NCBI RefSeq assembly: GCF_000970045.1
Contig: NZ_CP009505.1
Location: 1,984,001-2,048,000 of the forward strand
Direction of reading: 5' to 3'
From: Methanosarcina sp. MTP4
GTDB taxonomy: Archaea; Halobacteriota; Methanosarcinia; Methanosarcinales; Methanosarcinaceae
Length of the DNA stretch: 64,000 bases
Shown here one piece after another: positions 1 through 64,000 of this stretch. Position 1 is the stretch's first letter. Every line of letters begins with the position of its first letter. The position numbers were made by a program, and so were the translations under genes. Under the pieces are notes generated by a model. That model made no database searches. It saw only the letters and a list, made by a program, of their open reading frames with translations, and was not told the origin of the DNA.

Positions 1-15
1 GAGGTAGTTCAGGGA

Positions 16-1470
16 ATGAAAAAATACGATGTAATTGTTGTCGGGGCGGGTGTCAGCGGGCTCCTGGCTGCGCTTACGCTTTCCAAGCACGGGAAAAAGG
101 TACTGGTCCTCGAGAAAAACAGGAACATTGGGGGAAACTGTAACAGCTATATGGTAGATGGCTTCCAGGTGGATACCGGAGCCCATGCCATAACCCATCT
201 CCATGAGGGGCCCCTCAGGAGACTCATGGACAACTACTTTGACTACCTGCCGGTTTTCGAAGACTACGGGCACTACTATGTTCGGACAGAAAACTCCTTT
301 ACCAAAGTCCCTTCAAACCTGAAGGATTTCGTTACTTTCGACGTACTCCCGAGAAAGGACAGGCTCATGCTTTCCCAGGCGATTACGAAAGCCCTGACCC
401 TTTCAACTTTCGGGGTTGACCTTTCGGGGCAGTCCGTGTATGATTACCTGCCAAGGACCCTTTCCAAAGATACCTGTGATTTCGTGGACACTATTTCGGG
501 CTTCCTTTCCGGCAGGTCCATGAAAGAGACATCAGCTTACCGGATCCTTACAGGCAGCAGTTTTGTGAGGGACAGCATAACCCAGGAACAATTCGGTGAA
601 ATGATCGGGAGAATGGAACCCAGAAAAAGGCAGTCCACAGAGTCCATTCTGGCTTCCCTGCTTCCCCTGAACCTGCACTCTTCCCTCCAGGCCCGGATGA
701 ACAGGGTTTCCCAGCCCTTCACGTCCCTGGAAAGGCTTGCCACTAACAGGGTTAACTATTCCCAGGGCTATCCCAGGAAGGGCCTTAAATCCCTCCTTAA
801 CGCCATAATCTATTCCCTCCCGGACCTGGTAGAAATCAAGACCGAGTGTGAGGTAACAGGCATCCAGGTGCAGGATGGTAAGGTTGCAGGCGTTGAAGCC
901 GATGAAGCCTACTCCGCAGAAATTGTCATCTATACCGGATTTTCAACCGACCTCCCGAACCTAATGAGGGATCTGCCTTCGGATTACCTGGAAAACCTGA
1001 AGGGGATCGTCCACACCAAAAGCCTCACAATCTGGCTGGGTCTGCAAAAAAACCTTCCAGAGTTTAACTATATCGGTTCCGAGATCTGGTTCAAGGACTT
1101 TGCTTACTGGGCCATGCCTACCAGCAACTATGACCCTTCCCTTGCCCCGAAGGACAGGCAGCTCGTGGGCTTTTCCTTTGTAATCGACGAACACAGAAGT
1201 GAGAAACACGAGGTCAGGAAGGCCTATGATACGATTTATCGGGCTCTTCCGAACATCGAGCAGCAAATAGTGATGAAGCATGAGCAGATAATGATCCCCG
1301 AAAAAGCCGCAGTTACTATTGACGGAAAATTCGCGGACATTCGTACTCCTGTAAAGAACCTCTACATTGCTGGTACGGATACCGATAAGCGCAGTATGGG
1401 GATCACCAGAGCCTCCTATTCGATAATTGAACTCCTGAAAATCCTGAATGATGATGGGATACTTCACTGA
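16..1470 (+). CDS. FAD-dependent oxidoreductase, phytoene desaturase/CrtI-like
   Basis: Complete 484-residue protein. The N-terminus carries a dinucleotide-binding fold (GAGVSGLLAA, then an acidic VLEKN end of the second strand, then GGNCNS), typical of the amine oxidase/phytoene desaturase superfamily. The C-terminal motif NLYIAGTDTDKRSMGITRA is the usual second FAD contact. A GAGGT ribosome site lies just ahead of the ATG. Members oxidise or isomerise C-C bonds of isoprenoids or other lipids; the substrate cannot be told here. No carotenoid gene is adjacent. Its downstream neighbour encodes a Rieske protein, separated by a repeat-rich spacer, so the two need not be co-transcribed. Confidence 0.85.
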   Translation: MKKYDVIVVGAGVSGLLAALTLSKHGKKVLVLEKNRNIGGNCNSYMVDGFQVDTGAHAITHLHEGPLRRLMDNYFDYLPVFEDYGHYYVRTENSFTKVPSNLKDFVTFDVLPRKDRLMLSQAITKALTLSTFGVDLSGQSVYDYLPRTLSKDTCDFVDTISGFLSGRSMKETSAYRILTGSSFVRDSITQEQFGEMIGRMEPRKRQSTESILASLLPLNLHSSLQARMNRVSQPFTSLERLATNRVNYSQGYPRKGLKSLLNAIIYSLPDLVEIKTECEVTGIQVQDGKVAGVEADEAYSAEIVIYTGFSTDLPNLMRDLPSDYLENLKGIVHTKSLTIWLGLQKNLPEFNYIGSEIWFKDFAYWAMPTSNYDPSLAPKDRQLVGFSFVIDEHRSEKHEVRKAYDTIYRALPNIEQQIVMKHEQIMIPEKAAVTIDGKFADIRTPVKNLYIAGTDTDKRSMGITRASYSIIELLKILNDDGILH

Positions 1471-1496
1471 TACGGAGCTTTTCTACATCATCTTTT

Positions 1497-1640
1497 TTAG
1501 TTTTCTTTTTTAGTTTTCTTTTTTAGTTTTCTTTTTTAGTTTTCTTTTTTAGTTTCCTTTTTTAGTTTCCTTTTTCAGTCTCTTTATTCAGCCTCTTTAT
1601 TCAGTCTCCTTTTTCAATCTCCTTTTTCATCATCTCTCAT
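1497..1640. repeat. Pyrimidine-rich 13-nt tandem repeat
   Basis: About five exact copies of a 13-nt unit (agttttctttttt) decay downstream into related TTTCAGTCTCC blocks. It fills most of the 290-bp spacer after the oxidoreductase gene. The T-rich top strand could act as an archaeal termination region, but no hairpin is visible. Confidence 0.8.
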
Positions 1641-1760
1641 TTTCCGCAACCTTTATTTCAGCTTGAGCTTTTCCCTTCTCCGGCAAAAGCTTATATCGGG
1701 CTCCCCGGCTAATAATAAGCAGGGAATAAAATCCCGGAAAGGGTTGAAGGTGTGTGGTAA

Positions 1761-2126
1761 ATGGTATCTGATAAGACATCAGGAAAAATCTCCGGAACCA
1801 GTGGTACATCCGGTTTTGAGCCTCCCTGGCATTATGCGGCTGAGGAAAGCGGATTGAAAGAAGGAATTCTCCATCTTGTGGAACTTGAAGGAAAAGGTAT
1901 ACTCTTCATTAAAATAGAGGGCAAAATTTACGCATTTTTAAATACCTGTCCCCATGCACACTGTCCGCTGGACAGGGGCGTGCTCGAAGATCATGAACTT
2001 AAGTGCATCTGCCATGGAAGGAGGTTTGACATCAGGACCGGGGAATGCCTGAACGACAGTCTTGAATTAAAGAAGGTTGAGTGGAAACTTGAAGGCGGAA
2101 AAATAGGGGTAAAGCTCGATAAATAA
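1761..2126 (+). CDS. Rieske [2Fe-2S] domain protein
   Basis: A 121-residue single-domain protein. Both Rieske cluster boxes are present: CPHAHC (Cys63, His65) and CICHG (Cys82, His85), the C-x-H and C-x-x-H ligand pairs. The first 25 residues are Ser/Thr/Gly-rich and without a membrane anchor, so it is more like a soluble ferredoxin-type Rieske protein of oxygenase or reductase systems than a cytochrome bc subunit. An AAGGTG ribosome site precedes the ATG. Its redox partner is unknown; the FAD oxidoreductase upstream is on the same strand but separated by about 290 bp. Confidence 0.88.
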   Translation: MVSDKTSGKISGTSGTSGFEPPWHYAAEESGLKEGILHLVELEGKGILFIKIEGKIYAFLNTCPHAHCPLDRGVLEDHELKCICHGRRFDIRTGECLNDSLELKKVEWKLEGGKIGVKLDK

Positions 2127-2267
2127 TTTTTCAACGAACTTTATGTTACCAATTATTATGTTATGTGACAAGATTAACCTATTTAGATGAAGCTCATGGA
2201 ATTTAATTTAAGTTTAAGCTCTTTATATTGCAGCCCATAATATTAAATTTTTCAGGGAGGAAAGAAA

Positions 2268-2534
2268 ATTAGCAATCTGTCCGAAAATTCAGGGACTTTA
2301 AGCCTGGTATGCGGGCTTGTAAGCATATTCTTTTCCCTGTCTTTCTTGCTGGGAATCGGGAGCGTATTTCTAACATCTTTTGCGATACCTTTTGCTTTCA
2401 TAGGCATTGTTCTTGCCAGGGCACGCCTGAAAAAAGGACCTGATAGTGTAGCAAGGGCAGGACTTATTGCCAGTGTTTTCGGTTTTTTGCTGAACCTCGC
2501 TTCGTTTGCACTCTTCCTGCTGTTTTTCCGATAA
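2268..2534 (+). CDS. Small membrane protein (DUF4190-like), apparent ATT start
   Basis: Reading from ATT at 2268 gives 88 residues with two hydrophobic segments separated by the charged loop ARARLKKGPDSVARAG, the layout of small DUF4190-type membrane proteins. The only standard start in the frame (TTG at 2346) would cut off most of the first hydrophobic segment (LVCGLVSIFFSLSFLL). A strong GGGAGG ribosome site at 2255-2260 is spaced correctly for ATT at 2268, so initiation at this near-cognate codon is the best reading; a sequencing error in the start codon is the alternative. Function unknown. Confidence 0.6.
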   Translation: MSNLSENSGTLSLVCGLVSIFFSLSFLLGIGSVFLTSFAIPFAFIGIVLARARLKKGPDSVARAGLIASVFGFLLNLASFALFLLFFR

Positions 2535-2610
2535 ATCCCTTTATCCGGGCCTCAGGAATCTATCCATAATATATTTATATTGAGTTCTTTTTTTCTGCGT
2601 CTACTAGCGT

Positions 2611-2626
2611 AATTTATATATATGAA
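2611..2626 (+). promoter_or_regulatory. Probable TATA box of mtmCB
   Basis: AATTTATATATATG is the best TATA-like stretch upstream of mtmC, about 85 bp before its ATG. It implies a leader of roughly 60 nt. Methylamine methyltransferase genes in these archaea are strongly regulated by substrate, and the leader could hold such control; no operator was recognised. Confidence 0.5.
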
Positions 2627-2703
2627 TAAAGTGGGAATAAGATTCCGTAATCCGTTCGCGTAGCTCAGGGCAAAATGCAAAAATAAATATGGAGGATTCA
2701 AAA

Positions 2704-3357
2704 ATGGCAAACGAAGAAATTTTTGACAAACTTTGCGACTCTGTCGTTAATCAGGATATCGCAGGATGTGTACAGTTAACCCGGGAATCCCTTGATGCAG
2801 GAATTCCGGCACTTGATATTATCACAAAGGGCCTTTCCCCAGGAATGAAAATCGTAGGGGAAAAGTTCGAGGCTGCTGAAATCTTCCTTCCCCAGATTAT
2901 GATGTCTGCAAAAGCAATGAGCGGGGCAATGGAAATCCTTACTCCCGAACTTGAGAAGACCAGGAAGGAAGGAGAAGAAACCGGGCTTGCAATCACTTTT
3001 GTTGCAGAAGGGGACATCCACGACATCGGACACCGCCTTGTCTCAACCATGCTCGGAGCAAATGGTTTCGATATCCTTGACCTCGGAACCGACGTTCTCA
3101 ACGAGACTGTTGTAGAAGAGGTTGCAAAGCACAAGGGAGAAAAAGTCATTCTTGTAGGTTCCGCCCTTATGACCACCTCCATGCTCGGCCAGAAGGACCT
3201 CATGGATCTGCTCAGGGAAGAAAACCTGAGAGACAGCGTAAAGTGCATGTTCGGAGGAGCCCCTGTTTCTGACGGCTGGATCGAAGAAATCGGAGCAGAC
3301 GCAACCGCAGAGAACGCTGCAGAAGCCGCAAAAGTAGCACTTGAAGTTATGAAATAA
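2704..3357 (+). CDS. mtmC: Monomethylamine corrinoid protein MtmC
   Basis: A 217-residue corrinoid protein that accepts the methyl group from monomethylamine via MtmB and passes it to the coenzyme M methyltransferase MtbA. The N-terminal half is the helical Met-synthase-like cap; the second half is the B12-binding fold, with D104-x-H106-x-x-G109 (GDIHDIG) providing the lower axial histidine to cobalt, and later GSALMTTSM and GGAPVSDGWIEEIGAD. The ATG at 2704 is chosen because GGAGG lies just before it. mtmB follows after 15 bp, so the two are co-transcribed. Assignment to MtmC rather than MtbC or MttC rests on this pairing. Confidence 0.93.
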   Translation: MANEEIFDKLCDSVVNQDIAGCVQLTRESLDAGIPALDIITKGLSPGMKIVGEKFEAAEIFLPQIMMSAKAMSGAMEILTPELEKTRKEGEETGLAITFVAEGDIHDIGHRLVSTMLGANGFDILDLGTDVLNETVVEEVAKHKGEKVILVGSALMTTSMLGQKDLMDLLREENLRDSVKCMFGGAPVSDGWIEEIGADATAENAAEAAKVALEVMK

Positions 3358-3372
3358 TCGGGGGAACCAGAC

Positions 3373-4749
3373 ATGACATTCAGAAAATCATTTGATTGCT
3401 ACGATTTCTACGACAGAGCAAAAGTCGGTGAGAAATGCACCCAGGACGACTGGGACCTCATGACAATTCCCATGAAGTCCATGGAGCTTAAGCAGAAGTA
3501 CGGGCTTGACTTCAAGGGAGAGATCATCCCTACCGACAAGGACATGATGGAAAAGCTCTTCCAGGCAGGGTTTGAGATGCTCCTCGACTGCGGTATCTAC
3601 TGTACTGACACCCACAGGATCGTCAAGTACACCGAAGAAGAGATCTGGGACGCACTCAACAACATCCAGACGGAATTCACCCTCGGGACCGGTAGGGATT
3701 CAGTTCAGTTCAAGAAGAGAAGCATCGGAGACAAGAGGAAGCCAATTGTCCAGGGAGGTCCTACCGGGTCCCCGATTTCCGAAGAAGTCTTCATGCCAGT
3801 CCACATGAGCTACGCCCTGGAAAAGGAAGTAGACACCATTGTAGACGGTGTTATGACCTCCGTCCGCGGCAAGCCTCCAATTCCGGGAAGCCCCTATGAA
3901 GTCCTGGCATCAAAGACCGAAACCAGGCTCATCAAGCAGGCAGCAGCAATGGCCGGCAGGCCAGGCATGGGCATATAGGGCCCTGAGACCTCCCTGTCCG
4001 CTCAGGGAAACATTGCCTCTGACTGCTACGGTGGACAGATCTCCTCTGACAGCCACGAAGTCTCCCAGCTCAACGAGCTGAAGATCGACCTCGATGCAAT
4101 CGCAGTAATTGCTCACTACAAAGGCAACAGCGATATTATCATGGACGAACAGATGCCAATCTTTGGCGGATACGCCGGCGGCATTGAAGAGACCACAATC
4201 GTGGACATTGCAACCCACATCAACGCATTCGTCATGAGCAGCGCAAGCTGGCACCTTGACGGCCCTGTCCACATCCGCTGGGGATCCACCAACACCAGGG
4301 AAACCCTGACAATCGCAGGCTGGGCATGTGCAACTATCTCCGAGTTTACAGACATCCTCTCCGGGAACCAGTACTACCCATGTGCAGGCCCCTGTACCGA
4401 GATGTGTCTCCTCGAAGCTTCCGCCCAGTCCATGACTGACACCGCTTCAGGCCGTGAAATCCTCTCCGGTGTGGCAGCCGCAAAGGGTGTCGTCACCGAC
4501 AAGACCACAGGTATGGAAGCCAGGATGATGGGAGAAGTCGCAAGGGCAACCGCAGGCATGGACATCGCAGAAGTCAACGGAATCCTCGACAAGCTCGTCG
4601 GCCTCTACGAGAAGAACTATGCAAACGCACCCGCAGGCAAGACCTTCCAGGAATGCTACGACGTTAAGACCGTAACACCCACGGACGAATACATGCAGGT
4701 CTACGACGGAGCAAGGAAGCAGCTCGAAGACCTCGGACTCGTATTCTAA
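3373..4749 (+). CDS. mtmB: Monomethylamine methyltransferase MtmB, pyrrolysine protein
   Basis: 458 residues when the in-frame TAG at 3976-3978 is read as pyrrolysine at position 202. The sequence is continuous across the codon (GRPGMGI-Pyl-GPETSLS), and both halves belong to MtmB, a TIM barrel that uses pyrrolysine to present methylamine to the Co(I) of MtmC. The first half ends at residue 201 and the second half has no start of its own, so this is one gene and not a split pair. It ends at a TAA. It is the second gene of the mtmCB operon and is followed by a terminator-like hairpin. Similar gene pairs are often duplicated in Methanosarcina genomes. Confidence 0.96.
3976..3978 (+). other. TAG codon for pyrrolysine in mtmB
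   Basis: The amber codon sits at codon 202 of mtmB, inside the conserved GMGI/GPETS context of the family. It is read by tRNA-Pyl (pylT) charged by PylS, neither of which is encoded in this window. Confidence 0.95.
3981..4007 (+). promoter_or_regulatory. Stem-loop just after the pyrrolysine codon (PYLIS-like)
   Basis: CCCTGAG at 3981-3987 pairs perfectly with CTCAGGG at 4001-4007 around a 13-nt loop, starting two bases after the TAG. A hairpin in this position has been proposed as the PYLIS element in mtmB. In vivo the need for it appears partial, so this is a structural note more than a proven signal. Confidence 0.6.
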
Positions 4750-4776
4750 ACTGATAATTTCAGAAACTTTCAGAGC

Positions 4777-4810
4777 CGGATCCGGACATCCGGGTCCGAG
4801 CACCTTTTTT
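4777..4810 (+). terminator. Terminator-like hairpin after mtmB
   Basis: A ten-base-pair GC-rich stem (CGGATCCGGA with TCCGGGTCCG, one G-T wobble) about 30 bp after the mtmB stop is followed by a run of six T residues at 4805-4810. Confidence 0.65.
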
Positions 4811-4915
4811 CGGATCAAACTTCTGTCCTGTTGCTGTGAGTGAAAATAGATAATTGGATGATTTACTATTTGGACTTTTTAGCTTTCCTGTTCTTTTGCC
4901 GAACCTCTGATGCAG

Positions 4916-5134
4916 TTAATACATATAGTCAAGCCTTAATTTGTTAGCTACCGGGAAGCCGAGGCAAATACAGCCGTTTTCTTCACTTATGCCCCCTCTC
5001 TTGCTTATCGTCTCAAAGCAGTAGCCACCTTTTTCCCCGCATTCGACCCAGGAAGGGCAGGACGGGCAAATGCACATTGATATGACCATTTCTTCCCGTT
5101 TTTTCAACTCTTCAGGACTTATTTCTCCTCCCAT
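4916..5134 (-). CDS. DUF2769 cysteine-rich protein
   Basis: A 72-residue protein (78 if the upstream ATG at 5152 is used) with the pattern CICPSCPSW, ECGEKGGYCF and NGCICLGFPV. I recognise this as the DUF2769 family, small proteins frequent in Methanosarcina with conserved cysteines likely to bind a metal or FeS cluster. The ATG at 5134 is preferred because a GGGGGAT stretch precedes it at ribosome-site distance. It is convergent with mtmB. Function unknown. Confidence 0.8.
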   Translation of the reverse strand: MGGEISPEELKKREEMVISMCICPSCPSWVECGEKGGYCFETISKRGGISEENGCICLGFPVANKLRLDYMY

Positions 5135-5152
5135 ATTATCCCCCTTTCTCAC

Positions 5153-5628
5153 AACTGTTGTTGCAAGGTGTCAACCTACCGAATTTAACGTACCGAATTT
5201 TTTGTAAAGACGGTATTTGGGGTGCGAAAAAAACGTTATTAGGGGATTTCTGAAAAGATGGTGTACAGGGTTTTTCTAAAGACGGAAATTCAGGAAAGGT
5301 TATGATGGGGTGGTACTCACAAGCGAACGGAACGGACAGGAAGAAGGGATGAACCTATCCATCTAGAGTAATCGTTGTGATTCTCGTGTGTGTGTGTGAA
5401 ATGAGGCTTCGAGGTCCGCTTGCAAGCAACCGGTATCTTATTACCGTAAAATATTATTTAAAGCTTTTTATCATTTCTTGAAATTGTATAGGAAGTTCTT
5501 TTCATGTAAGATTTTTCATTGAACTGAGGGAGACCAAAGGGAAAACCCTGCCCTGTTTCTTACATGGCAAAGCTAATATCCTCACACGGCAATACTCTTA
5601 TGCAAAAGTAGAACTTGGGGGATGCAGG
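5153..5628. other. Intergenic spacer before the 23-residue-repeat gene cluster
   Basis: About 475 bp without a supported gene. It contains a short TG microsatellite near 5388-5398 and an AT-rich stretch (AAAATATTATTTAAAGC near 5448-5464) that could be the promoter of the following gene. The frame of the next gene stays open some way upstream of its proposed start, but with no homology to the paralogs there. Confidence 0.5.
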
Positions 5629-6510
5629 ATTCTTCCGCTGGATGAAACCGAAGCTTTTGAAATGGGAATGGCTGCAGTCAATGAAGGAAGCGAAGCTGAG
5701 GTCATACAACTTCTGAATTACCTGAATGAAATTGCGGTTAAGTATGCCGGGGAAGGCAAGGAAGCCGATACCAGGAGAATAGTTGAGTACATAAAGGATA
5801 TCGGAAGAGCAGCAGCTTTAAAGCGGCTGGAAATGGCAGCTATTACCTCACTCCTGCTCCTGGCCCCGGTTGCAAAGGAAGCCTGCAGGCAGCAGATGGA
5901 AAGTATCCTTGTAAGCATTGCCCTGGCGATCGGGGAGGTCGGAAAAGCTGCGGGAGAGCAGAAGCTTGAAGTTCCCGCAAAGGTGGCTGCTTCCTGCCTG
6001 GGAGAAATGGGGAACACGGCGGCTTGCAGGAAACTGAAAAAAGAAACAATAGCGGTTATTTTTTCCCTGGGGGAGATCGGAAAAAGCGTAACCCAGCAGA
6101 AACTCGGGGACGCTGCGGAAAGCACGCTAGCCTGGCTGGGGATTACCGGGAAAGTTGCCGCAAGCCAGAATTTTGAGGCCGCTGCGCTCAATGCCGAGCT
6201 CCTCCTGCAGGAACTGGGGTCCAATGCGATTGAAAAGGACCTGAAGAAGGCTGCTGAAGCAACTGCCCGTTCCCTGGAGGGCATAGGGCGAGTTGCAGAT
6301 GAACAGGGGCTTAAAAAGGCCCGTTTGCAGGCAGCATATTCCCTGGAGACGATCAAATTTGACGCCGATGACCGCTACCTTATGAGCGCTTCCATCATTG
6401 CAGGGGTAGCTCTCCAGTATTTTGAGAAGTTTGAAACGGAAAAGGAAGGGGTAAGCCGCAAGAAAACCCGTAATGTAAAGAGACGGTTCCCGGAAGGGAA
6501 TGCCGAATAA
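5629..6510 (+). CDS. 23-residue helical repeat protein 1, apparent ATT start
   Basis: Reading from ATT at 5629 gives 293 residues. From about residue 25 to the end it consists of about ten back-to-back 23-residue units, e.g. LEVPAKVAASCLGEMGN followed by TAACRK, with hydrophobic residue 1, Leu12, Glu14, Gly16, Lys17 and Ala19 preferred; each should form one or two helices of an alpha-solenoid. The conserved head LPLDETEAFEMGM aligns position by position with the starts of the four downstream paralogs only if ATT is the first codon, and GGGGGAT lies just upstream. The next ATG (5662) would remove this head. There is no signal peptide. The tail is basic (RKKTRNVKRR). Function unknown. Confidence 0.7.
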   Translation: MLPLDETEAFEMGMAAVNEGSEAEVIQLLNYLNEIAVKYAGEGKEADTRRIVEYIKDIGRAAALKRLEMAAITSLLLLAPVAKEACRQQMESILVSIALAIGEVGKAAGEQKLEVPAKVAASCLGEMGNTAACRKLKKETIAVIFSLGEIGKSVTQQKLGDAAESTLAWLGITGKVAASQNFEAAALNAELLLQELGSNAIEKDLKKAAEATARSLEGIGRVADEQGLKKARLQAAYSLETIKFDADDRYLMSASIIAGVALQYFEKFETEKEGVSRKKTRNVKRRFPEGNAE

Positions 6511-6647
6511 ACTTCATTAAAAGGGAAAACAGCAGTTTGGAGAGGTCCCGGACACTTGCATTTCCCTGTAAAGGAGCATGGAAACTGCCAGATAACCCGG
6601 AAGCCAGCTCCATTCCGCGCCTGGTGATATCTTAAAGAGGATCATAC

Positions 6648-7487
6648 ATGTCTATCTTGAATGAGGCAAGGGCTACAGACCTTGGTTTAAGTTCGGTTAA
6701 GGAAAAGGATGAATTGGGGGTGCTCAGGTCTATCGATTTCCTGACCGAGCGCGGGACAGAATACATAAACAAAAGGCTGGAAACAGATGCCAAGAGAGCT
6801 GTGACCTGTATAAAAAATATTGGGAACGCTGCCGCTCTTCAAAGGATGGAAGCCGGGGTTTTCATCTCCCTTATCTCCTTGGGCCGGATGGCAAAAGCTG
6901 CCAGGGGAAAGGAGATGACAGATACAAGCCAGAGTATTCTGTATTCCCTCTGTGCAGTCGGAAAAGCTGCAGCCGGACAGGGGATGGAAGCTGCGGTAAG
7001 GGTTGTGGTGGCATACCTGGGAGAAATAGTTAATTCCGCCTCCGTGCAAGATAAGAAAAGTGAAGCTTTGACTGCGGCCCTGGCTCTTGGGGTGGTAGGT
7101 ACGAGCGTGTGCAAGAATTCCGCTTCAGGGGGTCCGGATAACGGAGGAATTATTCCCGTTATGCCGGGAATTTTGCTGTCCCCGCCGCTTCATGAGGATG
7201 CATCCTTTATTTCAGACGATTTTTCTGAAGTTTTCGGGTTTGCACTTACCCATTCCGAGAATGGAGGTTCGCAGGAAGGTGAGCCTTTCCTTTCAGAAAG
7301 TGAGCCTCAGAAAGTCGAAAACGAAGCCCTTGATAATGCTGTTATCCGGGCTGCTCATTCCCTTGAGAACATGAGAATCGAAACTGACGAGAAATACATG
7401 ATAAGTCATGTACTTATGGCAAAAATCTCCCTTGAAGTTTTTAATTGCACCGAAATGATAAATGAAGCAGAAAGCCTGGACAAATAA
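6648..7487 (+). CDS. 23-residue helical repeat protein 2, with linker
   Basis: 279 residues, second of five tandem paralogs. It shares the head (MSILNEARATDLGL) and the 23-residue units (e.g. MEAAVRVVVAYLGEIVNSA), but after about five units the repeats are replaced by some 70 residues of Gly/Pro/Ser/Glu-rich linker (about residues 158-226). It ends with the family's C-terminal cap (AAHSLENMRIETDEKY). The central units have therefore been lost or replaced. AGAGGAT precedes the ATG. No enzymatic motif or membrane segment. Function unknown. Confidence 0.78.
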   Translation: MSILNEARATDLGLSSVKEKDELGVLRSIDFLTERGTEYINKRLETDAKRAVTCIKNIGNAAALQRMEAGVFISLISLGRMAKAARGKEMTDTSQSILYSLCAVGKAAAGQGMEAAVRVVVAYLGEIVNSASVQDKKSEALTAALALGVVGTSVCKNSASGGPDNGGIIPVMPGILLSPPLHEDASFISDDFSEVFGFALTHSENGGSQEGEPFLSESEPQKVENEALDNAVIRAAHSLENMRIETDEKYMISHVLMAKISLEVFNCTEMINEAESLDK

Positions 7488-7940
7488 GGTTTTTAGCGTC
7501 TCCTTACACCCTTTCACCTGACAATCCCATTTTCCTGGCAGCTGAGTATTCCAGGCTTTACCCTGCCGGGAATATTTTACGATCCCCCGACAGGAAGATA
7601 TTTTATACTCTCCTCAGTTATTTCCCTATTTCCTGACGGGGATTTCCCTATTTTCTGACCGATATTTTGCGATTTCTCGCGTTAAAACCCTCGTCCCGAT
7701 GGCTGCCTTTTGGAAGCTCAGACCGGGTGATAAAGCCGTATCTTTATACTCTGGGCATTTTCGTGCTATATAGCAACACTAATAACCTCAGAACTTCATA
7801 GAGTAGGCAGGAAACAAAACCGTACACTTATTATATTTATTTATCTGACTGGGGCGCAGAAGCATTCAGCAGGCTGAGACTCAAAAACATCTAAATAATT
7901 CATAATAGTTTGACAAACCTGACAAGAGGGGAAAAAGAAA
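7488..7940. other. Intergenic spacer between repeat-protein genes 2 and 3
   Basis: About 450 bp without a supported gene. Several imperfect copies of a motif like TTTCCCTATTTCCTGACGGG occur near 7560-7670. TATTATATTTATTTATC near 7831-7846 is a plausible TATA region for the next gene, suggesting its own promoter. Confidence 0.5.
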
Positions 7941-8825
7941 ATGATAACATTGAATGAAGCGGATGCCATGGAGGTAGGCTTAACCTCGGTTGAAGAGGGG
8001 GATGAGAGCCGGGTTTTCCAGGCACTGGACTCCCTTACAGGAATTGCGGTAGACTTCATAACGGAAAATGAAGGGGCCGATGCCGAGAGGGTCATCTTCT
8101 CCATCGATGAGATCGCGGAGTTGGCTGCGGAGGCAAAACTCGAACTCGTTACGATCAATTCCATTCTGGCTATGGGGAACCTGGCAAAGGCAGCAGCAGA
8201 AAAGGGCTTTGAGTCCACAGTGGGAAAAACCGTTGTTTCGATAGGAAAACTCGGGAAGAAGGCTGTGAAAAGCGACCTCGGGACCGCCTCAAAGGTTGCG
8301 GTAACGACCCTGATGGAGATCAGAAAAGCCTCTTCCGGGCAGAGGGGTACGGAAGAAACGGTTACCATGGCTTTGCTCTTCAGGGAAATAGGCCTGGTTG
8401 CGGGCAAACGGGACATGAAAGAAGCGCTGATAAATGTGCTGACTTTCCTTGGAGAGGTCGGAAGAAATGTTGCCGGAGAAGGGCTTGAGACCGAATCTCT
8501 CAGTGTACTCCTTCTGCTGGAGGAACTTGGCGCGCTGGCTTCGGAAAAATACTTTGATGAAGCTCTCAGTTCAACCGCCATCTCGGTTGAAGAGATCGGA
8601 AAACTTTCCCTGAAGAAGGACATGCAGGGGGCTTTCCTACAGAGCCAGTGGACGCTTGAGACTTTAAAAGTTCAGGCTGAAGAAAATGTCCTGACGAATT
8701 CTTCTATTGTGACGGAACTTGCCCTTGAAAACTTCGAAAGTGAAGGAGTTGCTGAAACAGATGAAAGCCTGGAGAAGCTGCAGAAAGTAAAGGAATTGCA
8801 TGAAAAGATCCTTTCCGGAATGTGA
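7941..8825 (+). CDS. 23-residue helical repeat protein 3
   Basis: 294 residues, the most regular member of the five-gene family. After the head MITLNEADAMEVGL it runs in nearly perfect 23-residue register for about ten units (LELVT.., FESTV.., LGTAS.., GTEET.., MKEAL.., LETES.., FDEAL.., MQGAF..), most carrying Leu12-x-Glu14-Ile/Leu15-Gly16-Lys17. AGAGGGG precedes the ATG. It is predicted soluble and fully helical. The resemblance to HEAT/ARM solenoids is one of style only; the unit is shorter than a HEAT repeat (37-47 residues). Function unknown. Confidence 0.8.
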   Translation: MITLNEADAMEVGLTSVEEGDESRVFQALDSLTGIAVDFITENEGADAERVIFSIDEIAELAAEAKLELVTINSILAMGNLAKAAAEKGFESTVGKTVVSIGKLGKKAVKSDLGTASKVAVTTLMEIRKASSGQRGTEETVTMALLFREIGLVAGKRDMKEALINVLTFLGEVGRNVAGEGLETESLSVLLLLEELGALASEKYFDEALSSTAISVEEIGKLSLKKDMQGAFLQSQWTLETLKVQAEENVLTNSSIVTELALENFESEGVAETDESLEKLQKVKELHEKILSGM

Positions 8826-9182
8826 AAATAGAAGAAATTGAGGAGATAAGTTTTCCTTTTCCTTTCCCTTTTCTTCTTCTTTCATTCAAGTTCTTTCCTT
8901 TCTACCTTTTTTCTTTTCTGGCCCCCCTTTATTCCTTTATCCCTTTAATTTACCCTTCTTTTTCTCCCTTCTCGCCTTTCCTCCCGCCTTCTCCTTCTTT
9001 ACTTTTTCGTTTTGGTGTCTTTTTTTCTCATTATTTCTTCCGTTTTCTTTCCCTATTCTGGAATATGTCCCCCTTGCCGGGGTTGCTGCGTTTAACAGGA
9101 CAAAAAAATGGAGGAAAATGAAAAATTTAATATCCTGCCCGGTCATAATTTATAGTAAAGGCTGCGGAATTGGAGGTGAAGT
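8826..9182. other. Pyrimidine-rich spacer between repeat-protein genes 3 and 4
   Basis: About 350 bp dominated by C/T tracts on the top strand (8850-9060), with no supported gene. The T-rich tract may terminate the upstream gene. A TTTAATATCC stretch near 9125 may be the promoter of gene 4. Confidence 0.5.
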
Positions 9183-10112
9183 ATGCCTTTAACAGAAGAA
9201 GCTCGGCTGCTTGACCAGGGATTCTCGGCGGTTCGGGCGAGGAATGAAGTGCAGCTCCTCCGGACGGTCGACGATCTGGGTGATCTCGGAATCAAATGTG
9301 TCGGGCAGTTTCCGGAAGCAGGTCCGGAAAAGGTGGTCTCCTGCATACAAACCCTCGGTGAAGTTGCGGTTGAAAAGGGACTGACAGTAGGTCTCCTTGA
9401 TGCATCGGTTTCACTGGGAAGAATCGGACAGGAAGCGGCTAGAAAGGGGGTTGAAGAGACGGTCTTAGCTGTTGCATCGGCTCTTTTGACTCTCGGAAAA
9501 AAGGCATCTGATAGTGGAATGCCGGTATCTCTCAGGCTTGTGGCTACTACCCTGAAAGAAGTCGGAAAAGAGGCGGCCAGGAAGGGAATGGAAAAAGCCG
9601 CCATCACCAGCCAGTCTCTCCTGAAAGAAATTGCTACTTTTTCCGGGTGTGAGGACCTGGAAGTGTTCCAGGCTGATATCCCCTCGCTGATCCGGGATGT
9701 CGGAAAAAGTGCTGCAGGGGCAGGGCTTGAAAACGCTGTTATAAGTGCCGAACTCCTGCTGGAAGACGCTCAGATTGCGCTGAACTGGGCTCTGCTCAGG
9801 AAAAGGAAGAGCCTGTATAAAGAGCGGAGGATTTGCGAAGAAACGTGCACTCCTCTCTACTGTCTCGGAGAACTCGGAAAACTTTCCTCCCGGAGGAAGC
9901 TGGAACTTGCCGCTGCTCAGGCGGCTCTCTCTATCGAAATTGTCAGGAAGAACGCTGAGGCTGGTTACCTGGGAAATACCGTACTTTCGGCCGAGTGCCT
10001 GCTTGACTCTTTCCTGGACGTAAAGGTTCCGCGTGCAAAACTGAACCGGAATGCGGAGGAAATTAGGAGGTTGCACGAAAAGATTTATAGCCAGTTTGCT
10101 GAAGTCCGGTAA
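9183..10112 (+). CDS. 23-residue helical repeat protein 4
   Basis: 309 residues, fourth of the tandem family. The head MPLTEEARLLDQGF and the 23-residue units (e.g. MPVSLRLVATTLKEVGKEA) match the paralogs. A basic insertion (LLRKRKSLYKERR, about residues 200-215) interrupts the register near the C-terminus, followed by the cap unit LELAAAQAALSIEIVRKNA. TTGGAGGTGAAG gives one of the best ribosome sites in the window. Predicted cytosolic and helical. Function unknown. Confidence 0.8.
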   Translation: MPLTEEARLLDQGFSAVRARNEVQLLRTVDDLGDLGIKCVGQFPEAGPEKVVSCIQTLGEVAVEKGLTVGLLDASVSLGRIGQEAARKGVEETVLAVASALLTLGKKASDSGMPVSLRLVATTLKEVGKEAARKGMEKAAITSQSLLKEIATFSGCEDLEVFQADIPSLIRDVGKSAAGAGLENAVISAELLLEDAQIALNWALLRKRKSLYKERRICEETCTPLYCLGELGKLSSRRKLELAAAQAALSIEIVRKNAEAGYLGNTVLSAECLLDSFLDVKVPRAKLNRNAEEIRRLHEKIYSQFAEVR

Positions 10113-10430
10113 GGGTTACTTACAATCTTTCGAAAATGTTTCAATCTTTCTGAATTTTTTGAATACAGTTTTGAAAGATTTTCCGGAAACTTTCTTTTCA
10201 GAGGTATTTTTAAGGATTTTTTATCTTCATAAATGCCTTTTTACCCTTTTCCGGTTTCTTAATTTCTTTTTTAAGGTTTTATACTCTTTTTTCAGGGGTA
10301 TTAGCCCCGGATATGCTGATTATATTTCTAAAAATATAGGAAGACTAATATCAGAGTAAACATATAGGATATCAGATAATTATCCAAAATCTAACCTTTC
10401 AAGCATTATTTGATTAAAAGGGGTGTAAAT
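10113..10430. other. AT-rich spacer between repeat-protein genes 4 and 5
   Basis: About 320 bp of T-rich sequence with no supported gene. A possible promoter (TATATTTCTAAAAATATAGG near 10320-10340) lies about 100 bp ahead of the next start. Confidence 0.5.
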
Positions 10431-11225
10431 ATGTTCACAATGAATGAACAGAAGGCAATTGAACTGGGAGAAGCAGGAATAAAGGCAGCCAGTGAAAGAA
10501 ACGAATATGACGCTATCCAGAATATCGACTACCTCAGGGAACTCGGGGTAGAACTTATCAAAGGGGATTTAGAGAAAGAATCCAAAATGGTTGCCGTATA
10601 CATAAGGAATATCGGCACCAAAGCTGCCCAGAAGAGGTTTGAAGAGCCTGCTACTGCTGCAATAGAAGCCCTGAAAGAGCTTTCGGAAATGTCACTTGAA
10701 AAAGGTTACTCCAATGCTCTCTGGTCGCTTGCAAGAGCCGTGCAGGAAGTGGGAAAGGGAGCTGCCCATTTCAAAATCGAGGTGCCTGCACAAAAAGCAG
10801 TTGGAGTCCTTGAAATAATAGGGCTCGGAGCCGTTGAGAAGAAAATGGAAGTTGTCACCCTCTGGACTACCCTCGCTCTTGAAGAAATCGATTTTGTATC
10901 CAATGAACAGGAATTGCCTGAAATCGTGGATGCAGCAAAGGCCGCCTGTGAAGCAATCATAAAGTCCTCGGAAGAAAAAGGCTTTATTGCCAGGCAGCAG
11001 ATAGAAGTCTACCCCAAACTTATCTACGATACCATCAAGAACTTCGGAGGCTATCAGGACCTCAGGCCCTCCAGCTATCAGGATCAGGCCAACGAAGCAT
11101 TCCGTGAGGAAACGTTTTTCGAAGAGGAAGCCGAAGACGAGGAAGCTGAAACCGAGGAAGCTGAAACCGAGGAAGCTGAAACTGAGGAAGCTGAAACCGA
11201 GGAAGCTGAAAATAAGGATAAATAA
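10431..11225 (+). CDS. 23-residue helical repeat protein 5, acidic tail
   Basis: 264 residues, last of the five paralogs. Head MFTMNEQKAIELGE, then about seven 23-residue units (LEKESKMVAVYIRNIGTKA, FEEPATAAIEALKELSEMS and so on). It then leaves the register for a 50-residue highly acidic tail with repeated EEAET pentapeptides, encoded by a 15-nt DNA repeat. GGGGTG lies 6 nt before the ATG at 10431. The tail is a lineage-specific expansion and likely disordered. The gene is convergent with the trp operon (45 bp to the end of trpG). Function unknown. Confidence 0.8.
   Translation: MFTMNEQKAIELGEAGIKAASERNEYDAIQNIDYLRELGVELIKGDLEKESKMVAVYIRNIGTKAAQKRFEEPATAAIEALKELSEMSLEKGYSNALWSLARAVQEVGKGAAHFKIEVPAQKAVGVLEIIGLGAVEKKMEVVTLWTTLALEEIDFVSNEQELPEIVDAAKAACEAIIKSSEEKGFIARQQIEVYPKLIYDTIKNFGGYQDLRPSSYQDQANEAFREETFFEEEAEDEEAETEEAETEEAETEEAETEEAENKDK
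11139..11213 (+). repeat. 15-nt coding tandem repeat (EEAET units)
   Basis: About five copies of gaggaagctgaaacc encode the repeated acidic pentapeptide at the C-terminus of repeat protein 5. The near identity of the copies indicates recent slippage. Confidence 0.85.
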
Positions 11226-11269
11226 TCAGGTAGAGCAAGCAGTCTGAAAGCAGAAGAAAAATAAGGAAA

Positions 11270-12100
11270 TCATTCCTGCTGCACAGGCGGATGGAGAAGC
11301 TCATGGCCGGTTTCTAACAACCGGTTTTCTTTTTTCAATTTTTGTTCATCCCTTTCCGACTTCTCGTTTCTCTTTTTAAATTTCCCGTTCCCTTTTTCGA
11401 CTTCCCCGTTCTTTTCCTTAACTTGCACATTTCCTTGTTTGGGTTTCTTTTCTTCTCTTTTAATATTTTCTTTTTTTATATTTTCTCTTTTAATATTTTC
11501 TTTTTTTATATTTTCTTTTTCAAACCCTCTGGCAATTTCCAGAAAACTCTCAATTATTTTCAGCCCGTTGGGGGTTAGTACGGATTCCGGGTGGAACTGG
11601 AGGCCGTATATCGGGTACTTTTCATGCTCCACTGCCATGATGCTTCCGTCTTCTGCCCTGGCGGTTATCCTGATTCCGGGGGCTGGATATCCAATTTCCA
11701 GGGAATGGTATCGTCCGGCTTCAAATGTTTCTCCCATCTCTCCGAAAAGCGAGGAACTGTTGTGCCTGATCTGTGAACTTTTCCCGTGCACCGGGCCTGC
11801 TTTACTTCTTCTGACCGTCCCACCGAATGTGAAATTGATCGCCTGGTGTCCCAGGCAGACCCCGAGCAGGGGAATTTCCGGTCCCAGTTCCCGGATGATG
11901 TCTATGCAGTTCCCTATATCTTTCGGGTCCGAGGGGTTGCCAGGACCCGGGGAAATCACCAGCGCATCGGGGGCCAGAGCCCTTACCTCTTCTACAGGGA
12001 CCGTGTTCGGGAGAACCACGGTATCTTTTTCAAAATATGAAATGTAATCCACAAGGTTCCATACAAAGGAATCCCTGTTGTTTATGAAAACCACCTTCAT
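11270..12100 (-). CDS. trpG: Anthranilate synthase component II (TrpG), long basic tail
   Basis: Glutamine amidotransferase subunit that feeds ammonia to TrpE. The class I triad is present: Cys in GVCLGHQ, His and Glu in FHPES; the oxyanion loop SPGPGNPSD is intact. The enzyme proper ends near residue 190 (IIESFLEIA); it is followed by about 80 residues of Lys/Glu/Asn-rich low complexity with tandem ENIKKENIKR units, absent from ordinary TrpG. GGAGG is spaced 8 nt from ATG at 12100. It is the last gene of the trp operon, after trpE. Confidence 0.93.
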   Translation of the reverse strand: MKVVFINNRDSFVWNLVDYISYFEKDTVVLPNTVPVEEVRALAPDALVISPGPGNPSDPKDIGNCIDIIRELGPEIPLLGVCLGHQAINFTFGGTVRRSKAGPVHGKSSQIRHNSSSLFGEMGETFEAGRYHSLEIGYPAPGIRITARAEDGSIMAVEHEKYPIYGLQFHPESVLTPNGLKIIESFLEIARGFEKENIKKENIKRENIKKENIKREEKKPKQGNVQVKEKNGEVEKGNGKFKKRNEKSERDEQKLKKENRLLETGHELLHPPVQQE

Positions 12101-12164
12101 CAATAACGCCTCCTCTCAAGCTCCTTTTTTTGAATTCTCTTTCTGCTTTTTCGTCCCGGTTTTC

Positions 12165-14003
12165 TCAGGCTCCCTCTTCTATAGCCCTTAGCATGGCAGC
12201 CATTTTCCTTTCGGTCTCCCGGAACTCGTATGCCGGGTCCGAATCCGCAACAATGCCGGCTCCTGCCTGCACGGAAGCAAGCTTTCCCCGGACAAGCACG
12301 GTCCGGATAACGATTGCAAAGTCCGCGTCCCCGTTCCAGCTGTAGTAGCCGACTCCGCCTCCGTAGACACCCCTGGGGGAGTTTTCGAGTTCGGAAATGA
12401 TCTCCATAGCCCGGATTTTCGGGGCTCCGGAGAGAGTCCCTGCGGGAAAAACCGCCCTGAAGGCATCGAACTGGTCACATTCGGGCCTTAGTTTTCCCGA
12501 AACCGTACTTTCGATATGCTGGACATGGGAATATTTCAGGACCTTCATGAAATCGGAAACCTTAACCGAACCGCTTTCCGCAACCATCCGGACGTCATTT
12601 CGCCCCAGGTCCACCAGCATTACGTGCTCGGCCCTTTCCTTTTCATCCCCGAGCATCCGGGCTGCCAGTTCCTCATCTTCGGCTCCGGTCTTTCCTCTGG
12701 GACAGGTGCCTGCTATAGGGTTTGTGATTACGGTCCGTTCGTGCACGGTAAGCAGGGTCTCGGGGCTTGCCCCGACGATTGCCAGGTCTCCGAACTCGAA
12801 GAGGTACATGTAGGGGCTCGGGTTGATTGCCCTGAGCCGGGTATAGAGTTCGAAAGGCGACTCTTTAAGCTGAAACTCCCGCTTTCTGGAAAGTACAACC
12901 TGGAAGATGTCCCCGGCAAAAATGTGTTCCTTTGCCTGGAGCACCGCCGCTTCAAACCCTGCTCTTTCCGACTCTTCCACACCGGGAACCGGGGTAGGGG
13001 GTGAAGTTCTTGAAATTGAGGCGGGGCTTTCCATAAAGTTTTCTTCGCTACCTTCTTCTTCTTCTTCTTCTTCTTCTTCCTTTTCTTTTCCTTCTTCCTT
13101 TTCTTTTCCTTCTTCCTTTTCTTTTCCTTCTTCCTTTTCTTTTCCTTCTTCCCTCACTGCTTTTTCAAGCAGGGTGTACAGTTTTTTTGCCTCTGAAACT
13201 GCCTGTCCGTAAAGGGCTTCCGGGTCTGAGCCGGGCCTTATGAAGGGTGTGAGCACGATGTAGATGTCTCCTTTCAGGTGGTCGAAGACAAAACTTTTGG
13301 AAACCAGCAGGTACTGAAGTTCGGGAACATCGGACTCGAAACCTTTCCCGGTGTCTAACCAGCTGTCATAGATTGCATCATAGGCCGTAAAGCCGATTGC
13401 ACCTCCCAGGAAGGTCTGCCTGTCAAAACGTTTCGAATTCAAAAGGCCTATCCCGTCTGCTGTGGGAAAAGCAAGGCGGAGGGCATCGAAGAGGTCTTTT
13501 CCGGGTGGGACTGCTGCCCTGATGGTATTTTCTCCCGTTTCCGGATCTCTGCAACCTTCCGTGATTTCCTTACGGACCTGCTCGAAAAGGCCGGAAGCTT
13601 CCTTTTTCAGGAGTTCGACACTGATTTCCCTGTCTTTTATGGTCAGCACGGCGTCAGGGTCGCTTCCTACAAAGGAGTACCTTGCCTTTGTCTTTTCTTT
13701 TTCCACGGATTCCAGCATGTAAGAGTAGCCCGGGCAGCCTTCGCTCTTGTCTGCACCCTTGTCTGCACTCTGGTCTTTGCCCTGGCCTTTGCCCTGGCCT
13801 TTGCCCTGCTTTCCTGTCCCCTGCTTTCCTGTTTCCTGCTGGCCTGCGTCCTGTGTCCTCTTCAGAGTCCTGTAAAGCTGCAGGGGGGTGAGGTTTCGGA
13901 TCATGGCTGAGTCCACTTTTGCCAGGAGCTGGATGATGGCGGGCTTTTCCAGCCCTGAGACAAGCTTTTCGAATCCTTCTTTTCCAAGGTCAAAGGAAAA
14001 CAT
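12165..14003 (-). CDS. trpE: Anthranilate synthase component I (TrpE) with inserts
   Basis: Makes anthranilate from chorismate with TrpG. The feedback-site region (MLESVEKEKTKARYSFVG) and the chorismate-binding core (NPSPYMYL, VGASPETLL, NPIAGTCPRGKT, DLGRNDVRMV, GTLSGAPKIRAMEII, GAGIVADSDP) are intact. At 612 residues it is about 100 longer than usual because of two low-complexity inserts: a Gly/Lys/Gln tract near residues 55-88 and a Glu/Lys/Gly tract near residues 285-325, both at surface positions outside the core. GAGGTG, inside the end of trpF, precedes the ATG; the genes overlap by 14 bp. Confidence 0.95.
   Translation of the reverse strand: MFSFDLGKEGFEKLVSGLEKPAIIQLLAKVDSAMIRNLTPLQLYRTLKRTQDAGQQETGKQGTGKQGKGQGKGQGKDQSADKGADKSEGCPGYSYMLESVEKEKTKARYSFVGSDPDAVLTIKDREISVELLKKEASGLFEQVRKEITEGCRDPETGENTIRAAVPPGKDLFDALRLAFPTADGIGLLNSKRFDRQTFLGGAIGFTAYDAIYDSWLDTGKGFESDVPELQYLLVSKSFVFDHLKGDIYIVLTPFIRPGSDPEALYGQAVSEAKKLYTLLEKAVREEGKEKEEGKEKEEGKEKEEGKEKEEEEEEEEEGSEENFMESPASISRTSPPTPVPGVEESERAGFEAAVLQAKEHIFAGDIFQVVLSRKREFQLKESPFELYTRLRAINPSPYMYLFEFGDLAIVGASPETLLTVHERTVITNPIAGTCPRGKTGAEDEELAARMLGDEKERAEHVMLVDLGRNDVRMVAESGSVKVSDFMKVLKYSHVQHIESTVSGKLRPECDQFDAFRAVFPAGTLSGAPKIRAMEIISELENSPRGVYGGGVGYYSWNGDADFAIVIRTVLVRGKLASVQAGAGIVADSDPAYEFRETERKMAAMLRAIEEGA
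13052..13156 (-). repeat. Coding tandem repeat in trpE (Glu/Lys/Gly tract)
   Basis: Four to five copies of an 18-nt unit (top strand ccttcttccttttctttt) plus a CTT run encode repeated EEGKEK and a polyglutamate stretch inside TrpE. It is in frame and does not disrupt the enzyme core. Confidence 0.85.
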
Positions 14004-14733
14004 CGGCGCACCTCACTTCTTGAATAAAGCTCCGGATTTTCAGAGCATCTTTTTTTCCTCCGCTTTCGACCCCCGAGGCCGTGTCAACCGCATAGGGGGA
14101 TACGGTCCTTATCGCCTCCCGCACGTTTTCAGGTTTCAACCCTCCGGCCAGGACCAGGGGAAGACGGCTTTCTTCGGCAATTTGCCGGCTCAGAGCCCAG
14201 TCGTGGACACAGCCGGTGCCTCCGTTTTTCCCGGCAAGCCCCGAGTCCAGGAGCACACTGTCCACAGTTCCGCTTTCTTCCAGCTCACGGACCTCCTCAA
14301 GGAGCCGCTTGGCAAGGTTCCGGAGCTTTGAAGCCCCCAGGCCTGCAGGCACGGAGAGGGCTTTTATGATCGGGAGATCCGTATTTTCCCTTAAGATTTC
14401 CAGTTCAGGGAGGGGAAGCCCGGAATGGACCTGCACGATGTCGGGCCGGACTTTTTCAATGAGGGACAGGGCCTGGTTTGCGTTTTCAGGCATGATGACC
14501 ATTACGGAGTCCAGGCATTTGGGGACTTTTGCGACCAGGGATGCTGCGGTTCCGGCTTCCAGTTTCCTGGGGCTTTCCACCGGGACTTCAGTGATAAAAC
14601 CCACCGCATCAGCCCCTGCCCTTTCCGCAACTTCGATATCCTCGGGGGTGCGAAGCCCGCAAATCTTTACCCGGGTCTTTGGCCGGGTCTTTGGCTGGGT
14701 CTCTGGATTTGGGTTTTTCAAGCTTTTTTTCAT
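13990..14733 (-). CDS. trpF: Phosphoribosylanthranilate isomerase (TrpF)
   Basis: TIM-barrel isomerase for the third step of tryptophan synthesis. The catalytic start VKICGLRTPED, GADAVGFI, the phosphate-binding ends LAGGLKPENV and the VDTASGVES loop are present. The N-terminus has about 20 extra residues (NPETQPKTRPKTR) before the first strand. The start overlaps the trpD stop as ATGA, showing translational coupling, and its own end overlaps trpE. Confidence 0.94.
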   Translation of the reverse strand: MKKSLKNPNPETQPKTRPKTRVKICGLRTPEDIEVAERAGADAVGFITEVPVESPRKLEAGTAASLVAKVPKCLDSVMVIMPENANQALSLIEKVRPDIVQVHSGLPLPELEILRENTDLPIIKALSVPAGLGASKLRNLAKRLLEEVRELEESGTVDSVLLDSGLAGKNGGTGCVHDWALSRQIAEESRLPLVLAGGLKPENVREAIRTVSPYAVDTASGVESGGKKDALKIRSFIQEVRCADVFL

Positions 14734-15842
14734 GCCTTTTCCCCGGAGGCGGGGCTTAACGAAGGAGTGCCGGAAGCCGGCATGAGGGTTTCTTCGAGGG
14801 TGCTCCGCTTTTTGCCCTGTTCGTGAAGTTCGGCTGTGAAAGTTTTGAACTGGTTGAACTTGACCATGACTTTCCCGCTGTCAATGGCGTCCTCGGCAAT
14901 CGGGATTGCCTGCCTGATGGAGCCCACGATCCCGCTGACGTAGAGGGCCGCAGCGGCGTTCAGGATCACAAGGTCCCGCTTGGGCCCCATTTGTCCCTTG
15001 AAGATGCAGAGGAGGTCCCGGGCATTTTCTTTCGGGGACCCGCCTTCGATGTCTTCGGGTTTTGCCCGGAGCATGCCCAGGGCTTCGGGGGTGAGGGTGT
15101 ATGTTGAGACTTCCCCGTTTTTCAGTTCCGCAACAAAGGTTTCACTTATGTTTGAGATCTCGTCCATCCCGTCCCCGTGCACCACAAGGGCGTGTTCGGA
15201 CCCGAGTTCCTTCAGGGCCCGGGCAAGGGGTTCACAGAGCTTTTTATCAAAGACCCCCACAACCTGCCCTTTCGCCCCTGCCGGGTTGGTCAGGGGGCCC
15301 AGGATGTTGAAGACCGTCCTGACCCCAAGTTTCTTCCGGACACCTGCAACCCGTTTCATTGCCGGGTGGAAGACCGGGGCAAACATGAACCCTATCCCGA
15401 TTTCCTCAATGGTCCTCTGGACATTTTCGGGAGGAAGGTTCACCTTGATCCCGAGAGCGTCGAGCACGTCGGAACTCCCGGCCATGGAAGTGACTGCCCG
15501 GTTCCCGTGCTTTGCAACCGGGACCCCTGCGGCAGCAGTTATGATTGCGGCTGCCGTCGAGACGTTGATCGTGTTCAGCTTATCCCCGCCGGTCCCTACA
15601 ACGTCCACAAGCCTGAAAGGCAGGTCAGGCCGGATTGTGTTGGCGGCTTTTTTCATGCCCTTTACAAAACCCGCGATTTCCTCGGGCTTTTCCCCTTTGG
15701 CCCGGAGAGCCAGCAGGAACTCCCCGATTTCCTCGTCTTCCGCCGTGCTCAGGATCTGGCTGAGCGCGTCTTCCGCCTCCTCAGGCCTGAGATCCCTGCC
15801 TTCCTGCAACTTTTTTATGTATGCCTGCATTTCTCCCTGCAT
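14730..15842 (-). CDS. trpD: Anthranilate phosphoribosyltransferase (TrpD)
   Basis: Transfers phosphoribosyl from PRPP to anthranilate. The PRPP site VGTGGDKLNTINVST, the KHGNRAVTS loop and the FNILGPLTNP motif are all visible. 370 residues; the last 20 (ASGTPSLSPASGEKA) are a short Ser/Pro-rich extension. The GGAG before the ATG and close packing with trpA upstream (23 bp) and trpF downstream (overlap) place it mid-operon. Confidence 0.95.
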   Translation of the reverse strand: MQGEMQAYIKKLQEGRDLRPEEAEDALSQILSTAEDEEIGEFLLALRAKGEKPEEIAGFVKGMKKAANTIRPDLPFRLVDVVGTGGDKLNTINVSTAAAIITAAAGVPVAKHGNRAVTSMAGSSDVLDALGIKVNLPPENVQRTIEEIGIGFMFAPVFHPAMKRVAGVRKKLGVRTVFNILGPLTNPAGAKGQVVGVFDKKLCEPLARALKELGSEHALVVHGDGMDEISNISETFVAELKNGEVSTYTLTPEALGMLRAKPEDIEGGSPKENARDLLCIFKGQMGPKRDLVILNAAAALYVSGIVGSIRQAIPIAEDAIDSGKVMVKFNQFKTFTAELHEQGKKRSTLEETLMPASGTPSLSPASGEKA

Positions 15843-15865
15843 TTTTCACAACTCCATGACTTTTT

Positions 15866-16762
15866 TTATTCTCCTGATTTGCCGGCTTCCAGGATCCCGG
15901 TTTTCAGCTCCCTTGCCAGGGTTTCCAGCCTTTTGTTCACGTTCTTCCCGGATTCGATAATCTTGATAAATGCAGAGCCAACAATCACACCGTCAGCTCC
16001 GGCTTTTCTGATCTCAGCTGCCTGGCTGCCGTTTGAAACCCCGAACCCGACAGCTTTCGGGATGTCGGTTTCCACCCTGTCAAGCAGCTCCTTCGTGGCC
16101 CCTGAAACTTCGCTGCTTGTGCCGGTGACCCCGAGCCTTGAGACCAGGTAGACAAAACCCGAACTCCGGTCCAGGACCTTCTTCACCCTTTCCCCGGTGG
16201 TGGTGGGCGCGATCAGGAAGATAAGATCCAGCCCGTGCCTCTCGCAGCTTTCCCTGAGTTCGGAGGCTTCTTCGACAGGCAGGTCCGGAATTATCAGCCC
16301 GCTTATCCCTGCTTTCGCTGAACCTTCTACGAATTTCTCAATCCCGTACCTGAATACCAGGTTATAGTAGGTCATGCACACAAGGGGAATTCGGGCAATT
16401 CCGCTGTCAAGCCCCTCAACGAGCTTGAAAAAGCGTTCCGTGTCCATGCCTGCTGCAAGCGCCCGCTGCCCTGCTGCCTGGATGGTCGGGCCGTCGGCAA
16501 CAGGGTCCGAAAAGGGCAGTCCCAGTTCGATGATATCCGTCCCGCCCCTTGCAAGAGCGGCAACGATTTCCCGGGTTGCTTCAGGAGATGGGTCGCCTGC
16601 CATCACGTAGCTGACCAGGGCTCCTTCCCCCCTTGCTTTCAGTTCGGCAAACTTTTCGGATATGCTCGGTTTTCCGGTTCCGGCTGTCATTTCAGATCCA
16701 GTCTCTGCTTTCATTCCTGCTGACGTTTCAGTTCCTGTCCTGGCTTTAATCTCGGTACTCAT
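15866..16762 (-). CDS. trpA: Tryptophan synthase alpha subunit (TrpA)
   Basis: Cleaves indole-3-glycerol phosphate and channels indole to TrpB. Catalytic Glu and Asp regions are seen in DIIELGLPFSDPVADGP and LIIPDLPVEEA; the phosphate loop is GFGVSNGSQA and VGSAFIK. The first 30 residues (Thr/Gly/Glu-rich, with repeated TGTE/ETGSEMTAGTG) are a low-complexity addition. AAGGAGG within the end of trpB is the ribosome site; only a few bases separate the two genes. Confidence 0.95.
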   Translation of the reverse strand: MSTEIKARTGTETSAGMKAETGSEMTAGTGKPSISEKFAELKARGEGALVSYVMAGDPSPEATREIVAALARGGTDIIELGLPFSDPVADGPTIQAAGQRALAAGMDTERFFKLVEGLDSGIARIPLVCMTYYNLVFRYGIEKFVEGSAKAGISGLIIPDLPVEEASELRESCERHGLDLIFLIAPTTTGERVKKVLDRSSGFVYLVSRLGVTGTSSEVSGATKELLDRVETDIPKAVGFGVSNGSQAAEIRKAGADGVIVGSAFIKIIESGKNVNKRLETLARELKTGILEAGKSGE

Positions 16763-16765
16763 CTT

Positions 16766-18046
16766 TCAGGCCTCCTTCATCTTGCTGAAGACAGTTTCAA
16801 GGTCCTTGTCCCCTCTTCCCGAGAGGTTTACTACCACAAGTTCCCCGAGTTCCCCGGCTTCGGCGGCTTTTTTCAGGTAGGCAAGCGCGTGAGAGGATTC
16901 CAGGGCAGGAATGATCCCTTCAAGCCTGCTCAGTTCGTGGAAGGCTTCCAGGGCCTTGTCGTCCGTAACATAGCGGGGAGTAACCCTCCCGCTGTCTGCA
17001 AGATCGGCTAGTTCAGGGCCGACCCCTGAGTAGTCGAGTCCTGCGGAAACGGACTCTGATTCCAGGATCTGCCCGTTCCTGTCCTGAAGCACTTTCGTCC
17101 GGGCCCCGTGCAGGACACCTTCTTCGCCAACACAGAGGGAAGCTGAGTGGAGAGCTGCCTTTTCAGTACGCTTCAGGGCTTTTCCCCCGGCTTCGACGGC
17201 AATCAGCCGGACTTCCCTGTCGTCAATGAAAGGATAGAACATCCCCATGGCATTGCTCCCGCCCCCGGCGCAGGCAATCAGGGAGTCCGGAAGCCGCCCT
17301 TCCTTTTCCATGATCTGCTCCTTGATCTCGCGCCCGATCACGCTCTGGAAGTCCCTGACGATCATGGGGTAGGGGTGCGGCCCAACAACCGAGCCGATCA
17401 GGTAATGTGTGTTCTCCACGTTCGTAACCCAGTCGCGGAGCGCCTCGTTGATTGCATCCTTGAGGGTCTGCGAGCCCGACTCCACGGGCCGGACTTCGGT
17501 GCCCATGAGTTCCATCCTGTAAGCGTTCATCTGCTGGCGCTTGATGTCCTTTGCTCCCATGTACACCACGGTATCGAAGCCCAGGTTCGCTCCTACCATC
17601 GCAGTCGCAGTCCCGTGCTGCCCGGCTCCGGTCTCGGCAATCAGCCGGGTCTTCCCCATATACTTTGCAAGGATCGCCTGTCCGATTGCGTTGTTCAGCT
17701 TATGGGCACCCCCGTGCACCAGGTCTTCGCGCTTGAGGTAGATTTTTGCCCCGTATTTCTTGCTCAAGTTCCTGGCAAAGTAGAGCGGGGTCTCCCTGCC
17801 TCCGAAATCCTTGAGGTAATGGTCCAGTTCCTTCAGGAATTCCGGGTCGTTTTTGTACCGCTCGTACCCTTCCATCAGCTCTTCAAGGGCAGGCATCAGG
17901 ACTTCAGGAACGTACTGGCCCCCGTATTTGCCGTACTTTCCCTTTGCCTGTGCCTTTACCCCTGCATTTGTCCCTGTTTCCTGGCCGGAGAGTTTTCCAT
18001 GCCCCGGATTTTTGATCTGTGATTCTGAAATTGTAGTTCCTGTCAA
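16766..18046 (-). CDS. trpB: Tryptophan synthase beta subunit (TrpB)
   Basis: PLP enzyme joining indole and serine. The PLP lysine sits in [17 protein letters not shown]; the serine loop [12 protein letters not shown] and phosphate-binding [10 protein letters not shown] are typical of the TrpB1 type that pairs with TrpA, the next gene. The core begins at [17 protein letters not shown], preceded by about 35 extra residues of Gly/Lys/Thr-rich sequence. TTG at 18046 is preferred because AAGGGAG lies 8 nt upstream; GTG at 18073 in the same frame is the alternative and would add nine residues. Confidence 0.93.
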
Positions 18047-18089
18047 TTTGATTACTCCCTTGTCTCTTTTCACGGTTGATTTTTTGAAA

Positions 18090-18215
18090 TTTTGATTCTG
18101 GAATTTTGATTCTGGAATTTTGATTCTGGAATTTTGATTCTGGAATTTTGATTCTGGAATTTTGATTCTGGAATTTTGAAATTCAGAAATTTTGATTCTG
18201 GAATTTTGATTCCGA
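18090..18215 (-). repeat. 14-nt tandem repeat between trpC and trpB
   Basis: About eight copies of a 14-nt unit (top strand aattttgattctgg) fill much of the 270-bp gap between trpC and trpB; decayed variants continue to about 18250. It lies inside the transcribed operon, upstream of the trpB start. The other trp intergenic gaps are short or are overlaps, so this spacer stands out. Confidence 0.85.
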
Positions 18216-18343
18216 AATTTTGAAATTCAGAAAATTTTCCAAATTTTTAAAATTTGAAGCAGTCCCGGATTTCTTCAAACCTGAAATCCGAAATTCACTG
18301 TTCAATAAGCTGTCACGGCTCCGGAGAGCCGGTAAAAAAGAGG

Positions 18344-19150
18344 TCAGCAGCGCCAGGCAAGGCTCTGGACAAGTTCTTTTGTTTTTTCAAAAACTGATTC
18401 GCTTTCCATTATTACGGACCCGACCAGCACCGCATCAGCCCCTGCATCGATTACCCTGCAGACGTCATCCGTCCCACGGATCCCGCTCTCGCTCACTATA
18501 ACGTGATTTATCCCGTTTTTCCGGTCGTGTTCCCGGATCAGGGGTGCAAGCTTTTCGGTGGTTTCAAGGCTGATCTCCAGGGTTTCAAGGTTCCGGTTGT
18601 TGATTCCGATTACCCTTGCAGGGGTATCGAGAGCCAGTTCCAGTTCCTCTGCATTGTGGACTTCCACCAGCGGCTCGAATCCCTTTTTAAGTGCGAGGTC
18701 AACGAAATCCAGGAGATTTTCCCCAAGGACCCCTGCGATCAGTAGGATGAGGTCGCTCTGGGTTTCCTCAAGCTGGAGCCTGTCAATTATGAAATCCTTT
18801 CTAAGGACCGGCAAACAAACCGTCCTCCTGACGGCTTCCAGGTTTTCAAGCGAGCCCCGGAACACCTCGGGTTCGGTCAGGACCGAAATCGCAACAGCTC
18901 CAGCCTCCTCCATTTCCCACGCCAGTCTTGCAGCATCTCCGGGGAGGATCTCCCTGAAGGCTTTTCCCGGGGAAGCGGGCTTGACCTCCGCAATCACGGG
19001 TACCCTGCCTTCGGCTCTGGCAACCGCTACTGCCGAAAGGAAGTCTCGCCTCTGCATACATTCGGGCATCCCTCCAAGTCTAATTTCCGGTCCGAAAGCC
19101 CTTATGCGGGTTTTTGTTGTATCGAGGATCTGCTGGATTTTAACGTGCAT
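18344..19150 (-). CDS. trpC: Indole-3-glycerol-phosphate synthase (TrpC)
   Basis: First gene of the trp operon. TIM barrel with the catalytic Glu/Lys set: PVIAEVKPASPGKA, VLRKDFIID, GINNRNLETLEI, and the phosphate site VSESGI and AVLVGSVIM. 268 residues, the normal length. The ATG at 19150 has only a weak ribosome site (GTGAT), and the promoter is close, so the leader is short. Expression is probably controlled at the palindrome directly upstream. Confidence 0.95.
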   Translation of the reverse strand: MHVKIQQILDTTKTRIRAFGPEIRLGGMPECMQRRDFLSAVAVARAEGRVPVIAEVKPASPGKAFREILPGDAARLAWEMEEAGAVAISVLTEPEVFRGSLENLEAVRRTVCLPVLRKDFIIDRLQLEETQSDLILLIAGVLGENLLDFVDLALKKGFEPLVEVHNAEELELALDTPARVIGINNRNLETLEISLETTEKLAPLIREHDRKNGINHVIVSESGIRGTDDVCRVIDAGADAVLVGSVIMESESVFEKTKELVQSLAWRC

Positions 19151-19160
19151 ATGGCATCAC

Positions 19161-19182
19161 TGTTGTATAATTATGTACAACA
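19161..19182 (-). promoter_or_regulatory. Palindromic operator of the trp operon
   Basis: TGTTGTA at 19161-19167 and TACAACA at 19176-19182 form a perfect 7-bp inverted repeat with an 8-nt centre, 10-32 bp upstream of the trpC start and at the expected transcription start. The right half includes TGTACA, the core of the TRP box bound by the archaeal repressor TrpY in Methanothermobacter. That a TrpY-like protein acts here is inference; no such gene is in the window. Confidence 0.65.
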
Positions 19183-19196
19183 ATGCTTAATATTGT

Positions 19197-19211
19197 CTTT
19201 TATATATAAAG
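19197..19211 (-). promoter_or_regulatory. TATA box of the trp operon
   Basis: On the minus strand CCTTTATATATAAAA is a strong archaeal TATA box, placed so that transcription should start near 19180, within the palindromic operator. Confidence 0.7.
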
Positions 19212-19355
19212 GTTTTGGAACTGGAGAAGGAGAAACTGTAAAAATCGTCGAAAGATTTAGGTAATTTAACATTTATTGAATACAGTGCATCTTTTGAAAA
19301 AAAATACAAAAGACGGGTGGTTTAATCAAAATAACAAAATAGCCGGGAGTAAAAT

Positions 19356-19820
19356 ATGATGAAAAATAGGGAAGTTACTGACAAAATCGAGCTCATAAAA
19401 AGTTACGTAAACAGTAATTCGGGAAAGTGGGTGGAGTCTCCACGGAATAAAGCCTTTGGCGAAAACAAAAGACAAAAATACCAACTTTTTCAAAAAACCC
19501 CTGGCGACAAAATTCTCTTTAAGCTTGAATCTGGCAATCCATTATACATCGAGATTTGGAGATTCGAAGAAGCAGTAACATTTCTTGATGCTAGCAAAGG
19601 GCCTGTAAAGATTGGTGCAAAAATTTCGGAAAACTATCCCGGAATTTCACTTGAAGATCATTTGAAAAAAATAGCAAAAAGTAAATATGACCGAAGTTCT
19701 GATGTAAAAACCGCACCCCACATTGCAGATTTGCTTGTGTTAGCGGATATTGCAGAATTCAAAAGGATAATTCCTGCAAAAGGTAGAAAGGTTCATGGAG
19801 TAAAATTAAAAGGGGTTTGA
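19356..19820 (+). CDS. Hypothetical protein
   Basis: 154 residues, divergent from trpC. GCCGGGAG precedes the ATG pair. It is basic and soluble, with no signal peptide or membrane segment. The middle part (KYQLFQKTPGDKILFKLESGNPLYIEIWRF, split here by eye) looks like a beta-rich fold; the end (KRIIPAKGRKVHGVKLKG) is basic. The AT-rich codon use (many AAA, ATA) differs from the GC-richer trp genes next door, which could mean transfer. I do not recognise a family. Confidence 0.65.
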   Translation: MMKNREVTDKIELIKSYVNSNSGKWVESPRNKAFGENKRQKYQLFQKTPGDKILFKLESGNPLYIEIWRFEEAVTFLDASKGPVKIGAKISENYPGISLEDHLKKIAKSKYDRSSDVKTAPHIADLLVLADIAEFKRIIPAKGRKVHGVKLKGV

Positions 19821-19841
19821 TTCCGGTTAAACTCCTCAAAC

Positions 19842-20115
19842 TTAGATCTTCAGCAAATCCCCATGAACCCTTAACCATTCTTTTCTTTCTTCGTAATCCG
19901 GCAGGATTTTCTGCACCTCCTTCCAGAAAGCCTTTGAATGGTTTTTATGCTTCATGTGGCAGAGTTCGTGGACTATGACGTAATCGATTATGGACATCTT
20001 TGCCATAACGACCCGCCAGTTGAACCTGATCTGGTTTGTTTTTGAGCAGTTCCCCCACTTGTTTTTCAGGGGCTTGATTGCTTGATAGGCTATTTTCAGG
20101 GGCTGGATGGTATTT
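19842..20115 (-). pseudogene. Truncated YgjP-type (DUF45, M48-like) metallopeptidase
   Basis: The minus-strand frame ending in TAA at 19842-19844 encodes KNKWGNCSKTNQIRFNWR, then IDYVIVHELCHMKHKNHSKAFW and a normal C-terminus (EWLRVHGDLLKI). These are the WGSC-like box and HExxH-type zinc site of YgjP/DUF45 peptidases. The frame is closed by a TGA just upstream (about 20119), so the N-terminal half of the family (roughly 90-130 residues) is missing and there is no start codon with a ribosome site. It is a 3' remnant. Confidence 0.75.
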
Positions 20116-20445
20116 CATTCACTGGGTTTTTCTAGCATGGATTGTTTTTTCAGGTGCAGACTCTTTTTCAGGTACGGATTTTTTCCATCGTATATTTCCT
20201 TAAAACAGTGGTCGGGGAAAAGCCGCGCTAAGGCGCGGGAAATGAACGGCGGAATACGGTATTCAAGTTGCTCTGGCTTTTCCTCCTTTTTCTCTCCCAA
20301 ATTTTTCCCGGTTTCAGGAGTCATATTTTGATACAAAAGATACGGATTATAATCATTATGATCTAAACTCTAATCTTTTACCAGACCTTTGATAAGGTCC
20401 GATTTACCCTAAAAAATAGCCCGTGGTTTGAAAAAAGTAAAAAAC

Positions 20446-21048
20446 TCACCTCGCCTTCGAAACCATCAGCTTCACTGACTCATACATCGAACCTATCAGC
20501 TCCGTTGTTTCCTTTTCTGCCCCCGGCGTCGAGTTTGCGTCATCCATCATCTGCTGCGGGGATTCGAGGCTTTCGTTCAGCAGTTCCAGGCTTGCATCTA
20601 TGGTTTCATTGATAGATACATTGACGGATTCATTTGCAAATAATGCGTCAGTGAAGGATTCGTCCGTGAAATTGTTTTCGTTCAGTATTTGCTGCTCCGA
20701 GCCCAGGTACGTGAGTACCGAGTCCATGTATTTTACCCCCTCGCTCGTGCCTTCGATGGTCGTTGCAAGGAATGGGTAGTCCGAAGCCCTTGAGCTCAAG
20801 GTTGAGTTTATCAGCCTGGTGTTCAGTTCTGCCAGCTCGAGCATCGAGACCATGAAATTGAAAGCCCCTTCCACAGGGACCTCCTCATACTCCGTTGAAT
20901 TCAGCTCTGTGGAAGTCAGTGTCACGGAAGTGCCCATGACGCTCGTATCGGCCAGCGAAATCTCTCCCGATGAAGCCAGGAGAGCCCCGGCTGCGATAAA
21001 GGCTCCCAGAAATATCCCCCAGATGTAAAGCCTCCGGTAATTCTTCAG
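20446..21048 (-). CDS. Exported protein of a two-member family, apparent CTG start
   Basis: From CTG at 21048 the protein has 200 residues. It starts LKNYRRLYIWGIFLGAFIAAG, a clear signal sequence or anchor, followed by the mature part with NxS/T sites and a segment (AELNTRLINSTLSSRASDYPFLATTIEGT) shared with the neighbour at 21608-22174. The first standard start (ATG at 20937) lies after the signal segment. GGTGGTG sits 5 nt before the CTG, and a stop lies further upstream with no ATG, GTG or TTG between. Function unknown; extracytoplasmic location is inferred. Confidence 0.6.
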   Translation of the reverse strand: MKNYRRLYIWGIFLGAFIAAGALLASSGEISLADTSVMGTSVTLTSTELNSTEYEEVPVEGAFNFMVSMLELAELNTRLINSTLSSRASDYPFLATTIEGTSEGVKYMDSVLTYLGSEQQILNENNFTDESFTDALFANESVNVSINETIDASLELLNESLESPQQMMDDANSTPGAEKETTELIGSMYESVKLMVSKAR

Positions 21049-21526
21049 TCCAGCACCACCTGTACCTTCTATACCACAAGGACCCGCGTGAACCGGCCCC
21101 TACTAAAAAATCAGATGGAGCTGCTATAAATATCCGATTTTTATGGGTGGTTTTATTATATTTGGGAAGATTTGAACACTGAAAAAAAGAAGGATTTTGG
21201 GGGGCTTTCGTTTATTTTTCCGGAAATTTCGGGCTTAGATGCCGGAATTGCGCTGAAAATTTTGACGGCAAATATAAGTATAAAAATTGAGTGTTGAAAA
21301 AAATAGTTAACATTATCTGATTGATTAAATATGAATAATTATTATAATGTTTTAAAAATGTAAAAGCCTGATAATTTTTGAAAAACCAATCGTGTTTATT
21401 TCCTCTTCTCCACAAAAACGAAATTCTGTGACTATGCGGGCACGTTTGGCAAATCAGTAGGTCGGAAATTCATTCCTTTTGCATCCCGAATCTTTGATTC
21501 AAAGAATGCCCTCAATCTGCCTTTAT

Positions 21527-21601
21527 ACACGATACACGATACACGATACACGATGTGCGATACACGATGTACGATTCACGATGTACGATTCACGATACAC
21601 T
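21527..21601. repeat. 10-nt tandem repeat (acgatacacg)
   Basis: About seven copies of a 10-nt unit, some varied to GATGTACGATT, lie just downstream of the exported-protein gene ending at 21608. Confidence 0.8.
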
Positions 21602-21607
21602 AAACCT

Positions 21608-22174
21608 TCACCCGAAGATCGCCAGCATCCCTTTTATGCTATCAAACATCTCAAAGATCATCGGGGTGGTGGCGTTTGGTTCTCCCAGGGTTGAATTGGC
21701 ATGTTCGGCCATGGAATCGGGGGATTCGAGGCTTTCGTTTATGCGTGCAAAACTTTCGTTGATGGAATCCGTGCTGACATTTGTTTCATTAACGCCCTGG
21801 GGTCCCGAGCCCATGACTACGAGAATCGAATCCACGGCTCTAACCCCGGAACCCGTTCCTTCCATGGTGGTAGCAAGGAAAGGGTAGTCTGAAACCCTGG
21901 ACTCCAGGGTCCCGTCTATGAGCCTGAGGTTCAGGTCAAGCAGTTCCAGCATTGAGGTCAGGAAACGGAAATTCAGGTCCAGTCCCGGATCAAGGATTTC
22001 CGTAAAATTGATTTCAGGTGCGAAACCTGATACATTTGATACACTTGATACATTTATTTCTTCATCGGTTTCATTTTCGTTTTCGAAAACAATCTCTGCT
22101 GAAGCCGGAAACGCGATTGCTGTTGCTATAATTCCTGCGATTGCACACAGGCAAAACGCTTTAAACATGTCCAT
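21608..22174 (-). CDS. Exported protein, paralog of the gene at 20446
   Basis: 188 residues. The N-terminus (MDMFKAFCLCAIAGIIATAIAFPASA) is a signal peptide with an Ala-x-Ala-type cleavage site. The mature part is acidic with many NxS/T sites. It shares LNxRLIxxTLxSRxSDYPFLATTxEGT and NESLESPxxMxxxANST with the gene at 20446-21048, so the two arose by duplication. GGTGGGGG precedes ATG at 22174 by 8 nt. No enzymatic motif seen. Function unknown; probably cell-surface. Confidence 0.72.
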   Translation of the reverse strand: MDMFKAFCLCAIAGIIATAIAFPASAEIVFENENETDEEINVSSVSNVSGFAPEINFTEILDPGLDLNFRFLTSMLELLDLNLRLIDGTLESRVSDYPFLATTMEGTGSGVRAVDSILVVMGSGPQGVNETNVSTDSINESFARINESLESPDSMAEHANSTLGEPNATTPMIFEMFDSIKGMLAIFG

Positions 22175-22921
22175 ACAAGCGGCCCCCACCACTATTTTTG
22201 AAAATTTGTTTGCAACTTATTTACTATATTAAAATCAGAAAAAAGATTATATGAAGTAGAGGATTTATACAAATTTTTTATATAAGTTAGGTTTCCAACA
22301 GCCCCCTCATGAGGCATAATCCTCATCATAAACGCCACTTTTTCCCTAACATACTTCCAAATATGAGTAGGTTTCAATGTCTAAATAATCAATAATTTAA
22401 AAAAGAAGAAAAGCCTGAATTCAATTATAATATATATTACAAGTTCAATGAAAAAGTTTAAATTGTATATATTCAAATCAAAAATTATTAATCTGCTGTA
22501 CAAATAAAACCAGGGTAACTCCTTCCAGATCCAACAATATCACTCTCCCTAAACTTGGAAATTCGAATCCAACCGGAACTGCGGGGAGTCAGGGACTAAA
22601 CACATTAATAAATTTATGACAACTTACTTCTCAAACCCCAAAAGCAAAAATGCCCTGACCAGACGACCAATGGATAAGTTTTTACAGCCTGGATACAGAA
22701 AGCTGAAATCCAAAAAACGGAATCATATGGCTTTTCAAACATATTTTTAGAAAGTTGAATCGAAAAGTGCTCAAATCTACTTATGAAAAAAGTAAAAACC
22801 TTATATAACATTTCTTTTTTAAAAAAAAGATACTGATTCCCGAAATCTTTTTTTACAACGGAACAGAAACCCGATACAGGTGACCTTCTGCCAGAACACA
22901 ACTCATTCTAAACAAACATAA

Positions 22922-22980
22922 TTAGTCCGCTTGAGCGTAGCGAAACGGACCTCGTGCTCCCGAAGCGAAATTCGGGAGGC
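22922..22980. repeat. Dispersed GC-rich repeat, copy 1
   Basis: TAGTCCGCTTGAGCG ... CGAAACGGACC ... GTGCTCCCGAAGCG ... ATTCGGGAGG. It can fold as two hairpins, GTCCG with CGGAC and CTCCCGAA with TTCGGGAG. A second copy lies at 43716-43778. Confidence 0.75.
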
Positions 22981-23011
22981 GAAGGATTTACATGTAAGAT
23001 ATGCATACAAC

Positions 23012-23076
23012 GCACAAAAAACAAAAGTAAACACAAAAAACAAAAGTAAACACAAAAAACAAAAGTAAACACAAAA
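23012..23076. repeat. 19-nt tandem repeat upstream of cyclophilin
   Basis: About three and a half copies of cacaaaaaacaaaagtaaa end some 40 bp before the cyclophilin start. Confidence 0.8.
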
Positions 23077-23114
23077 ACAAAACATCGTATATAAAGTTCG
23101 ACAGAGGTTTTAAA

Positions 23115-23582
23115 ATGGTTGTATGGAAGGGAAAAAAAGCAATTTTACACACCAACATGGGTGACATCACAATTGAACTGTACGGGGATATGCCAATTAC
23201 CGCAGGGAACTTCGCAAAACTCGTAAGCGAGGGTTTCTACAACGGCGTAATTTTCCACCGCGTAATTGACGGCTTCATGCTCCAGGGCGGAGATCCGACA
23301 GGCACGGGCATGGGCGGCCCGGGTTATGAAATTCCGGACGAGTTCACCAAAAACAACCGGAACGACAGGGGTACCATCTCCATGGCAAACGCAGGCCCCA
23401 ACACCGGAGGCAGTCAGTTTTTCATCAACCTGGTTGACAACAACCACCTGAACAGAGGACACCCGGTTTTCGGGAAGGTCGTCGAAGGCATGGACGTAGT
23501 CGATAAGATCGGGAAAGTGAAGACCGGTCGCAACGACCGCCCCATGAGTGAAGTGAAGATCGAAAAAGCCGAGCTTGTTTAA
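23115..23582 (+). CDS. Peptidyl-prolyl cis-trans isomerase, cyclophilin type
   Basis: 155 residues, a single cytosolic cyclophilin domain. Active-site signatures are all present: FHRVIDGFMLQGGDPTGTGMGG, SMANAGPNTGGSQFFI, and LNRGHPVFGKVVEGMDVVDKI. The catalytic Arg is in FHRV. There is no signal peptide, so it acts as a cytoplasmic folding helper. It is a single-gene unit between repeat-rich spacers. Confidence 0.95.
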   Translation: MVVWKGKKAILHTNMGDITIELYGDMPITAGNFAKLVSEGFYNGVIFHRVIDGFMLQGGDPTGTGMGGPGYEIPDEFTKNNRNDRGTISMANAGPNTGGSQFFINLVDNNHLNRGHPVFGKVVEGMDVVDKIGKVKTGRNDRPMSEVKIEKAELV

Positions 23583-23753
23583 GCTTCGGTTTTTTACTTC
23601 TCACTTTTTCTTTTTTTCTTTTTCAATTCTCGTCATCGTTTTCCATCTTCAATTCTTGTCTTCAGTTTTCTTTTTCAATTCTCGTCTTCAGTTTTCCGTC
23701 TTCAGCCCTTCTATTTTTACTCTCGTCCCCAGTTCGTCTTTTTCAATTTCCTT

Positions 23754-25410
23754 TTAACTTGACATTGTCAGATTAACCTCTTTTTCCAGATCATACTTTC
23801 ATATTTCATCCAATTTCCCCTACAATTTAAAAAATTTATATTCTATATTTATTCTCAAATTCTATCTCTCTTAATTGAGAACCTTATCTTCTACAAATTT
23901 TCACCCATTTCCACCAGAATTATATACTTACCAGTATCGGGAACAAGAATTCAGCCCATTTCAATCAAATCTCAAATATTATGATCCTTTTAACCTGCTT
24001 AACCTTGCCCTAACTCTCATCTCATTATCCTGATTTATTTTCATGGCAAGTTGTGTAGCATTCATCACTTTCAGAGGATTATGAAACTTCATGATTTCAA
24101 TGACAGCAGGAATTGAAATTTGATTGTGCAACTTTCTGAATTTCATCTGGTATGAGATCAAAATAAGCATTGCAAGCATTACCATCGCCATATGATGATG
24201 CCATGCATTCCAGCTTCTAACCATGTATTCATCCATTCCACAATTCTGTTTTGCGTCCTGAAACGCTCTCTCTACCCAGTATCTTGAACTCTGCATTTCT
24301 GCAAGCTTTTCAAGTGAAGTATTCTCTGCTGCATTGCAAAGTGAGTGTTTTACTTCCCCTGTTTTTGCATCTTTACTTATGAGAAGCCATAACGGCTTTT
24401 CACAAGGAAGCTCATTCTGCCTTCTCCAGACTTGTAAAGCTTTAAAATAGACTTTTTTGTGCCCTCTTTCCGTTTTTCTAACTTTGATCAGTTTCCATTT
24501 ATCTCGTAAACTGGAAAGTGAACTAACTTTTACAGGAGAAGTATTCAACACTTTGGGTATAGTGGGAAGTCTTCCCCTTGATCCTTTTTTCTCAGGGATT
24601 CCAACAACTGGTTCTTCAAGATAAACCTGAGTATTAGAAGCTATATCCGCAACAAAGGTTATACTTCTGTTTTCAAGTTCAGTCAGTAACGTTGGATTTT
24701 CTCCATAAAACCCATCCATTGTGACATAGGAAAAAGGGATTTCCTCATTTATTGCGTTATCAATCATTTCCAGTCCAAGTTCATACTTGGTCTGGAACCT
24801 TATCTTTTCAGGAGGTATTTTCGCCTTCAAACAACGTTCTTTATCCTCTACCCAGTTTTCAGGCAGATATAACCTGAAATCGATCAATGTTCTCTTGCCT
24901 CCTTTAAAATAAGCAAGAAAGACACCAACCTGACAATTGTCTACCTTTCCCAGGTTGCCGCAATACTGGCGTGAGACTCCAACAGAACTGTTTCCCGATT
25001 TTTTCATACCTGATTCGTCAAGTATAATAACACCATTTGGACCTATAGTTTCAATGGCTTTTGTTCGAACCGATCGGAGAAGGTTTTTATAAGGCCATGG
25101 AGAGTTTGAGAGAAAGTGGCTTAAAGCTTGGTTGTCAGACCTTTTTGAGCTATAAATTGCCATCTTTCTCAGATTTCTCCTGCTTGGCAGGAGAATCAAG
25201 CCTTTAAGGTAATCAATGCACTTCGAAATGCAAGAACGAGTTTTTGTTTGAAAACAAGAATCGAAATGCATATCAAAAACGAGTTTTTCTACAGAAATCC
25301 GATTTGACAGGATAAAATCAGAAGTTATCTCATTAATGACAACGAATCTATAATTTCAATGTTATAGATTTCGCTGGAAAATCCAAGGGAATGTGACAAA
25401 GTCAAGTTAA
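23754..25410 (-). mobile_element. IS701-like insertion sequence
   Basis: One transposase gene flanked by imperfect terminal inverted repeats: left TTAACTTGACATTGTCAGAT, right (reverse complement) TTAACTTGACTTTGTCACAT, then similar sequence on to about 24 nt. If the outer TTAA on each side is a target duplication, the element proper is 23758-25406. Its left end is next to a pyrimidine-rich spacer and its right end is 20 bp from a dispersed hairpin (25432). It appears complete. Confidence 0.85.
23979..25271 (-). CDS. DDE transposase, IS701-like (IS4 superfamily)
   Basis: 430 residues. The catalytic triad is visible: Asp in VIILDESGMKKSG, Asp in YVTMDGFYG and Glu in YWVERAFQDAKQNCGMDEY, the last in the typical YREK-like helix. 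The GVSRQYCGNLGKVDNCQVGVF (split by eye) segment is characteristic of IS701-type transposases. Uninterrupted and probably functional. Codon use is AT-richer than neighbouring housekeeping genes, as expected for a mobile element. Confidence 0.92.
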   Translation of the reverse strand: MHFDSCFQTKTRSCISKCIDYLKGLILLPSRRNLRKMAIYSSKRSDNQALSHFLSNSPWPYKNLLRSVRTKAIETIGPNGVIILDESGMKKSGNSSVGVSRQYCGNLGKVDNCQVGVFLAYFKGGKRTLIDFRLYLPENWVEDKERCLKAKIPPEKIRFQTKYELGLEMIDNAINEEIPFSYVTMDGFYGENPTLLTELENRSITFVADIASNTQVYLEEPVVGIPEKKGSRGRLPTIPKVLNTSPVKVSSLSSLRDKWKLIKVRKTERGHKKVYFKALQVWRRQNELPCEKPLWLLISKDAKTGEVKHSLCNAAENTSLEKLAEMQSSRYWVERAFQDAKQNCGMDEYMVRSWNAWHHHMAMVMLAMLILISYQMKFRKLHNQISIPAVIEIMKFHNPLKVMNATQLAMKINQDNEMRVRARLSRLKGS

Positions 25411-25431
25411 TTATATATTTTTATGAAAAGG

Positions 25432-25452
25432 CCGGTCGTCTCCGCCGACCGG
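25432..25452 (+). repeat. Dispersed hairpin, right-type, beside the IS
   Basis: CCGGTCG (25432-25438) pairs with CGACCGG (25446-25452), preceded by GAAAAGG and followed by TGAGTAGCCGG. It belongs to the hairpin family described at 37740, 38193, 43512, 43786 and 47212. Here no left partner is seen; the IS may have replaced it. Confidence 0.7.
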
Positions 25453-25718
25453 TGAGTAGCCGGGGTTCTTAGAATCTATACGACTTTCAGGCTCGGTTTT
25501 TAAGGAGCAGCTCATAGTTCAGTAATTTTATTTCTCAAAAAAGATCCTGCACAGATATTCGGCTACGATGATAAAAAATCCCGAGGAATATACAACTATA
25601 CACTGAGCAACTGTGCACTAAACAACTATACACCAAACAACATACACTAAACTTTATTTTTGCTATAGATTGGAAAACTTCGACAGTTGCCGTTTAGTTT
25701 AGCGGGAAAGAGGCTTGG

Positions 25719-27419
25719 ATGCCGGGAAAAGCGGAAGGATGGGATGCCCTGACTGCCGAGATCCTTAAAGCCAGGTATTTGCGGGAAGGGGAGAAGACCT
25801 GGGAAGATCTCTGCGAGAGGGTTGCAAGGGCGATTGCAACAAATGAAGAAGAGTGCCGGGAATTCAGGGATTTGATGGTCCGGAAAATCTTTCTCCCGAG
25901 TTCGCCCACTCTCATGAATGCGGGCACCGAGCTCGGGCAGCTTGCCGCCTGTTTCGTGGTCCCTGTGGAGGACAGTGTAGAGGATATTTTCGAAGCGATC
26001 AAAACCGCGGCCCTGATCCAGAAGACCGGGGGAGGCACCGGGTTTAACTTTTCAAATATACGGCCCATGGGCTCTCCTGCCCTCTGCACTGACGGAGTTG
26101 CCAGCGGCCCGCTTTCTTTCATGGGGCTCTTCAACGCGGCAACGGACGTGATAAAACAGTTCGGGCGGCGCAGGGGGGCCAATATGGGGATCCTGGACGT
26201 GTCCCACGACGATGTTATCTCCTTCATCAGGGCCAAGCGGGTGGAAGGGGACTTTAGCAATTTCAACCTCTCGGTAATGATCCCGGATACCTTTATGGAG
26301 CTAATCGAGGCAGGCCGGACAGAAGAGGTCTGGAATGAAAGGACAGGTGTGAAGACAGGGGAAATCTATTCCGAGATCGTAGACGGGATCTGGAAAAACG
26401 GGGAGCCGGGAGTCCTCTTTTATGACCGTATAAATAAGGACAACTTCACCCCGGAACTGGGCAGGATCACCGGCACAAACCCCTGTGGGGAAGAGCCGCT
26501 CCTCCCCTATGAGTCCTGCAACCTGGGCAGCATCAACCTCTCCCTCTTCGCAACAGCCGGGACGGTTGACCTGGCTTTTCTTGGGGAAGTGACGGGGACA
26601 GCAGTCCGTTTCCTGGATAACGAGATCGATGTAAACGCATATCCTATCCCTGAAATCGAGAAAGCCACGAAAAGAACCCGGAAAGTGGGGCTCGGGGTAA
26701 TGGGTTTTCATGACCTGCTTTTGAAACTGGACCTTCCCTACGACTCCGGCGAAGCCCTGGAACTTGCGGAAAAACTCATGGCCTGCATAGATGAAGCCGC
26801 AGTTCTCGAATCGAGAAAGCTTGCGGAGAAAAAAGGACCTTTTCCCGAATGGGAAATATCCACGTGGGAATACCCTATGAGGAATGCCGCCCTTACAGCC
26901 ATTGCCCCCACTGGCACCATCAGTCTCCTTGCCGGGTGTTCCGCAGGAATCGAGCCCGTATTCAGCTGGGTCTACCGGAGGACGCAGACGGTGGGCAAAG
27001 AATTCATGCTTGTCCACCCTATTTTCGAAGCCCGTTTCAGGCCCAGACTCCCGAAAGCTGAATATGAAAGGTTCCTCGAGCACGTCTATGTCCACGGCAC
27101 CCTGCAGGACCTTGAGGGGCCTGACTCCGGATCCGGGAAACCTGTGTCCGGGGAACCTGTGTTCGGAGAAGAAAAGCGGCTCTTCAGGTCAGCCCTGGAC
27201 ATAGGCTGGAAGACCCACATCGATATGCAGGCAGCTTTCCAGCGCCATTGTCACGCAGGGATCTCAAAGACCATCAACATGCCTTATGAAGCGAGCAGGG
27301 ACGAGATCGGAAAAGCCCTTGCCTATGCCTGGAAACAGGGCCTGAAAGGCCTGACCATCTACAGGACAGGGAGCAGGGAGAGGGTGGTGCTCAGCCTGAA
27401 AAAACCCGAAAAAACCTGA
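25719..27419 (+). CDS. nrdJ: Ribonucleotide reductase, adenosylcobalamin-dependent (class II)
   Basis: Reduces ribonucleotides to deoxyribonucleotides with a cobalamin radical. The catalytic triad lies in NPCGEEPLLPYESCNLGSINL (radical Cys256 in NPCGE) and the first redox cysteine is Cys78 in LAACFVVPVEDS; its partner is the Cys in ESCNLG. QKTGGGTGFNFSNIRP and APTGTISLLAGCSAGIEP are the family loops. At 566 residues it ends right after YRTGSRERVVL, without the C-terminal CxxC tail that most NrdJ proteins use to re-reduce the active site. A cobalamin enzyme suits a methanogen rich in corrinoids. Single gene. Confidence 0.92.
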   Translation: MPGKAEGWDALTAEILKARYLREGEKTWEDLCERVARAIATNEEECREFRDLMVRKIFLPSSPTLMNAGTELGQLAACFVVPVEDSVEDIFEAIKTAALIQKTGGGTGFNFSNIRPMGSPALCTDGVASGPLSFMGLFNAATDVIKQFGRRRGANMGILDVSHDDVISFIRAKRVEGDFSNFNLSVMIPDTFMELIEAGRTEEVWNERTGVKTGEIYSEIVDGIWKNGEPGVLFYDRINKDNFTPELGRITGTNPCGEEPLLPYESCNLGSINLSLFATAGTVDLAFLGEVTGTAVRFLDNEIDVNAYPIPEIEKATKRTRKVGLGVMGFHDLLLKLDLPYDSGEALELAEKLMACIDEAAVLESRKLAEKKGPFPEWEISTWEYPMRNAALTAIAPTGTISLLAGCSAGIEPVFSWVYRRTQTVGKEFMLVHPIFEARFRPRLPKAEYERFLEHVYVHGTLQDLEGPDSGSGKPVSGEPVFGEEKRLFRSALDIGWKTHIDMQAAFQRHCHAGISKTINMPYEASRDEIGKALAYAWKQGLKGLTIYRTGSRERVVLSLKKPEKT

Positions 27420-27465
27420 AACCTTCCTCAATCTTCTTCTTTTGTTAACCCTCTATCCTCCTGAA

Positions 27466-27476
27466 ATTATATATAC
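27466..27476 (+). promoter_or_regulatory. TATA box of a near-leaderless gene
   Basis: AATTATATATAC lies about 30 bp upstream of the DMT permease ATG at 27500, so the transcript should begin almost at the start codon. No ribosome site is visible there. Confidence 0.55.
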
Positions 27477-27499
27477 ACTAATATACTCTATTTATTATA

Positions 27500-28453
27500 A
27501 TGTCTGCCTCGTATAAGCACCACTTTGAGCTCCTGGCTGCGTGCATGATTTACGGTACAGTCGGGATCTTCATGGAATTACTCCGGGACATGTCCGTGAG
27601 TTCGATTCTTTTCTATCGGCTGCTGTTCGGCCTTATCACCATTTTCGTTTACCTCTCAATTACCGGCAAACTGGGGCAGCTTTCTTTGAAAAAAAGGAAG
27701 AAGTACCTCCTTCTCCTGGGGCTTTTTTATGTTTCACAGATGTTTTGCTATTATTCCGCAATCCGTTACCTGGGAGCTTCCTCGGCAGTCCTGCTCCTTT
27801 ATACGGACCCCATATATCTTACCTTCCTTGCTCCTCTCCTGCTCGGGGAAAAAAATACCGGAAGGACAATTCTAGCTCTCTTCCTGGGCCTGGTAGGCGT
27901 TTTCTATGTAACGAGGCCTGAAGGCGGTTTCGAACAGCTTGATATCACGGGCAATTACCTGAAAGGTATACTTTACGGGCTTCTTGGAGGCCTTTTCAGC
28001 AGCGGGGTCATTATCTCGGTCCGCTTCCTCAGAGATGAGTATAACGGCCTGACCCAGCTCTTCTGGCAGAGTATAATCAGCCTTTTCTTCCTGGCCCCGT
28101 TTGCAGTCAAGGTGCCCGGGACAGTGCTTGTTGCAAATCTCCAGGCCCTTGTGCTCTTCGGGGTTCTTATTACGGCAACCGCGGCAGTACTCTACATGAG
28201 GGGGGTTGCGGGTGTAACCGCTGTTACGGGAAGCATCCTGACCCTGGTAGAACCCGTTTCCTGTATCTTTTTCGACTACACGGTCCTGGGAAGCTCGATA
28301 CACAGGGGCATGCTGGTTGGCTCCGTTTTCATCCTGGCAGCCGCTCTGGTGGTGAGCCTGGAAAGTTTCGATTCCCTTAAAAAATGGATTTTCGGAGAGA
28401 GAAGGCTCTTCGGGGACAGGTGGGTTTTCGAGGCCGAGGCTGAGGAAGAATAA
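27500..28453 (+). CDS. EamA/DMT-family permease 1
   Basis: 317 residues with about ten transmembrane segments in two five-helix halves, the drug/metabolite transporter fold. Typical features are IYGTVGIFMELL in helix 1, YSAIRYLGASSAVLLLYTDPI in the middle of the first half, and VEPVSCIFFDYTVLG near the end. It is followed, after a 63-bp gap with its own TATA box, by a close paralog. Substrate unknown; family members export amino acids or metabolites. The tail is hydrophilic and acidic. Confidence 0.88.
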   Translation: MSASYKHHFELLAACMIYGTVGIFMELLRDMSVSSILFYRLLFGLITIFVYLSITGKLGQLSLKKRKKYLLLLGLFYVSQMFCYYSAIRYLGASSAVLLLYTDPIYLTFLAPLLLGEKNTGRTILALFLGLVGVFYVTRPEGGFEQLDITGNYLKGILYGLLGGLFSSGVIISVRFLRDEYNGLTQLFWQSIISLFFLAPFAVKVPGTVLVANLQALVLFGVLITATAAVLYMRGVAGVTAVTGSILTLVEPVSCIFFDYTVLGSSIHRGMLVGSVFILAAALVVSLESFDSLKKWIFGERRLFGDRWVFEAEAEEE

Positions 28454-28485
28454 AAGTCCGGTTTTCCAAAAACAGGTTTCCAAAA

Positions 28486-28497
28486 TAATATATATAG
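28486..28497 (+). promoter_or_regulatory. TATA box of the second DMT permease gene
   Basis: AATATATATAGG lies about 25 bp before ATG at 28517, again implying a leaderless transcript separate from the upstream paralog. Confidence 0.5.
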
Positions 28498-28516
28498 GCA
28501 GTATTAATTCACGGGC

Positions 28517-29425
28517 ATGCTCACACGGGCAGGCTCTTTCAAATCCCAGTCAGAAGTCATAGGCGGCAGCATCATCTACGGTACGCTCGGGATTTTCCTG
28601 GACCGGATCCAGGACATGTCCGTGGGGTCCATTCTTTTCTGCAGGCTCTTTTTCGGGCTTTGCATGCTTTTTCTGTACCTGTTCCTGAGCGGGGGCCTGG
28701 AAGAACTCCACCTCGGGAGAAATAGAAAATACCTCCTGCTACTTGGCTTTTTGAATACCGTGACCGGTTTGTGCTTCTTTTCGGCTATCAGGTACAGTGG
28801 AATTTCCATAGCTATCCTGCTCCTCTACACGGCTCCCGTATATGTTAGTCTGCTGGCCCCCACTATCCTGGGCGAGAAAAGGAATGGTAAAAGTCTGCTG
28901 CCTCTCGCTCTTGCGGTTGCCGGGGTGCTGCTGATAGCCCGCCCCGGAGAGGTCCTGAGCAACTTCGGAGCGGACAGCAGTTTTTTCAAGGGCCTGCTAT
29001 TCGGGATGCTTTCCGGCTTCTCCTTTGGGGCGGTGATCATCACGGTCCGCTACCTCAAAGACGACTATTCGGGAATGGCCCAGACCTTCTGGCTCACAGG
29101 CGTAAGTCTGCTCCTGGTGCTGCCTTCCATTGCCTCTACTCCTTTCCCTCTGGTCCTTGAAAACCTGCAGACCCTGGTGCTCTTCGGGGTAACCATCACC
29201 CTTGCGGCTCTCCTCTACCTGAAAGGGATATCCGGGATAAGTGCCCAGACCGGAAGCATCCTCGCCCTGATCGAACCGGTCTCAGGAATCTTCTTTGACG
29301 TCACGGTCCTGAAAAGCCCTCTTTATATAAGCACGGTTATAGGTTGCTGCTTTATCCTCACAGCCGCCTACCTGGCGGGCAGCAGCAGGGAAGGAGAAGG
29401 AAATCTGGAAGAGCTCCTGCCCTGA
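28517..29425 (+). CDS. EamA/DMT-family permease 2
   Basis: 302 residues, about ten transmembrane helices, tandem duplicate of the preceding gene. Shared features include IYGTLGIFLDRIQDMSVGSILF, SAIRYSGISIAILLLYTAPVY and SILALIEPVSGIFFDVTVL. Differences lie in the loops and termini. Transport substrate unknown. The own promoter suggests separate regulation of the two copies. Confidence 0.88.
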   Translation: MLTRAGSFKSQSEVIGGSIIYGTLGIFLDRIQDMSVGSILFCRLFFGLCMLFLYLFLSGGLEELHLGRNRKYLLLLGFLNTVTGLCFFSAIRYSGISIAILLLYTAPVYVSLLAPTILGEKRNGKSLLPLALAVAGVLLIARPGEVLSNFGADSSFFKGLLFGMLSGFSFGAVIITVRYLKDDYSGMAQTFWLTGVSLLLVLPSIASTPFPLVLENLQTLVLFGVTITLAALLYLKGISGISAQTGSILALIEPVSGIFFDVTVLKSPLYISTVIGCCFILTAAYLAGSSREGEGNLEELLP

Positions 29426-29433
29426 CCTTTTTT

Positions 29434-29492
29434 ACTGTTTCTTCTCTCTTTGTTTCTTCTCTCTTTGTTTCTTCTCTCTTTGTTTCTTCCTC
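29434..29492 (+). repeat. 15-nt tandem repeat
   Basis: About four copies of gtttcttctctcttt follow the second DMT gene; the T-rich tract may also terminate its transcript. Confidence 0.75.
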
Positions 29493-29592
29493 TCACTTTT
29501 TCCTTCCCACGCCCTGCAAAACCCTATACAAAAACTCTTTACATAAGAAGCCCACTAGTTTCAATATAAAAGTTTCAGAAAAAGCGACCGGT

Positions 29593-30279
29593 ATGACAGA
29601 AAAAACCCCCATCATCGAACTTAGGAACCTTACCAAAATCTACCAGGACGGGGTGGAGTTCCGGGCCCTTGACGATGCCTGCTTGCGGATCGAAAAAGGG
29701 GAATTTGTGTCAATTGTCGGGCCTTCGGGTTCAGGGAAAAGTACCCTGATGCACCTGATAGGCCTTCTGGACACTCCCAGTTCCGGGACCCTTCTGATTG
29801 ACGAACAGGACGTGACCGAGATGTCAGATAAGGAGCGTTCCGAAATGCGGAACCGGATGCTCGGTTTTATATTCCAGTACCATCACCTGCTCCCGGATTT
29901 CACAGCCCTTGAAAATGTGATGATGCCGCTTTTGATCGCCGGAACGGGAAAGAAAGAAGCAAAAGAGGTAGCTGAAAAACTTTTGACAGAAGTTGGCCTG
30001 AAAGACCGGATGGACCACAAGCCAGGTGAACTCTCGGGAGGCCAGAACCAGAGGGTTGCAGTTGCCAGGGCTCTTAGCGGCTCTCCGGCTATCGTGCTCG
30101 GGGACGAACCCACCGGGAACCTGGATACAAAAACCGGAGACATGATTTATGAATTGCTCAGGAAGCTGAACCGGGAACATGACCAGACCTTCATAGTGGT
30201 AACGCACAACGAGGACCTGGCCGGAAAAGCCGACAGGATAATCAGGCTTGTAGACGGGAAGATCATAAGCAGCGCCTGA
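29593..30279 (+). CDS. ABC transporter ATP-binding protein, LolD/MacB type
   Basis: 228 residues. Walker A GPSGSGKST, Q-loop FIFQYHHLLPDFTALENV, signature LSGGQNQR, Walker B AIVLGDEPTGNLD and H-loop VVTHN are all present. The QYHHLLPDFTALENVMMPLLI segment is typical of ATPases paired with FtsX-like permeases (LolCDE, MacB). Such a permease lies 3 kb downstream at 33373-34542 on the same strand, with enolase and other genes between, so the pair may have been split. The longer frame upstream of ATG 29593 is low complexity and rejected. Confidence 0.92.
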   Translation: MTEKTPIIELRNLTKIYQDGVEFRALDDACLRIEKGEFVSIVGPSGSGKSTLMHLIGLLDTPSSGTLLIDEQDVTEMSDKERSEMRNRMLGFIFQYHHLLPDFTALENVMMPLLIAGTGKKEAKEVAEKLLTEVGLKDRMDHKPGELSGGQNQRVAVARALSGSPAIVLGDEPTGNLDTKTGDMIYELLRKLNREHDQTFIVVTHNEDLAGKADRIIRLVDGKIISSA

Positions 30280-30384
30280 AAGTACATCCTGAGTAGTGTT
30301 TGAATATACAGGCTGGCAGTGTTTGAAAGTAGAGCCAGTAACTTAAGATAATCAGCTAAGAAGGACAGATGTCGAGGGTTATTA

Positions 30385-30840
30385 ATGGAATACGCAAAAG
30401 GAAGAATAGGCCGGGTCTTTACCGTCAGGGTAGATCACGGGGATGACCTGATTCTGGAACTGATTAAACTCGCGGAACTCGAAGAGATCGAGTCGGCTGT
30501 ATTCGTGCTGCTCGGCGCGCTAAAAGAAGGAAAGCTCGTGACGGGTCCGAAAGAAAACAGGCGCCCTCCAATCCCGATATGGTCCGGTTTTGATGACGTT
30601 CATGAGATTCTCGGGATTGGAGATATCTTCCTAGAGGAGGGGAAGCCAAAGGTCCACCTGCATGCCGGGACAGGTCGTGAGGACTCTGTAAAACTCGGCT
30701 GTCTCCGGGGTGAAAGTGAGGTTTTTATGGTTGTTGAAGTGTTTATCTTAGAAATTGAAGGGATTGCTGCTGAAAGGGTCATGGATATGGAGCAGGGCTT
30801 TGCGCCGGTCAGCTTCGGAAGGAGTCATGACCGGGGATAA
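30385..30840 (+). CDS. PPC-domain (DUF296) protein
   Basis: 151 residues. The fold is recognised from GRVFTVRVDHGDDLILELIKL, then AVFVLLGALKEGKLVTGP, HLHAG (probable metal or ligand histidines), and FMVVEVFILEI. In bacteria and archaea this domain stands alone and forms trimers of unknown function; in plants it is joined to AT-hooks. Single gene between the ABC ATPase and a convergent regulator. Confidence 0.88.
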   Translation: MEYAKGRIGRVFTVRVDHGDDLILELIKLAELEEIESAVFVLLGALKEGKLVTGPKENRRPPIPIWSGFDDVHEILGIGDIFLEEGKPKVHLHAGTGREDSVKLGCLRGESEVFMVVEVFILEIEGIAAERVMDMEQGFAPVSFGRSHDRG

Positions 30841-30910
30841 AAAAGATCTGAAGCGCTGTCCGGAAGAAGACCCGGTTTAATCAATTTTTTCAATTGATAT
30901 TTTAATCAAT

Positions 30911-31300
30911 TCAATTTTGCAGCACAACTTCCAGTTCCCTGAGTCTTCTGAGGGCAGTCATTTTTTCCTTATTGTCTTTCAGGAATTCATCCTCTAACAT
31001 CCCTATTATTTTGGGGAAGGGTAAAATCAACTGGTAGTATTTGACAGGTCTGCCTTTTCCCTTGCTCTTCTTTTCTGATCTTTCATCCACCCATCCTCTT
31101 TCCTTAAGGGGGCGCATGGCTACGCTTACTTCCGGCTGCCTGAGCCCGGAAACAATCTCTATGTGAAGCGACCTTAGTTCGCTGCAGTCTTTGAGACATA
31201 CGATTGCCGTGGCTTCCGTTCGCGGGAGGCCTAGGGTCTGGAGCATATCAATAACTGTATACTCTTTTTCGGTTAAAACAACAGGAGAATCGTCAGTCAT
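30911..31300 (-). CDS. Winged-helix transcriptional regulator
   Basis: 129 residues. EYTVIDMLQTLGLPRTEATAIVCLKD followed by SGLRQPEVSVAMRPLKERGWVDER is a winged helix-turn-helix, with a basic wing (EKKSKGKGRPVKYYQL) and a C-terminal helix that may dimerise. It resembles the predicted archaeal regulators of the ArsR/TrmB-like group. A TATA-like TTATATAATTTATG region lies just upstream near 31320. Target unknown; it diverges from the enolase gene. Confidence 0.85.
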   Translation of the reverse strand: MTDDSPVVLTEKEYTVIDMLQTLGLPRTEATAIVCLKDCSELRSLHIEIVSGLRQPEVSVAMRPLKERGWVDERSEKKSKGKGRPVKYYQLILPFPKIIGMLEDEFLKDNKEKMTALRRLRELEVVLQN

Positions 31301-31820
31301 CGCAAATAAATAATACTTTCAGGTTTATATAATTTATGTAGATAAAATTATTTTTTTAACTTGATTGAATATGCCCCTGAAAAAAATTTAATCCTCTTCT
31401 GCTGAATCCGGTTATGAAAAGTTACGGTCTAAAAAGCCGAGAAAATTCCTCTTTGGAATAAAATGTGTTGAGTTTTCCCGAACCAAAACCTTTAATGCAT
31501 GTATCTGCAGCTAACTTAGAAGCTCCTTTTTAGGAAGTACTTGCGTAATATAGTTAAAATATAGCTAAAATATAGCTAAAATGTAGCTAAAATTATTTGA
31601 CAGGAACGTTGATAGAAATTATCCGGGAATAAACTAAAAAACCTCGATAGATCTTGACATTCTTGATAAAGTCCAATGGTATTTTCAACGCTAATCGGTA
31701 AAAAATTAAATAACATTTTGGCATTCTTACGGGTAAATTAAAAATCAACGGTTAAGTTGAAGGTCAAGCTTCAAATAACAGGATATATCTATACCTAGGT
31801 CAGTTATTAGAAAGGGTGAA
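31301..31820. other. Divergent promoter region with 11-nt repeats
   Basis: About 520 bp between the regulator and enolase. It contains four copies of an 11-nt unit (atatagctaaa) at about 31551-31592. The likely enolase TATA box is GGATATATCTATAC at 31781-31794, about 30 bp upstream of the ATG. No gene is supported. Confidence 0.6.
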
Positions 31821-33110
31821 ATGATGTCGTATATCGGTTTACAGCAGGGTTCTGGAGAGTACAAAATCCAAAAGATACACGCTAGGGAGATTCTGGATTC
31901 CAGAGGAAACCCCACCGTCGAAGTTGATGTGTTTACAGATAAGGGGTTCGGAAGGGCAGCTGTTCCTTCGGGTGCTTCCACGGGGACCTACGAAGCTCTT
32001 GAAATGCGGGACGGAGACCCGAACAGGTACGGTGGAAAAGGCGTACTTAACGCTGTCAAAAACGTGAACACCGTTATCCAGAAGGAACTGCTGGGGCTTG
32101 ATGTACGGAACCAGCGGGAAATCGATGAGCTGATGATCGAGCTCGACGAAACGGAAAACAAAGCTAACCTTGGAGCAAATGCAATCCTGGGAGTTTCGAT
32201 GGCTGTTGCAAAGGCCGGTGCCGATTCCCTTAACATGCCTCTCTACCGCTATTTCGGCGGTTCTAACGCTTTTACCCTGCCTGTCCCTACCATGAACGTC
32301 CTGAACGGAGGGAAGCACGCAGGTAACGACCTTGCAATCCAGGAATTCATGATCCAGCCCAAGGGCGCCGAAACTTTCTTCGAGGCCATGCAGGTAGGCG
32401 CCGAGATCTATCACACCCTCGGGAAAATCCTGGAAAAGAAATACGGCGGCTCCTCGACAAACGTGGGCTATGAAGGCGGATACGCTCCCATGATGAGCGA
32501 GAGCACGGAAGCTCTTGATGCCCTGGTACAGGCAATCGAGGAAGCAGGCTACACCGAAACCGAAGTAACCATCGGGCTTGATTGCGCTGCTTCCGAGTTC
32601 TATGCGGACGAGTTCTACACGATTGACGGGAAGAAGCTCGCAGCTCCGGAACTCATGGACTACTACATCGAACTTGTAAACACCTACCCGATCCTCTCCA
32701 TCGAAGACCCCTTCTACGAGGAATCTTTCGAGGACTTCGAGGCCCTGACCAGCGAACTCTGGGACACGATCATCGTGGGCGACGACCTCTTCGTCACAAA
32801 CATCGAAAGGCTCTCCAGAGGCGTGGACATGGGAGCGGCAAATGCCCTTCTCCTGAAAGTCAACCAGATAGGAAGCATCTCCGAAGCCTTTGACGCCGCA
32901 AGCATGGCAGCCAGGAACGGCTACACCGTGGTTGTAAGCCACCGCTCTGCGGAAACCGAAGACACCACCATCGCGGACCTTGCTGTAGGTATCGGAGCCG
33001 AGATGATCAAGACCGGAGCCCCGGCCCGCGGCGAAAGGACCGCAAAATACAACCAGCTCCTCAGGATCGAGGAAGACCTGGGTGAAGTCGCACACTTCGT
33101 GCAGCTCTAA
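31821..33110 (+). CDS. eno: Enolase
   Basis: Interconverts 2-phosphoglycerate and phosphoenolpyruvate; in methanogens mainly for gluconeogenesis. 429 residues. Visible landmarks are AREILDSRGNPTVEVDV, the loop GASTGTYEALEMRD, NVLNGGKHAGNDLAIQEFMI, metal ligands in GLDCAASEF, SIEDPF and VGDDLFVTN, the LLKVNQIGS lysine strand and VSHRSAETEDT. GGGTG precedes the ATG pair (31821/31824). The start region MMSYIGLQQGSGEY is about ten residues longer than many enolases. Confidence 0.96.
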   Translation: MMSYIGLQQGSGEYKIQKIHAREILDSRGNPTVEVDVFTDKGFGRAAVPSGASTGTYEALEMRDGDPNRYGGKGVLNAVKNVNTVIQKELLGLDVRNQREIDELMIELDETENKANLGANAILGVSMAVAKAGADSLNMPLYRYFGGSNAFTLPVPTMNVLNGGKHAGNDLAIQEFMIQPKGAETFFEAMQVGAEIYHTLGKILEKKYGGSSTNVGYEGGYAPMMSESTEALDALVQAIEEAGYTETEVTIGLDCAASEFYADEFYTIDGKKLAAPELMDYYIELVNTYPILSIEDPFYEESFEDFEALTSELWDTIIVGDDLFVTNIERLSRGVDMGAANALLLKVNQIGSISEAFDAASMAARNGYTVVVSHRSAETEDTTIADLAVGIGAEMIKTGAPARGERTAKYNQLLRIEEDLGEVAHFVQL

Positions 33111-33372
33111 CACCCCATCTTTTCCTTTTTCTTTCCTTTCCTTTCCTTTCCTTTTTCTCCCTAATTCCAATCATCTTCTTGTTTTCTTGAATCAATTCTT
33201 TGCGCCCGGTTGCTGTCCTGATTTTTTCATACAAATACCTGCTCAGAAACTAATTTATAATCCGCAAGCAAAGAGTTAGGTACAAAAATTAAATGATCAG
33301 TTTCCTTAATTATCCCCGAACTCCCGGGGAGAGCCAGGGAGTTTGTCCTTTAGGGGCAGGGAGTTTGTCTTC

Positions 33373-34542
33373 ATGTATGAACTGGGTATCGCATTCAGAC
33401 AGGGGTTTTCAAGGCGGAGGCAGACCATCTTTGCAATTATTGCCGTTGCCCTTGCCGTTGCCGTGATTACGGTAATGATGGCTATGATGTCGGGTTTTCA
33501 GGGGGAACTGGTAGAATCGAGCATTGAGAATAACCCGCACATAGTGATCTCCCCGGCAGACGAGGAAGAGGAGTTCATACACCTCTACAGGCACACTTCC
33601 ACACGAATCATGGAAAAAGAAGGTGTTATAGCCGTTTCCCCCAAGTACCTGGGTCAGGCGGCGCTGGAGTTCCGGGACAATGCCGAAGGTGTTTCCCTTG
33701 AGGGCGTGGAACCCATGGCAGAAGATGCGGTCATGCGGGTAAGCGAGGACGTCATTGACGGGGATTTTTTTGCCCTTGTGCACAGCAGGCAGGGGATCAT
33801 ACTCGGGGACAAACTTGCGGAAAACCTCGAAGTTAAGGTAGGAGACCGGGTAGATGCTGTTTTTCCGGACTCAAAGACAAGCTCTTTCAAAGTGGTAGGG
33901 CTTACCCATACGGGCACCGCAGCCGATGAGGTTATGGCTTACGCAAGGCTTGATTCCGTGCAGGATTTCTACAACGAGCCCGGAGTCGTGAGCACCATCG
34001 GGGTGAGGGTGCAAGACCCCTACCAGGCAGAGACAATAGCAGCCTCAATCGAGGAAGAAACGGGTCTGGACGCCGTAAGCTGGCGCGAGGCGAACGCCGA
34101 TATCCTGGACCTCCTTGAAACCCAGCAGGCTTTCATATATATCTTCTACGCGCTGATCTACGGGATTGCTGGTTTCGGGATTGCCAACACCCTGATAACC
34201 GTTGTAGCCCAACGGACCCCGGAGATCGGGATCCTGAAAGCCATGGGAGCCTCCCGGCGGAGCATCACCATTGTTTTCCTTATCCAGTCCGCACTCCTTG
34301 GCGCCATTGGTCTGGTGCTGGGCACGGTCCTGGGCTATGCGGCAACTGTTTTTCTCCAGAATTATAAGATTGACATCCCCCAGGAAATGTATTTCGGGCT
34401 GCAGACCCTCCCTCTCGAGGTCGAACCCCTTAACTTCGTCTATGCCGCTATCTTTGCCTTCGTTATTAACCTGATTGCCGGGGTTTACCCTGCCAGAAAA
34501 GCTGCAAAACTCGACGCTGTAACCGCGATCGAAAGCGCCTGA
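33373..34542 (+). CDS. ABC transporter permease, FtsX/LolC/MacB type
   Basis: 389 residues. One N-terminal transmembrane helix (IFAIIAVALAVAVITVMMAMMSG, split by eye), an extracytoplasmic MacB-PCD-like domain (about residues 50-230), then three helices with the FtsX signature region TPEIGILKAMGASRRSITIVFL and the ending YPARKAAKLDAVTAIESA. It is the likely partner of the LolD-type ATPase at 29593. ATG at 33373 is chosen over TTG at 33343 because AGGGGCAGGGAG lies upstream. Such pairs move lipoproteins or export peptides, or act without transport. Confidence 0.9.
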   Translation: MYELGIAFRQGFSRRRQTIFAIIAVALAVAVITVMMAMMSGFQGELVESSIENNPHIVISPADEEEEFIHLYRHTSTRIMEKEGVIAVSPKYLGQAALEFRDNAEGVSLEGVEPMAEDAVMRVSEDVIDGDFFALVHSRQGIILGDKLAENLEVKVGDRVDAVFPDSKTSSFKVVGLTHTGTAADEVMAYARLDSVQDFYNEPGVVSTIGVRVQDPYQAETIAASIEEETGLDAVSWREANADILDLLETQQAFIYIFYALIYGIAGFGIANTLITVVAQRTPEIGILKAMGASRRSITIVFLIQSALLGAIGLVLGTVLGYAATVFLQNYKIDIPQEMYFGLQTLPLEVEPLNFVYAAIFAFVINLIAGVYPARKAAKLDAVTAIESA

Positions 34543-34571
34543 ACCGGGTGATCGATTAAAGCTATTTAGCC

Positions 34572-34694
34572 ACTTTTAACCATGGAAAGCGCGGAAAACA
34601 CTGAATAAAGGAAATAGGGGCACAATCCTTCCGTGCTTTCCGTGTCTTCTGTGGTTATAATGTAAGTGTAAATATTTACGTTCGGGACTATAGT
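34572..34694 (-). repeat. Dispersed palindromic repeat (MITE-like), copy A
   Basis: Reverse-oriented copy of a repeat with GACTATAGTC-type ends and an inner palindrome (CACGGAAAGCACGGAA opposite TTCCGTGCTTTCCGTG). Other copies lie at 40068-40229, 51565-51670 (partial) and 57556-57720. No coding capacity. Confidence 0.8.
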
Positions 34695-34702
34695 CTTATT
34701 TT

Positions 34703-35518
34703 TCAAAAAACTCCGATCATTTTCAGCCCGATGTAAATCATAAGGACAACGAAGAGGTGTTTCAGGTACTCGGGATTGACAACATGGGCAATCTGAGCTC
34801 CTTTCCTTGCCGCAAGGATTCCCGGCCCTGCCAGCAGGACCCAGTTCAGGATGTTGACGTAGCCCAGGGAGTAAGGTGGAAGCCCGGGCTGTCCCCAGCC
34901 GTTAATTATGTACCCTATTGTCCCTCCTATGGACGTAAAAATCATTACGGCAGCCGAGGTCCCGATTGCTTCTCGCATTCCGAAGTGCAGGAGAACGAGC
35001 ATGATAGGAAGCCCGATCACCCCTCCCCCGATTCCTACGAGCCCGGAAAAAAAGCCAATGAGAATGCCTGCACCTGCGTAAAGGAGAATGCTGGAACTTA
35101 CTTCCCGTTCTTCAGTGGGGACCGCAGGAGTCCTGTACGTTTTCAGCGCTCCGATGATGATAGTTACCCCGAAAATCTTGCTCAGGACCTCTGCAGGCAG
35201 GACCGCTGCCACGGCTGCTCCTCCAAAACTTGCGGCCATGCCGAAAATCCCGATCAGGACAGCAGGCTTCCAGAGCACGGTCAGGTTTCGCTGGTGCTTC
35301 AACACTCCACTTATGGCATTTGGCAGGATTACAAAAAGGCTTGTCCCAAAAGCGATCCGAATCGCCAGGTCAGGGGAAATCCCTTCCGCCTGCAGGACCC
35401 AGAACTGGACCGGGGACATGATAAAACCCCCACCCACACCCAGGAGGCCCGAGATCAGGCCCGTAAAAGCACCTGTGAAAAGGAGGATTATGAAGTAGAG
35501 GGGATCGATAGGGGTCAT
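34703..35518 (-). CDS. TauE/SafE-family membrane transporter
   Basis: 271 residues with about eight membrane helices. The duplicated family motif is seen in GLISGLLGVGGGFIMSPVQF and GFFSGLVGIGGGVIGLPIML. The family exports or takes up sulfonates, sulfite and related anions; the substrate cannot be assigned. It is convergent with the FtsX-type permease and separated from it by repeat copy A. Confidence 0.9.
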   Translation of the reverse strand: MTPIDPLYFIILLFTGAFTGLISGLLGVGGGFIMSPVQFWVLQAEGISPDLAIRIAFGTSLFVILPNAISGVLKHQRNLTVLWKPAVLIGIFGMAASFGGAAVAAVLPAEVLSKIFGVTIIIGALKTYRTPAVPTEEREVSSSILLYAGAGILIGFFSGLVGIGGGVIGLPIMLVLLHFGMREAIGTSAAVMIFTSIGGTIGYIINGWGQPGLPPYSLGYVNILNWVLLAGPGILAARKGAQIAHVVNPEYLKHLFVVLMIYIGLKMIGVF

Positions 35519-35911
35519 CTCCAGAATTAATGTTTCCGGGGTTTATGGTTCTTGGGTCTAAATTCGGAATTAAAATCAGGAATTGAGTTTGGCTTTGAGT
35601 TTGGAATTCGAGTTTGGAATCAATCGTTCTTTTCGGGGATATTCTGTTCCTCCGGGGAACACCCTTCAGGCATACAGGTTTCCGTATCTTCCGCATCCGA
35701 AATCGGTTTGTGGAAATCAACGACTTCGAACTTGAAATATATGCTGTTACTGCTTGAAGTGATATGGAAAAATCCGGTACTTGCAGAAAAATTGTATTTA
35801 TAAGGGTATCCCATGCGGATACAAAGTGCCTGCTACTGTTAAATAATTTCCCCTTTCCTCTGGCAACCGGGAATTCTCTCACAGGAACTGTTTTTCGAAT
35901 TGCTGAATTCC
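35519..35911. other. Intergenic region
   Basis: About 390 bp. It begins with GAATTN-rich imperfect repeats (GAGTTTGGAATTC-like, 35560-35625). A 64-codon minus-strand frame at 35620-35814 is open but has no convincing ribosome site or family resemblance. Confidence 0.45.
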
Positions 35912-36616
35912 TCAAGCACTTCTCCGGAGTTCGTGGATCTGCATAAAACGTTCCGAAACGATTTCTTCAAGGCTTTTTGTGTCGATTTCCTCCCTTTCCC
36001 CGGATTCCTGCACGGATTCCTGAGTTCCGATCCCGAAAACGTTCATCTTCCGGATAGCCCGGTTGAGGTGAAGTGCCCTGTATATAAGTTCGGGGTTCAT
36101 AACCTTTGCAAGGGCTGTGTATTCCTTTTCCCCGAAGAGCAGTTCCGGATTTTCCTGAAGAACCTGAAGAGCCTCAGGGCTCTGCATGGGTGCTGTTTTA
36201 TTCCGGTGGCAGTAGAGGAGTTTCGGGGCATTGTGAGGAGTCCCGTACAGCGTTTTTCTGATGTGTTCGCTGACGGCTTCGTAAGATTCAGCCTCGGCCC
36301 AGAACTCGAAAATGAGAGGAGATGCCTCCGGGTAGTTCAGGTAGAGAGGAGCTTTCCCTGCTTCATCCGGGATTAGTTCCATGAGTGCATTTTTGAGTTC
36401 TTCCTGTTCACTGGCTGGCGTACCGGTCTGAGAACCTTTTTCCTGGAGCTTTTCGTATGTCTGCAGGGCGAAAGAAAGTAATTCTTCCTGTCCGCCCGGT
36501 TCTCCTATTTTGACCTGTTCTTCTTCTTCTTCTTCTTCTTCGGATCGCAAAGCCTGCAGAACTTTTTGCAGCTTTGAGAGTTCAAGATTATTTGGAGATT
36601 CGAGGGCATCGGACAT
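35912..36616 (-). CDS. Hypothetical protein with acidic tract
   Basis: 234 residues, soluble. An N-terminal helix is followed by a polyglutamate run (SEEEEEEEEQ near residue 25) encoded by a CTT repeat, then helical sequence and a region LLYCHRNKTAPMQSPEALQVLQENPELLFG. The end is helical (LEEIVSERFMQIHELRRS). No enzyme motif recognised. It diverges from the ThyX-like gene, with about 250 bp of AT-rich sequence between. Function unknown. Confidence 0.65.
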   Translation of the reverse strand: MSDALESPNNLELSKLQKVLQALRSEEEEEEEEQVKIGEPGGQEELLSFALQTYEKLQEKGSQTGTPASEQEELKNALMELIPDEAGKAPLYLNYPEASPLIFEFWAEAESYEAVSEHIRKTLYGTPHNAPKLLYCHRNKTAPMQSPEALQVLQENPELLFGEKEYTALAKVMNPELIYRALHLNRAIRKMNVFGIGTQESVQESGEREEIDTKSLEEIVSERFMQIHELRRSA

Positions 36617-36872
36617 GAGTGGTCTTCCTGTTTTTTGTAGAACTTCTGCTCTTTCGATGAGATTCCTTTCTTTTGTATAGCTTCTTTTTTTATAAACCCT
36701 GCACCTGGGGTTTCAATAATTTGTTCTGGCAAACATAGATGAGAGGTAAACTGTGCAGTTTTGTCTGGCAGCAAATAGCAATAAATATATCATGAGTTTC
36801 TCACAATATAGATCCAAAACTTTTTAAAAATAATATCTTATAATATATTCACTTCTCTTGAGAGGCACTTTC

Positions 36873-37517
36873 ATGATCGAAATCGAGTTACACGGCACTT
36901 ATAACATCTACTACGCAATCCAGGGCATGCGAAACCCGAAAAATTCCTGGCACCTGATGGACAGCAGCGAACCGGAGGAGGACGGGAACTGCCAGCTCGG
37001 GGAAAAGGACCTTAGACTTGCCCAGATGCTGACCCTGGCAGGCACGGAACATTCAAAGTTCCTCAGGTTCATCCCGGTCTGCTTTGATATCAACGCTCCT
37101 TTTTACTGGTGGAAAGAATTTGACACTTACAAGTTCGTGGAAAAAAACTCCTGCTCCACCATGCACAAGCTCACCAGCCGTCCCCTGACCCTCCGGGACT
37201 TCTCCTTTGACACTGTGACCGAATACCGGGAAGCCCAGGTCGAACACCTGAACGAGCTGATCGAGACCTACAATGCCTGCAAAGGAGAAAACGAAGAGGA
37301 CGTCACATACCGGAAGGAGGTCTTCAGGGAACTTGTGCAGGACCTCCCGAGTGCCTTTATGCAGAAGCGCACAGTCATCACCAACTACGCCGAACTCCGG
37401 AACATCTATTTCCAGCGCCGGAACCACAAGCTTGAAGAGTGGAGGGAATTCTGCGCCTGGATGATTAAGGAACTTCCGTATTGCGAAGAACTGATCTGTC
37501 TCGAAAAGCAGGAGTAA
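36873..37517 (+). CDS. ThyX-like protein (divergent thymidylate synthase relative)
   Basis: 214 residues. RFIPVCFDINAPFYWWKEFDTYK followed by NSCSTMHKL and, near the end, LPSAFMQKRTVITNYAELRNIYFQRRNHKLEEW resembles ThyX-related proteins often found in phages: in ThyX the LP...T..N.R.L..F...R pattern contacts flavin and substrate. The exact ThyX motif RHRxxSxNxxSxR is not present, so catalytic activity is uncertain. ATG 36873 is preferred to TTG 36858 because GAGAGG precedes it. It may come from a viral or mobile source. Confidence 0.6.
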   Translation: MIEIELHGTYNIYYAIQGMRNPKNSWHLMDSSEPEEDGNCQLGEKDLRLAQMLTLAGTEHSKFLRFIPVCFDINAPFYWWKEFDTYKFVEKNSCSTMHKLTSRPLTLRDFSFDTVTEYREAQVEHLNELIETYNACKGENEEDVTYRKEVFRELVQDLPSAFMQKRTVITNYAELRNIYFQRRNHKLEEWREFCAWMIKELPYCEELICLEKQE

Positions 37518-37723
37518 GGTTGGGAATAAAAAAGTCGGGAATAAAGAGGGATGGGAATAGAAGACTGAATAATAACCTGATGATAACCTTAATAAAAAAT
37601 ACAGTATAAAAAAAGCTGAATAAAAACGATGGGAATAAAAAGGATGAGGTTTTAGGGTAAAATGAATAACGTTGAGAACGCTGTTCCTCCGTATCCAGTC
37701 TAGCCGGGGACTGATTGCTTTCA

Positions 37724-37765
37724 GAACCCCGGGTTCTCACCGGTCAGCTTGCTGACCGGCTTTTT
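37724..37765 (+). terminator. Double hairpin with T-run (left-type dispersed hairpin, element E1)
   Basis: GAACCCCGGGTTC (37724-37736) and a nine-base-pair stem CCGGTCAGC/GCTGACCGG (37740-37759, loop TT) are followed by CTTTTTC. On this strand it could terminate the ThyX-like gene. It is also the inverted left end of a repeat element whose right end is at 38193. Confidence 0.65.
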
Positions 37766-37963
37766 CTTAAAAATTAATAGAAAAAATTGGGAATTTAATT
37801 AGACCAACCTCATTTTGGCGGATAGTAGCTTAAATTCGACTTCAATTTAAAGAACTTATTTTTAAGGACTCATTTTAAAAAGTTAAAATTTTTATTCTGC
37901 TGTACTGATTCCAAAATTAATCGTTATATCTTTTCTGAGCTCTCCTCTCCAGCCGTCTGGATG

Positions 37964-38105
37964 CACTTTTTGGTTACCTGAATACATTTTTTCAGTCATC
38001 TGGATGTACTTTTTGGTTGCCTGAATACATTTTTTCAGTCATCTGGATGTACTTTTTGGTTACCTGAATACATTTAACAGTCATCTGGATGAACTTTTTA
38101 GTTAT
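37964..38105. repeat. 43-nt tandem repeat inside element E1
   Basis: Three copies of a 43-nt unit beginning actttttggttacctgaata, the third slightly shortened, followed by a decayed fourth. Confidence 0.8.
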
Positions 38106-38192
38106 TAAAATATATCGCTTAGTTATCTAATAATATATTTTACAGTCATCAGGATGAACCTTTTAGTTATTAAAATATACTTTCTGGAAAAG

Positions 38193-38212
38193 CCGGTCAG
38201 CAAGCTGACCGG
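38193..38212 (+). repeat. Dispersed hairpin, right-type (right end of E1)
   Basis: CCGGTCAGC (38193-38201) pairs with GCTGACCGG (38204-38212). It is preceded by AAAATATACTTTCTGGAAAAG and followed by TGAGAGTGCCGGTACC, the shared flanks of the family. Confidence 0.8.
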
Positions 38213-38440
38213 TGAGAGTGCCGGTACCTGACTTCAGCTTCTGCAACGTCCCTGTTTCTGGGAATCTAAATAATTAGCCAAAGACCTGTCGGGATTATTT
38301 GGAAAGGTCTTTAAACATCGGAGCAAAACTGATTCTCCATACTCTAATTTAGTCTCAATTCTGTGAAACAAGCTCTATTTCCTTTGTCCAGACCTCACAG
38401 CTATCCGCCCTACAACACCGAAAAAAAGGATCTAACCATC

Positions 38441-39841
38441 ATGAATTCCCCGAAACCCGCTCTCCCGGCTATTGAGTGCAGCTCCATGGAAAAGAAGTGC
38501 ATTCTTATTGCGGCTACCCTTGCCTCTTTCCTGTCGCCTTACATTGCGTCTTCCGTCAATATCGCGCTTCCACTGATCGGGAGGGAGTTTGGGGCAAATG
38601 CGGTGCTGCTGGGCTGGATCCCGACTACCTACCTGCTGACCTCGGCGGTGCTCCTGATACCTTTCGGGAGGCTTGCGGACCTCTACGGGATGAGGAAGAT
38701 TTTCATTTACGGAATCGGGGTTTATACCGTGGCTGCCTGTCTCTGTGCTTTTGCGACGTCCGTGCCCATGCTTATAGGCTGCCAGGTGCTGGCAGGGATC
38801 GGGGGGGCGATGATCTATGCGACAGCCGTTGCCCTTCTGGCTGCGGTTTTTCCGGGGAACGAGAGGGGCAGGGTGCTTGGGATAAACGTGTCAGCCGTGT
38901 ACATCGGGCTTTCGGCAGGGCCTTTCCTGGGCGGAGTGCTTGCGGAGACTTTTGGGTGGAGGAGCATCTTTTTGTCCATCGTGCCCGTGGGAATTGCGGC
39001 GTTCCTGCTCTCTTTCCGGGTGAAGGTTGCGGAGGGGGGCAAGAAAGAAAAATTCGATTTCGTGGGCACCGTAATTTACGGCTTCATGCTCTTTTCCCTG
39101 ATCTACGGGCTTTCCCTTGTGCCGGAGCAGACGGCTTATGCGTTTCTTGCCGCTGGGTTTGTTGGGCTCCTGGGCTTTGTTTTCTGGGAAATGAAGGCGG
39201 AAAGCCCGGTTATTAACCTGAGGCTCTTCCGGGACAACCATACCTTTGCCCTCTCGAACCTTGCAGCCCTTATCAATTACAGTGCGACGGCTGCGGTTGC
39301 TTTTCTCCTGAGCCTCTTTCTCCAGTACAACAAGGGGCTTTCTCCCCTGGCTGCGGGCAGCGTGCTTGTTGCCCAGCCTGTGGTAATGGCTCTCTTTTCT
39401 CCTTTTGCAGGGAGGCTCTCGGATAAAGTTGAGCCGAGAATCGTGGCATCCGTTGGGATGGGGCTTGCAGCGGTCTGTCTCTTTGCCTTCAGTTTCCTTA
39501 CGGAAGAGACCCCGCTCCGGAACATTATGGCGATCCTCATGGTACTCGGGCTCGGCTTTGCCCTTTTTTCCTCCCCCAACACCAACGCCATCATGAGTTC
39601 CGTGGAAAGGCACTATTACGGAATCGCCTCCGGGACCATGGGCACCATGCGCCTGATCGGGCAGATGCTGAGCATGGGGCTTTCCATGATGATCTTTTCG
39701 ATCTTCATCGGCAGGGTGGAAATCACGGCCGAATACCACTCGGGACTCCTGACCAGCGTGCACACGGCTTTTACCATCTTTTCGGTACTCTGCTTCATAG
39801 GGGTCTTTGCCTCTCTCGGGAGAGGGAAACTCAGGCATTGA
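38441..39841 (+). CDS. MFS transporter, drug:H+ antiporter-2 type
   Basis: 466 residues, about 14 transmembrane helices. Motif A is seen as FGRLADLYGMRKIFIYG in the loop after helix 2, motif C as LSAGPFLGGVLAETFGWR at helix 5, and LSDKVEPRIV in the second half. The order and 14-helix count fit DHA2 multidrug exporters. ATG 38441 follows AAAAAAAGGA; the longer upstream frame lacks a ribosome site. Substrate unknown. Confidence 0.9.
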   Translation: MNSPKPALPAIECSSMEKKCILIAATLASFLSPYIASSVNIALPLIGREFGANAVLLGWIPTTYLLTSAVLLIPFGRLADLYGMRKIFIYGIGVYTVAACLCAFATSVPMLIGCQVLAGIGGAMIYATAVALLAAVFPGNERGRVLGINVSAVYIGLSAGPFLGGVLAETFGWRSIFLSIVPVGIAAFLLSFRVKVAEGGKKEKFDFVGTVIYGFMLFSLIYGLSLVPEQTAYAFLAAGFVGLLGFVFWEMKAESPVINLRLFRDNHTFALSNLAALINYSATAAVAFLLSLFLQYNKGLSPLAAGSVLVAQPVVMALFSPFAGRLSDKVEPRIVASVGMGLAAVCLFAFSFLTEETPLRNIMAILMVLGLGFALFSSPNTNAIMSSVERHYYGIASGTMGTMRLIGQMLSMGLSMMIFSIFIGRVEITAEYHSGLLTSVHTAFTIFSVLCFIGVFASLGRGKLRH

Positions 39842-40067
39842 GGATAGGCTTTAGAGGCAGGAAGGCTTTGGAAAATCGGATTTGAGGAAAGGCATTGAGG
39901 ACATGTGTTGGGAAATCGGATTTGAGGGCAGGTTTTTAGCCTCCCTTTAATGTCTAATCTTTTTGAATAAATTTACCCGACTGCCGGTAAAAAAGCGCAA
40001 AAGTTATAGAGCTGGAAGGCATGTGGACTGTTTCTATCCGTATTCCATGATTTAGCGATTAGCTCTA

Positions 40068-40229
40068 ACTATAGTCTCGAATGTAAATATTTTCACTTAC
40101 TTTATAACCACGGAAGACACCGAAAGCACGGAAGGATTGTGCCTCTACTTCCTTATTCCGTGCTTTCCGTGCTTTCCGTGGTTAAACTTTCACTTGATAT
40201 TGGTGAAGGAATTTAGGTCTTTGACTATA
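40068..40229 (+). repeat. Dispersed palindromic repeat (MITE-like), copy B
   Basis: Full copy starting ACTATAGTCTCGAATG and ending near GACTATAT, with the inner palindrome of CACGGAA and TTCCGTG blocks. It ends about 50 bp before an APC permease gene and fills most of that spacer. Confidence 0.82.
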
Positions 40230-40276
40230 TTTATCAATCAACTTTCATGGCTTTATTGATTCTGAAGGGATGAAAA

Positions 40277-41623
40277 ATGACCGAACTTAAAAAAACAGTA
40301 ACTCTCGGACGCGGTGTGGTGCTCGCCATGCTGATGGTCATAGGTTCCGGGCTGCTGGGCTTGCCGGGCCTTGTGGCGGACGTAGGGACAGTGCAGGAAG
40401 TGGTCTACGGCTGGCTCCTGATCATCCTCGCAACAATGCCCCTGATCCAGATATGTGCCAGGCTCGGGGTGAAGTTTCCGTACTCGGGAGGGATTTCCCT
40501 TTATGCCAGGGAAGCTGTTGGAGAATGGGGAGGGTATGCGGTAACAGCCCTCGTTTGCGGCTCTTTTATGCTTGGAGAACCTATGGTCGCTCTTATCGGC
40601 GGGGAATACCTGCAGCACCTCTTTGACCTTCCCCCATCCGGGGTTTACCTGCTTGCAATTCTTATAGCCACAGCCATGGCTCTCATCACGATAGCCGGGG
40701 TCAGGCTTGTCTCGCTCTTCAATTACGCAGCCGTAGTTGTGCTCCTCTTCCTGATTGCAGCCCTTACTTACTTTAACTTCGAATTCTTTGCCTCAGGCGT
40801 AGGTTTTTCCATGGAAGCCCTTTCAAAAGGCGTATCCGCAATTGCAGGAGGGGATTTTGAAACCCTTGACCCCTATAACGTCTGGAAAATCTCAGCCCTT
40901 CTCTTCTGGGCTTTCCTGGGCTGGGAAAACATGTCTTTCGGGCTCGGGGAGCTTCAGGACCCGAAAAAGAACGTGCCCCGGGTTTTCTGGTTGAGTTTTG
41001 TCCTTACAATTTTCATCTACCTCATGCTGGCAGTCACAAGCATCGGGGCGGATGCGAGCGGAGTCCCCCTGGGAGGGGCGTCCGGACTGGTGGAACTGGT
41101 AAAATTCACGCCTCCGGGGAACCTGCTGATCTGGCTGATGGGAATCGTGATCCTGGCAAACGTAACCTGCTGGAACTTTGCCTCCAGCCGCCTCCTCTAC
41201 GCCGCCGGGAAAGAAAAAGTGCTGCCCGCATACCTCGGGAAGCTTTCAAAACACGGGCAGCCCCTTGCAAGCATTCTGAGCATGTACGTAATCTTCGTAC
41301 TGGTGATCCTGGGAACCTGGCTGTTTAAGGTCCCGATTTCTTCCCTGATCATGCTCGTAAACCAGAACTTTCTTTTCCTCTACGGCTTCATTCTCCTTTC
41401 CTTCTGGAAGATCGAAACCGGATGGAGACGCTGGGTCTACTCGGCCCTTTCCCTGCTCTCGCTCTCCTTCCTGGTCTCGGGCTTTACCTGGAAAATCCTC
41501 TATTCCGTGGCCCTGACCTGCCTCGGGTATTACGGTTTTGTCAGGAAAAACAGGCGTCAGAAACGTGAAAAGGAAAACAGTGAAAAGGAAGAGACAGCGT
41601 TTCCTGCAAGTTCGGACCTGTAA
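40277..41623 (+). CDS. APC-family amino acid permease 1
   Basis: 448 residues, about 12 membrane helices. The head MTELKKTVTLGRGVVLAMLMVIGSGLLGLPG holds the unwound first-helix GSG motif of APC transporters; LFWAFLGWENMSFGLGELQDPKKNVPR is the conserved helix 6-7 region. First of three paralogs in a row. The polar C-terminus is Lys/Glu-rich. It probably imports an amino acid or related cation; specificity is not visible. Confidence 0.9.
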   Translation: MTELKKTVTLGRGVVLAMLMVIGSGLLGLPGLVADVGTVQEVVYGWLLIILATMPLIQICARLGVKFPYSGGISLYAREAVGEWGGYAVTALVCGSFMLGEPMVALIGGEYLQHLFDLPPSGVYLLAILIATAMALITIAGVRLVSLFNYAAVVVLLFLIAALTYFNFEFFASGVGFSMEALSKGVSAIAGGDFETLDPYNVWKISALLFWAFLGWENMSFGLGELQDPKKNVPRVFWLSFVLTIFIYLMLAVTSIGADASGVPLGGASGLVELVKFTPPGNLLIWLMGIVILANVTCWNFASSRLLYAAGKEKVLPAYLGKLSKHGQPLASILSMYVIFVLVILGTWLFKVPISSLIMLVNQNFLFLYGFILLSFWKIETGWRRWVYSALSLLSLSFLVSGFTWKILYSVALTCLGYYGFVRKNRRQKREKENSEKEETAFPASSDL

Positions 41624-41785
41624 ATTCGGACATGTAATTGCCAATTAATTTGCCGCTCAATTTTCTGCTTAATGTGCTGCTCAATGTCCTGAGTAAAGCG
41701 TTGATGGATTTCCAGTGGAAGTAATGCTTGATTTCAGCCGGCCAAAGAATATATATTGAAATGTGAAATGTACGGCGACGAAAAA

Positions 41786-43156
41786 ATGACCGAACTCGGA
41801 AAAACAATAACCCTCTGGCGGGGCCTCGGGCTTGCAATTTGCATGCTTATCGGAACAGGCATCCTTGCGCTCCCCGGCCTGGCCCTTGATGCCGGAAATG
41901 TCTACGAGGCAGTCCTTGGCTGGCTGCTTATCTCTCTTGTCGCTTTGCCCCTTATTCATATCTGCGCCCGTCTGGGCCTGAAATTCCCCTCCACCTCTGG
42001 TCTTGCCCGCTATGCCGAAGAAGCCGTCGGCTCATGGGGTGGATATGCGGTTTCCTACCTGGTCGCAGGCTCATTCCTCTTCGGGCTCCCTGCCGTTGCC
42101 CTGGTAGGAGCTGAATACGTACGGCAGCTACTACCCCTTTCTGCATTGGGTGTTGCCCTTTTTGCAATCCTCCTCATAATCCTGATGACCCTTTCAAACC
42201 TGGCAGGCATAAGGGCCGTCTCCCTGATCAATTATGCAGCCCTTGCCGTGCTCTTTCTTTTGCTGAGCCTGCTTGTTCTCTTCAACCTGAACTTTTTATC
42301 TGCAGGGCTCGAAATTGCCCTTGAAGCCCTTAAGGTGGGTTTGAACCCGATTATGGGTGCAGATGCAGGTGAAGGCATGGGCGCAATCGTGGACCTGAAG
42401 CACCTCTGGACCATTGCAGCCCTCCTCTTTTGGGCTTTCCTTGGCTGGGAGAACCTCTCCTTTTCCCTCGGGGAAATCAAGGACCCTGAGAAAAACGTCC
42501 CCCGCCTCTACTGGCTGAGCTTTGTCCTGGTAACCTCGATCTACCTCCTCCTGGCCTTCATCAGCGCAGGAGCAAAGGCAGCCGGAGTCCCTCTCCAGGG
42601 TGCAGCCGGGCTTTCAGGCCTTGTTCGCTTCACCCCCGGAGGAGACCTTCTGGTCTGGTTCATGGTCATAGTGGTCGCAGCAAACGCCTGCTCCTGGAAC
42701 TTTACCGCAAGCCGCCTGATCTTTTCCGGTGGCAGGACCGGAATTTTCCCTGAAAGCCTTGGAAAACTGTCCGTTAGAGGCATCCCGGTGCCAGCCCTTG
42801 CGGTCCTTTTCATCTCATCCTTTGCCCTGGTCCTGGCCTCCTATTTCTTCAGGATCTCGGTCTCGGACCTGATCCTGCTCGTTAACCAGAACTTCGTTTT
42901 CCTCTATGCCTTCATCATCCTTGCCTACTGGAAATCCGAATCCGGGTGGCAGAGATGGGTCTTTTCAGCACTTTCCCTTGCCTCCCTTGCCTTTCTGGTC
43001 TCGGGCTTCACCTGGGAAATTATCTACCCGATCTTCTTGATAGGTCTCGGATACTACAGGTGGAACGTTTCCGAAAAGGAGAAACTGCTTGAGAAAGAAA
43101 AGCAATATGTGCTTAGCTCTGATGAAAGTGAACTGCTGGCCGGGCTTCAGCACTGA
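41786..43156 (+). CDS. APC-family amino acid permease 2
   Basis: 456 residues, about 12 membrane helices, paralog of the genes on both sides. Head MTELGKTITLWRGLGLAICMLIGTGILALPG; conserved WAFLGWENLSFSLGEIKDPEKNVPR. ATG 41786 is preferred over the upstream ATG 41756 because it aligns with the paralog start. The sequence between paralogs 1 and 2 (about 160 bp) is AT-rich and contains an AATATATATTG stretch suited to an own promoter. Confidence 0.9.
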   Translation: MTELGKTITLWRGLGLAICMLIGTGILALPGLALDAGNVYEAVLGWLLISLVALPLIHICARLGLKFPSTSGLARYAEEAVGSWGGYAVSYLVAGSFLFGLPAVALVGAEYVRQLLPLSALGVALFAILLIILMTLSNLAGIRAVSLINYAALAVLFLLLSLLVLFNLNFLSAGLEIALEALKVGLNPIMGADAGEGMGAIVDLKHLWTIAALLFWAFLGWENLSFSLGEIKDPEKNVPRLYWLSFVLVTSIYLLLAFISAGAKAAGVPLQGAAGLSGLVRFTPGGDLLVWFMVIVVAANACSWNFTASRLIFSGGRTGIFPESLGKLSVRGIPVPALAVLFISSFALVLASYFFRISVSDLILLVNQNFVFLYAFIILAYWKSESGWQRWVFSALSLASLAFLVSGFTWEIIYPIFLIGLGYYRWNVSEKEKLLEKEKQYVLSSDESELLAGLQH

Positions 43157-43302
43157 AAGCTACTGAAGCTGACAGGATGAGGCAAGTTAAAAGCCAAACA
43201 CCGCCTCCCTACAAATCCTGTCATATTGCTTAAAATGGCCCTGGTTTGTGACATATCTTATATTGAATTTCAAGTCAGGTCTTGATCCCCATATAGTGCC
43301 CA

Positions 43303-43336
43303 GGGCCCTCACCGCTTTCGAAGAAAGCGGCCCTTT
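43303..43336 (+). repeat. Dispersed hairpin, left-type (left end of E2)
   Basis: GGGCCC (43303-43308), TCA, then CCGCTTTC/GAAAGCGG (43312-43330, loop GAA) and CCCTTTCC. Its reverse complement resembles the right-type hairpins, including the GGTGAG tail. Confidence 0.75.
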
Positions 43337-43511
43337 CCTAAATTTCTGAAAAGAAGCAACTGCAAAATAAACCGCAATTATTGGCTTTTCTTTTTATTCA
43401 ACTCACTTCACGCCATATTTTGATTTTTTGGTTATCCAAGCATATTTTGGTCACTTACCTGACTATACTTAGTTACTATTTTTGTTCCTTTAAATATACT
43501 TAATGTAAAAG

Positions 43512-43532
43512 CCGGTCGTCGAAGACGACCGG
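43512..43532 (+). repeat. Dispersed hairpin, right-type (E2, first)
   Basis: CCGGTCGTC pairs with GACGACCGG around GAA. Compared with the copies at 38193 and 47212, the inner three base pairs differ on both sides, keeping the stem. Confidence 0.8.
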
Positions 43533-43715
43533 TGAGAGCCCCGGGACCCACCAGGCAATCGTGCAAACACTTTTCGGATTTTACGGAAACTTCACAACGA
43601 AATGATGGGAAGGCTCATTTCGATTTCTTTTAGAAATTACGGTTGTTTCGGAAAAGCGCACGCAGCAGCCCAGCATAACCAAAAAATAAAAAATAATACT
43701 TAAAACTCAGCTTTT

Positions 43716-43778
43716 TAGTCCGCTTGAGCGAGCAAAGCGAGCGAAACGGACCCCGTGCTCCCGATGCGGAATTCGGGT
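43716..43778. repeat. Dispersed GC-rich repeat, copy 2
   Basis: Second copy of the repeat at 22922-22980 (TAGTCCGCTTGAGCG start, GTGCTCCCGATGCGG, ATTCGGG end), with an eight-nt longer central loop. It abuts the right-type hairpin at 43786. Confidence 0.75.
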
Positions 43779-43785
43779 GGAAAAG

Positions 43786-43806
43786 CCGGTCGTCGAAGAC
43801 GACCGG
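43786..43806 (+). repeat. Dispersed hairpin, right-type (E2, second)
   Basis: Identical stem to that at 43512 (CCGGTCGTC, GAA, GACGACCGG), followed by TGAGAATGCCGGTACC and about 110 nt similar to the sequence downstream of 47231. Confidence 0.8.
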
Positions 43807-44084
43807 TGAGAATGCCGGTACCTATAAAGCAAGTCGAAAAAAGATGTCTGGAAAGGCTTAACTGGGAAATTACAGCTACCCTGTACGGGTTGATTTAGGT
43901 AGGTTTTCTACAGGCCAAAGTTTCTACAAAGCCCAAACACCAGCATTTTAAAGCCTGAAAACAAAACCCATGATGCAAAACTCTCACATTAACTCACGCT
44001 AATTTTTTTCCTATCTATCCGGCAGCGGCCCGGATTAAAAAATCATGAAAAATAAGATCGAGGACACATAAAGGAGGCCAGAAA

Positions 44085-45344
44085 ACGTCCGGTCCCGGGC
44101 TTGGAAAAGAAATAACACTCTGGAGAGGAGCCGCCCTTGCAGTTTCCATGATCATAGGCTCCGGCCTTCTCGGCCTTCCGGGCCTGGTACTGGAAATCGG
44201 AAACCCTTACGAGGCTGTCCTGGGATGGATTTTGATTTCCCTTATAGTCTTTCCTTTGATCCGGATCTTTGCTACCCTCGGCCTGAAGTTTCCCACAAGT
44301 GCAGGCCTTGCCCGCTATGCCGAGGCAGCAGTCGGCCCCTGGGGAGGCTATGCAGTTGCTTACCTGGTCTTTGGCTCGGTTCCCGGAATCCCTGCTCTCA
44401 CTCTTATCGGGGCTGAGTATGTTCAGCGCCTCTTTTCCCTGCCCTTTGATTACGTTCCGTTTCTCGCCGTGCTAATCGTAACTGCAATGACCCTTTTCAA
44501 CCTTGCAGGCGTCAGGGCGGTTTCGCTCGTCAACTACGCAGCCCTGGGGGTCCTGGTCCTTTTGCTCCTTGTAATTTCCGTTTTTAACCTGGACTTTTTT
44601 GTCACGGGTCTCTCCCTCCTCCCACAGGTTCTTTCAGGGGAAGGCAGCGTGGAATTCGAAAACCTCTGGACAATCGCAGCCCTCCTCTTCTGGGCTTTCC
44701 TGGGCTGGGGCAGTTTTTCTTTCTCCCTCGGGGAACTGGAGTCCCCGGAAAAAAACGTGCCAAGGGTCTACTGGCTGAGTTTTGCCGTGGTGGTCTTCAT
44801 CTACCTGCTGCTCGCCTTTACAACAGCCGGGGCTGAAGTAAGCGGTGTTTCCTTGAAAGGGGCTTCCGGCCTTGCAGGCCTGGTCGAGCTAACCCCGGGC
44901 GGAAACCTGCTGCTCCTGCTGATCGTAATCGTCCTGGTAGCAAACGCAAGCTCCTGGAACTTCACAGCCAGCCGTCTGCTCTACTCCGCCGCAAACGAGG
45001 GGATTTTCCCCGCCTCCCTGGGCAAGCTCTCGGGAAGATCGATCCCTGTCCCGGCTCTGCTTGCTCTTTATGCAGTTTCCCTTATCCTCATCGCTGCGAC
45101 CTATGTCTTCAAAGTCCCGATTTCAGCCATGGTGCTCATCGTGAACCAGAACTTTGTCTTCCTCTACGCTTTTGTGGTGCTCTCGTACTGGAAGCTCGAA
45201 ACCGGGTGGAAGCGGTGGGTTTTTACGGGGCTTTCTTTTGTTTCACTTTCGTTTCTGGTCTCGGGGTTCAGCTGGTGGGTGGTTTATCCGCTGCTGCTGG
45301 TTGGGCTGGGGTACTGGAGAGGTGTGAGGAAAAGGGGGCATTAA
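44085..45344 (+). CDS. APC-family amino acid permease 3, apparent ACG start
   Basis: From ACG at 44085 the protein has 419 residues and about 12 helices; its head SGPGLGKEITLWRGAALAVSMIIGSG matches the starts of paralogs 1 and 2. The first standard start (ATG 44148) lies inside the first membrane helix and would delete the conserved ITLWRG head. AAGGAGG sits 7 nt before the ACG. Conserved LFWAFLGWGSFSFSLGELESPEKNVPR follows the family. The Glu-Asn pair of WEN in the other two copies is Gly-Ser here, so specificity may differ. Confidence 0.75.
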   Translation, partial: TSGPGLGKEITLWRGAALAVSMIIGSGLLGLPGLVLEIGNPYEAVLGWILISLIVFPLIRIFATLGLKFPTSAGLARYAEAAVGPWGGYAVAYLVFGSVPGIPALTLIGAEYVQRLFSLPFDYVPFLAVLIVTAMTLFNLAGVRAVSLVNYAALGVLVLLLLVISVFNLDFFVTGLSLLPQVLSGEGSVEFENLWTIAALLFWAFLGWGSFSFSLGELESPEKNVPRVYWLSFAVVVFIYLLLAFTTAGAEVSGVSLKGASGLAGLVELTPGGNLLLLLIVIVLVANASSWNFTASRLLYSAANEGIFPASLGKLSGRSIPVPALLALYAVSLILIAATYVFKVPISAMVLIVNQNFVFLYAFVVLSYWKLETGWKRWVFTGLSFVSLSFLVSGFSWWVVYPLLLVGLGYWRGVRKRGH

Positions 45345-45559
45345 GGGAGAAAGTGATAAAAAAGATAAACTGGAATTTTCCATATGGATACGTATAAATT
45401 ATCATTTTTGTTAATTTTCATGTATTTTGTTGTAAGGGGGTTAAATCGGCCCAAAATTTCCCCGGAACCTTGCGGACGGAAACCTATAAATTCTTAGCCT
45501 ATGCCACATAGTAGAATAATTCACAGGCAACGTAGAACAAGTTACAGGAGCCTGATCTA

Positions 45560-45991
45560 ATGTCACTGATAAGTGTTAAAGACGCACCTGGCAAAGGTAA
45601 AGGCGTATTTGCACAGAAACATTTCGAAAAAGACGAAATCATAGAAACCTGTCCCGTCATAGTCCTTCCCCCGGAAGAAGTAGATATTCTGGAACACACA
45701 AAGCTCTTCAATTACTACTTCGCCTGGGGTTCCGACTCAAGAGAAGCAGCGGTTGCCCTGGGTTACGGGTCCTTATACAACCACTCGTACACCCCGAACG
45801 CAAAATACGAAAAAGACCTAAAAAACGGTCTTTTGAAATACGTCTGCATAAGAGATATCCAGCAAAATGAGGAAATAACGATAAATTACAACTGCGACCC
45901 GGAAGACAAAACACCTGTCTGGTTCGACGTGGAAGACAGAAATGATCTTCTGGCTTTAGATTCGGTGAAACAGCTTTCACCCTCTCTATGA
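45560..45991 (+). CDS. SET-domain protein
   Basis: 143 residues, a complete minimal SET domain. GKGKGVFAQKHFEKDEIIETCP is the N-terminal AdoMet-binding part; GYGSLYNHSYTPNA carries the NHS knot motif and EEITINYNCD the closing strand. The two halves of the pseudoknot and the target Tyr are present, so lysine methyltransferase activity is plausible. Eukaryotic-like SET proteins occur in some Methanosarcina, where one studied member methylates a chromatin protein; the target here is unknown. Single gene. Confidence 0.87.
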   Translation: MSLISVKDAPGKGKGVFAQKHFEKDEIIETCPVIVLPPEEVDILEHTKLFNYYFAWGSDSREAAVALGYGSLYNHSYTPNAKYEKDLKNGLLKYVCIRDIQQNEEITINYNCDPEDKTPVWFDVEDRNDLLALDSVKQLSPSL

Positions 45992-46075
45992 CTGTTTAAT
46001 TTCACTGTTTAATTTTTTTGATTTTCACATTTTGCCTTTCAATTTTTCCTTTTTTACCGTAGTGTTCTGGAAAGG

Positions 46076-46774
46076 TCAGTTCTTGTCGTCTTTGAATTTT
46101 ATTTTCCAGTGCGTCCCGTCACAAAATGGCTTGTTCTTTGAAGCTCCGCAGCGGCAGAGCGTGTAATGCTCTTTTGATTGCGGGACCGAACCTTCAGGGT
46201 CTTCCAGTTCGATATTTCCGACAACTTTGTAAAAACTGTCCTTGCAAATAGTAATTTCAGGAGGGCGAGTTTCGTCTTCATACGGCACCCCGTCCCTGGA
46301 ACAGCTCAGGGCTCCCGATGGGCAGTTTCGGACTATCTTTTCAATTTCCTCCGGGTCCGCAGCGTCCGGGTCGATCCAGGGCCTTTTATCCACCCTGAAA
46401 ACGGAAGATGAGCCTTTAACGCAGGATTCGGCGTGGGCGCAGACTCCCCTGTTGTAATGAATGGTAAGCTTCTCGCCTTTGTAATCTTTCACTTTATCGG
46501 GTATACGGTCTTCTTCCTTTTCTCCCGAAAACCCGATCTTTGAATGAGCTCCGTCGCAAAAGGGTTTGTTTTCTGACTTTCCGCATCTGCAAAGGGCCAT
46601 TGTCGGCTTTGTTTCAATGGGTTCCCCTTTTGAGTTCCTGAAGTTCTTTAAGTTCTTGACGAGATACGGACCATCTTTTACGACTTTTATTGAAGGTTTT
46701 TTCTCTTCGCTTTCTGAAACCACTTGTCCCATCCCTTGGTATTGCAGTCCATTGGTATTACAGTCAGTTAACAT
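46076..46774 (-). CDS. Iron-sulfur protein: two CDGSH domains around a ferredoxin-like domain
   Basis: 232 residues. An N-terminal CDGSH finger (LCRCGKSENKPFCDGAH) and a C-terminal one (LCRCGASKNKPFCDGTH) each provide the Cys3-His set for a [2Fe-2S] cluster. Between them is a divergent mono-cluster 4Fe-4S domain (RGVCAHAESCVKG, VRNCPSGALSC). The protein should carry up to three clusters. No membrane segment. ATG 46774 follows AAGGTG; a GTG at 46783 is an alternative. Electron transfer or cluster sensing is likely, with partner unknown. Confidence 0.9.
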   Translation of the reverse strand: MLTDCNTNGLQYQGMGQVVSESEEKKPSIKVVKDGPYLVKNLKNFRNSKGEPIETKPTMALCRCGKSENKPFCDGAHSKIGFSGEKEEDRIPDKVKDYKGEKLTIHYNRGVCAHAESCVKGSSSVFRVDKRPWIDPDAADPEEIEKIVRNCPSGALSCSRDGVPYEDETRPPEITICKDSFYKVVGNIELEDPEGSVPQSKEHYTLCRCGASKNKPFCDGTHWKIKFKDDKN

Positions 46775-46927
46775 TACATTCACCTTTTCGTCTTAAGTAT
46801 CTGCCCATGGCCTTCGATAACACAAATGAGTCCACTTCCGGGAAAAGAAAAAGGCCCTGGTTCATTACAGGGATCAGGGCTTAATAGTATCCAACTTTGC
46901 TTGTTTCTGTTTTAGTATCGAGTCACA

Positions 46928-46962
46928 GGGCCCTCACCGCTTGCGTAAGCAAGCGGCCTTTC
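46928..46962 (+). repeat. Dispersed hairpin, left-type (left end of E3)
   Basis: GGGCCC (46928-46933), TCA, then CCGCTTGC/GCAAGCGG (46937-46956, loop GTAA) and CCTTTCC. Compared with 43312 the inner stem pairs differ on both strands. Confidence 0.75.
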
Positions 46963-47211
46963 CTGAAATTATGAAAAAAAACAAAAAGTGAAAGTACTCA
47001 AAAAACACCTTCATGACAAAGTGCTTACAAAATAAACTACCGTTGTTAGCTACAATCATTAGCTACAATCATTGGCTGCCATTACCATTTATACGAGCTT
47101 TTATTTTTATTCGACTCCTCATGTCAATATTCTGATTTTTAAATCATCTGAAGATATTTTATGGCAACTTGCATACAATTTTTAGTCTTATAAATATACT
47201 TCATGGAAAAG

Positions 47212-47231
47212 CCGGTCAGCAAGCTGACCGG
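47212..47231 (+). repeat. Dispersed hairpin, right-type (right end of E3)
   Basis: CCGGTCAGC pairs with GCTGACCGG, preceded by ATAAATATACTTCATGGAAA and followed by TGAGAATGCCGGTACCTG. Confidence 0.8.
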
Positions 47232-47423
47232 TGAGAATGCCGGTACCTGAAAAGCAGATAGAAAAAAGGTTTTCAGGAATGTTAAATGGTAGAATTACGG
47301 CTACCCTGTCCGGCTTGATTTAGATTGCTTTTCTACAAAGCCGATCTCTTATGGTGTAAAAAAGGTTTTCGGGATCAGGTGAAATGAGTAAACTGAAAAC
47401 GGGTTACAGTCCCTTCAAAAAAA

Positions 47424-49223
47424 TTACAATTCCTTCAAAACCCGGAACCCGAGCCCTGAACTCCTGTACCCTGAGCCGCTGTTCCCCCGGTTAGCTGCCC
47501 TGCAGTACCCGGCGCTGCCTTCCCAGCTCCCACCCCTCCTGACCTTGAGGGAGTTGCTTGAACTTTCCCGGGCACTGCCGTCGGAAGGGGTTCCGTAATA
47601 GGAATCGTGCCAGCCGTCCTGAACCCATTCCCAGACGTTCCCGTGCATGTCGTAAAGGCCCCAGGGGTTTTCTTTCTTCTGGCCTACGGGGTGGGTTTTG
47701 TCTTCCGAATTAGCATCGTACCAAGCATGTTCCCCAAGGGTGGAAACATCATACCCGGAAGAATACCTGGCGTCGCTCCCTGCCCTGCAGGCATATTCCC
47801 ATTCGGCTTCCGAGGGGAGGCGGTATTTGTCGGTTTTTTCCATTTCGTTGAGCTTTTGTATGAATTCCCGGGCTTCTTCCCAGGAAACCCTTTCAACCGG
47901 GAGCCTGTCCCCTTTGAAATGTGAGGGGTTGTTTCCCATTACTTTTTGCCACTGTTCCTGGGTAACTTCGTATTTTCCCAGGTAGAATGGCTCTTCGATC
48001 GTAACTTTATGCACGGGACTTTCATCAGCGTCTGTGCCTCTTTCGCCTGAAGGCGAGCCCATCATGAACTCTCCTTCCGGGACATGCACGAATTCCATGC
48101 CAATGGAGTTTGTGTAAGTTTCAGGATTTCCGGGGCCTCCACCCCAGCCCAGGACTATGGCAGAAGCTCCCGCAAGAAGGATTCCAATGAGCATCAGGCC
48201 GAGGACAGGTATCGGTTTTTTGGGTGGGTTATCGGGTTTTTTCTCTGGAGGCCGGGTGAGAGGCTCTTTTGCGGGAGCTTTCTTTTCAGGCGGATGTCTA
48301 ACGGCTTTTTCAGGTGCGGTTTTTTCTGCTATGGTTTGTTCTGTTGCCTGAGCCTTTTCCTCTTCCTCTTCCTCTTCTTCTTCAAGGAAGCCTATTTTGC
48401 TCCGCTGCACCACACTCCCCCGGACAGCAACCTCTGGCGCTTCAGTTCCCCCTGCAAAATTTGTGTGCTGCACCACCGAGTCAATGATGTTGATGACCTG
48501 CTCCTTTTTGATAATCCCGATTTCCCTGGCAGCACCGATGTTCTGCACAAGGTGCCGGAGGTTTTCAAGAATTTCATTCAAAAATCCGTTGAGCCCGAAG
48601 GCTTTGTCCGAGTTTGCATGCAGGAGGACCCGGACAATTCCCCCCTCTTCCAGGACAACGGCTGTGAGCAGGTAATAAGCCTTTTCTCCGAGAGATTCCC
48701 CCGCCAGGTAGAGGACTTTCCCGTTTTCTATGGAAAATTCGTCAACTTTGTACAGCCGGTTTTTGCAGGTGTGGGACAGAAACTCTACGAGCTTCTCAGG
48801 AGAGATGTTTTCGAAATTAAGGCCATGTTCAGCTGAATTCCCGGTATCGGAAAGTCTCAGGAACTCGGACCTTGTGATTGCTTTTTCTTTCAGGAAAGGA
48901 CAGACGCAGTGGATTTCCTTTGGACGCATATCAAGGGTATGCTTTTCCCAGCTGTGGTCTTTGTAGCGGACCGTCGCCCCGATCTCCTCCCTGTGGACGC
49001 AGCCGCGAGGTTTTAGCAGGAATTTTGCGGTTCGAGGAGCAGAAGGGGGAAGCGTCCCGAGCTTTTCCACAATATTGCCCTCAAGCTCGAAAAGCGAATA
49101 ATTGTAATCCAGGATGACCTCTACATCGGAAATGGCCGAATTCCCGGAGTTGCTCACACGGATGCCAAACCTCACCGTGTTGTCGGGAAGCACTTCATAC
49201 CCACGTTTGATTTCCAGGTCCAC
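47424..49223 (-). CDS. Multidomain protein with membrane anchor and SUMF1/FGE-like domain
   Basis: 599 residues in clear blocks. Residues 1-100 look like a beta-sandwich (CARDB-like, VSNSGNSAISDVEVILDY). About 110-280 form an unknown alpha/beta domain. A Glu/Pro/Lys-rich linker (about 290-330) leads to one membrane helix (VLGLMLIGILLAGASAIVLG). The last 230 residues are a formylglycine-generating-enzyme-type domain (GMEFVHVPEGEFMMGS, EVTQEQW, RLPSEAEWEYACRAG, YDMHGNVWEW, RRGGSW). The domain is widespread in non-sulfatase roles; the active-site cysteine pair is not clear, so activity is doubtful. Most of the N-terminal part is probably cytosolic. Confidence 0.85.
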   Translation of the reverse strand: MDLEIKRGYEVLPDNTVRFGIRVSNSGNSAISDVEVILDYNYSLFELEGNIVEKLGTLPPSAPRTAKFLLKPRGCVHREEIGATVRYKDHSWEKHTLDMRPKEIHCVCPFLKEKAITRSEFLRLSDTGNSAEHGLNFENISPEKLVEFLSHTCKNRLYKVDEFSIENGKVLYLAGESLGEKAYYLLTAVVLEEGGIVRVLLHANSDKAFGLNGFLNEILENLRHLVQNIGAAREIGIIKKEQVINIIDSVVQHTNFAGGTEAPEVAVRGSVVQRSKIGFLEEEEEEEEEKAQATEQTIAEKTAPEKAVRHPPEKKAPAKEPLTRPPEKKPDNPPKKPIPVLGLMLIGILLAGASAIVLGWGGGPGNPETYTNSIGMEFVHVPEGEFMMGSPSGERGTDADESPVHKVTIEEPFYLGKYEVTQEQWQKVMGNNPSHFKGDRLPVERVSWEEAREFIQKLNEMEKTDKYRLPSEAEWEYACRAGSDARYSSGYDVSTLGEHAWYDANSEDKTHPVGQKKENPWGLYDMHGNVWEWVQDGWHDSYYGTPSDGSARESSSNSLKVRRGGSWEGSAGYCRAANRGNSGSGYRSSGLGFRVLKEL

Positions 49224-49448
49224 AGGCTCAAAATCCTCCGCTTCACTATTTGCTATAATCGTAAAAGTAACTTTTGTTGTAAGTTAAAAGACGTGTCACA
49301 TTAAAAACGATGCTTGAATATATGCTTGAATATATGCCTGGATAAATCTACTGTTTGAGAAAATCTTTAATATCACTTATCTACCCTTTTAACTATAGAA
49401 AAGGCTTGCAGGCTTTTAGCCATTATCCGGAAGCCAGGGGGTTGAAAA

Positions 49449-50267
49449 TTGGAAAACACGTTACTCACGATTTTGAAGCTTAGCCTGTTCGAAACCTTCT
49501 GCGTGACAGGCCTCCTCATCCTGATAGGCCTGATTCTCGGCATTATAGGAAACAGAGCCAATTTCTACATCCAGAGGGTGTTCGGCTGGAAAGGCATCAT
49601 GTTGACCGCCTGGATAGGCACTCCTGTGCATGAATCCGGCCACCTGATAATGTGCTACCTCTTCCGGCACAATGTAAAAGAGTTCAAGCTGCTTGCCCTG
49701 AAAAGAAAAGACGGGGTCCTGGGATACGTCCAGCACGGCTGGGACCCGAAAAGCCTCTATCAGAACATCGGGAATTTTTTCATCGGGATGGGGCCCATCT
49801 TCAGCGGGACGGCGGCTCTGGTCCTGGGGATGCATCTGCTTCTGCCTGCCTCCTTTTCCAGCTTTTCGAACTTTCTGGCCCTTGAGCCCACCCGGCTGGA
49901 CTCCGAGATCCTGGGGCAGATTTTCATGCTTACCGCCGAACTCTTCGGGAGCATCTTCTCGGCTGAAAACGTGAGTAACCTCAATTTCTGGATCTATTTT
50001 GCCCTGGCAATCGGGATTTCCTCTCACATCGCCCTTAGCAAAGAAGACCTGAAAGGAGCTTCAAGAGGCTTTGTTACGATATTCTTGTTTATTTTCCTGG
50101 TAAACATAATCGCTCTGCTTCTCAAGGCAGACTTATCCGGCTTTTTCCTGGATATTCTTGCCCTCAATATCTATTTGCTGGCCTTCTCAATGGTTTCGAT
50201 TGCCTTTTCTTCGATAAGGCTGTTTTTAAGCTTCTTTGCTTATGTCCTGGTTTACAGGATTCCCTGA
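49449..50267 (+). CDS. Membrane protein with HExxH motif (M50-like)
   Basis: 272 residues, about seven hydrophobic segments. TPVHESGHLIMCYLFRH carries HExxH within a membrane-associated segment, followed by a polar loop and NIGNFFIGMGPIFSGTAALV, as in site-2-type metalloproteases, although the third ligand motif (NxxPxxxLDG) is not seen. It starts at TTG 49449 after GGGGGTTG. A role in membrane-protein processing is possible, not shown. Confidence 0.68.
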   Translation: MENTLLTILKLSLFETFCVTGLLILIGLILGIIGNRANFYIQRVFGWKGIMLTAWIGTPVHESGHLIMCYLFRHNVKEFKLLALKRKDGVLGYVQHGWDPKSLYQNIGNFFIGMGPIFSGTAALVLGMHLLLPASFSSFSNFLALEPTRLDSEILGQIFMLTAELFGSIFSAENVSNLNFWIYFALAIGISSHIALSKEDLKGASRGFVTIFLFIFLVNIIALLLKADLSGFFLDILALNIYLLAFSMVSIAFSSIRLFLSFFAYVLVYRIP

Positions 50268-50482
50268 TGCCGGGTCCCTGGTAAAATACTGATGCGGAGT
50301 CCCTGATAAAAATACTGATACGGGGTCTCTGGAAAAATTAGTCAATAAAAATTACTGACCAAGGGCTATCTTATAAAAACTATTTATAAATATCTCCTGA
50401 ATGTAACTATTTGCCTGAACAAAATTTAATATACAATTATCTATTCGATACACCGATGATATGAGAAAAGGTGGTATGCACT

Positions 50483-50872
50483 ATGGCAGGCCGAAAAGAG
50501 CATTTGTACATCGGGGTAATGGTTTCTATCTTTCTACTCCTGTTTTTAAATTCAAGAGGTCTTATCTACGGCTTTGAATTTATACTGCTAGCTATCGCAT
50601 CCGCAGCAATAGGGTCCAGGCTGCCTGACCTGCTGGAACCGCCAAGGGGCGGCTATCACAGGAAATTTTTCCATTCAATTCTATTCCTGGTACTGGTGCT
50701 GTTATTCTTTATCTATATCTACGCAGAAGTCCTGACTACTAACCCCGGGAATGAAGTTGCTTTCGGGTTCTTCTTTGCGGCAGCAGGCTACGCTTCCCAT
50801 TTATTGCGGGACGCATTTACACCTGCAAGGTTACCCCTGCTGGGTTTCTTTTACATCTGGGATGAAATTTGA
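50483..50872 (+). CDS. Membrane protein of the YdjM/DUF457 type
   Basis: 129 residues with about four hydrophobic segments. IGSRLPDLLEPP, GGYHRKFFHSILFLVL and YASHLLRDAFTPARLPLLGF match the Asp/His pattern (PDxDxx, HRxxxHS, HxxxDxxT) of the membrane-bound putative metal hydrolases of the YdjM/DUF457 family. AAAGGTGG precedes ATG 50483. It lies directly upstream of the group II intron remnant. Confidence 0.72.
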   Translation: MAGRKEHLYIGVMVSIFLLLFLNSRGLIYGFEFILLAIASAAIGSRLPDLLEPPRGGYHRKFFHSILFLVLVLLFFIYIYAEVLTTNPGNEVAFGFFFAAAGYASHLLRDAFTPARLPLLGFFYIWDEI

Positions 50873-50929
50873 TTCCTGGGACAATTTGAAGACCTCTGAA
50901 AGTCCAGTTCAGACTATTTGCTAGGATAA

Positions 50930-51564
50930 AGGTTCTATGGAGAACGTAAAGTGAACCATTGTAAGAGTCGTTATTCCGAACAAGCGAAATTGGACTCGCG
51001 CTTGAACCAAAAGGTACGGAATCAGACTGTAGCGGTTTCTGTGACGCTACAGTGAATGGACAAACGGTTCTCGGCTTATAGATGGCTCCTAAGGAATCTA
51101 CAATTATTCATGTTATGGAACTTGGTAAGCCCTACATGTTCCCTACTGGGTAGGAAATCCGTGAGGATCTACGATGACATAGAGGGTATAGGAATCAGTA
51201 AAAAGCGAACGTCAACCGGTAATAGGTTGGATAGAGGTTCAAACTTGCCTTAACTCGAAAGAGTGCAGACTTACTGAACGGTATTCTATTGTATGAAGGA
51301 TGCAAAATTATGAATGTAAGTCATTCAACGATATCTGTAAAGATAAGAAGCTTACAGACGCCCAACTCTGCCAGCTCTGGCAACAGATCGACTGGCGCAA
51401 AGTCGGAAGGGAGTTAATAACTTGCAAACCAGGATTACAAAGGCAGTCATAAGACTGCCGCCCGATACATAAAGGGTTATAGAATGCTTGAGCCGGATGC
51501 ATTGAAAGGTGCAAGTCCGGTTCTTAGAAGAGGAAGGGGGAGAAATCCCCCTGACTTATTCGAC
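50930..51564 (+). mobile_element. Degenerate group II intron lacking most of its RT gene
   Basis: The 3' part is diagnostic: domain V is a canonical 34-nt hairpin at 51490-51523 (GAGCCGGATGC, GAAA, ending GTCCGGTTC), followed by a domain VI hairpin with GGGGG/CCCCC and an end near ..CGAC at 51564. Upstream domain I-like blocks are GCGAACGTCAACCGG followed by TAATAGGTTGGATAGAGG, and GGTACGGAATC. Domain IV contains only a broken start of the RT gene. The 5' consensus (GTGCG) is not seen, so the left boundary is approximate and may be deleted. At the right, the sequence resumes inside a dispersed repeat. Confidence 0.8.
51299..51452 (+). pseudogene. Remnant of group II intron reverse transcriptase
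   Basis: The frame starting ATG at 51299 gives MQNYECKSFNDICKDKKL, and after a +1 shift at a C run (51360-51363) continues LCQLWQQIDWRKVGRELI before a TAA at 51450. This matches the extreme N-terminus of group II intron RT/maturases (W..IDW..V pattern). The rest of the roughly 400-600-residue protein is deleted. Confidence 0.7.
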
Positions 51565-51670
51565 AAGCACAGAAGGATTGTGCCTTTATTTCCTTTATTC
51601 CGTGTTTTCCGTGCTTTCTGTGGTTAAACTTTCACTTGAGGTTGGTTAGGAATTTGGGTACTTAACGATA
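51565..51670 (+). repeat. Dispersed palindromic repeat, copy C (5' truncated)
   Basis: Begins exactly where the intron ends, at AAGCACAGAAGGATTGTGCC, and continues through the TTCCGTG palindrome to about 51670. The left third of the repeat is missing on the far side of the intron. Confidence 0.78.
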
Positions 51671-51716
51671 AACAGGGAATAGTTTCCGGGCGAAGCCCGG
51701 CCTGAGCAGGAATATA

Positions 51717-51890
51717 TTACAGTAAAACTTATTCTGGTTGTTTACTGTTAAATTTCGATCACGGCAATTAGCAGTAAATCCGAAGCCAGAAGGTCTACTG
51801 TAAAGTTCAAAACCTCGAAATATTTTACAGTAAATCGAAAAAAGCAGTTTACTGTAAAATATTTGGCTTTACAGTACTTTACAGTAAACT
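51717..51890. repeat. Cluster of TTTACNGTAAA palindromes
   Basis: Within about 175 bp the palindrome TTTAC(A/T)GTAAA or a close variant occurs about seven times (51717, 51741, 51795, 51823, 51847, 51867, 51877). It sits downstream of the flavin-type protein gene and beside repeat copy C. It may be a protein-binding array or a decaying repeat. Confidence 0.7.
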
Positions 51891-51957
51891 CCTTGTTGCT
51901 GTTTTTGAAATTTACGGGATTAATAATGATTTACAGGATAAAACACGGATAAACCGA

Positions 51958-52422
51958 TTAAAACCCGTACTCTTTCCCCGTCATCTTTTCAATCTCAATC
52001 TTAATCACGGCTACCTTCTTCACTTTCTTCTCATCAAACTCAAAGGGTCTTTTCTTCCCGTAATGCTCCGAGAGCACCGTCAGCCCTTCAACTTTCTCCT
52101 CGAAATCTTCCACAATCTGTGCCTTTCCATGCCCGATTACGCTTCTGTAGCGGACATTGTACTTGCAGGGGTCGTCGGCAGTCATCACTTCGGTTTCGAT
52201 GTCGGCTTCGAAGCAGACTTTGTTGTTCTTCCTGATGATGTCGATTTTCTTGCCTGTGGATGAGCCGTGGAGGTAGATTGCGTTGTCCTTATAGCCAAAG
52301 GATAGGGGGACAAGATAAGGGCTGCTGGTTTCGGGGTCGGAGAGGGCGAGGCGGATGAACTTTGCTTTTGCGAGGATGGCTTCGATTTGCTGGGGGTCCT
52401 GGATCAGTTTCTGGCTTCCCAT
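51958..52422 (-). CDS. Pyridoxamine 5'-phosphate oxidase-like flavin-binding protein
   Basis: 154 residues, split-barrel flavin-binding fold. FIRLALSDPETSSPYLVPLSFGYKDNAIYLHGSSTGKKIDII and the VCFEAD strand are typical of the NimA/PNPOx-like group, which binds FMN, F420 or heme. AAGGTGA lies just before ATG 52422. Probably an oxidoreductase acting on small molecules; substrate unknown. Confidence 0.87.
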   Translation of the reverse strand: MGSQKLIQDPQQIEAILAKAKFIRLALSDPETSSPYLVPLSFGYKDNAIYLHGSSTGKKIDIIRKNNKVCFEADIETEVMTADDPCKYNVRYRSVIGHGKAQIVEDFEEKVEGLTVLSEHYGKKRPFEFDEKKVKKVAVIKIEIEKMTGKEYGF

Positions 52423-52595
52423 GGTTTTCACCTTAAAGAGACAGTTTGAGAGATAGTTTGCTGAAACTTTCTATAAATCGGTACAAAACTGATAACTCTT
52501 CGTTTTTATTTAAAATATTAGATGTAAAACAATCTCCGAGAAAATGAAATGTTTTTTATAGGTGATCATGCTTAAAATAACAATGGAGCGATAAA

Positions 52596-52694
52596 ATGGA
52601 CGCAAAGAAATTGATCAGTGCGGTTCTGGCTATTGCCCTTGTTTTGCTTGCTATTATCGCTATTTTTGTGTACCTGCCAAATCCTTTCAGGTGA
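52596..52694 (+). CDS. Small membrane protein, 32 residues
   Basis: MDAKKLISAVLAIALVLLAI and the rest of one membrane helix, ending YLPNPFR. GGAG lies 7 nt before the ATG. The positive N-terminus and single helix fit a small membrane peptide; too short for family assignment. It diverges from the flavin-type gene. Confidence 0.6.
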   Translation: MDAKKLISAVLAIALVLLAIIAIFVYLPNPFR

Positions 52695-52850
52695 GTGACT
52701 GCAGGTCCTTGAGGAAATGGCTTTTTTGGAGAGCCAACTATGGCAAATTCAGTTTTATATTAGCATGTTTATAATTAGTTTTTTTGCAAGCGGTTTTCAA
52801 TGAATGACCTTCACTCGATACTGAAGATTCAGAAAACCTCATAGCAACCC

Positions 52851-52860
52851 TTAAATATAA
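52851..52860 (+). promoter_or_regulatory. TATA box upstream of the acetolactate-synthase leader
   Basis: TTAAATATAA lies about 27 bp before the leader ORF ATG (52882), so the transcript would start at about that ATG and be leaderless. Confidence 0.6.
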
Positions 52861-52881
52861 CAATCTCCCTCCACTATTCTA

Positions 52882-52965
52882 ATGTTAAATTCTACCACAA
52901 ACTACACGGAATCCAATTTACCCGTATCTGTAGTAGTTGTATTAGTGGTAGTACTATTCGCTTGA
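52882..52965 (+). CDS. Valine/leucine-rich putative leader peptide
   Basis: 27 residues: MLNSTTNYTESNLP followed by VSVVVVLVVVLFA. Eight of residues 15-25 are Val and two Leu; Val codons are mostly GTA and the Leu codons TTA/CTA, which are rare in nearby genes. It is placed 101 bp before an acetolactate synthase gene, the position and composition of the E. coli ilvB leader (ivbL). Its stop codon lies inside the 5' arm of a downstream hairpin. Translation and control are inferred, not shown. Confidence 0.6.
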   Translation: MLNSTTNYTESNLPVSVVVVLVVVLFA

Positions 52966-53027
52966 GCAAGAAAAAGAAACTATTCTGGCTCAAGTGTGCT
53001 GTTTTTGGTTAATATACTGAATAGTGC
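52953..53027 (+). promoter_or_regulatory. Candidate attenuator with exclusive pairings
   Basis: CTTGAGC (52961-52967) pairs with GCTCAAG (52988-52994), followed after 6 nt by GTTTTTGG. ACTATTC occurs twice (52953-52959, within the last Val/Leu codons, and 52979-52985), and both copies are complementary to GAATAGT (53019-53025); they cannot pair at the same time. This is the layout expected of ribosome-controlled attenuation ahead of the gene at 53067. The regulatory reading is inference. Confidence 0.5.
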
Positions 53028-53066
53028 GTCCTGTTGCCATTTTGGTTTCTTTCCGGGAGTTTTAAG

Positions 53067-54779
53067 ATGAAAGAAATGAGTGGAGCAGAAGTCCTTATTA
53101 AGAGTCTGGAGGACCTGGGTGTCAAACACATCTTTGGCTATACGGGAGCAGCAATACTTCCGGTATTCCATGCCCTCAGGCACAGTGATATTGAGATTAT
53201 AGTTAATTCCAACGAGCAATCGGCAGCATTCAGCGCAGCAGGTTATTCACGGTCAAGCAACCAGGTAGGTGTAGCCATAGTCACATCCGGACCTGCCATA
53301 ACTAACACGCTCACCAGCGTTGCTGATGCCTATGGGGACAGCATTCCCCTGCTTGTATTTGCAGGGCAGGTCCCTGAGCATAAGATAGGCACCGATTCCT
53401 TCCAGCATATTAATGTCAAAGGCATCTTCAGGGATGCAGCCAAGAAGGTCATACAGCTCTCTAATGGTGATGACATAGAAGCCATAGTCAAGGATGCCTA
53501 TTACTTTGCAAAGTCAGGAAAACCCGGGCCTGTAGTCATAGATTTCCCTCTTGACAAACAGATGAAAAACCATGAGTATAATGGTACGGCCGTCACAAGG
53601 TTCGAGGGAAGTTATCACGATGACAGGCACCTGTGTGAGGAACAATGCAAAGCCTTTTTTGAGCTGCTGCTCAAATCCAGAAAGCCCCTGCTCTATCTTG
53701 GAGGCGGCCTGAACTCAAAAGCCGGAAGCCAGGCCATCAGGGAATTCAATGAGCTTTTCGGAATACCTTCTGTCAATACACTCATGGCAAAGGGCGTCGT
53801 TGACGAAAGGGATGACCTGAACCTGGGAATGCTGGGAATGTTCGGGACCCCATATGCGAACATGCTCATACAGGAGAACGACTTCTTCTTCGCTATCGGG
53901 GTAAGATGGGATGACCGGGTTGCAGAAAAGGTCGGGTTTGCAATAGGTACTGACATAGCTTACATTGATATCAATCCCGAGAAAATGCATCAGATAAAAA
54001 TCGAGCGCAGTCCGAAATTCACGTTCATCGGGGATGCTGCCACAGCGCTCCGCGACTTGCTGAACTATGCCCGGAAGTATAACATATATCTGGATATTCG
54101 GGAGTGGCAGATGCGGGCAAGAGACCTGAAAAGATCCTGGCCTCTGGATTACAACAGGACATCGGAATACATACAATCTGCCGAGGTCATTTCAATGCTT
54201 TCAGAATACGTTGACGGAAGCACAAAGATCACCACCGGTGTAGGCAACCACCAGATGCTCTCAGCACAATACCTACCAATGCAGTGCCCAAAATCTTTCA
54301 TGACTTCCGGCTCCTTTGGCACAATGGGCTTTTCCATGCCCACAGCAATCGGTGTCCATTATGCGAACCCGCATTCAGGAGTCATAGCAATCGATGGGGA
54401 CGGCAGCCTGAGGATGAATCTGGGAGAACTGCATACCATCGCATCGCTGGACCTTCCGATCAAGATACTCATGCTGAACAACAGAAGCGATGGTATGGTC
54501 CAGAACCTGCAGGATGCAGCTTACGAAGGAATGCGTACAGGAACGCAAAGGCCAAAAGATGTGCATTTTGCAGAGATTGCAAGGTCATTTGGCTTCAGTT
54601 ACGCTGAGAGAGTCAGCAGCAGAAATGATTTGAAAGAGAAAATTGAAGCATTTATGAATGCAGACGGACCCTGCTTCCTGGAAGCCTGCACGGACAGGGA
54701 AGAGGTCCTGTATCCGAAGGTCCCGGCAGGGGGATCTTATAAAGATATGATCATGGGACCGTACATTAAACCAACCTGA
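53067..54779 (+). CDS. ilvB: Acetolactate synthase large subunit-type ThDP enzyme
   Basis: 570 residues with the usual three domains. The catalytic Glu is in IVNSNEQSAAFSAAGYSR, the FAD-domain region is YLGGGLNSKAG and IGVRWDDR, and the ThDP site is GDGSLRMNLGEL through LMLNNRSDGMVQ. It makes acetolactate or acetohydroxybutyrate for branched-chain amino acids. No ilvN regulatory subunit gene is beside it, so this may be a stand-alone isozyme; a role in another ThDP pathway cannot be excluded. ATG 53067 follows GGGAG. Preceded by the Val-rich leader ORF. Confidence 0.88.
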   Translation: MKEMSGAEVLIKSLEDLGVKHIFGYTGAAILPVFHALRHSDIEIIVNSNEQSAAFSAAGYSRSSNQVGVAIVTSGPAITNTLTSVADAYGDSIPLLVFAGQVPEHKIGTDSFQHINVKGIFRDAAKKVIQLSNGDDIEAIVKDAYYFAKSGKPGPVVIDFPLDKQMKNHEYNGTAVTRFEGSYHDDRHLCEEQCKAFFELLLKSRKPLLYLGGGLNSKAGSQAIREFNELFGIPSVNTLMAKGVVDERDDLNLGMLGMFGTPYANMLIQENDFFFAIGVRWDDRVAEKVGFAIGTDIAYIDINPEKMHQIKIERSPKFTFIGDAATALRDLLNYARKYNIYLDIREWQMRARDLKRSWPLDYNRTSEYIQSAEVISMLSEYVDGSTKITTGVGNHQMLSAQYLPMQCPKSFMTSGSFGTMGFSMPTAIGVHYANPHSGVIAIDGDGSLRMNLGELHTIASLDLPIKILMLNNRSDGMVQNLQDAAYEGMRTGTQRPKDVHFAEIARSFGFSYAERVSSRNDLKEKIEAFMNADGPCFLEACTDREEVLYPKVPAGGSYKDMIMGPYIKPT

Positions 54780-55001
54780 CTATCTCAAAAACTATGTTAT
54801 GGAATCGCAGATGTTGTGGAATCTCAGGGGAAACCGAAAGCAGCGTTCCAGTCCCTTAGATTAGGGGAATCCGGGCAACGGCAACTCGAAGCTTTCCGAA
54901 TCCCCAGGAAACCTGGTTTCTGAGAAACCTGATGTGCGGCCCGAAGCATACCTCTCTTTTGGGTGGGGTAGCCGCAAGCAATTTGATTTTAAGTAAAAAG
55001 T

Positions 55002-55715
55002 TCAGAGCTCGGGATATTCAGTAAATTCCCTGGGCTTGCGGTCCGCTGAGCTGTAAACCACATGGATTACTTTTCCGTTCAGGGTCCGGTTAGTCTGTTC
55101 AATGCAGTAATTTTCCACGTACCCAATATCGATGCTTCCTATAACCACATTCTCCCCGGCAGTCATGGCAACCCGGCTGTCCTCGATGCCTGCAACCTTT
55201 CCCCTGTAGTTGCTGATGGGAGCTGTTTCTTCGGTATAAAAGCCGCTTTCATTTTCCATAATTACTTTCGGGGTGAAGGTTTCAGCCACGTCAAATTCAA
55301 GCTCAAAAGCCCTTCCCCTCAGATAGAGTTCTATAGTCCCGTCTTCAGCAGCCTTCCGGAAAGCGTCCGGGTTTGCGGTCACGGTATCGAAATCGCTGAA
55401 TATCTCGGAAAAACGGAGGGAGTTCTTGTCGAATTCAATCCCTTCATAAACCGGGGCTTCCCTGGAAGGGTATTTTTCGTACTCTGAGAGCTTGCTCTCA
55501 GGCCGGTCGGGAAGTCCTGGCTCAGGATTCAGGACCGTGGTTCCAGGTCCGTATACAACTGCTTTTTCGGCTTCTGCAGCAGCTTCTGCTTCTTCAACAG
55601 ATTCGGTTACTGCTGTTTCTTCCTCTCCGGCCTCCTCTTCAAGGCCCGAGCAGCCTGACATTGACATGAAACAAAAAATTACGAGAATAAACAGTATCAC
55701 ACACTTTACTTTCAT
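55002..55715 (-). CDS. Putative lipoprotein
   Basis: 237 residues. The N-terminus MKVKCVILFILVIFCFMSMS followed by GC is a lipoprotein signal with lipobox (MSGC, lipid-modified Cys at about 21). An Ala/Glu-rich spacer follows, then a beta-rich domain (GTIELYLRGRAFELEFDVAE, NYRGKVAGIEDSRVAMTAGENVVIGSIDIG, both split by eye) that resembles the propeptide-like region of archaeal reprolysin-type metalloproteases. The protease part is absent. ATG 55715 is used because the longer frame adds a region without signal features. Function unknown. Confidence 0.75.
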   Translation of the reverse strand: MKVKCVILFILVIFCFMSMSGCSGLEEEAGEEETAVTESVEEAEAAAEAEKAVVYGPGTTVLNPEPGLPDRPESKLSEYEKYPSREAPVYEGIEFDKNSLRFSEIFSDFDTVTANPDAFRKAAEDGTIELYLRGRAFELEFDVAETFTPKVIMENESGFYTEETAPISNYRGKVAGIEDSRVAMTAGENVVIGSIDIGYVENYCIEQTNRTLNGKVIHVVYSSADRKPREFTEYPEL

Positions 55716-55858
55716 GAAATCTCCTAAAAGATGATTGGCTTTAAAATATTTGTTATTATCGCAAAGTTTGCCTTGAATATGCAGGGTATGAAAAAAAATG
55801 GTTAATACCGGAGATAACAAAAGGACAAAAAAGCAATTTTAAGCAATATTCACCTAAT

Positions 55859-57511
55859 TTAAGGCTCATCATCCTTAGTTTTCACTTCAACCAGCCTCAC
55901 AACCCCGCCGGCTCCTTCTCTTCCCACGTCCATCTCCACCAGGTAGGTGTAATCCGAGATTTCCTCAAGCCCTCCTGCTCCGGAAGCTCCCACTATCAGC
56001 GAATAGATCTTTGCGTTGTACTTCTTCTTTGCCTCTTCCCAGCGGGTAAGCACAAGTTCGTCGGAGACCTCGGACTTCCCGTCCGTGATAAAGAGCAGGT
56101 CCGCACCCCGAAAGTCCTTTTCTTTAAGGCTCTTTAGCCCGGAAGCAAGCGCGGTGTTAAAGTCCGTCCCGCCCCCGAAGGTGTAGAGGAGGAAGTTCAG
56201 GAACTTTTCCGACATCCGCTTCCTGCTGCTGAGCTCGATTTCCAGGTGCTGGGTTGTGGAGGCGAAAAGGATGACTTTCATGTCCCGTTTCTGGGCGAGC
56301 ATCCTTTTTGCTATGGCAAGCACCGCGGATTTGGCAAGGGTCTGGGGAGCCCCGTGCATGGAACCCGAGGTATCCACAAGGACGATCAGGGGGCCTTTTG
56401 GTTTCAGGCGGGGCGGGCCTGTAAAGTGTTTTCCAAGCAGCTGGTAGCTAAGGAGCCTTCCTTCCAGCATGTCCGCGTAGAACTTTCTTTTCAGGGTCGG
56501 ATTCAGGAGTTTTGCGGCTTCCATTGGAAGGAGGTTGTTCAGGGAGTCGGAGAAGCGGACGGTCTGGATCCTGTTTTTCCCGAAGGGCGAGTAGCGTATG
56601 CGGTCTGCCGGAGGATCGAACTCCCGCCTTCCGATAAAGTCCACAATCCGCCTCAGGTCCGGGTTTTCTTCGAAAAAGCTTGAAAAGCGCCTGACCATCT
56701 TCAGGTGGACATAAAAGGGCTCTTTTTTAAGTTCCTTTACGGAATAGCTCCAGTTTCTGCCCGGAAAGAGGAGGGCAAGCAGGTCGAAGAGGTCCAGGTT
56801 TTCCTCCATCTCCGAGATGAACTCGTCCATCCTGCGGTAGAGTCCTTTCAGCATGCCGTCCAGGAAAGCCTGGTAGCCGTCCATCTGCATGAAGTTCAGG
56901 ACAGCTTCGCAAAGAGCCGTCTGCCCATTATTTGGTTCCAGATCCGGCTGACAAGGCTTGCCACCCCTGTCCGTGAGTCCTTCCTGAGAGCGGTTTCCCC
57001 AGAGGAGGAAAGTTTCTCTCAAGACCTTTTCGAATTCCCGGAGGACAGCCTCAATTTCGAACCCGAGTCCCTCTACGGAAGAATCGGAAGCTGCCGAAAA
57101 ACGTTCCATGACATCGTACACAAGCGGGAGGAGAAGCTTCAGGCAGGCAACGCCGGCTCCGGGACTTTTTCTCGCGATCTTTCGGAGTTTTGGCCAGGGT
57201 TTTGAGTTTTTCAGGGTCAGGAAAACAGGGTAAAAGGCTCCGAAATGCCCGATGAATTTTGCAGGGTCTTTTATTTCATAAGGCTGTCCGAAGAGGATTT
57301 CCTGGGTGATTACTTCAGCAATTTTTTCTCTCAGAGATCGGGGGATAGTCCTGGGCCGGGCAATTGTGCTTCTAAGCTCGCCTTCCAGCAGGGCTGCGGT
57401 CTGCTTCCGGACGGTAAGGGAGCCGTGCCAGGGCCTGTTTCTTGAAAAAAAAGAGTAAGTTTCTAGGGAGGGGTCATTCAGATTGTTCAGGAGACTATCC
57501 GATTTTTCCAT
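55859..57511 (-). CDS. VWA-domain protein, ViaA-like
   Basis: 550 residues. The C-terminal 200 hold a von Willebrand A domain with a complete MIDAS: VDTSGSMHG, GGGTDFN and FITDGKSE. The N-terminal part is helical, as in ViaA/CoxE-type partners of MoxR ATPases. It lies downstream of the RavA-like ATPase on the same strand, separated by about 440 bp holding a dispersed repeat and a tandem repeat. The pair probably works as a chaperone-type unit for metal or cofactor insertion, by analogy with RavA-ViaA. Confidence 0.88.
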   Translation of the reverse strand: MEKSDSLLNNLNDPSLETYSFFSRNRPWHGSLTVRKQTAALLEGELRSTIARPRTIPRSLREKIAEVITQEILFGQPYEIKDPAKFIGHFGAFYPVFLTLKNSKPWPKLRKIARKSPGAGVACLKLLLPLVYDVMERFSAASDSSVEGLGFEIEAVLREFEKVLRETFLLWGNRSQEGLTDRGGKPCQPDLEPNNGQTALCEAVLNFMQMDGYQAFLDGMLKGLYRRMDEFISEMEENLDLFDLLALLFPGRNWSYSVKELKKEPFYVHLKMVRRFSSFFEENPDLRRIVDFIGRREFDPPADRIRYSPFGKNRIQTVRFSDSLNNLLPMEAAKLLNPTLKRKFYADMLEGRLLSYQLLGKHFTGPPRLKPKGPLIVLVDTSGSMHGAPQTLAKSAVLAIAKRMLAQKRDMKVILFASTTQHLEIELSSRKRMSEKFLNFLLYTFGGGTDFNTALASGLKSLKEKDFRGADLLFITDGKSEVSDELVLTRWEEAKKKYNAKIYSLIVGASGAGGLEEISDYTYLVEMDVGREGAGGVVRLVEVKTKDDEP

Positions 57512-57555
57512 ATCAGTACCCTACTCCCTGCCTTCCGTTCTTTATGATAATTTGA

Positions 57556-57720
57556 ACCATAGTCTCGAATGCAAATATTCACATTTACATTATAACCACG
57601 GAAGACACGGAAAGCACGGAAAGATTGTGTTTCTATTTCCTTTATTCCGTGTCTTCCGTGCTTTCTGTGGTTAAACTTTCACTTGAGATTGGTGAAAGAA
57701 TTTTGGTTCTTGACTATAGT
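57556..57720 (+). repeat. Dispersed palindromic repeat (MITE-like), copy D
   Basis: Full copy from CATAGTCTCGAATG to TTGACTATAGT, with CACGGAAAGCACGGAAAG and its inverse. It sits between the RavA- and ViaA-like genes. Confidence 0.82.
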
Positions 57721-57743
57721 ATACGAATCCGGGTTTATCCTGG

Positions 57744-57935
57744 TTTGTTTGCTCTAGCTTGCTTATCCAGCTCGCTTATCCAGCTTGCTTATCCAGCTTG
57801 CTTATCCAGCTTGCTTATCCAGCTTGCTTATCCAGCTTGCTTATCCAGCTTGCTTATCCAGCTTGCTTATCCAGCTTGCTTATCCAGCTTGCTTATCCAG
57901 CTTGCTTATCTAGCTTGCTTATCCAGCTTGTTTAT
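57744..57935. repeat. 13-nt tandem repeat (cttgcttatccag)
   Basis: About 13 nearly identical copies of a 13-nt unit directly after copy D and before the end of the RavA-like gene. Confidence 0.85.
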
Positions 57936-57955
57936 TCCTTATTTTTCCGGTTTGT

Positions 57956-59473
57956 TTATCTCAACTTGAACCTGGACCCCAGCCCTTTCATGAACCCGGC
58001 AGAGCTGCTGCTCGAATCCGGGACCGGGACTTTTGCTTTCACTTCCGCATTTACTTCAGCTTCCGCTTCGACGTGTCCTGAGGGCCTGATTTGTAAACCG
58101 AGGACGGAACGGATTTCCTTCATAAGGCCCTCAATTTCGGAAAGTTCTTCACTTCTTGTATCGTGCAGGAGCAGGGCTTCGTTCCGGTCGAGGGTTGAGA
58201 GCCAGATGTTTGCCTCCATGAGGTCCCTGAGAAGTTCGCGTTCTTTTTCAAAGCGCTTTTTTACACCCTTCAACCTGCCTGCCAGGTCCTCATATTCGTT
58301 TTCAAAAACTTCCTTCTGAGCCGGGGAGAGAGCGGCAGTTTTCCCCGAACTTTCCTGTAGGGAATCGATTTCCCGGATGAGGTTATCGTAAGGGTAAATT
58401 CTGGAATCCCCTTCCCTTTTGAGTTTATAGCTGTGGTTCGGGTGCATGTTATGGTGCGCTTCCACCTCCTGCCTGAGGCTGAATTCTTCTCCGCAGCTGT
58501 CGCAGACTGTTCCAATCGGCAGCTCGTTTATCAGGGCGATGCTTATGGCAGCTTTCAGGTCCCCGGCATCCAGGCGCAGTTTCTCGGTGCTGATCCCGCC
58601 GGAGACCACGAGTTCGAAGACCGTTTTCCGGATTGCTTCGCGTTCTTCGGGGAGGTTCCAGAGCATGTGCTGGAGCAAAAGCGCCATCGTCCGGTCAACA
58701 GTCGGGCAGCCGCTGCTGCAGGCTGCAACTTTCAGCACCTGGACGACCTTTTTCCAGCGCCTGTCCGAGATTTCGATTTCCCGGAGCTGGAGAGCCCGCC
58801 TGAGTTCGGTGATGATAAGCTCGACATCAGGGTCAACGGGCAGGTTTTCCGCACTGGCACGCAGCTCTTCGATCTGGGACACCGAAATTTGTACGGCAGG
58901 TTCGAAGTCCCCGAGGGTCCGGAAGAGAAGGCTTCGGAAGTTCTCGTCGTCCTGGATATAGGCTAGCCTGTACCTGAAGAGGAAGCGGTCGTAGAGGGCT
59001 TCGAGACTTTCATCCTCTTCGGGAAGTTCATTGGACGCCCCGAAAACCGAGAGCAGGGGCACGTCTACAATCTCCCTTCCGTTGTGGTATTTGTGTTCGT
59101 TCAGGATGGTCAGGAGGCTGTTCAGGATAGCGCTGCTCGCCTTGAAGATCTCGTCCAGGAGGGCGAGGTGGGCGGTCGGGAGGCAGCCGTCGATTTTCCG
59201 CCGGAACTCGTCTTCTTCAAGGGCTTTTAAGGAAAGCGGGCCAAAGATCTCTTCGGGGGTGGAAAAGCTGGTCAGGAGGTAGTTAAAAAAGTTTCCGCCT
59301 TCGATTGACTGGCAGACATTTTTTGCAAGCAGGGTCTTGGCGGTGCCGGGTGGACCCAGGAAGAGCAGGTTTTCCCCTGAAAGGACGGCAAGCAGGGAGC
59401 CGTTGATTTCAGCTTCGCGCTCTTTGAAGTATTCCATGAATGCGGATTTGATTTCGAGAAGAGTTTCTTTCAG
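57956..59473 (-). CDS. MoxR/RavA-like AAA+ ATPase, apparent CTG start
   Basis: From CTG at 59473 the protein has 505 residues. Walker A GPPGTAKT, Walker B LALLDEIFKASSAILNSLL and sensor region FGASNELPEEDESLEALYDRF are those of RavA-type MoxR ATPases; the C-terminus is a long coiled-coil followed by a short low-complexity tail. GGGAGG lies 7 nt before the CTG, whereas ATG 59437 has no ribosome site; the added residues (LKETLLEIKSAF) form the N-terminal helix found in RavA. It is followed on the same strand by the VWA partner gene. Confidence 0.82.
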   Translation of the reverse strand: MKETLLEIKSAFMEYFKEREAEINGSLLAVLSGENLLFLGPPGTAKTLLAKNVCQSIEGGNFFNYLLTSFSTPEEIFGPLSLKALEEDEFRRKIDGCLPTAHLALLDEIFKASSAILNSLLTILNEHKYHNGREIVDVPLLSVFGASNELPEEDESLEALYDRFLFRYRLAYIQDDENFRSLLFRTLGDFEPAVQISVSQIEELRASAENLPVDPDVELIITELRRALQLREIEISDRRWKKVVQVLKVAACSSGCPTVDRTMALLLQHMLWNLPEEREAIRKTVFELVVSGGISTEKLRLDAGDLKAAISIALINELPIGTVCDSCGEEFSLRQEVEAHHNMHPNHSYKLKREGDSRIYPYDNLIREIDSLQESSGKTAALSPAQKEVFENEYEDLAGRLKGVKKRFEKERELLRDLMEANIWLSTLDRNEALLLHDTRSEELSEIEGLMKEIRSVLGLQIRPSGHVEAEAEVNAEVKAKVPVPDSSSSSAGFMKGLGSRFKLR

Positions 59474-59506
59474 GGTTTTGCCTCCCGCTTAGAAAAGTTG
59501 GATGAT

Positions 59507-59706
59507 GTTTTGTAGATAAGTATGGATTTGTAGATAAGTATGGATTTGTAGATAAGTATGGATTTGTAGATAAGTATGGATTTGTAGATAAGTATGGTTT
59601 TGTAGATAAGTATGGATTTGTAGATAAGTATGGATTTGTAGATAAGTATGGATTTGTAGATAAGTATGGATTTGTAGATAAGTATGGATTTGTAGATAAG
59701 TATGGT
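59507..59706. repeat. 18-nt tandem repeat (tttgtagataagtatgga)
   Basis: About 11 copies of an 18-nt unit just upstream of the RavA-like gene, so it lies in its promoter or leader region. It makes open frames in several phases that are not genes. Confidence 0.88.
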
Positions 59707-60093
59707 TTTGCAGGCAATCTGGTGCAATCCTGCACAGGCAGTTTTTTCTAAAGTCTTTAGCCTGATTCTATTTTAAACCTTCCAATTCTGTTTTTCTTTT
59801 TCTTGATCGTAAGTTGTGTCTTTCCCGAGTGTCAGCGAGGCCTGCCCAAAGCAATTGCCAAAATGAATAAGCACGTTTGAACTCAGCGAAAACCTTAAAG
59901 GAAATTTCAAAAAAGAAAAAATGCGGCTTCAGCTTTTAATTCTTCATCTTTTTCATTAAATTCAGGGGCAAGCCGGTTGCTTGCGCAACCGTGGGTGGGC
60001 ATGGGGTTGGGCTGCAAAATTGGAACCCCGGCGACGATCAAAAGACAGAGTCCAAAAACCCACTGGAAACCTGTAAATTCGTATAAAAATGGA
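59707..60093. other. Intergenic region with a hairpin
   Basis: About 390 bp. CGGTTGC (59974-59980) pairs with GCAACCG (59985-59991), followed by a G-rich tract. A 68-codon frame (59907-60113) overlapping the end of the ABC ATPase gene is doubtful. Confidence 0.5.
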
Positions 60094-60777
60094 CTACCTT
60101 CGTTTTTGCTCATCGCTAACTAAACTACCATCTTCAAGAGTAATTACTCTGTCAACATACTCAGTATGCCATGGTTCATGAGTTACCATTATAATTGTTT
60201 GGCCATATTTTTCATTCAGCTCTTTGAACACATCCAGTACTTGTTTTGAGTTTCGAGTGTCCAGGTTTGCACATGGCTCGTCAGCAAACAATATGTCAGG
60301 TTTTTTTGCTATGGCTCTTGCGATTGCCACTCTTTGTTTTTCTCCACCGGATAATTCATCAGGAATCCTGTTATGTTTTTCTTTTAGACCAACCTTATCT
60401 AATGCTTCAAGAGCAGTTTTGTAAGATTCCTTCCTTGATTTGCCTTCCATCATGGAGAGCACATAAACATTTTCTGCAGAGGTCATTTCATTTATAAGTG
60501 CATAATCCTGGAAGACATAACCGACCTGTGTCAGCCTGTAATAACTCCTTTCTGCTTCAGGCAAACTGGAAACCTTCAATCCCCGAATGGTATATTCCCC
60601 ATCTGTTGCGTCGTCCAATAATGCCAGTATCCTTAAAAGAGTCGTTTTTCCACTTCCGGACGCACCCATTATCGCTACAAATTCCCCTTTCTTTATTTCA
60701 AACGAAACACCCCTGAGAGCCTTTACAGCTGTTTCCCCTGTCCCGTAATACCTTTTCAGGTTTTTTACTGTGATCAT
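60094..60777 (-). CDS. ABC transporter ATP-binding protein, MacB/LolD type
   Basis: 227 residues. Walker A GASGSGKT, Q-loop YVFQDYALINEMTSAENVYVL, signature LSGGEKQR, Walker B DILFADEPCANLD and VTHE are present. It is the last gene of a four-gene minus-strand unit and lies 3 bp after the FtsX permease, so they form one transporter. TSAENVYVLSM and the pairing suggest an exporter or mechanotransmission complex. Confidence 0.93.
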   Translation of the reverse strand: MITVKNLKRYYGTGETAVKALRGVSFEIKKGEFVAIMGASGSGKTTLLRILALLDDATDGEYTIRGLKVSSLPEAERSYYRLTQVGYVFQDYALINEMTSAENVYVLSMMEGKSRKESYKTALEALDKVGLKEKHNRIPDELSGGEKQRVAIARAIAKKPDILFADEPCANLDTRNSKQVLDVFKELNEKYGQTIIMVTHEPWHTEYVDRVITLEDGSLVSDEQKRR

Positions 60778-60780
60778 TTT

Positions 60781-61992
60781 TTATCGACTCCAGATGGCTT
60801 TGAGTATGCTTTCTTTTGATACGCTCCAGGCAGGGAGTATCCCGGCTATCACCGATAGTGTAAGCATGGTAACTATGCTTTCGATAAGCAGCACCGGATC
60901 GATCTGGGGTCTTATTTCCATGGTTTCGTAGAATATTACCGGATTTGCCTGGAAGTAAAGCATAAGTGCAAAGTATAATACCAATCCTGCAAATATTCCT
61001 AAGGAAACATAGAACATGCTAAGGAACGCATAGGATAATACTATTGATCCTGGAGTAATGCCTACTGCTTTTAAAATACCGATCTCTTTTTTCCTATTAA
61101 GTACATTGATATAGATAATGATGAGGACCAGTGCTGCACCTACGATCAAACTCACAAACTTTGACATGACATCTATAGCACCCAGGCTTTGCATTGCTTG
61201 CCTTATGAGAGACTCTGATTTATCAGCCCATGTGAAGACTTGCTCATTCACCCCGGCTTCTCTGATCTTATCCTGTATTTGTTCTTCAGTCCCCTGCTTG
61301 TCAACCCTTACAACTACACTGGTAGCTTTACTCTCTTCCAAATCATATACTTCTTCAATTTCTTTGTAGTGAACTAAAGCATTAAGATCAACAAGTTCAA
61401 ATGTGCCTTCCATGATGCCTTTGACCTTATAGGTCCTTTTTACGCCATTGCTGTATGTTACATCAACAAGGGATCCTGCTCTGACTTCACCCAGGTTATC
61501 ATATATTTCTCCAAAAACTGGACTTGTGCCTGCGATTGCAGCACCAATGATGATCTCATCCCGGGAAAGTTCCCCTAAGAAATCCCCTTCAGTGATAATA
61601 TACGGGTATCGCGAAATTTCATACTCTTCTGTCGGAAGCAAACCCGTCACGGTTACTCCCACAACTTTCTGCTTATGCTCAATAGATGCTCCCACGTCCA
61701 GTCGTTTTGTTGCAGCCCTTACTCCTTCGACAGCCCGGACCTTCTGCAAGACATTATCAGCGTTGTTGATGTAGGTTTTGTCGCCTGTTGGTTCAATGAC
61801 AACGTCCCCGTAAGGGTAGTCCTGCATCATACCAGTAAATAGAACAGTCATTCCTCCTATCATTGATGGAAGGAACACCAGGTTCATAAAAATGAGCGAG
61901 AGAACAAAAACGATGAACATTAGTGTTTTTTTGTTCCCTCTTTTTACACTGCAGTATGCAATGAGAGCTCCCACCCTGATATCATTGATCAT
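60781..61992 (-). CDS. FtsX-family ABC permease
   Basis: 403 residues. One N-terminal helix (TLMFIVFVLSLIFMNLVFLP), an extracytoplasmic MacB-PCD domain of about 200 residues, then three helices, with NRKKEIGILKAVGITPGSIVLSYAFL as the FtsX signature. It ends 3 bp before the ATPase gene. The exported substrate is unknown; the upstream CARDB protein may be its surface partner. Confidence 0.92.
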   Translation of the reverse strand: MINDIRVGALIAYCSVKRGNKKTLMFIVFVLSLIFMNLVFLPSMIGGMTVLFTGMMQDYPYGDVVIEPTGDKTYINNADNVLQKVRAVEGVRAATKRLDVGASIEHKQKVVGVTVTGLLPTEEYEISRYPYIITEGDFLGELSRDEIIIGAAIAGTSPVFGEIYDNLGEVRAGSLVDVTYSNGVKRTYKVKGIMEGTFELVDLNALVHYKEIEEVYDLEESKATSVVVRVDKQGTEEQIQDKIREAGVNEQVFTWADKSESLIRQAMQSLGAIDVMSKFVSLIVGAALVLIIIYINVLNRKKEIGILKAVGITPGSIVLSYAFLSMFYVSLGIFAGLVLYFALMLYFQANPVIFYETMEIRPQIDPVLLIESIVTMLTLSVIAGILPAWSVSKESILKAIWSR

Positions 61993-62004
61993 ATTGGAGA
62001 CCTC

Positions 62005-63234
62005 TCATTGTTCTTTGTTGTCAGCAGAGTTATCACTGCCTTCCATTAACTGCCTGATTATCTCATCCTTTGACTTTTTTGTTCTGTAATTATTGTAAAT
62101 CAATCCTCCAATAACTGCCAGGATAAGCAATACGATTGCAGCTGTTCCTGCCCCACCACTGCTTTCCAGGACTATGACATTGATCTTCGTTTCGATCTGT
62201 TCTTCTCCAAAATCATCAATATACGTTATGGTCACAGGGATCTCGTATTCCCCTGCTTCATCAGCTATAAAAGTAATTACCGCAGGTCCGTCTTCATCCG
62301 GGTCAAGAGTTCCTATAAAGGATTCTTTCAGTCCTTTGAACGGATGGTCAGCATAGACCCTTATTGAATTTATTGTCCTGTCCCCGGAGTTTTCGACCCT
62401 CATGGTCAATTCTACAGTATCATCCATGTAAGGAAGAACAGGATCAACCTTTACGGATGCAAGATTCAAACTCCCTTTTTTGTCAAGCACGGTTATTTTA
62501 ATGTCATATTCATTTTTTTGCTTGCCAAAATCATCTTCATACTCTATAATGACAGGGATTTCAAATTCTCCAGCCTCACTTGCTTTAAACTTGAATAATG
62601 CAGTTTGACTCCCGTTTAAGCCAAGAGTTCCAATTGTGGAATTTTTAATTCCTTTAAACTCATGGTCCAGGCCAATTGATACAGATTTTGCTATTGCCTC
62701 ACCAAAGTTTTCTATGCCTAACCTTAAGTCAACTGTATCTCCTTCATAGATATATTCAGGATTGGTTTTGACAGAAGAGATTCTCGGTTCAGCATCTTCG
62801 CCTATCACTCTGACCTCAATTTCATAATATTTCGTTGTTTCAACGGGGGTATTTGGATATGTTAATTTCATCTTTATAAGATGAGGGCCAGGTTTAGCAT
62901 CAGGAGTTGTTCTCATGTGATATACCAGGTACCTTTCACTTGTACTATAAGTTAATTTTGGAACTTTAGTAACTAAATTTTCTGTAACTTTTATGTCTGA
63001 GGGGATGCTGATTATCTCAAAAGTAATATCTTCAGGAGTTTTAGTACCGCAGCTCTCAAGATTAATTCCCAGGGTGAATTCTTCATCGATACCTATTGAA
63101 CTGGGACTTATTTCCTGTAACTCTGCGTTTACGCATGCATAACTGGAAATTTCTGCATTAGCCGTAGAGATTCCTGTTAAGATAATTGCAATAAATAATA
63201 AGAGCAAATATCTTAGTTTTGTATTTTGATTCAT
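62005..63234 (-). CDS. Exported CARDB/S-layer-type protein with C-terminal anchor
   Basis: 409 residues. Signal peptide (LRYLLLLFIAIILTGISTAN then AEI), then three Ig-like CARDB-type domains with repeated EYEIPVTITYIDDFGEEQ-like strands, and a C-terminal membrane helix (AAIVLLILAVIGGLIYN) with a basic cytosolic tail. The exterior domains may bind substrate or sense envelope state for the FtsX/ATPase pair. The start overlaps the regulator's stop by 4 bp, showing coupling. Confidence 0.9.
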   Translation of the reverse strand: MNQNTKLRYLLLLFIAIILTGISTANAEISSYACVNAELQEISPSSIGIDEEFTLGINLESCGTKTPEDITFEIISIPSDIKVTENLVTKVPKLTYSTSERYLVYHMRTTPDAKPGPHLIKMKLTYPNTPVETTKYYEIEVRVIGEDAEPRISSVKTNPEYIYEGDTVDLRLGIENFGEAIAKSVSIGLDHEFKGIKNSTIGTLGLNGSQTALFKFKASEAGEFEIPVIIEYEDDFGKQKNEYDIKITVLDKKGSLNLASVKVDPVLPYMDDTVELTMRVENSGDRTINSIRVYADHPFKGLKESFIGTLDPDEDGPAVITFIADEAGEYEIPVTITYIDDFGEEQIETKINVIVLESSGGAGTAAIVLLILAVIGGLIYNNYRTKKSKDEIIRQLMEGSDNSADNKEQ

Positions 63235-63722
63235 TTTTTCTTCAACTCCACCTGGATATTTTCAATGTATTCCGCAATATTTCTAAAAATTAAGTCTAAT
63301 GCAACCATTTGCTGATAGTAATCTTCGATTAGTTTGAGCATTTCTTCAGAGTCCTCTGACCTGTTTTTTTTGCATCTTTCAATTATTGCAGGAAGATCTT
63401 TAAGCGCAGGACTAACAAAGACCTCATTCTTGGTTTTTACTGCATTAATGATCATTGTCAACATATCTTTTTGAACTGAGAAGTACAATTTTTTTGAACC
63501 GGCTTTCTTTGTTTTTTCTACGAGAGTGATTCCAGTAAGCAATTTCATTGCCGCACTAACTGCTGAAAAACTATACCCGGTCCTTGTAGAAAGCTCTTCT
63601 AAAGTTAGTGGATCTGGTTCAGAATGAAGTATTGCAAGCAATTTAGAGGAAAGTTCATCAAGTCCGTAGGATTTCATCCCCTGATACACAAGATTCTCAA
63701 ATTCTTTTTTTACTGTTTTCAT
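63231..63722 (-). CDS. Winged-helix regulator, GbsR/MarR-like
   Basis: 163 residues. LSSKLLAILHSEPDPLTLEELSTRTGYSFSAVSAAMKLLTGITLVEKTKK is a winged helix-turn-helix of the GbsR/MarR type; the C-terminal half is helical with repeated Lys/Glu, likely for dimerisation. It is the first gene of the four-gene unit and overlaps the next start by 4 bp, so it probably controls its own transporter operon. An AT-rich promoter-like stretch (TGTATATTGTAAAAATTG) lies near 63759-63776. Confidence 0.88.
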   Translation of the reverse strand: MKTVKKEFENLVYQGMKSYGLDELSSKLLAILHSEPDPLTLEELSTRTGYSFSAVSAAMKLLTGITLVEKTKKAGSKKLYFSVQKDMLTMIINAVKTKNEVFVSPALKDLPAIIERCKKNRSEDSEEMLKLIEDYYQQMVALDLIFRNIAEYIENIQVELKKK

Positions 63723-64000
63723 TTCAACGCCCTATTTACACAATTTCCAGTAATTACTGTATATTGTAAAAATTGTAGATATAATTTTCGATTCTGAAGG
63801 CTTTTGAGTTATCAGTCAATCAAAATTAACCAAAACAAGCAGACTTAAAAACGAGAAATTCGAAGTGCCGAATATGGCAGACAGAGGCGAGTTTAGTCAA
63901 GCTTGAGAAGAGGGTTGGAAATTAATCATTCCCTACATACTGATTGATAAAGTTTTAAAAGACGACAGTTCAACTTCACAAGGTTTATTATGTGTAAACT
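63723..64000. other. Promoter-side spacer at window end
   Basis: About 280 bp upstream of the regulator. TATATTGTAAAAATTGTAGATA near 63761 is a plausible promoter. No further gene begins within the window. Confidence 0.5.

Follow-up and report, generated by a model that had tools for sequence, protein, structure and literature searches.

Five Adjacent Genes and Their Setting

The window analyzed here, a stretch of 64,000 nucleotides, is part of a 4.21-Mb Methanosarcinaceae genome. Within 5629–11225 it holds five intact open reading frames, all on the plus strand, whose products of about 264–309 residues share the head M-x-L-N-E-x-x-A; g2 to g5 are 24–33% identical to g1. The first, g1 (5629..6510, +), encodes a predicted solenoid protein consisting of the head and about ten 23-residue units, and its orthologs are 59–94% identical. 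In the product of g2 (6648..7487, +) a predicted solenoid of about seven helices is followed, from residue ~159, by a conserved linker that is modeled with low confidence. The g3 product (7941..8825, +) is modeled by AlphaFold2 as a full-length solenoid in which most units have exactly 23 residues, and that of g4 (9183..10112, +) is a predicted solenoid with one inserted stretch; in several Methanosarcina a g4 copy was not found beside the cluster or is shorter. Finally, g5 (10431..11225, +) specifies a shorter predicted solenoid; a TTG at 10410 is a possible opening of its reading frame.

A preliminary description of this DNA had portrayed the genes as five adjacent paralogs made of 23-residue repeats, one of them having lost units to a linker and another carrying an acidic tail, and had been able to name no family for them. 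These features are borne out. Self-similarity at lag 23 is evident in all five products (z 5.3–11.4); the g2 linker has AlphaFold2 pLDDT below 50 at residues 159–275 and is common to the orthologs; the tail is the (EEAET)n stretch at the C terminus of g5; and Pfam and NCBIfam profiles match none of g1 to g5. The cluster also lies, as described, between mtmCB and the trp operon, with mtmC and mtmB upstream and trpG/E/F/D/A downstream on the opposite strand, in convergent orientation. In many genomes the cluster is bracketed by the trp genes and a flavin oxidoreductase gene, found here at 16–1470. The trp neighbor is mostly conserved across genomes; only some of them have mtmCB in the interval from the flavin oxidoreductase gene to g1. 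As expected, mtmB (3373–4749) has an in-frame UAG, the pyrrolysine codon, at codon 202, and PYLIS_1 is present in mtmB of three related loci (L041, L059, and L060).

A Repeat of 23 Residues with a Predicted Single Helix

Against 300 shuffles, the lag-23 z scores of g1 to g5 are 11.4, 5.3, 6.1, 7.0, and 5.6, with harmonics at lags 46 and 69; the same shuffle test gives no self-similarity peak in g1 to g5 at lags 22 and 24. Unit statistics were compiled from the 563 gap-free units of a 69-member alignment. The preferred residues are L11 (59%), E13 (38%), I14 (51%), G15 (60%), K16 (34%), and A18 (66%), and the approximate consensus is E-x-A-A-L-x-A-A-L-S-L-G-E-I-G-K-x-A-A-E-Q-K-L. The preferred Leu12, Glu14, Gly16, Lys17, and Ala19 of the preliminary description reappear in this profile with the register shifted by one (L11/E13/G15/K16/A18).

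The AlphaFold2 model of g3, for which the input was 69 family members from the window and related loci, has a pLDDT of 93.2 and a pTM of 0.89. Its 13 helices include 45–64, 68–87, 91–110, 114–130, 137–156, 160–179, 183–202, 206–225, and 229–248. Thus each repeat unit, in a prediction of high confidence, comprises a single helix of 20 residues and a turn of three, and the units stack as an α-solenoid: the model displays the tandem antiparallel helices and elongated superhelix of that class, and its structural matches are helical-repeat solenoids. In HEAT, TPR, PPR, and the other α-solenoid subfolds reviewed in 2024 (PMC11514114), from which the definition of the HEAT unit is taken, the units have about 31–40 residues and at least two helices. 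The unit of g1 to g5, with 23 residues and one helix in the model, is shorter than those of HEAT and ARM, as had been noted earlier, and is not the helical hairpin of 31–40 residues that defines HEAT.

Two other descriptions of the periodicity were rejected. A hidden 46-residue repeat of two helices would make units two apart more alike than neighbors, but the identities are 21.1% and 19.7%, respectively; single units are therefore nearly equivalent, and any A/B alternation is weak. A leucine-rich repeat of 23 residues was suggested by a profile match to PDB 4u08 (Leptospira LIC11098, E 2e-6), which we take to be a leucine-rich-repeat protein; because AlphaFold2 predicts helices for the family, the match is regarded as a coincidence of period.

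The solved structures closest in geometry to the g3 model are the designed helical repeats DHR54, DHR49, DHF91, and 8fin, which superimpose with Z 16–20 and 2.4–2.7 Å over 160–172 residues (best Z 20.2, 171 residues, 2.4 Å), with 8fin, DHF91, and DHR54 at the top (Z 19–20, 168–172 residues), whereas natural HEAT/ARM structures, including importin and β-catenin, give Z 13–15 at 7–8 Å; for helical repeats a Z below about 13 means little. Designed helical repeat proteins have a two-helix unit, and they bear no evolutionary relation to g1 to g5.

Relation to DUF2254 and HEAT Proteins

In distant genomes the matches of the family profile fall in open reading frames of 400–600 residues. All 11 of the distant relatives that were scanned score over the cut-off for PF10011 (DUF2254), a membrane family for which we know of no function, and in them the membrane half precedes the repeats. 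Like the free proteins, the DUF2254-borne arms consist of 23-residue repeats with lags of 23, 46, and 69, and they match g1 to g5 at 28–40% identity. They differ in having about four membrane helices, corresponding to the first ~170 positions of PF10011, which the free proteins of Methanosarcina lack: for this membrane half (positions ~5–170) there is neither a profile match nor a hydrophobic segment in g1 to g5. The maximum 19-residue Kyte–Doolittle value is 1.1–1.4 in the five proteins, versus 2.4–3.0 in the membrane-type relatives, in agreement with the cytosolic location first assigned to them.

Aligned by HHalign, the free and membrane-borne repeats score 200 (99.8%), compared with 58 for a reversed control and 16–25 for seven genuine HEAT_PBS proteins of the same genome. 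Since the reversed control itself reaches 58, part of the score reflects composition and periodicity, and the margin rather than the E-value is the evidence. By sequence identity, profile matches, and this margin, the repeats of g1 to g5 are homologous to the arm that DUF2254-type membrane proteins of Halobacteriota carry on the cytosolic side. When three canonical DUF2254 proteins are aligned with the repeat-arm members, the HHalign alignment ends with the membrane part, before the soluble half (positions ~180–368), and gives no link between that half and the head of the free proteins. Methanosarcina also has DUF2254-type frames of 840–970 residues (L113 and L124), with C-terminal helical regions that are different and more degenerate. 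A search of the window's own genome gave no DUF2254 match, so the free proteins need no membrane partner of that kind there.

It might be argued instead that g1 to g5 are divergent HEAT or phycobilisome-lyase-like repeats, in which a 31-residue unit has been cut to 23 residues and its two helices have merged; their class of fold would then be a known one. HEAT_PBS (PF03130), HEAT, and ARM are α-solenoids as g1 to g5 are predicted to be, and the A..LGxIG motif is common to HEAT_PBS and the 23-residue repeats. One membrane-type relative, L033, matches HEAT_PBS over the curated cut-off (E 6.7e-9; 1.6e-10 for its repeats alone), and the match is specific, in that neither the reversed sequence nor any of three position-permuted versions gives one. 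Membrane-type repeats reach 5–45% HHalign probability against genuine HEAT_PBS proteins, and importin and β-catenin are among the PDB matches of the g3 model. However, L033 is the only one of the 11 membrane-type relatives to match HEAT_PBS, none of the seven free proteins of the genome does so, and the free proteins do not exceed 1.7% in HHalign. HEAT and HEAT_PBS profiles find nothing in g1 to g5 at E ≤ 10; PF03130 gives nothing in the cluster at E ≤ 1, versus 90 matches elsewhere in the same genome, whose genuine HEAT_PBS proteins number at least seven and mostly show a spacing of 31 residues (lag 31). HEAT units break after the LGxIG-type motif, but in the g3 model the helix passes straight through it. 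Descent by trimming of a HEAT unit thus seems unlikely to us, although some kinship of the 23-residue repeats with HEAT is possible on the evidence of these profile matches. As to placement in a known superfamily, which the preliminary description had set against its proposal, g1 to g5 stand apart from HEAT_PBS and one distant relative does not.

The proposal of a new solenoid class therefore needs amendment. The solenoid is predicted with high confidence, but the repeats are not isolated from known families, since DUF2254 proteins carry them. We lean toward a natural α-solenoid subclass, with a single 23-residue helix as its unit, that serves as an arm of DUF2254 proteins across Halobacteriota and has been freed and multiplied in Methanosarcina. 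The five proteins are a real, conserved, and previously unannotated variant of the α-solenoid, to which a function can be assigned by inference only.

Distribution and Descent

Relatives occur in 64 of 150 genomes of the order, and a search of the phylum with the family profile matches 64 of 393 genomes. Among the 64 of the order are 25 genomes of Methanosarcina and of the window's own genus, its sister, with 2–9 matches each (median six). Within the Halobacteriota searched, free-standing copies are confined to these two genera, while the membrane form is found in several families and classes. Two further free paralogs elsewhere in the window's genome bring its free proteins to seven. Across the genus the dispersed paralogs keep neighbors of their own, DUF711 and phosphoribosyltransferase genes in one case and a helicase, sometimes with an ECF transporter, in the other; no partner gene common to the cluster and the dispersed paralogs was seen among the conserved neighbors.

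A tree of 71 proteins resolves five clades, one for each of g1 to g5 and each with members from Methanosarcina and the window's genus; the paralogs therefore predate the split of the genera. The dN/dS ratios are 0.17–0.29, the g5 value resting on saturated dS. By these sequence comparisons g1 to g5 are ancient paralogs under purifying selection. Since the free form occurs in two genera and the membrane form is widespread, a history in which the membrane half was lost before the duplications is the simpler one. The direction from membrane to free form is inferred by parsimony on the sampled genomes, and the reverse, in which the membrane form arose by fusion, is possible. Relatives were found neither in the viral contigs searched nor on plasmids, and BFVD matches are weak; a viral origin was rejected.

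Proposed Role of the Free Solenoids

We propose, with a probability of about 0.55, that g1 to g5 encode cytosolic docking solenoids that descend from the arms of DUF2254-type proteins, or from a common ancestor of both, and that multiplied in Methanosarcina and its sister genus. The small residues of an A7-L11-G12-G15-A18 face would form the antiparallel contacts between successive helices, and the resulting rod would leave a long groove exposed. In the ancestor of the two genera, an arm without its membrane half may have multiplied into paralogs that were separately retained. Each paralog would most plausibly be an adaptor for protein docking, with a partner of its own bound along this groove, and the g2 linker and the g5 acidic tail could tune the choice of partner. 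No enzyme-like conserved polar site caught attention in the comparisons made here. It may be that g1 is expressed with nitrogen status.

A natural family of single-helix repeats, with a geometry nearest to that of designed proteins, would offer repeat-protein design a new template. For DUF2254 the kinship would supply a modular cytosolic arm, and for Methanosarcina a set of conserved proteins, about six per genome and without annotation, of which the first adjoins the gene for the nitrogen regulator sRNA154. The readings considered here can be tested in a genetically tractable methanogen.

The surroundings of g1 could suggest more specific roles. The window encodes sRNA154, the nitrogen-limitation sRNA (RF02906; 5301..5432, minus strand), divergently from g1; it is a neighbor of g1 that lies outside the protein family. 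At 88.5 bits against a cut-off of 88 this copy barely exceeds the Rfam threshold, but nine other loci have sRNA154 in this position, at 97–157 bits. An exact GGTA-N6-TACC, the NrpR-type operator GGTATCTTATTACC (5432..5445, no strand assigned), lies between sRNA154 and g1. In M. mazei, sRNA154 is the central nitrogen sRNA (PMC3177094, PMC11456600); it sits between MM3337 and MM3338, and an NrpR operator has been reported at its promoter (PMC3177094). Presumably g1 is one of MM3337 and MM3338, both of which the literature found mentions solely as neighbors on either side of sRNA154; a literature search with M. acetivorans gene numbers found no paper.

With sRNA154 and the NrpR-type operator in its own upstream region, g1 may follow nitrogen status, and g1, perhaps with the whole cluster, could belong to the physiology of nitrogen limitation, co-regulated with sRNA154 through the shared operator. 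In the window and in L042, L044, L045, L047, L056, L057, and L060, about 195–240 bases separate the divergent sRNA from the start of g1, the sRNA also precedes g1 in L059 and L064, and the GGTA-N6-TACC element separates the two in many loci. The operator, however, overlaps the start of sRNA154, and its action on g1 is putative; sRNA154 falls below threshold in L046, L049, L051, L053, L054, L055, and L063, though g1 is present; and divergent neighbors are often unrelated. A nitrogen role for the cluster is accordingly improbable in our estimation. Still less can be said for a methylamine-specific scaffold working with MtmC and MtmB, the role to which the preliminary description had pointed and which we consider very unlikely. 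It draws on the adjacency of mtmCB to the cluster in the window's genus and in some Methanosarcina, but several Methanosarcina clusters have no mtmCB beside them, the pair being absent from the interval that separates the flavin oxidoreductase gene from g1 in L046, L048, L049, L055, L063, and L065; the dispersed paralogs have other neighbors, and sRNA154 is the closer neighbor of g1. The term scaffold for g1 to g5 would be drawn from the predicted fold. We continue to prefer general docking solenoids, each paralog with its own partner.

The Start of g1 and Irregular Copies in Two Related Genomes

When g1 is aligned on the Met-x-Leu-Asn-Glu head of its paralogs, it begins at an ATT, 5629–5631; the first standard start is the ATG at 5662. 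In 19 loci (the window and 18 related ones) ATT, or ATA in L054, is conserved at the position of Met1, 10 of the 19 have an in-frame stop two codons ahead of it, and no ATG, GTG, or TTG start for g1 is conserved. A run of G is found 8–9 bases upstream of the ATT. A start by frameshifting from a mini-ORF was rejected: L053 and L054 lack its ATG, in L042 a TAG follows it, and since the ATG is not kept, a non-AUG start is preferred. The simplest reading is that g1 probably starts at the conserved AUU codon. AUU starts are rare and in some systems regulatory, as in E. coli infC.

In a metagenome-assembled genome of the window's genus (L041), g1 has an in-frame TAG near its 3′ end, at about 10823, which could be pyrrolysine, a true stop, or an error. 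In another metagenome-assembled genome (L044), a HEARO RNA (RF02033) occupies 1835–2039, between g1 and g2, and the g2 open reading frame opens within this RNA as a longer frame of 366 residues.
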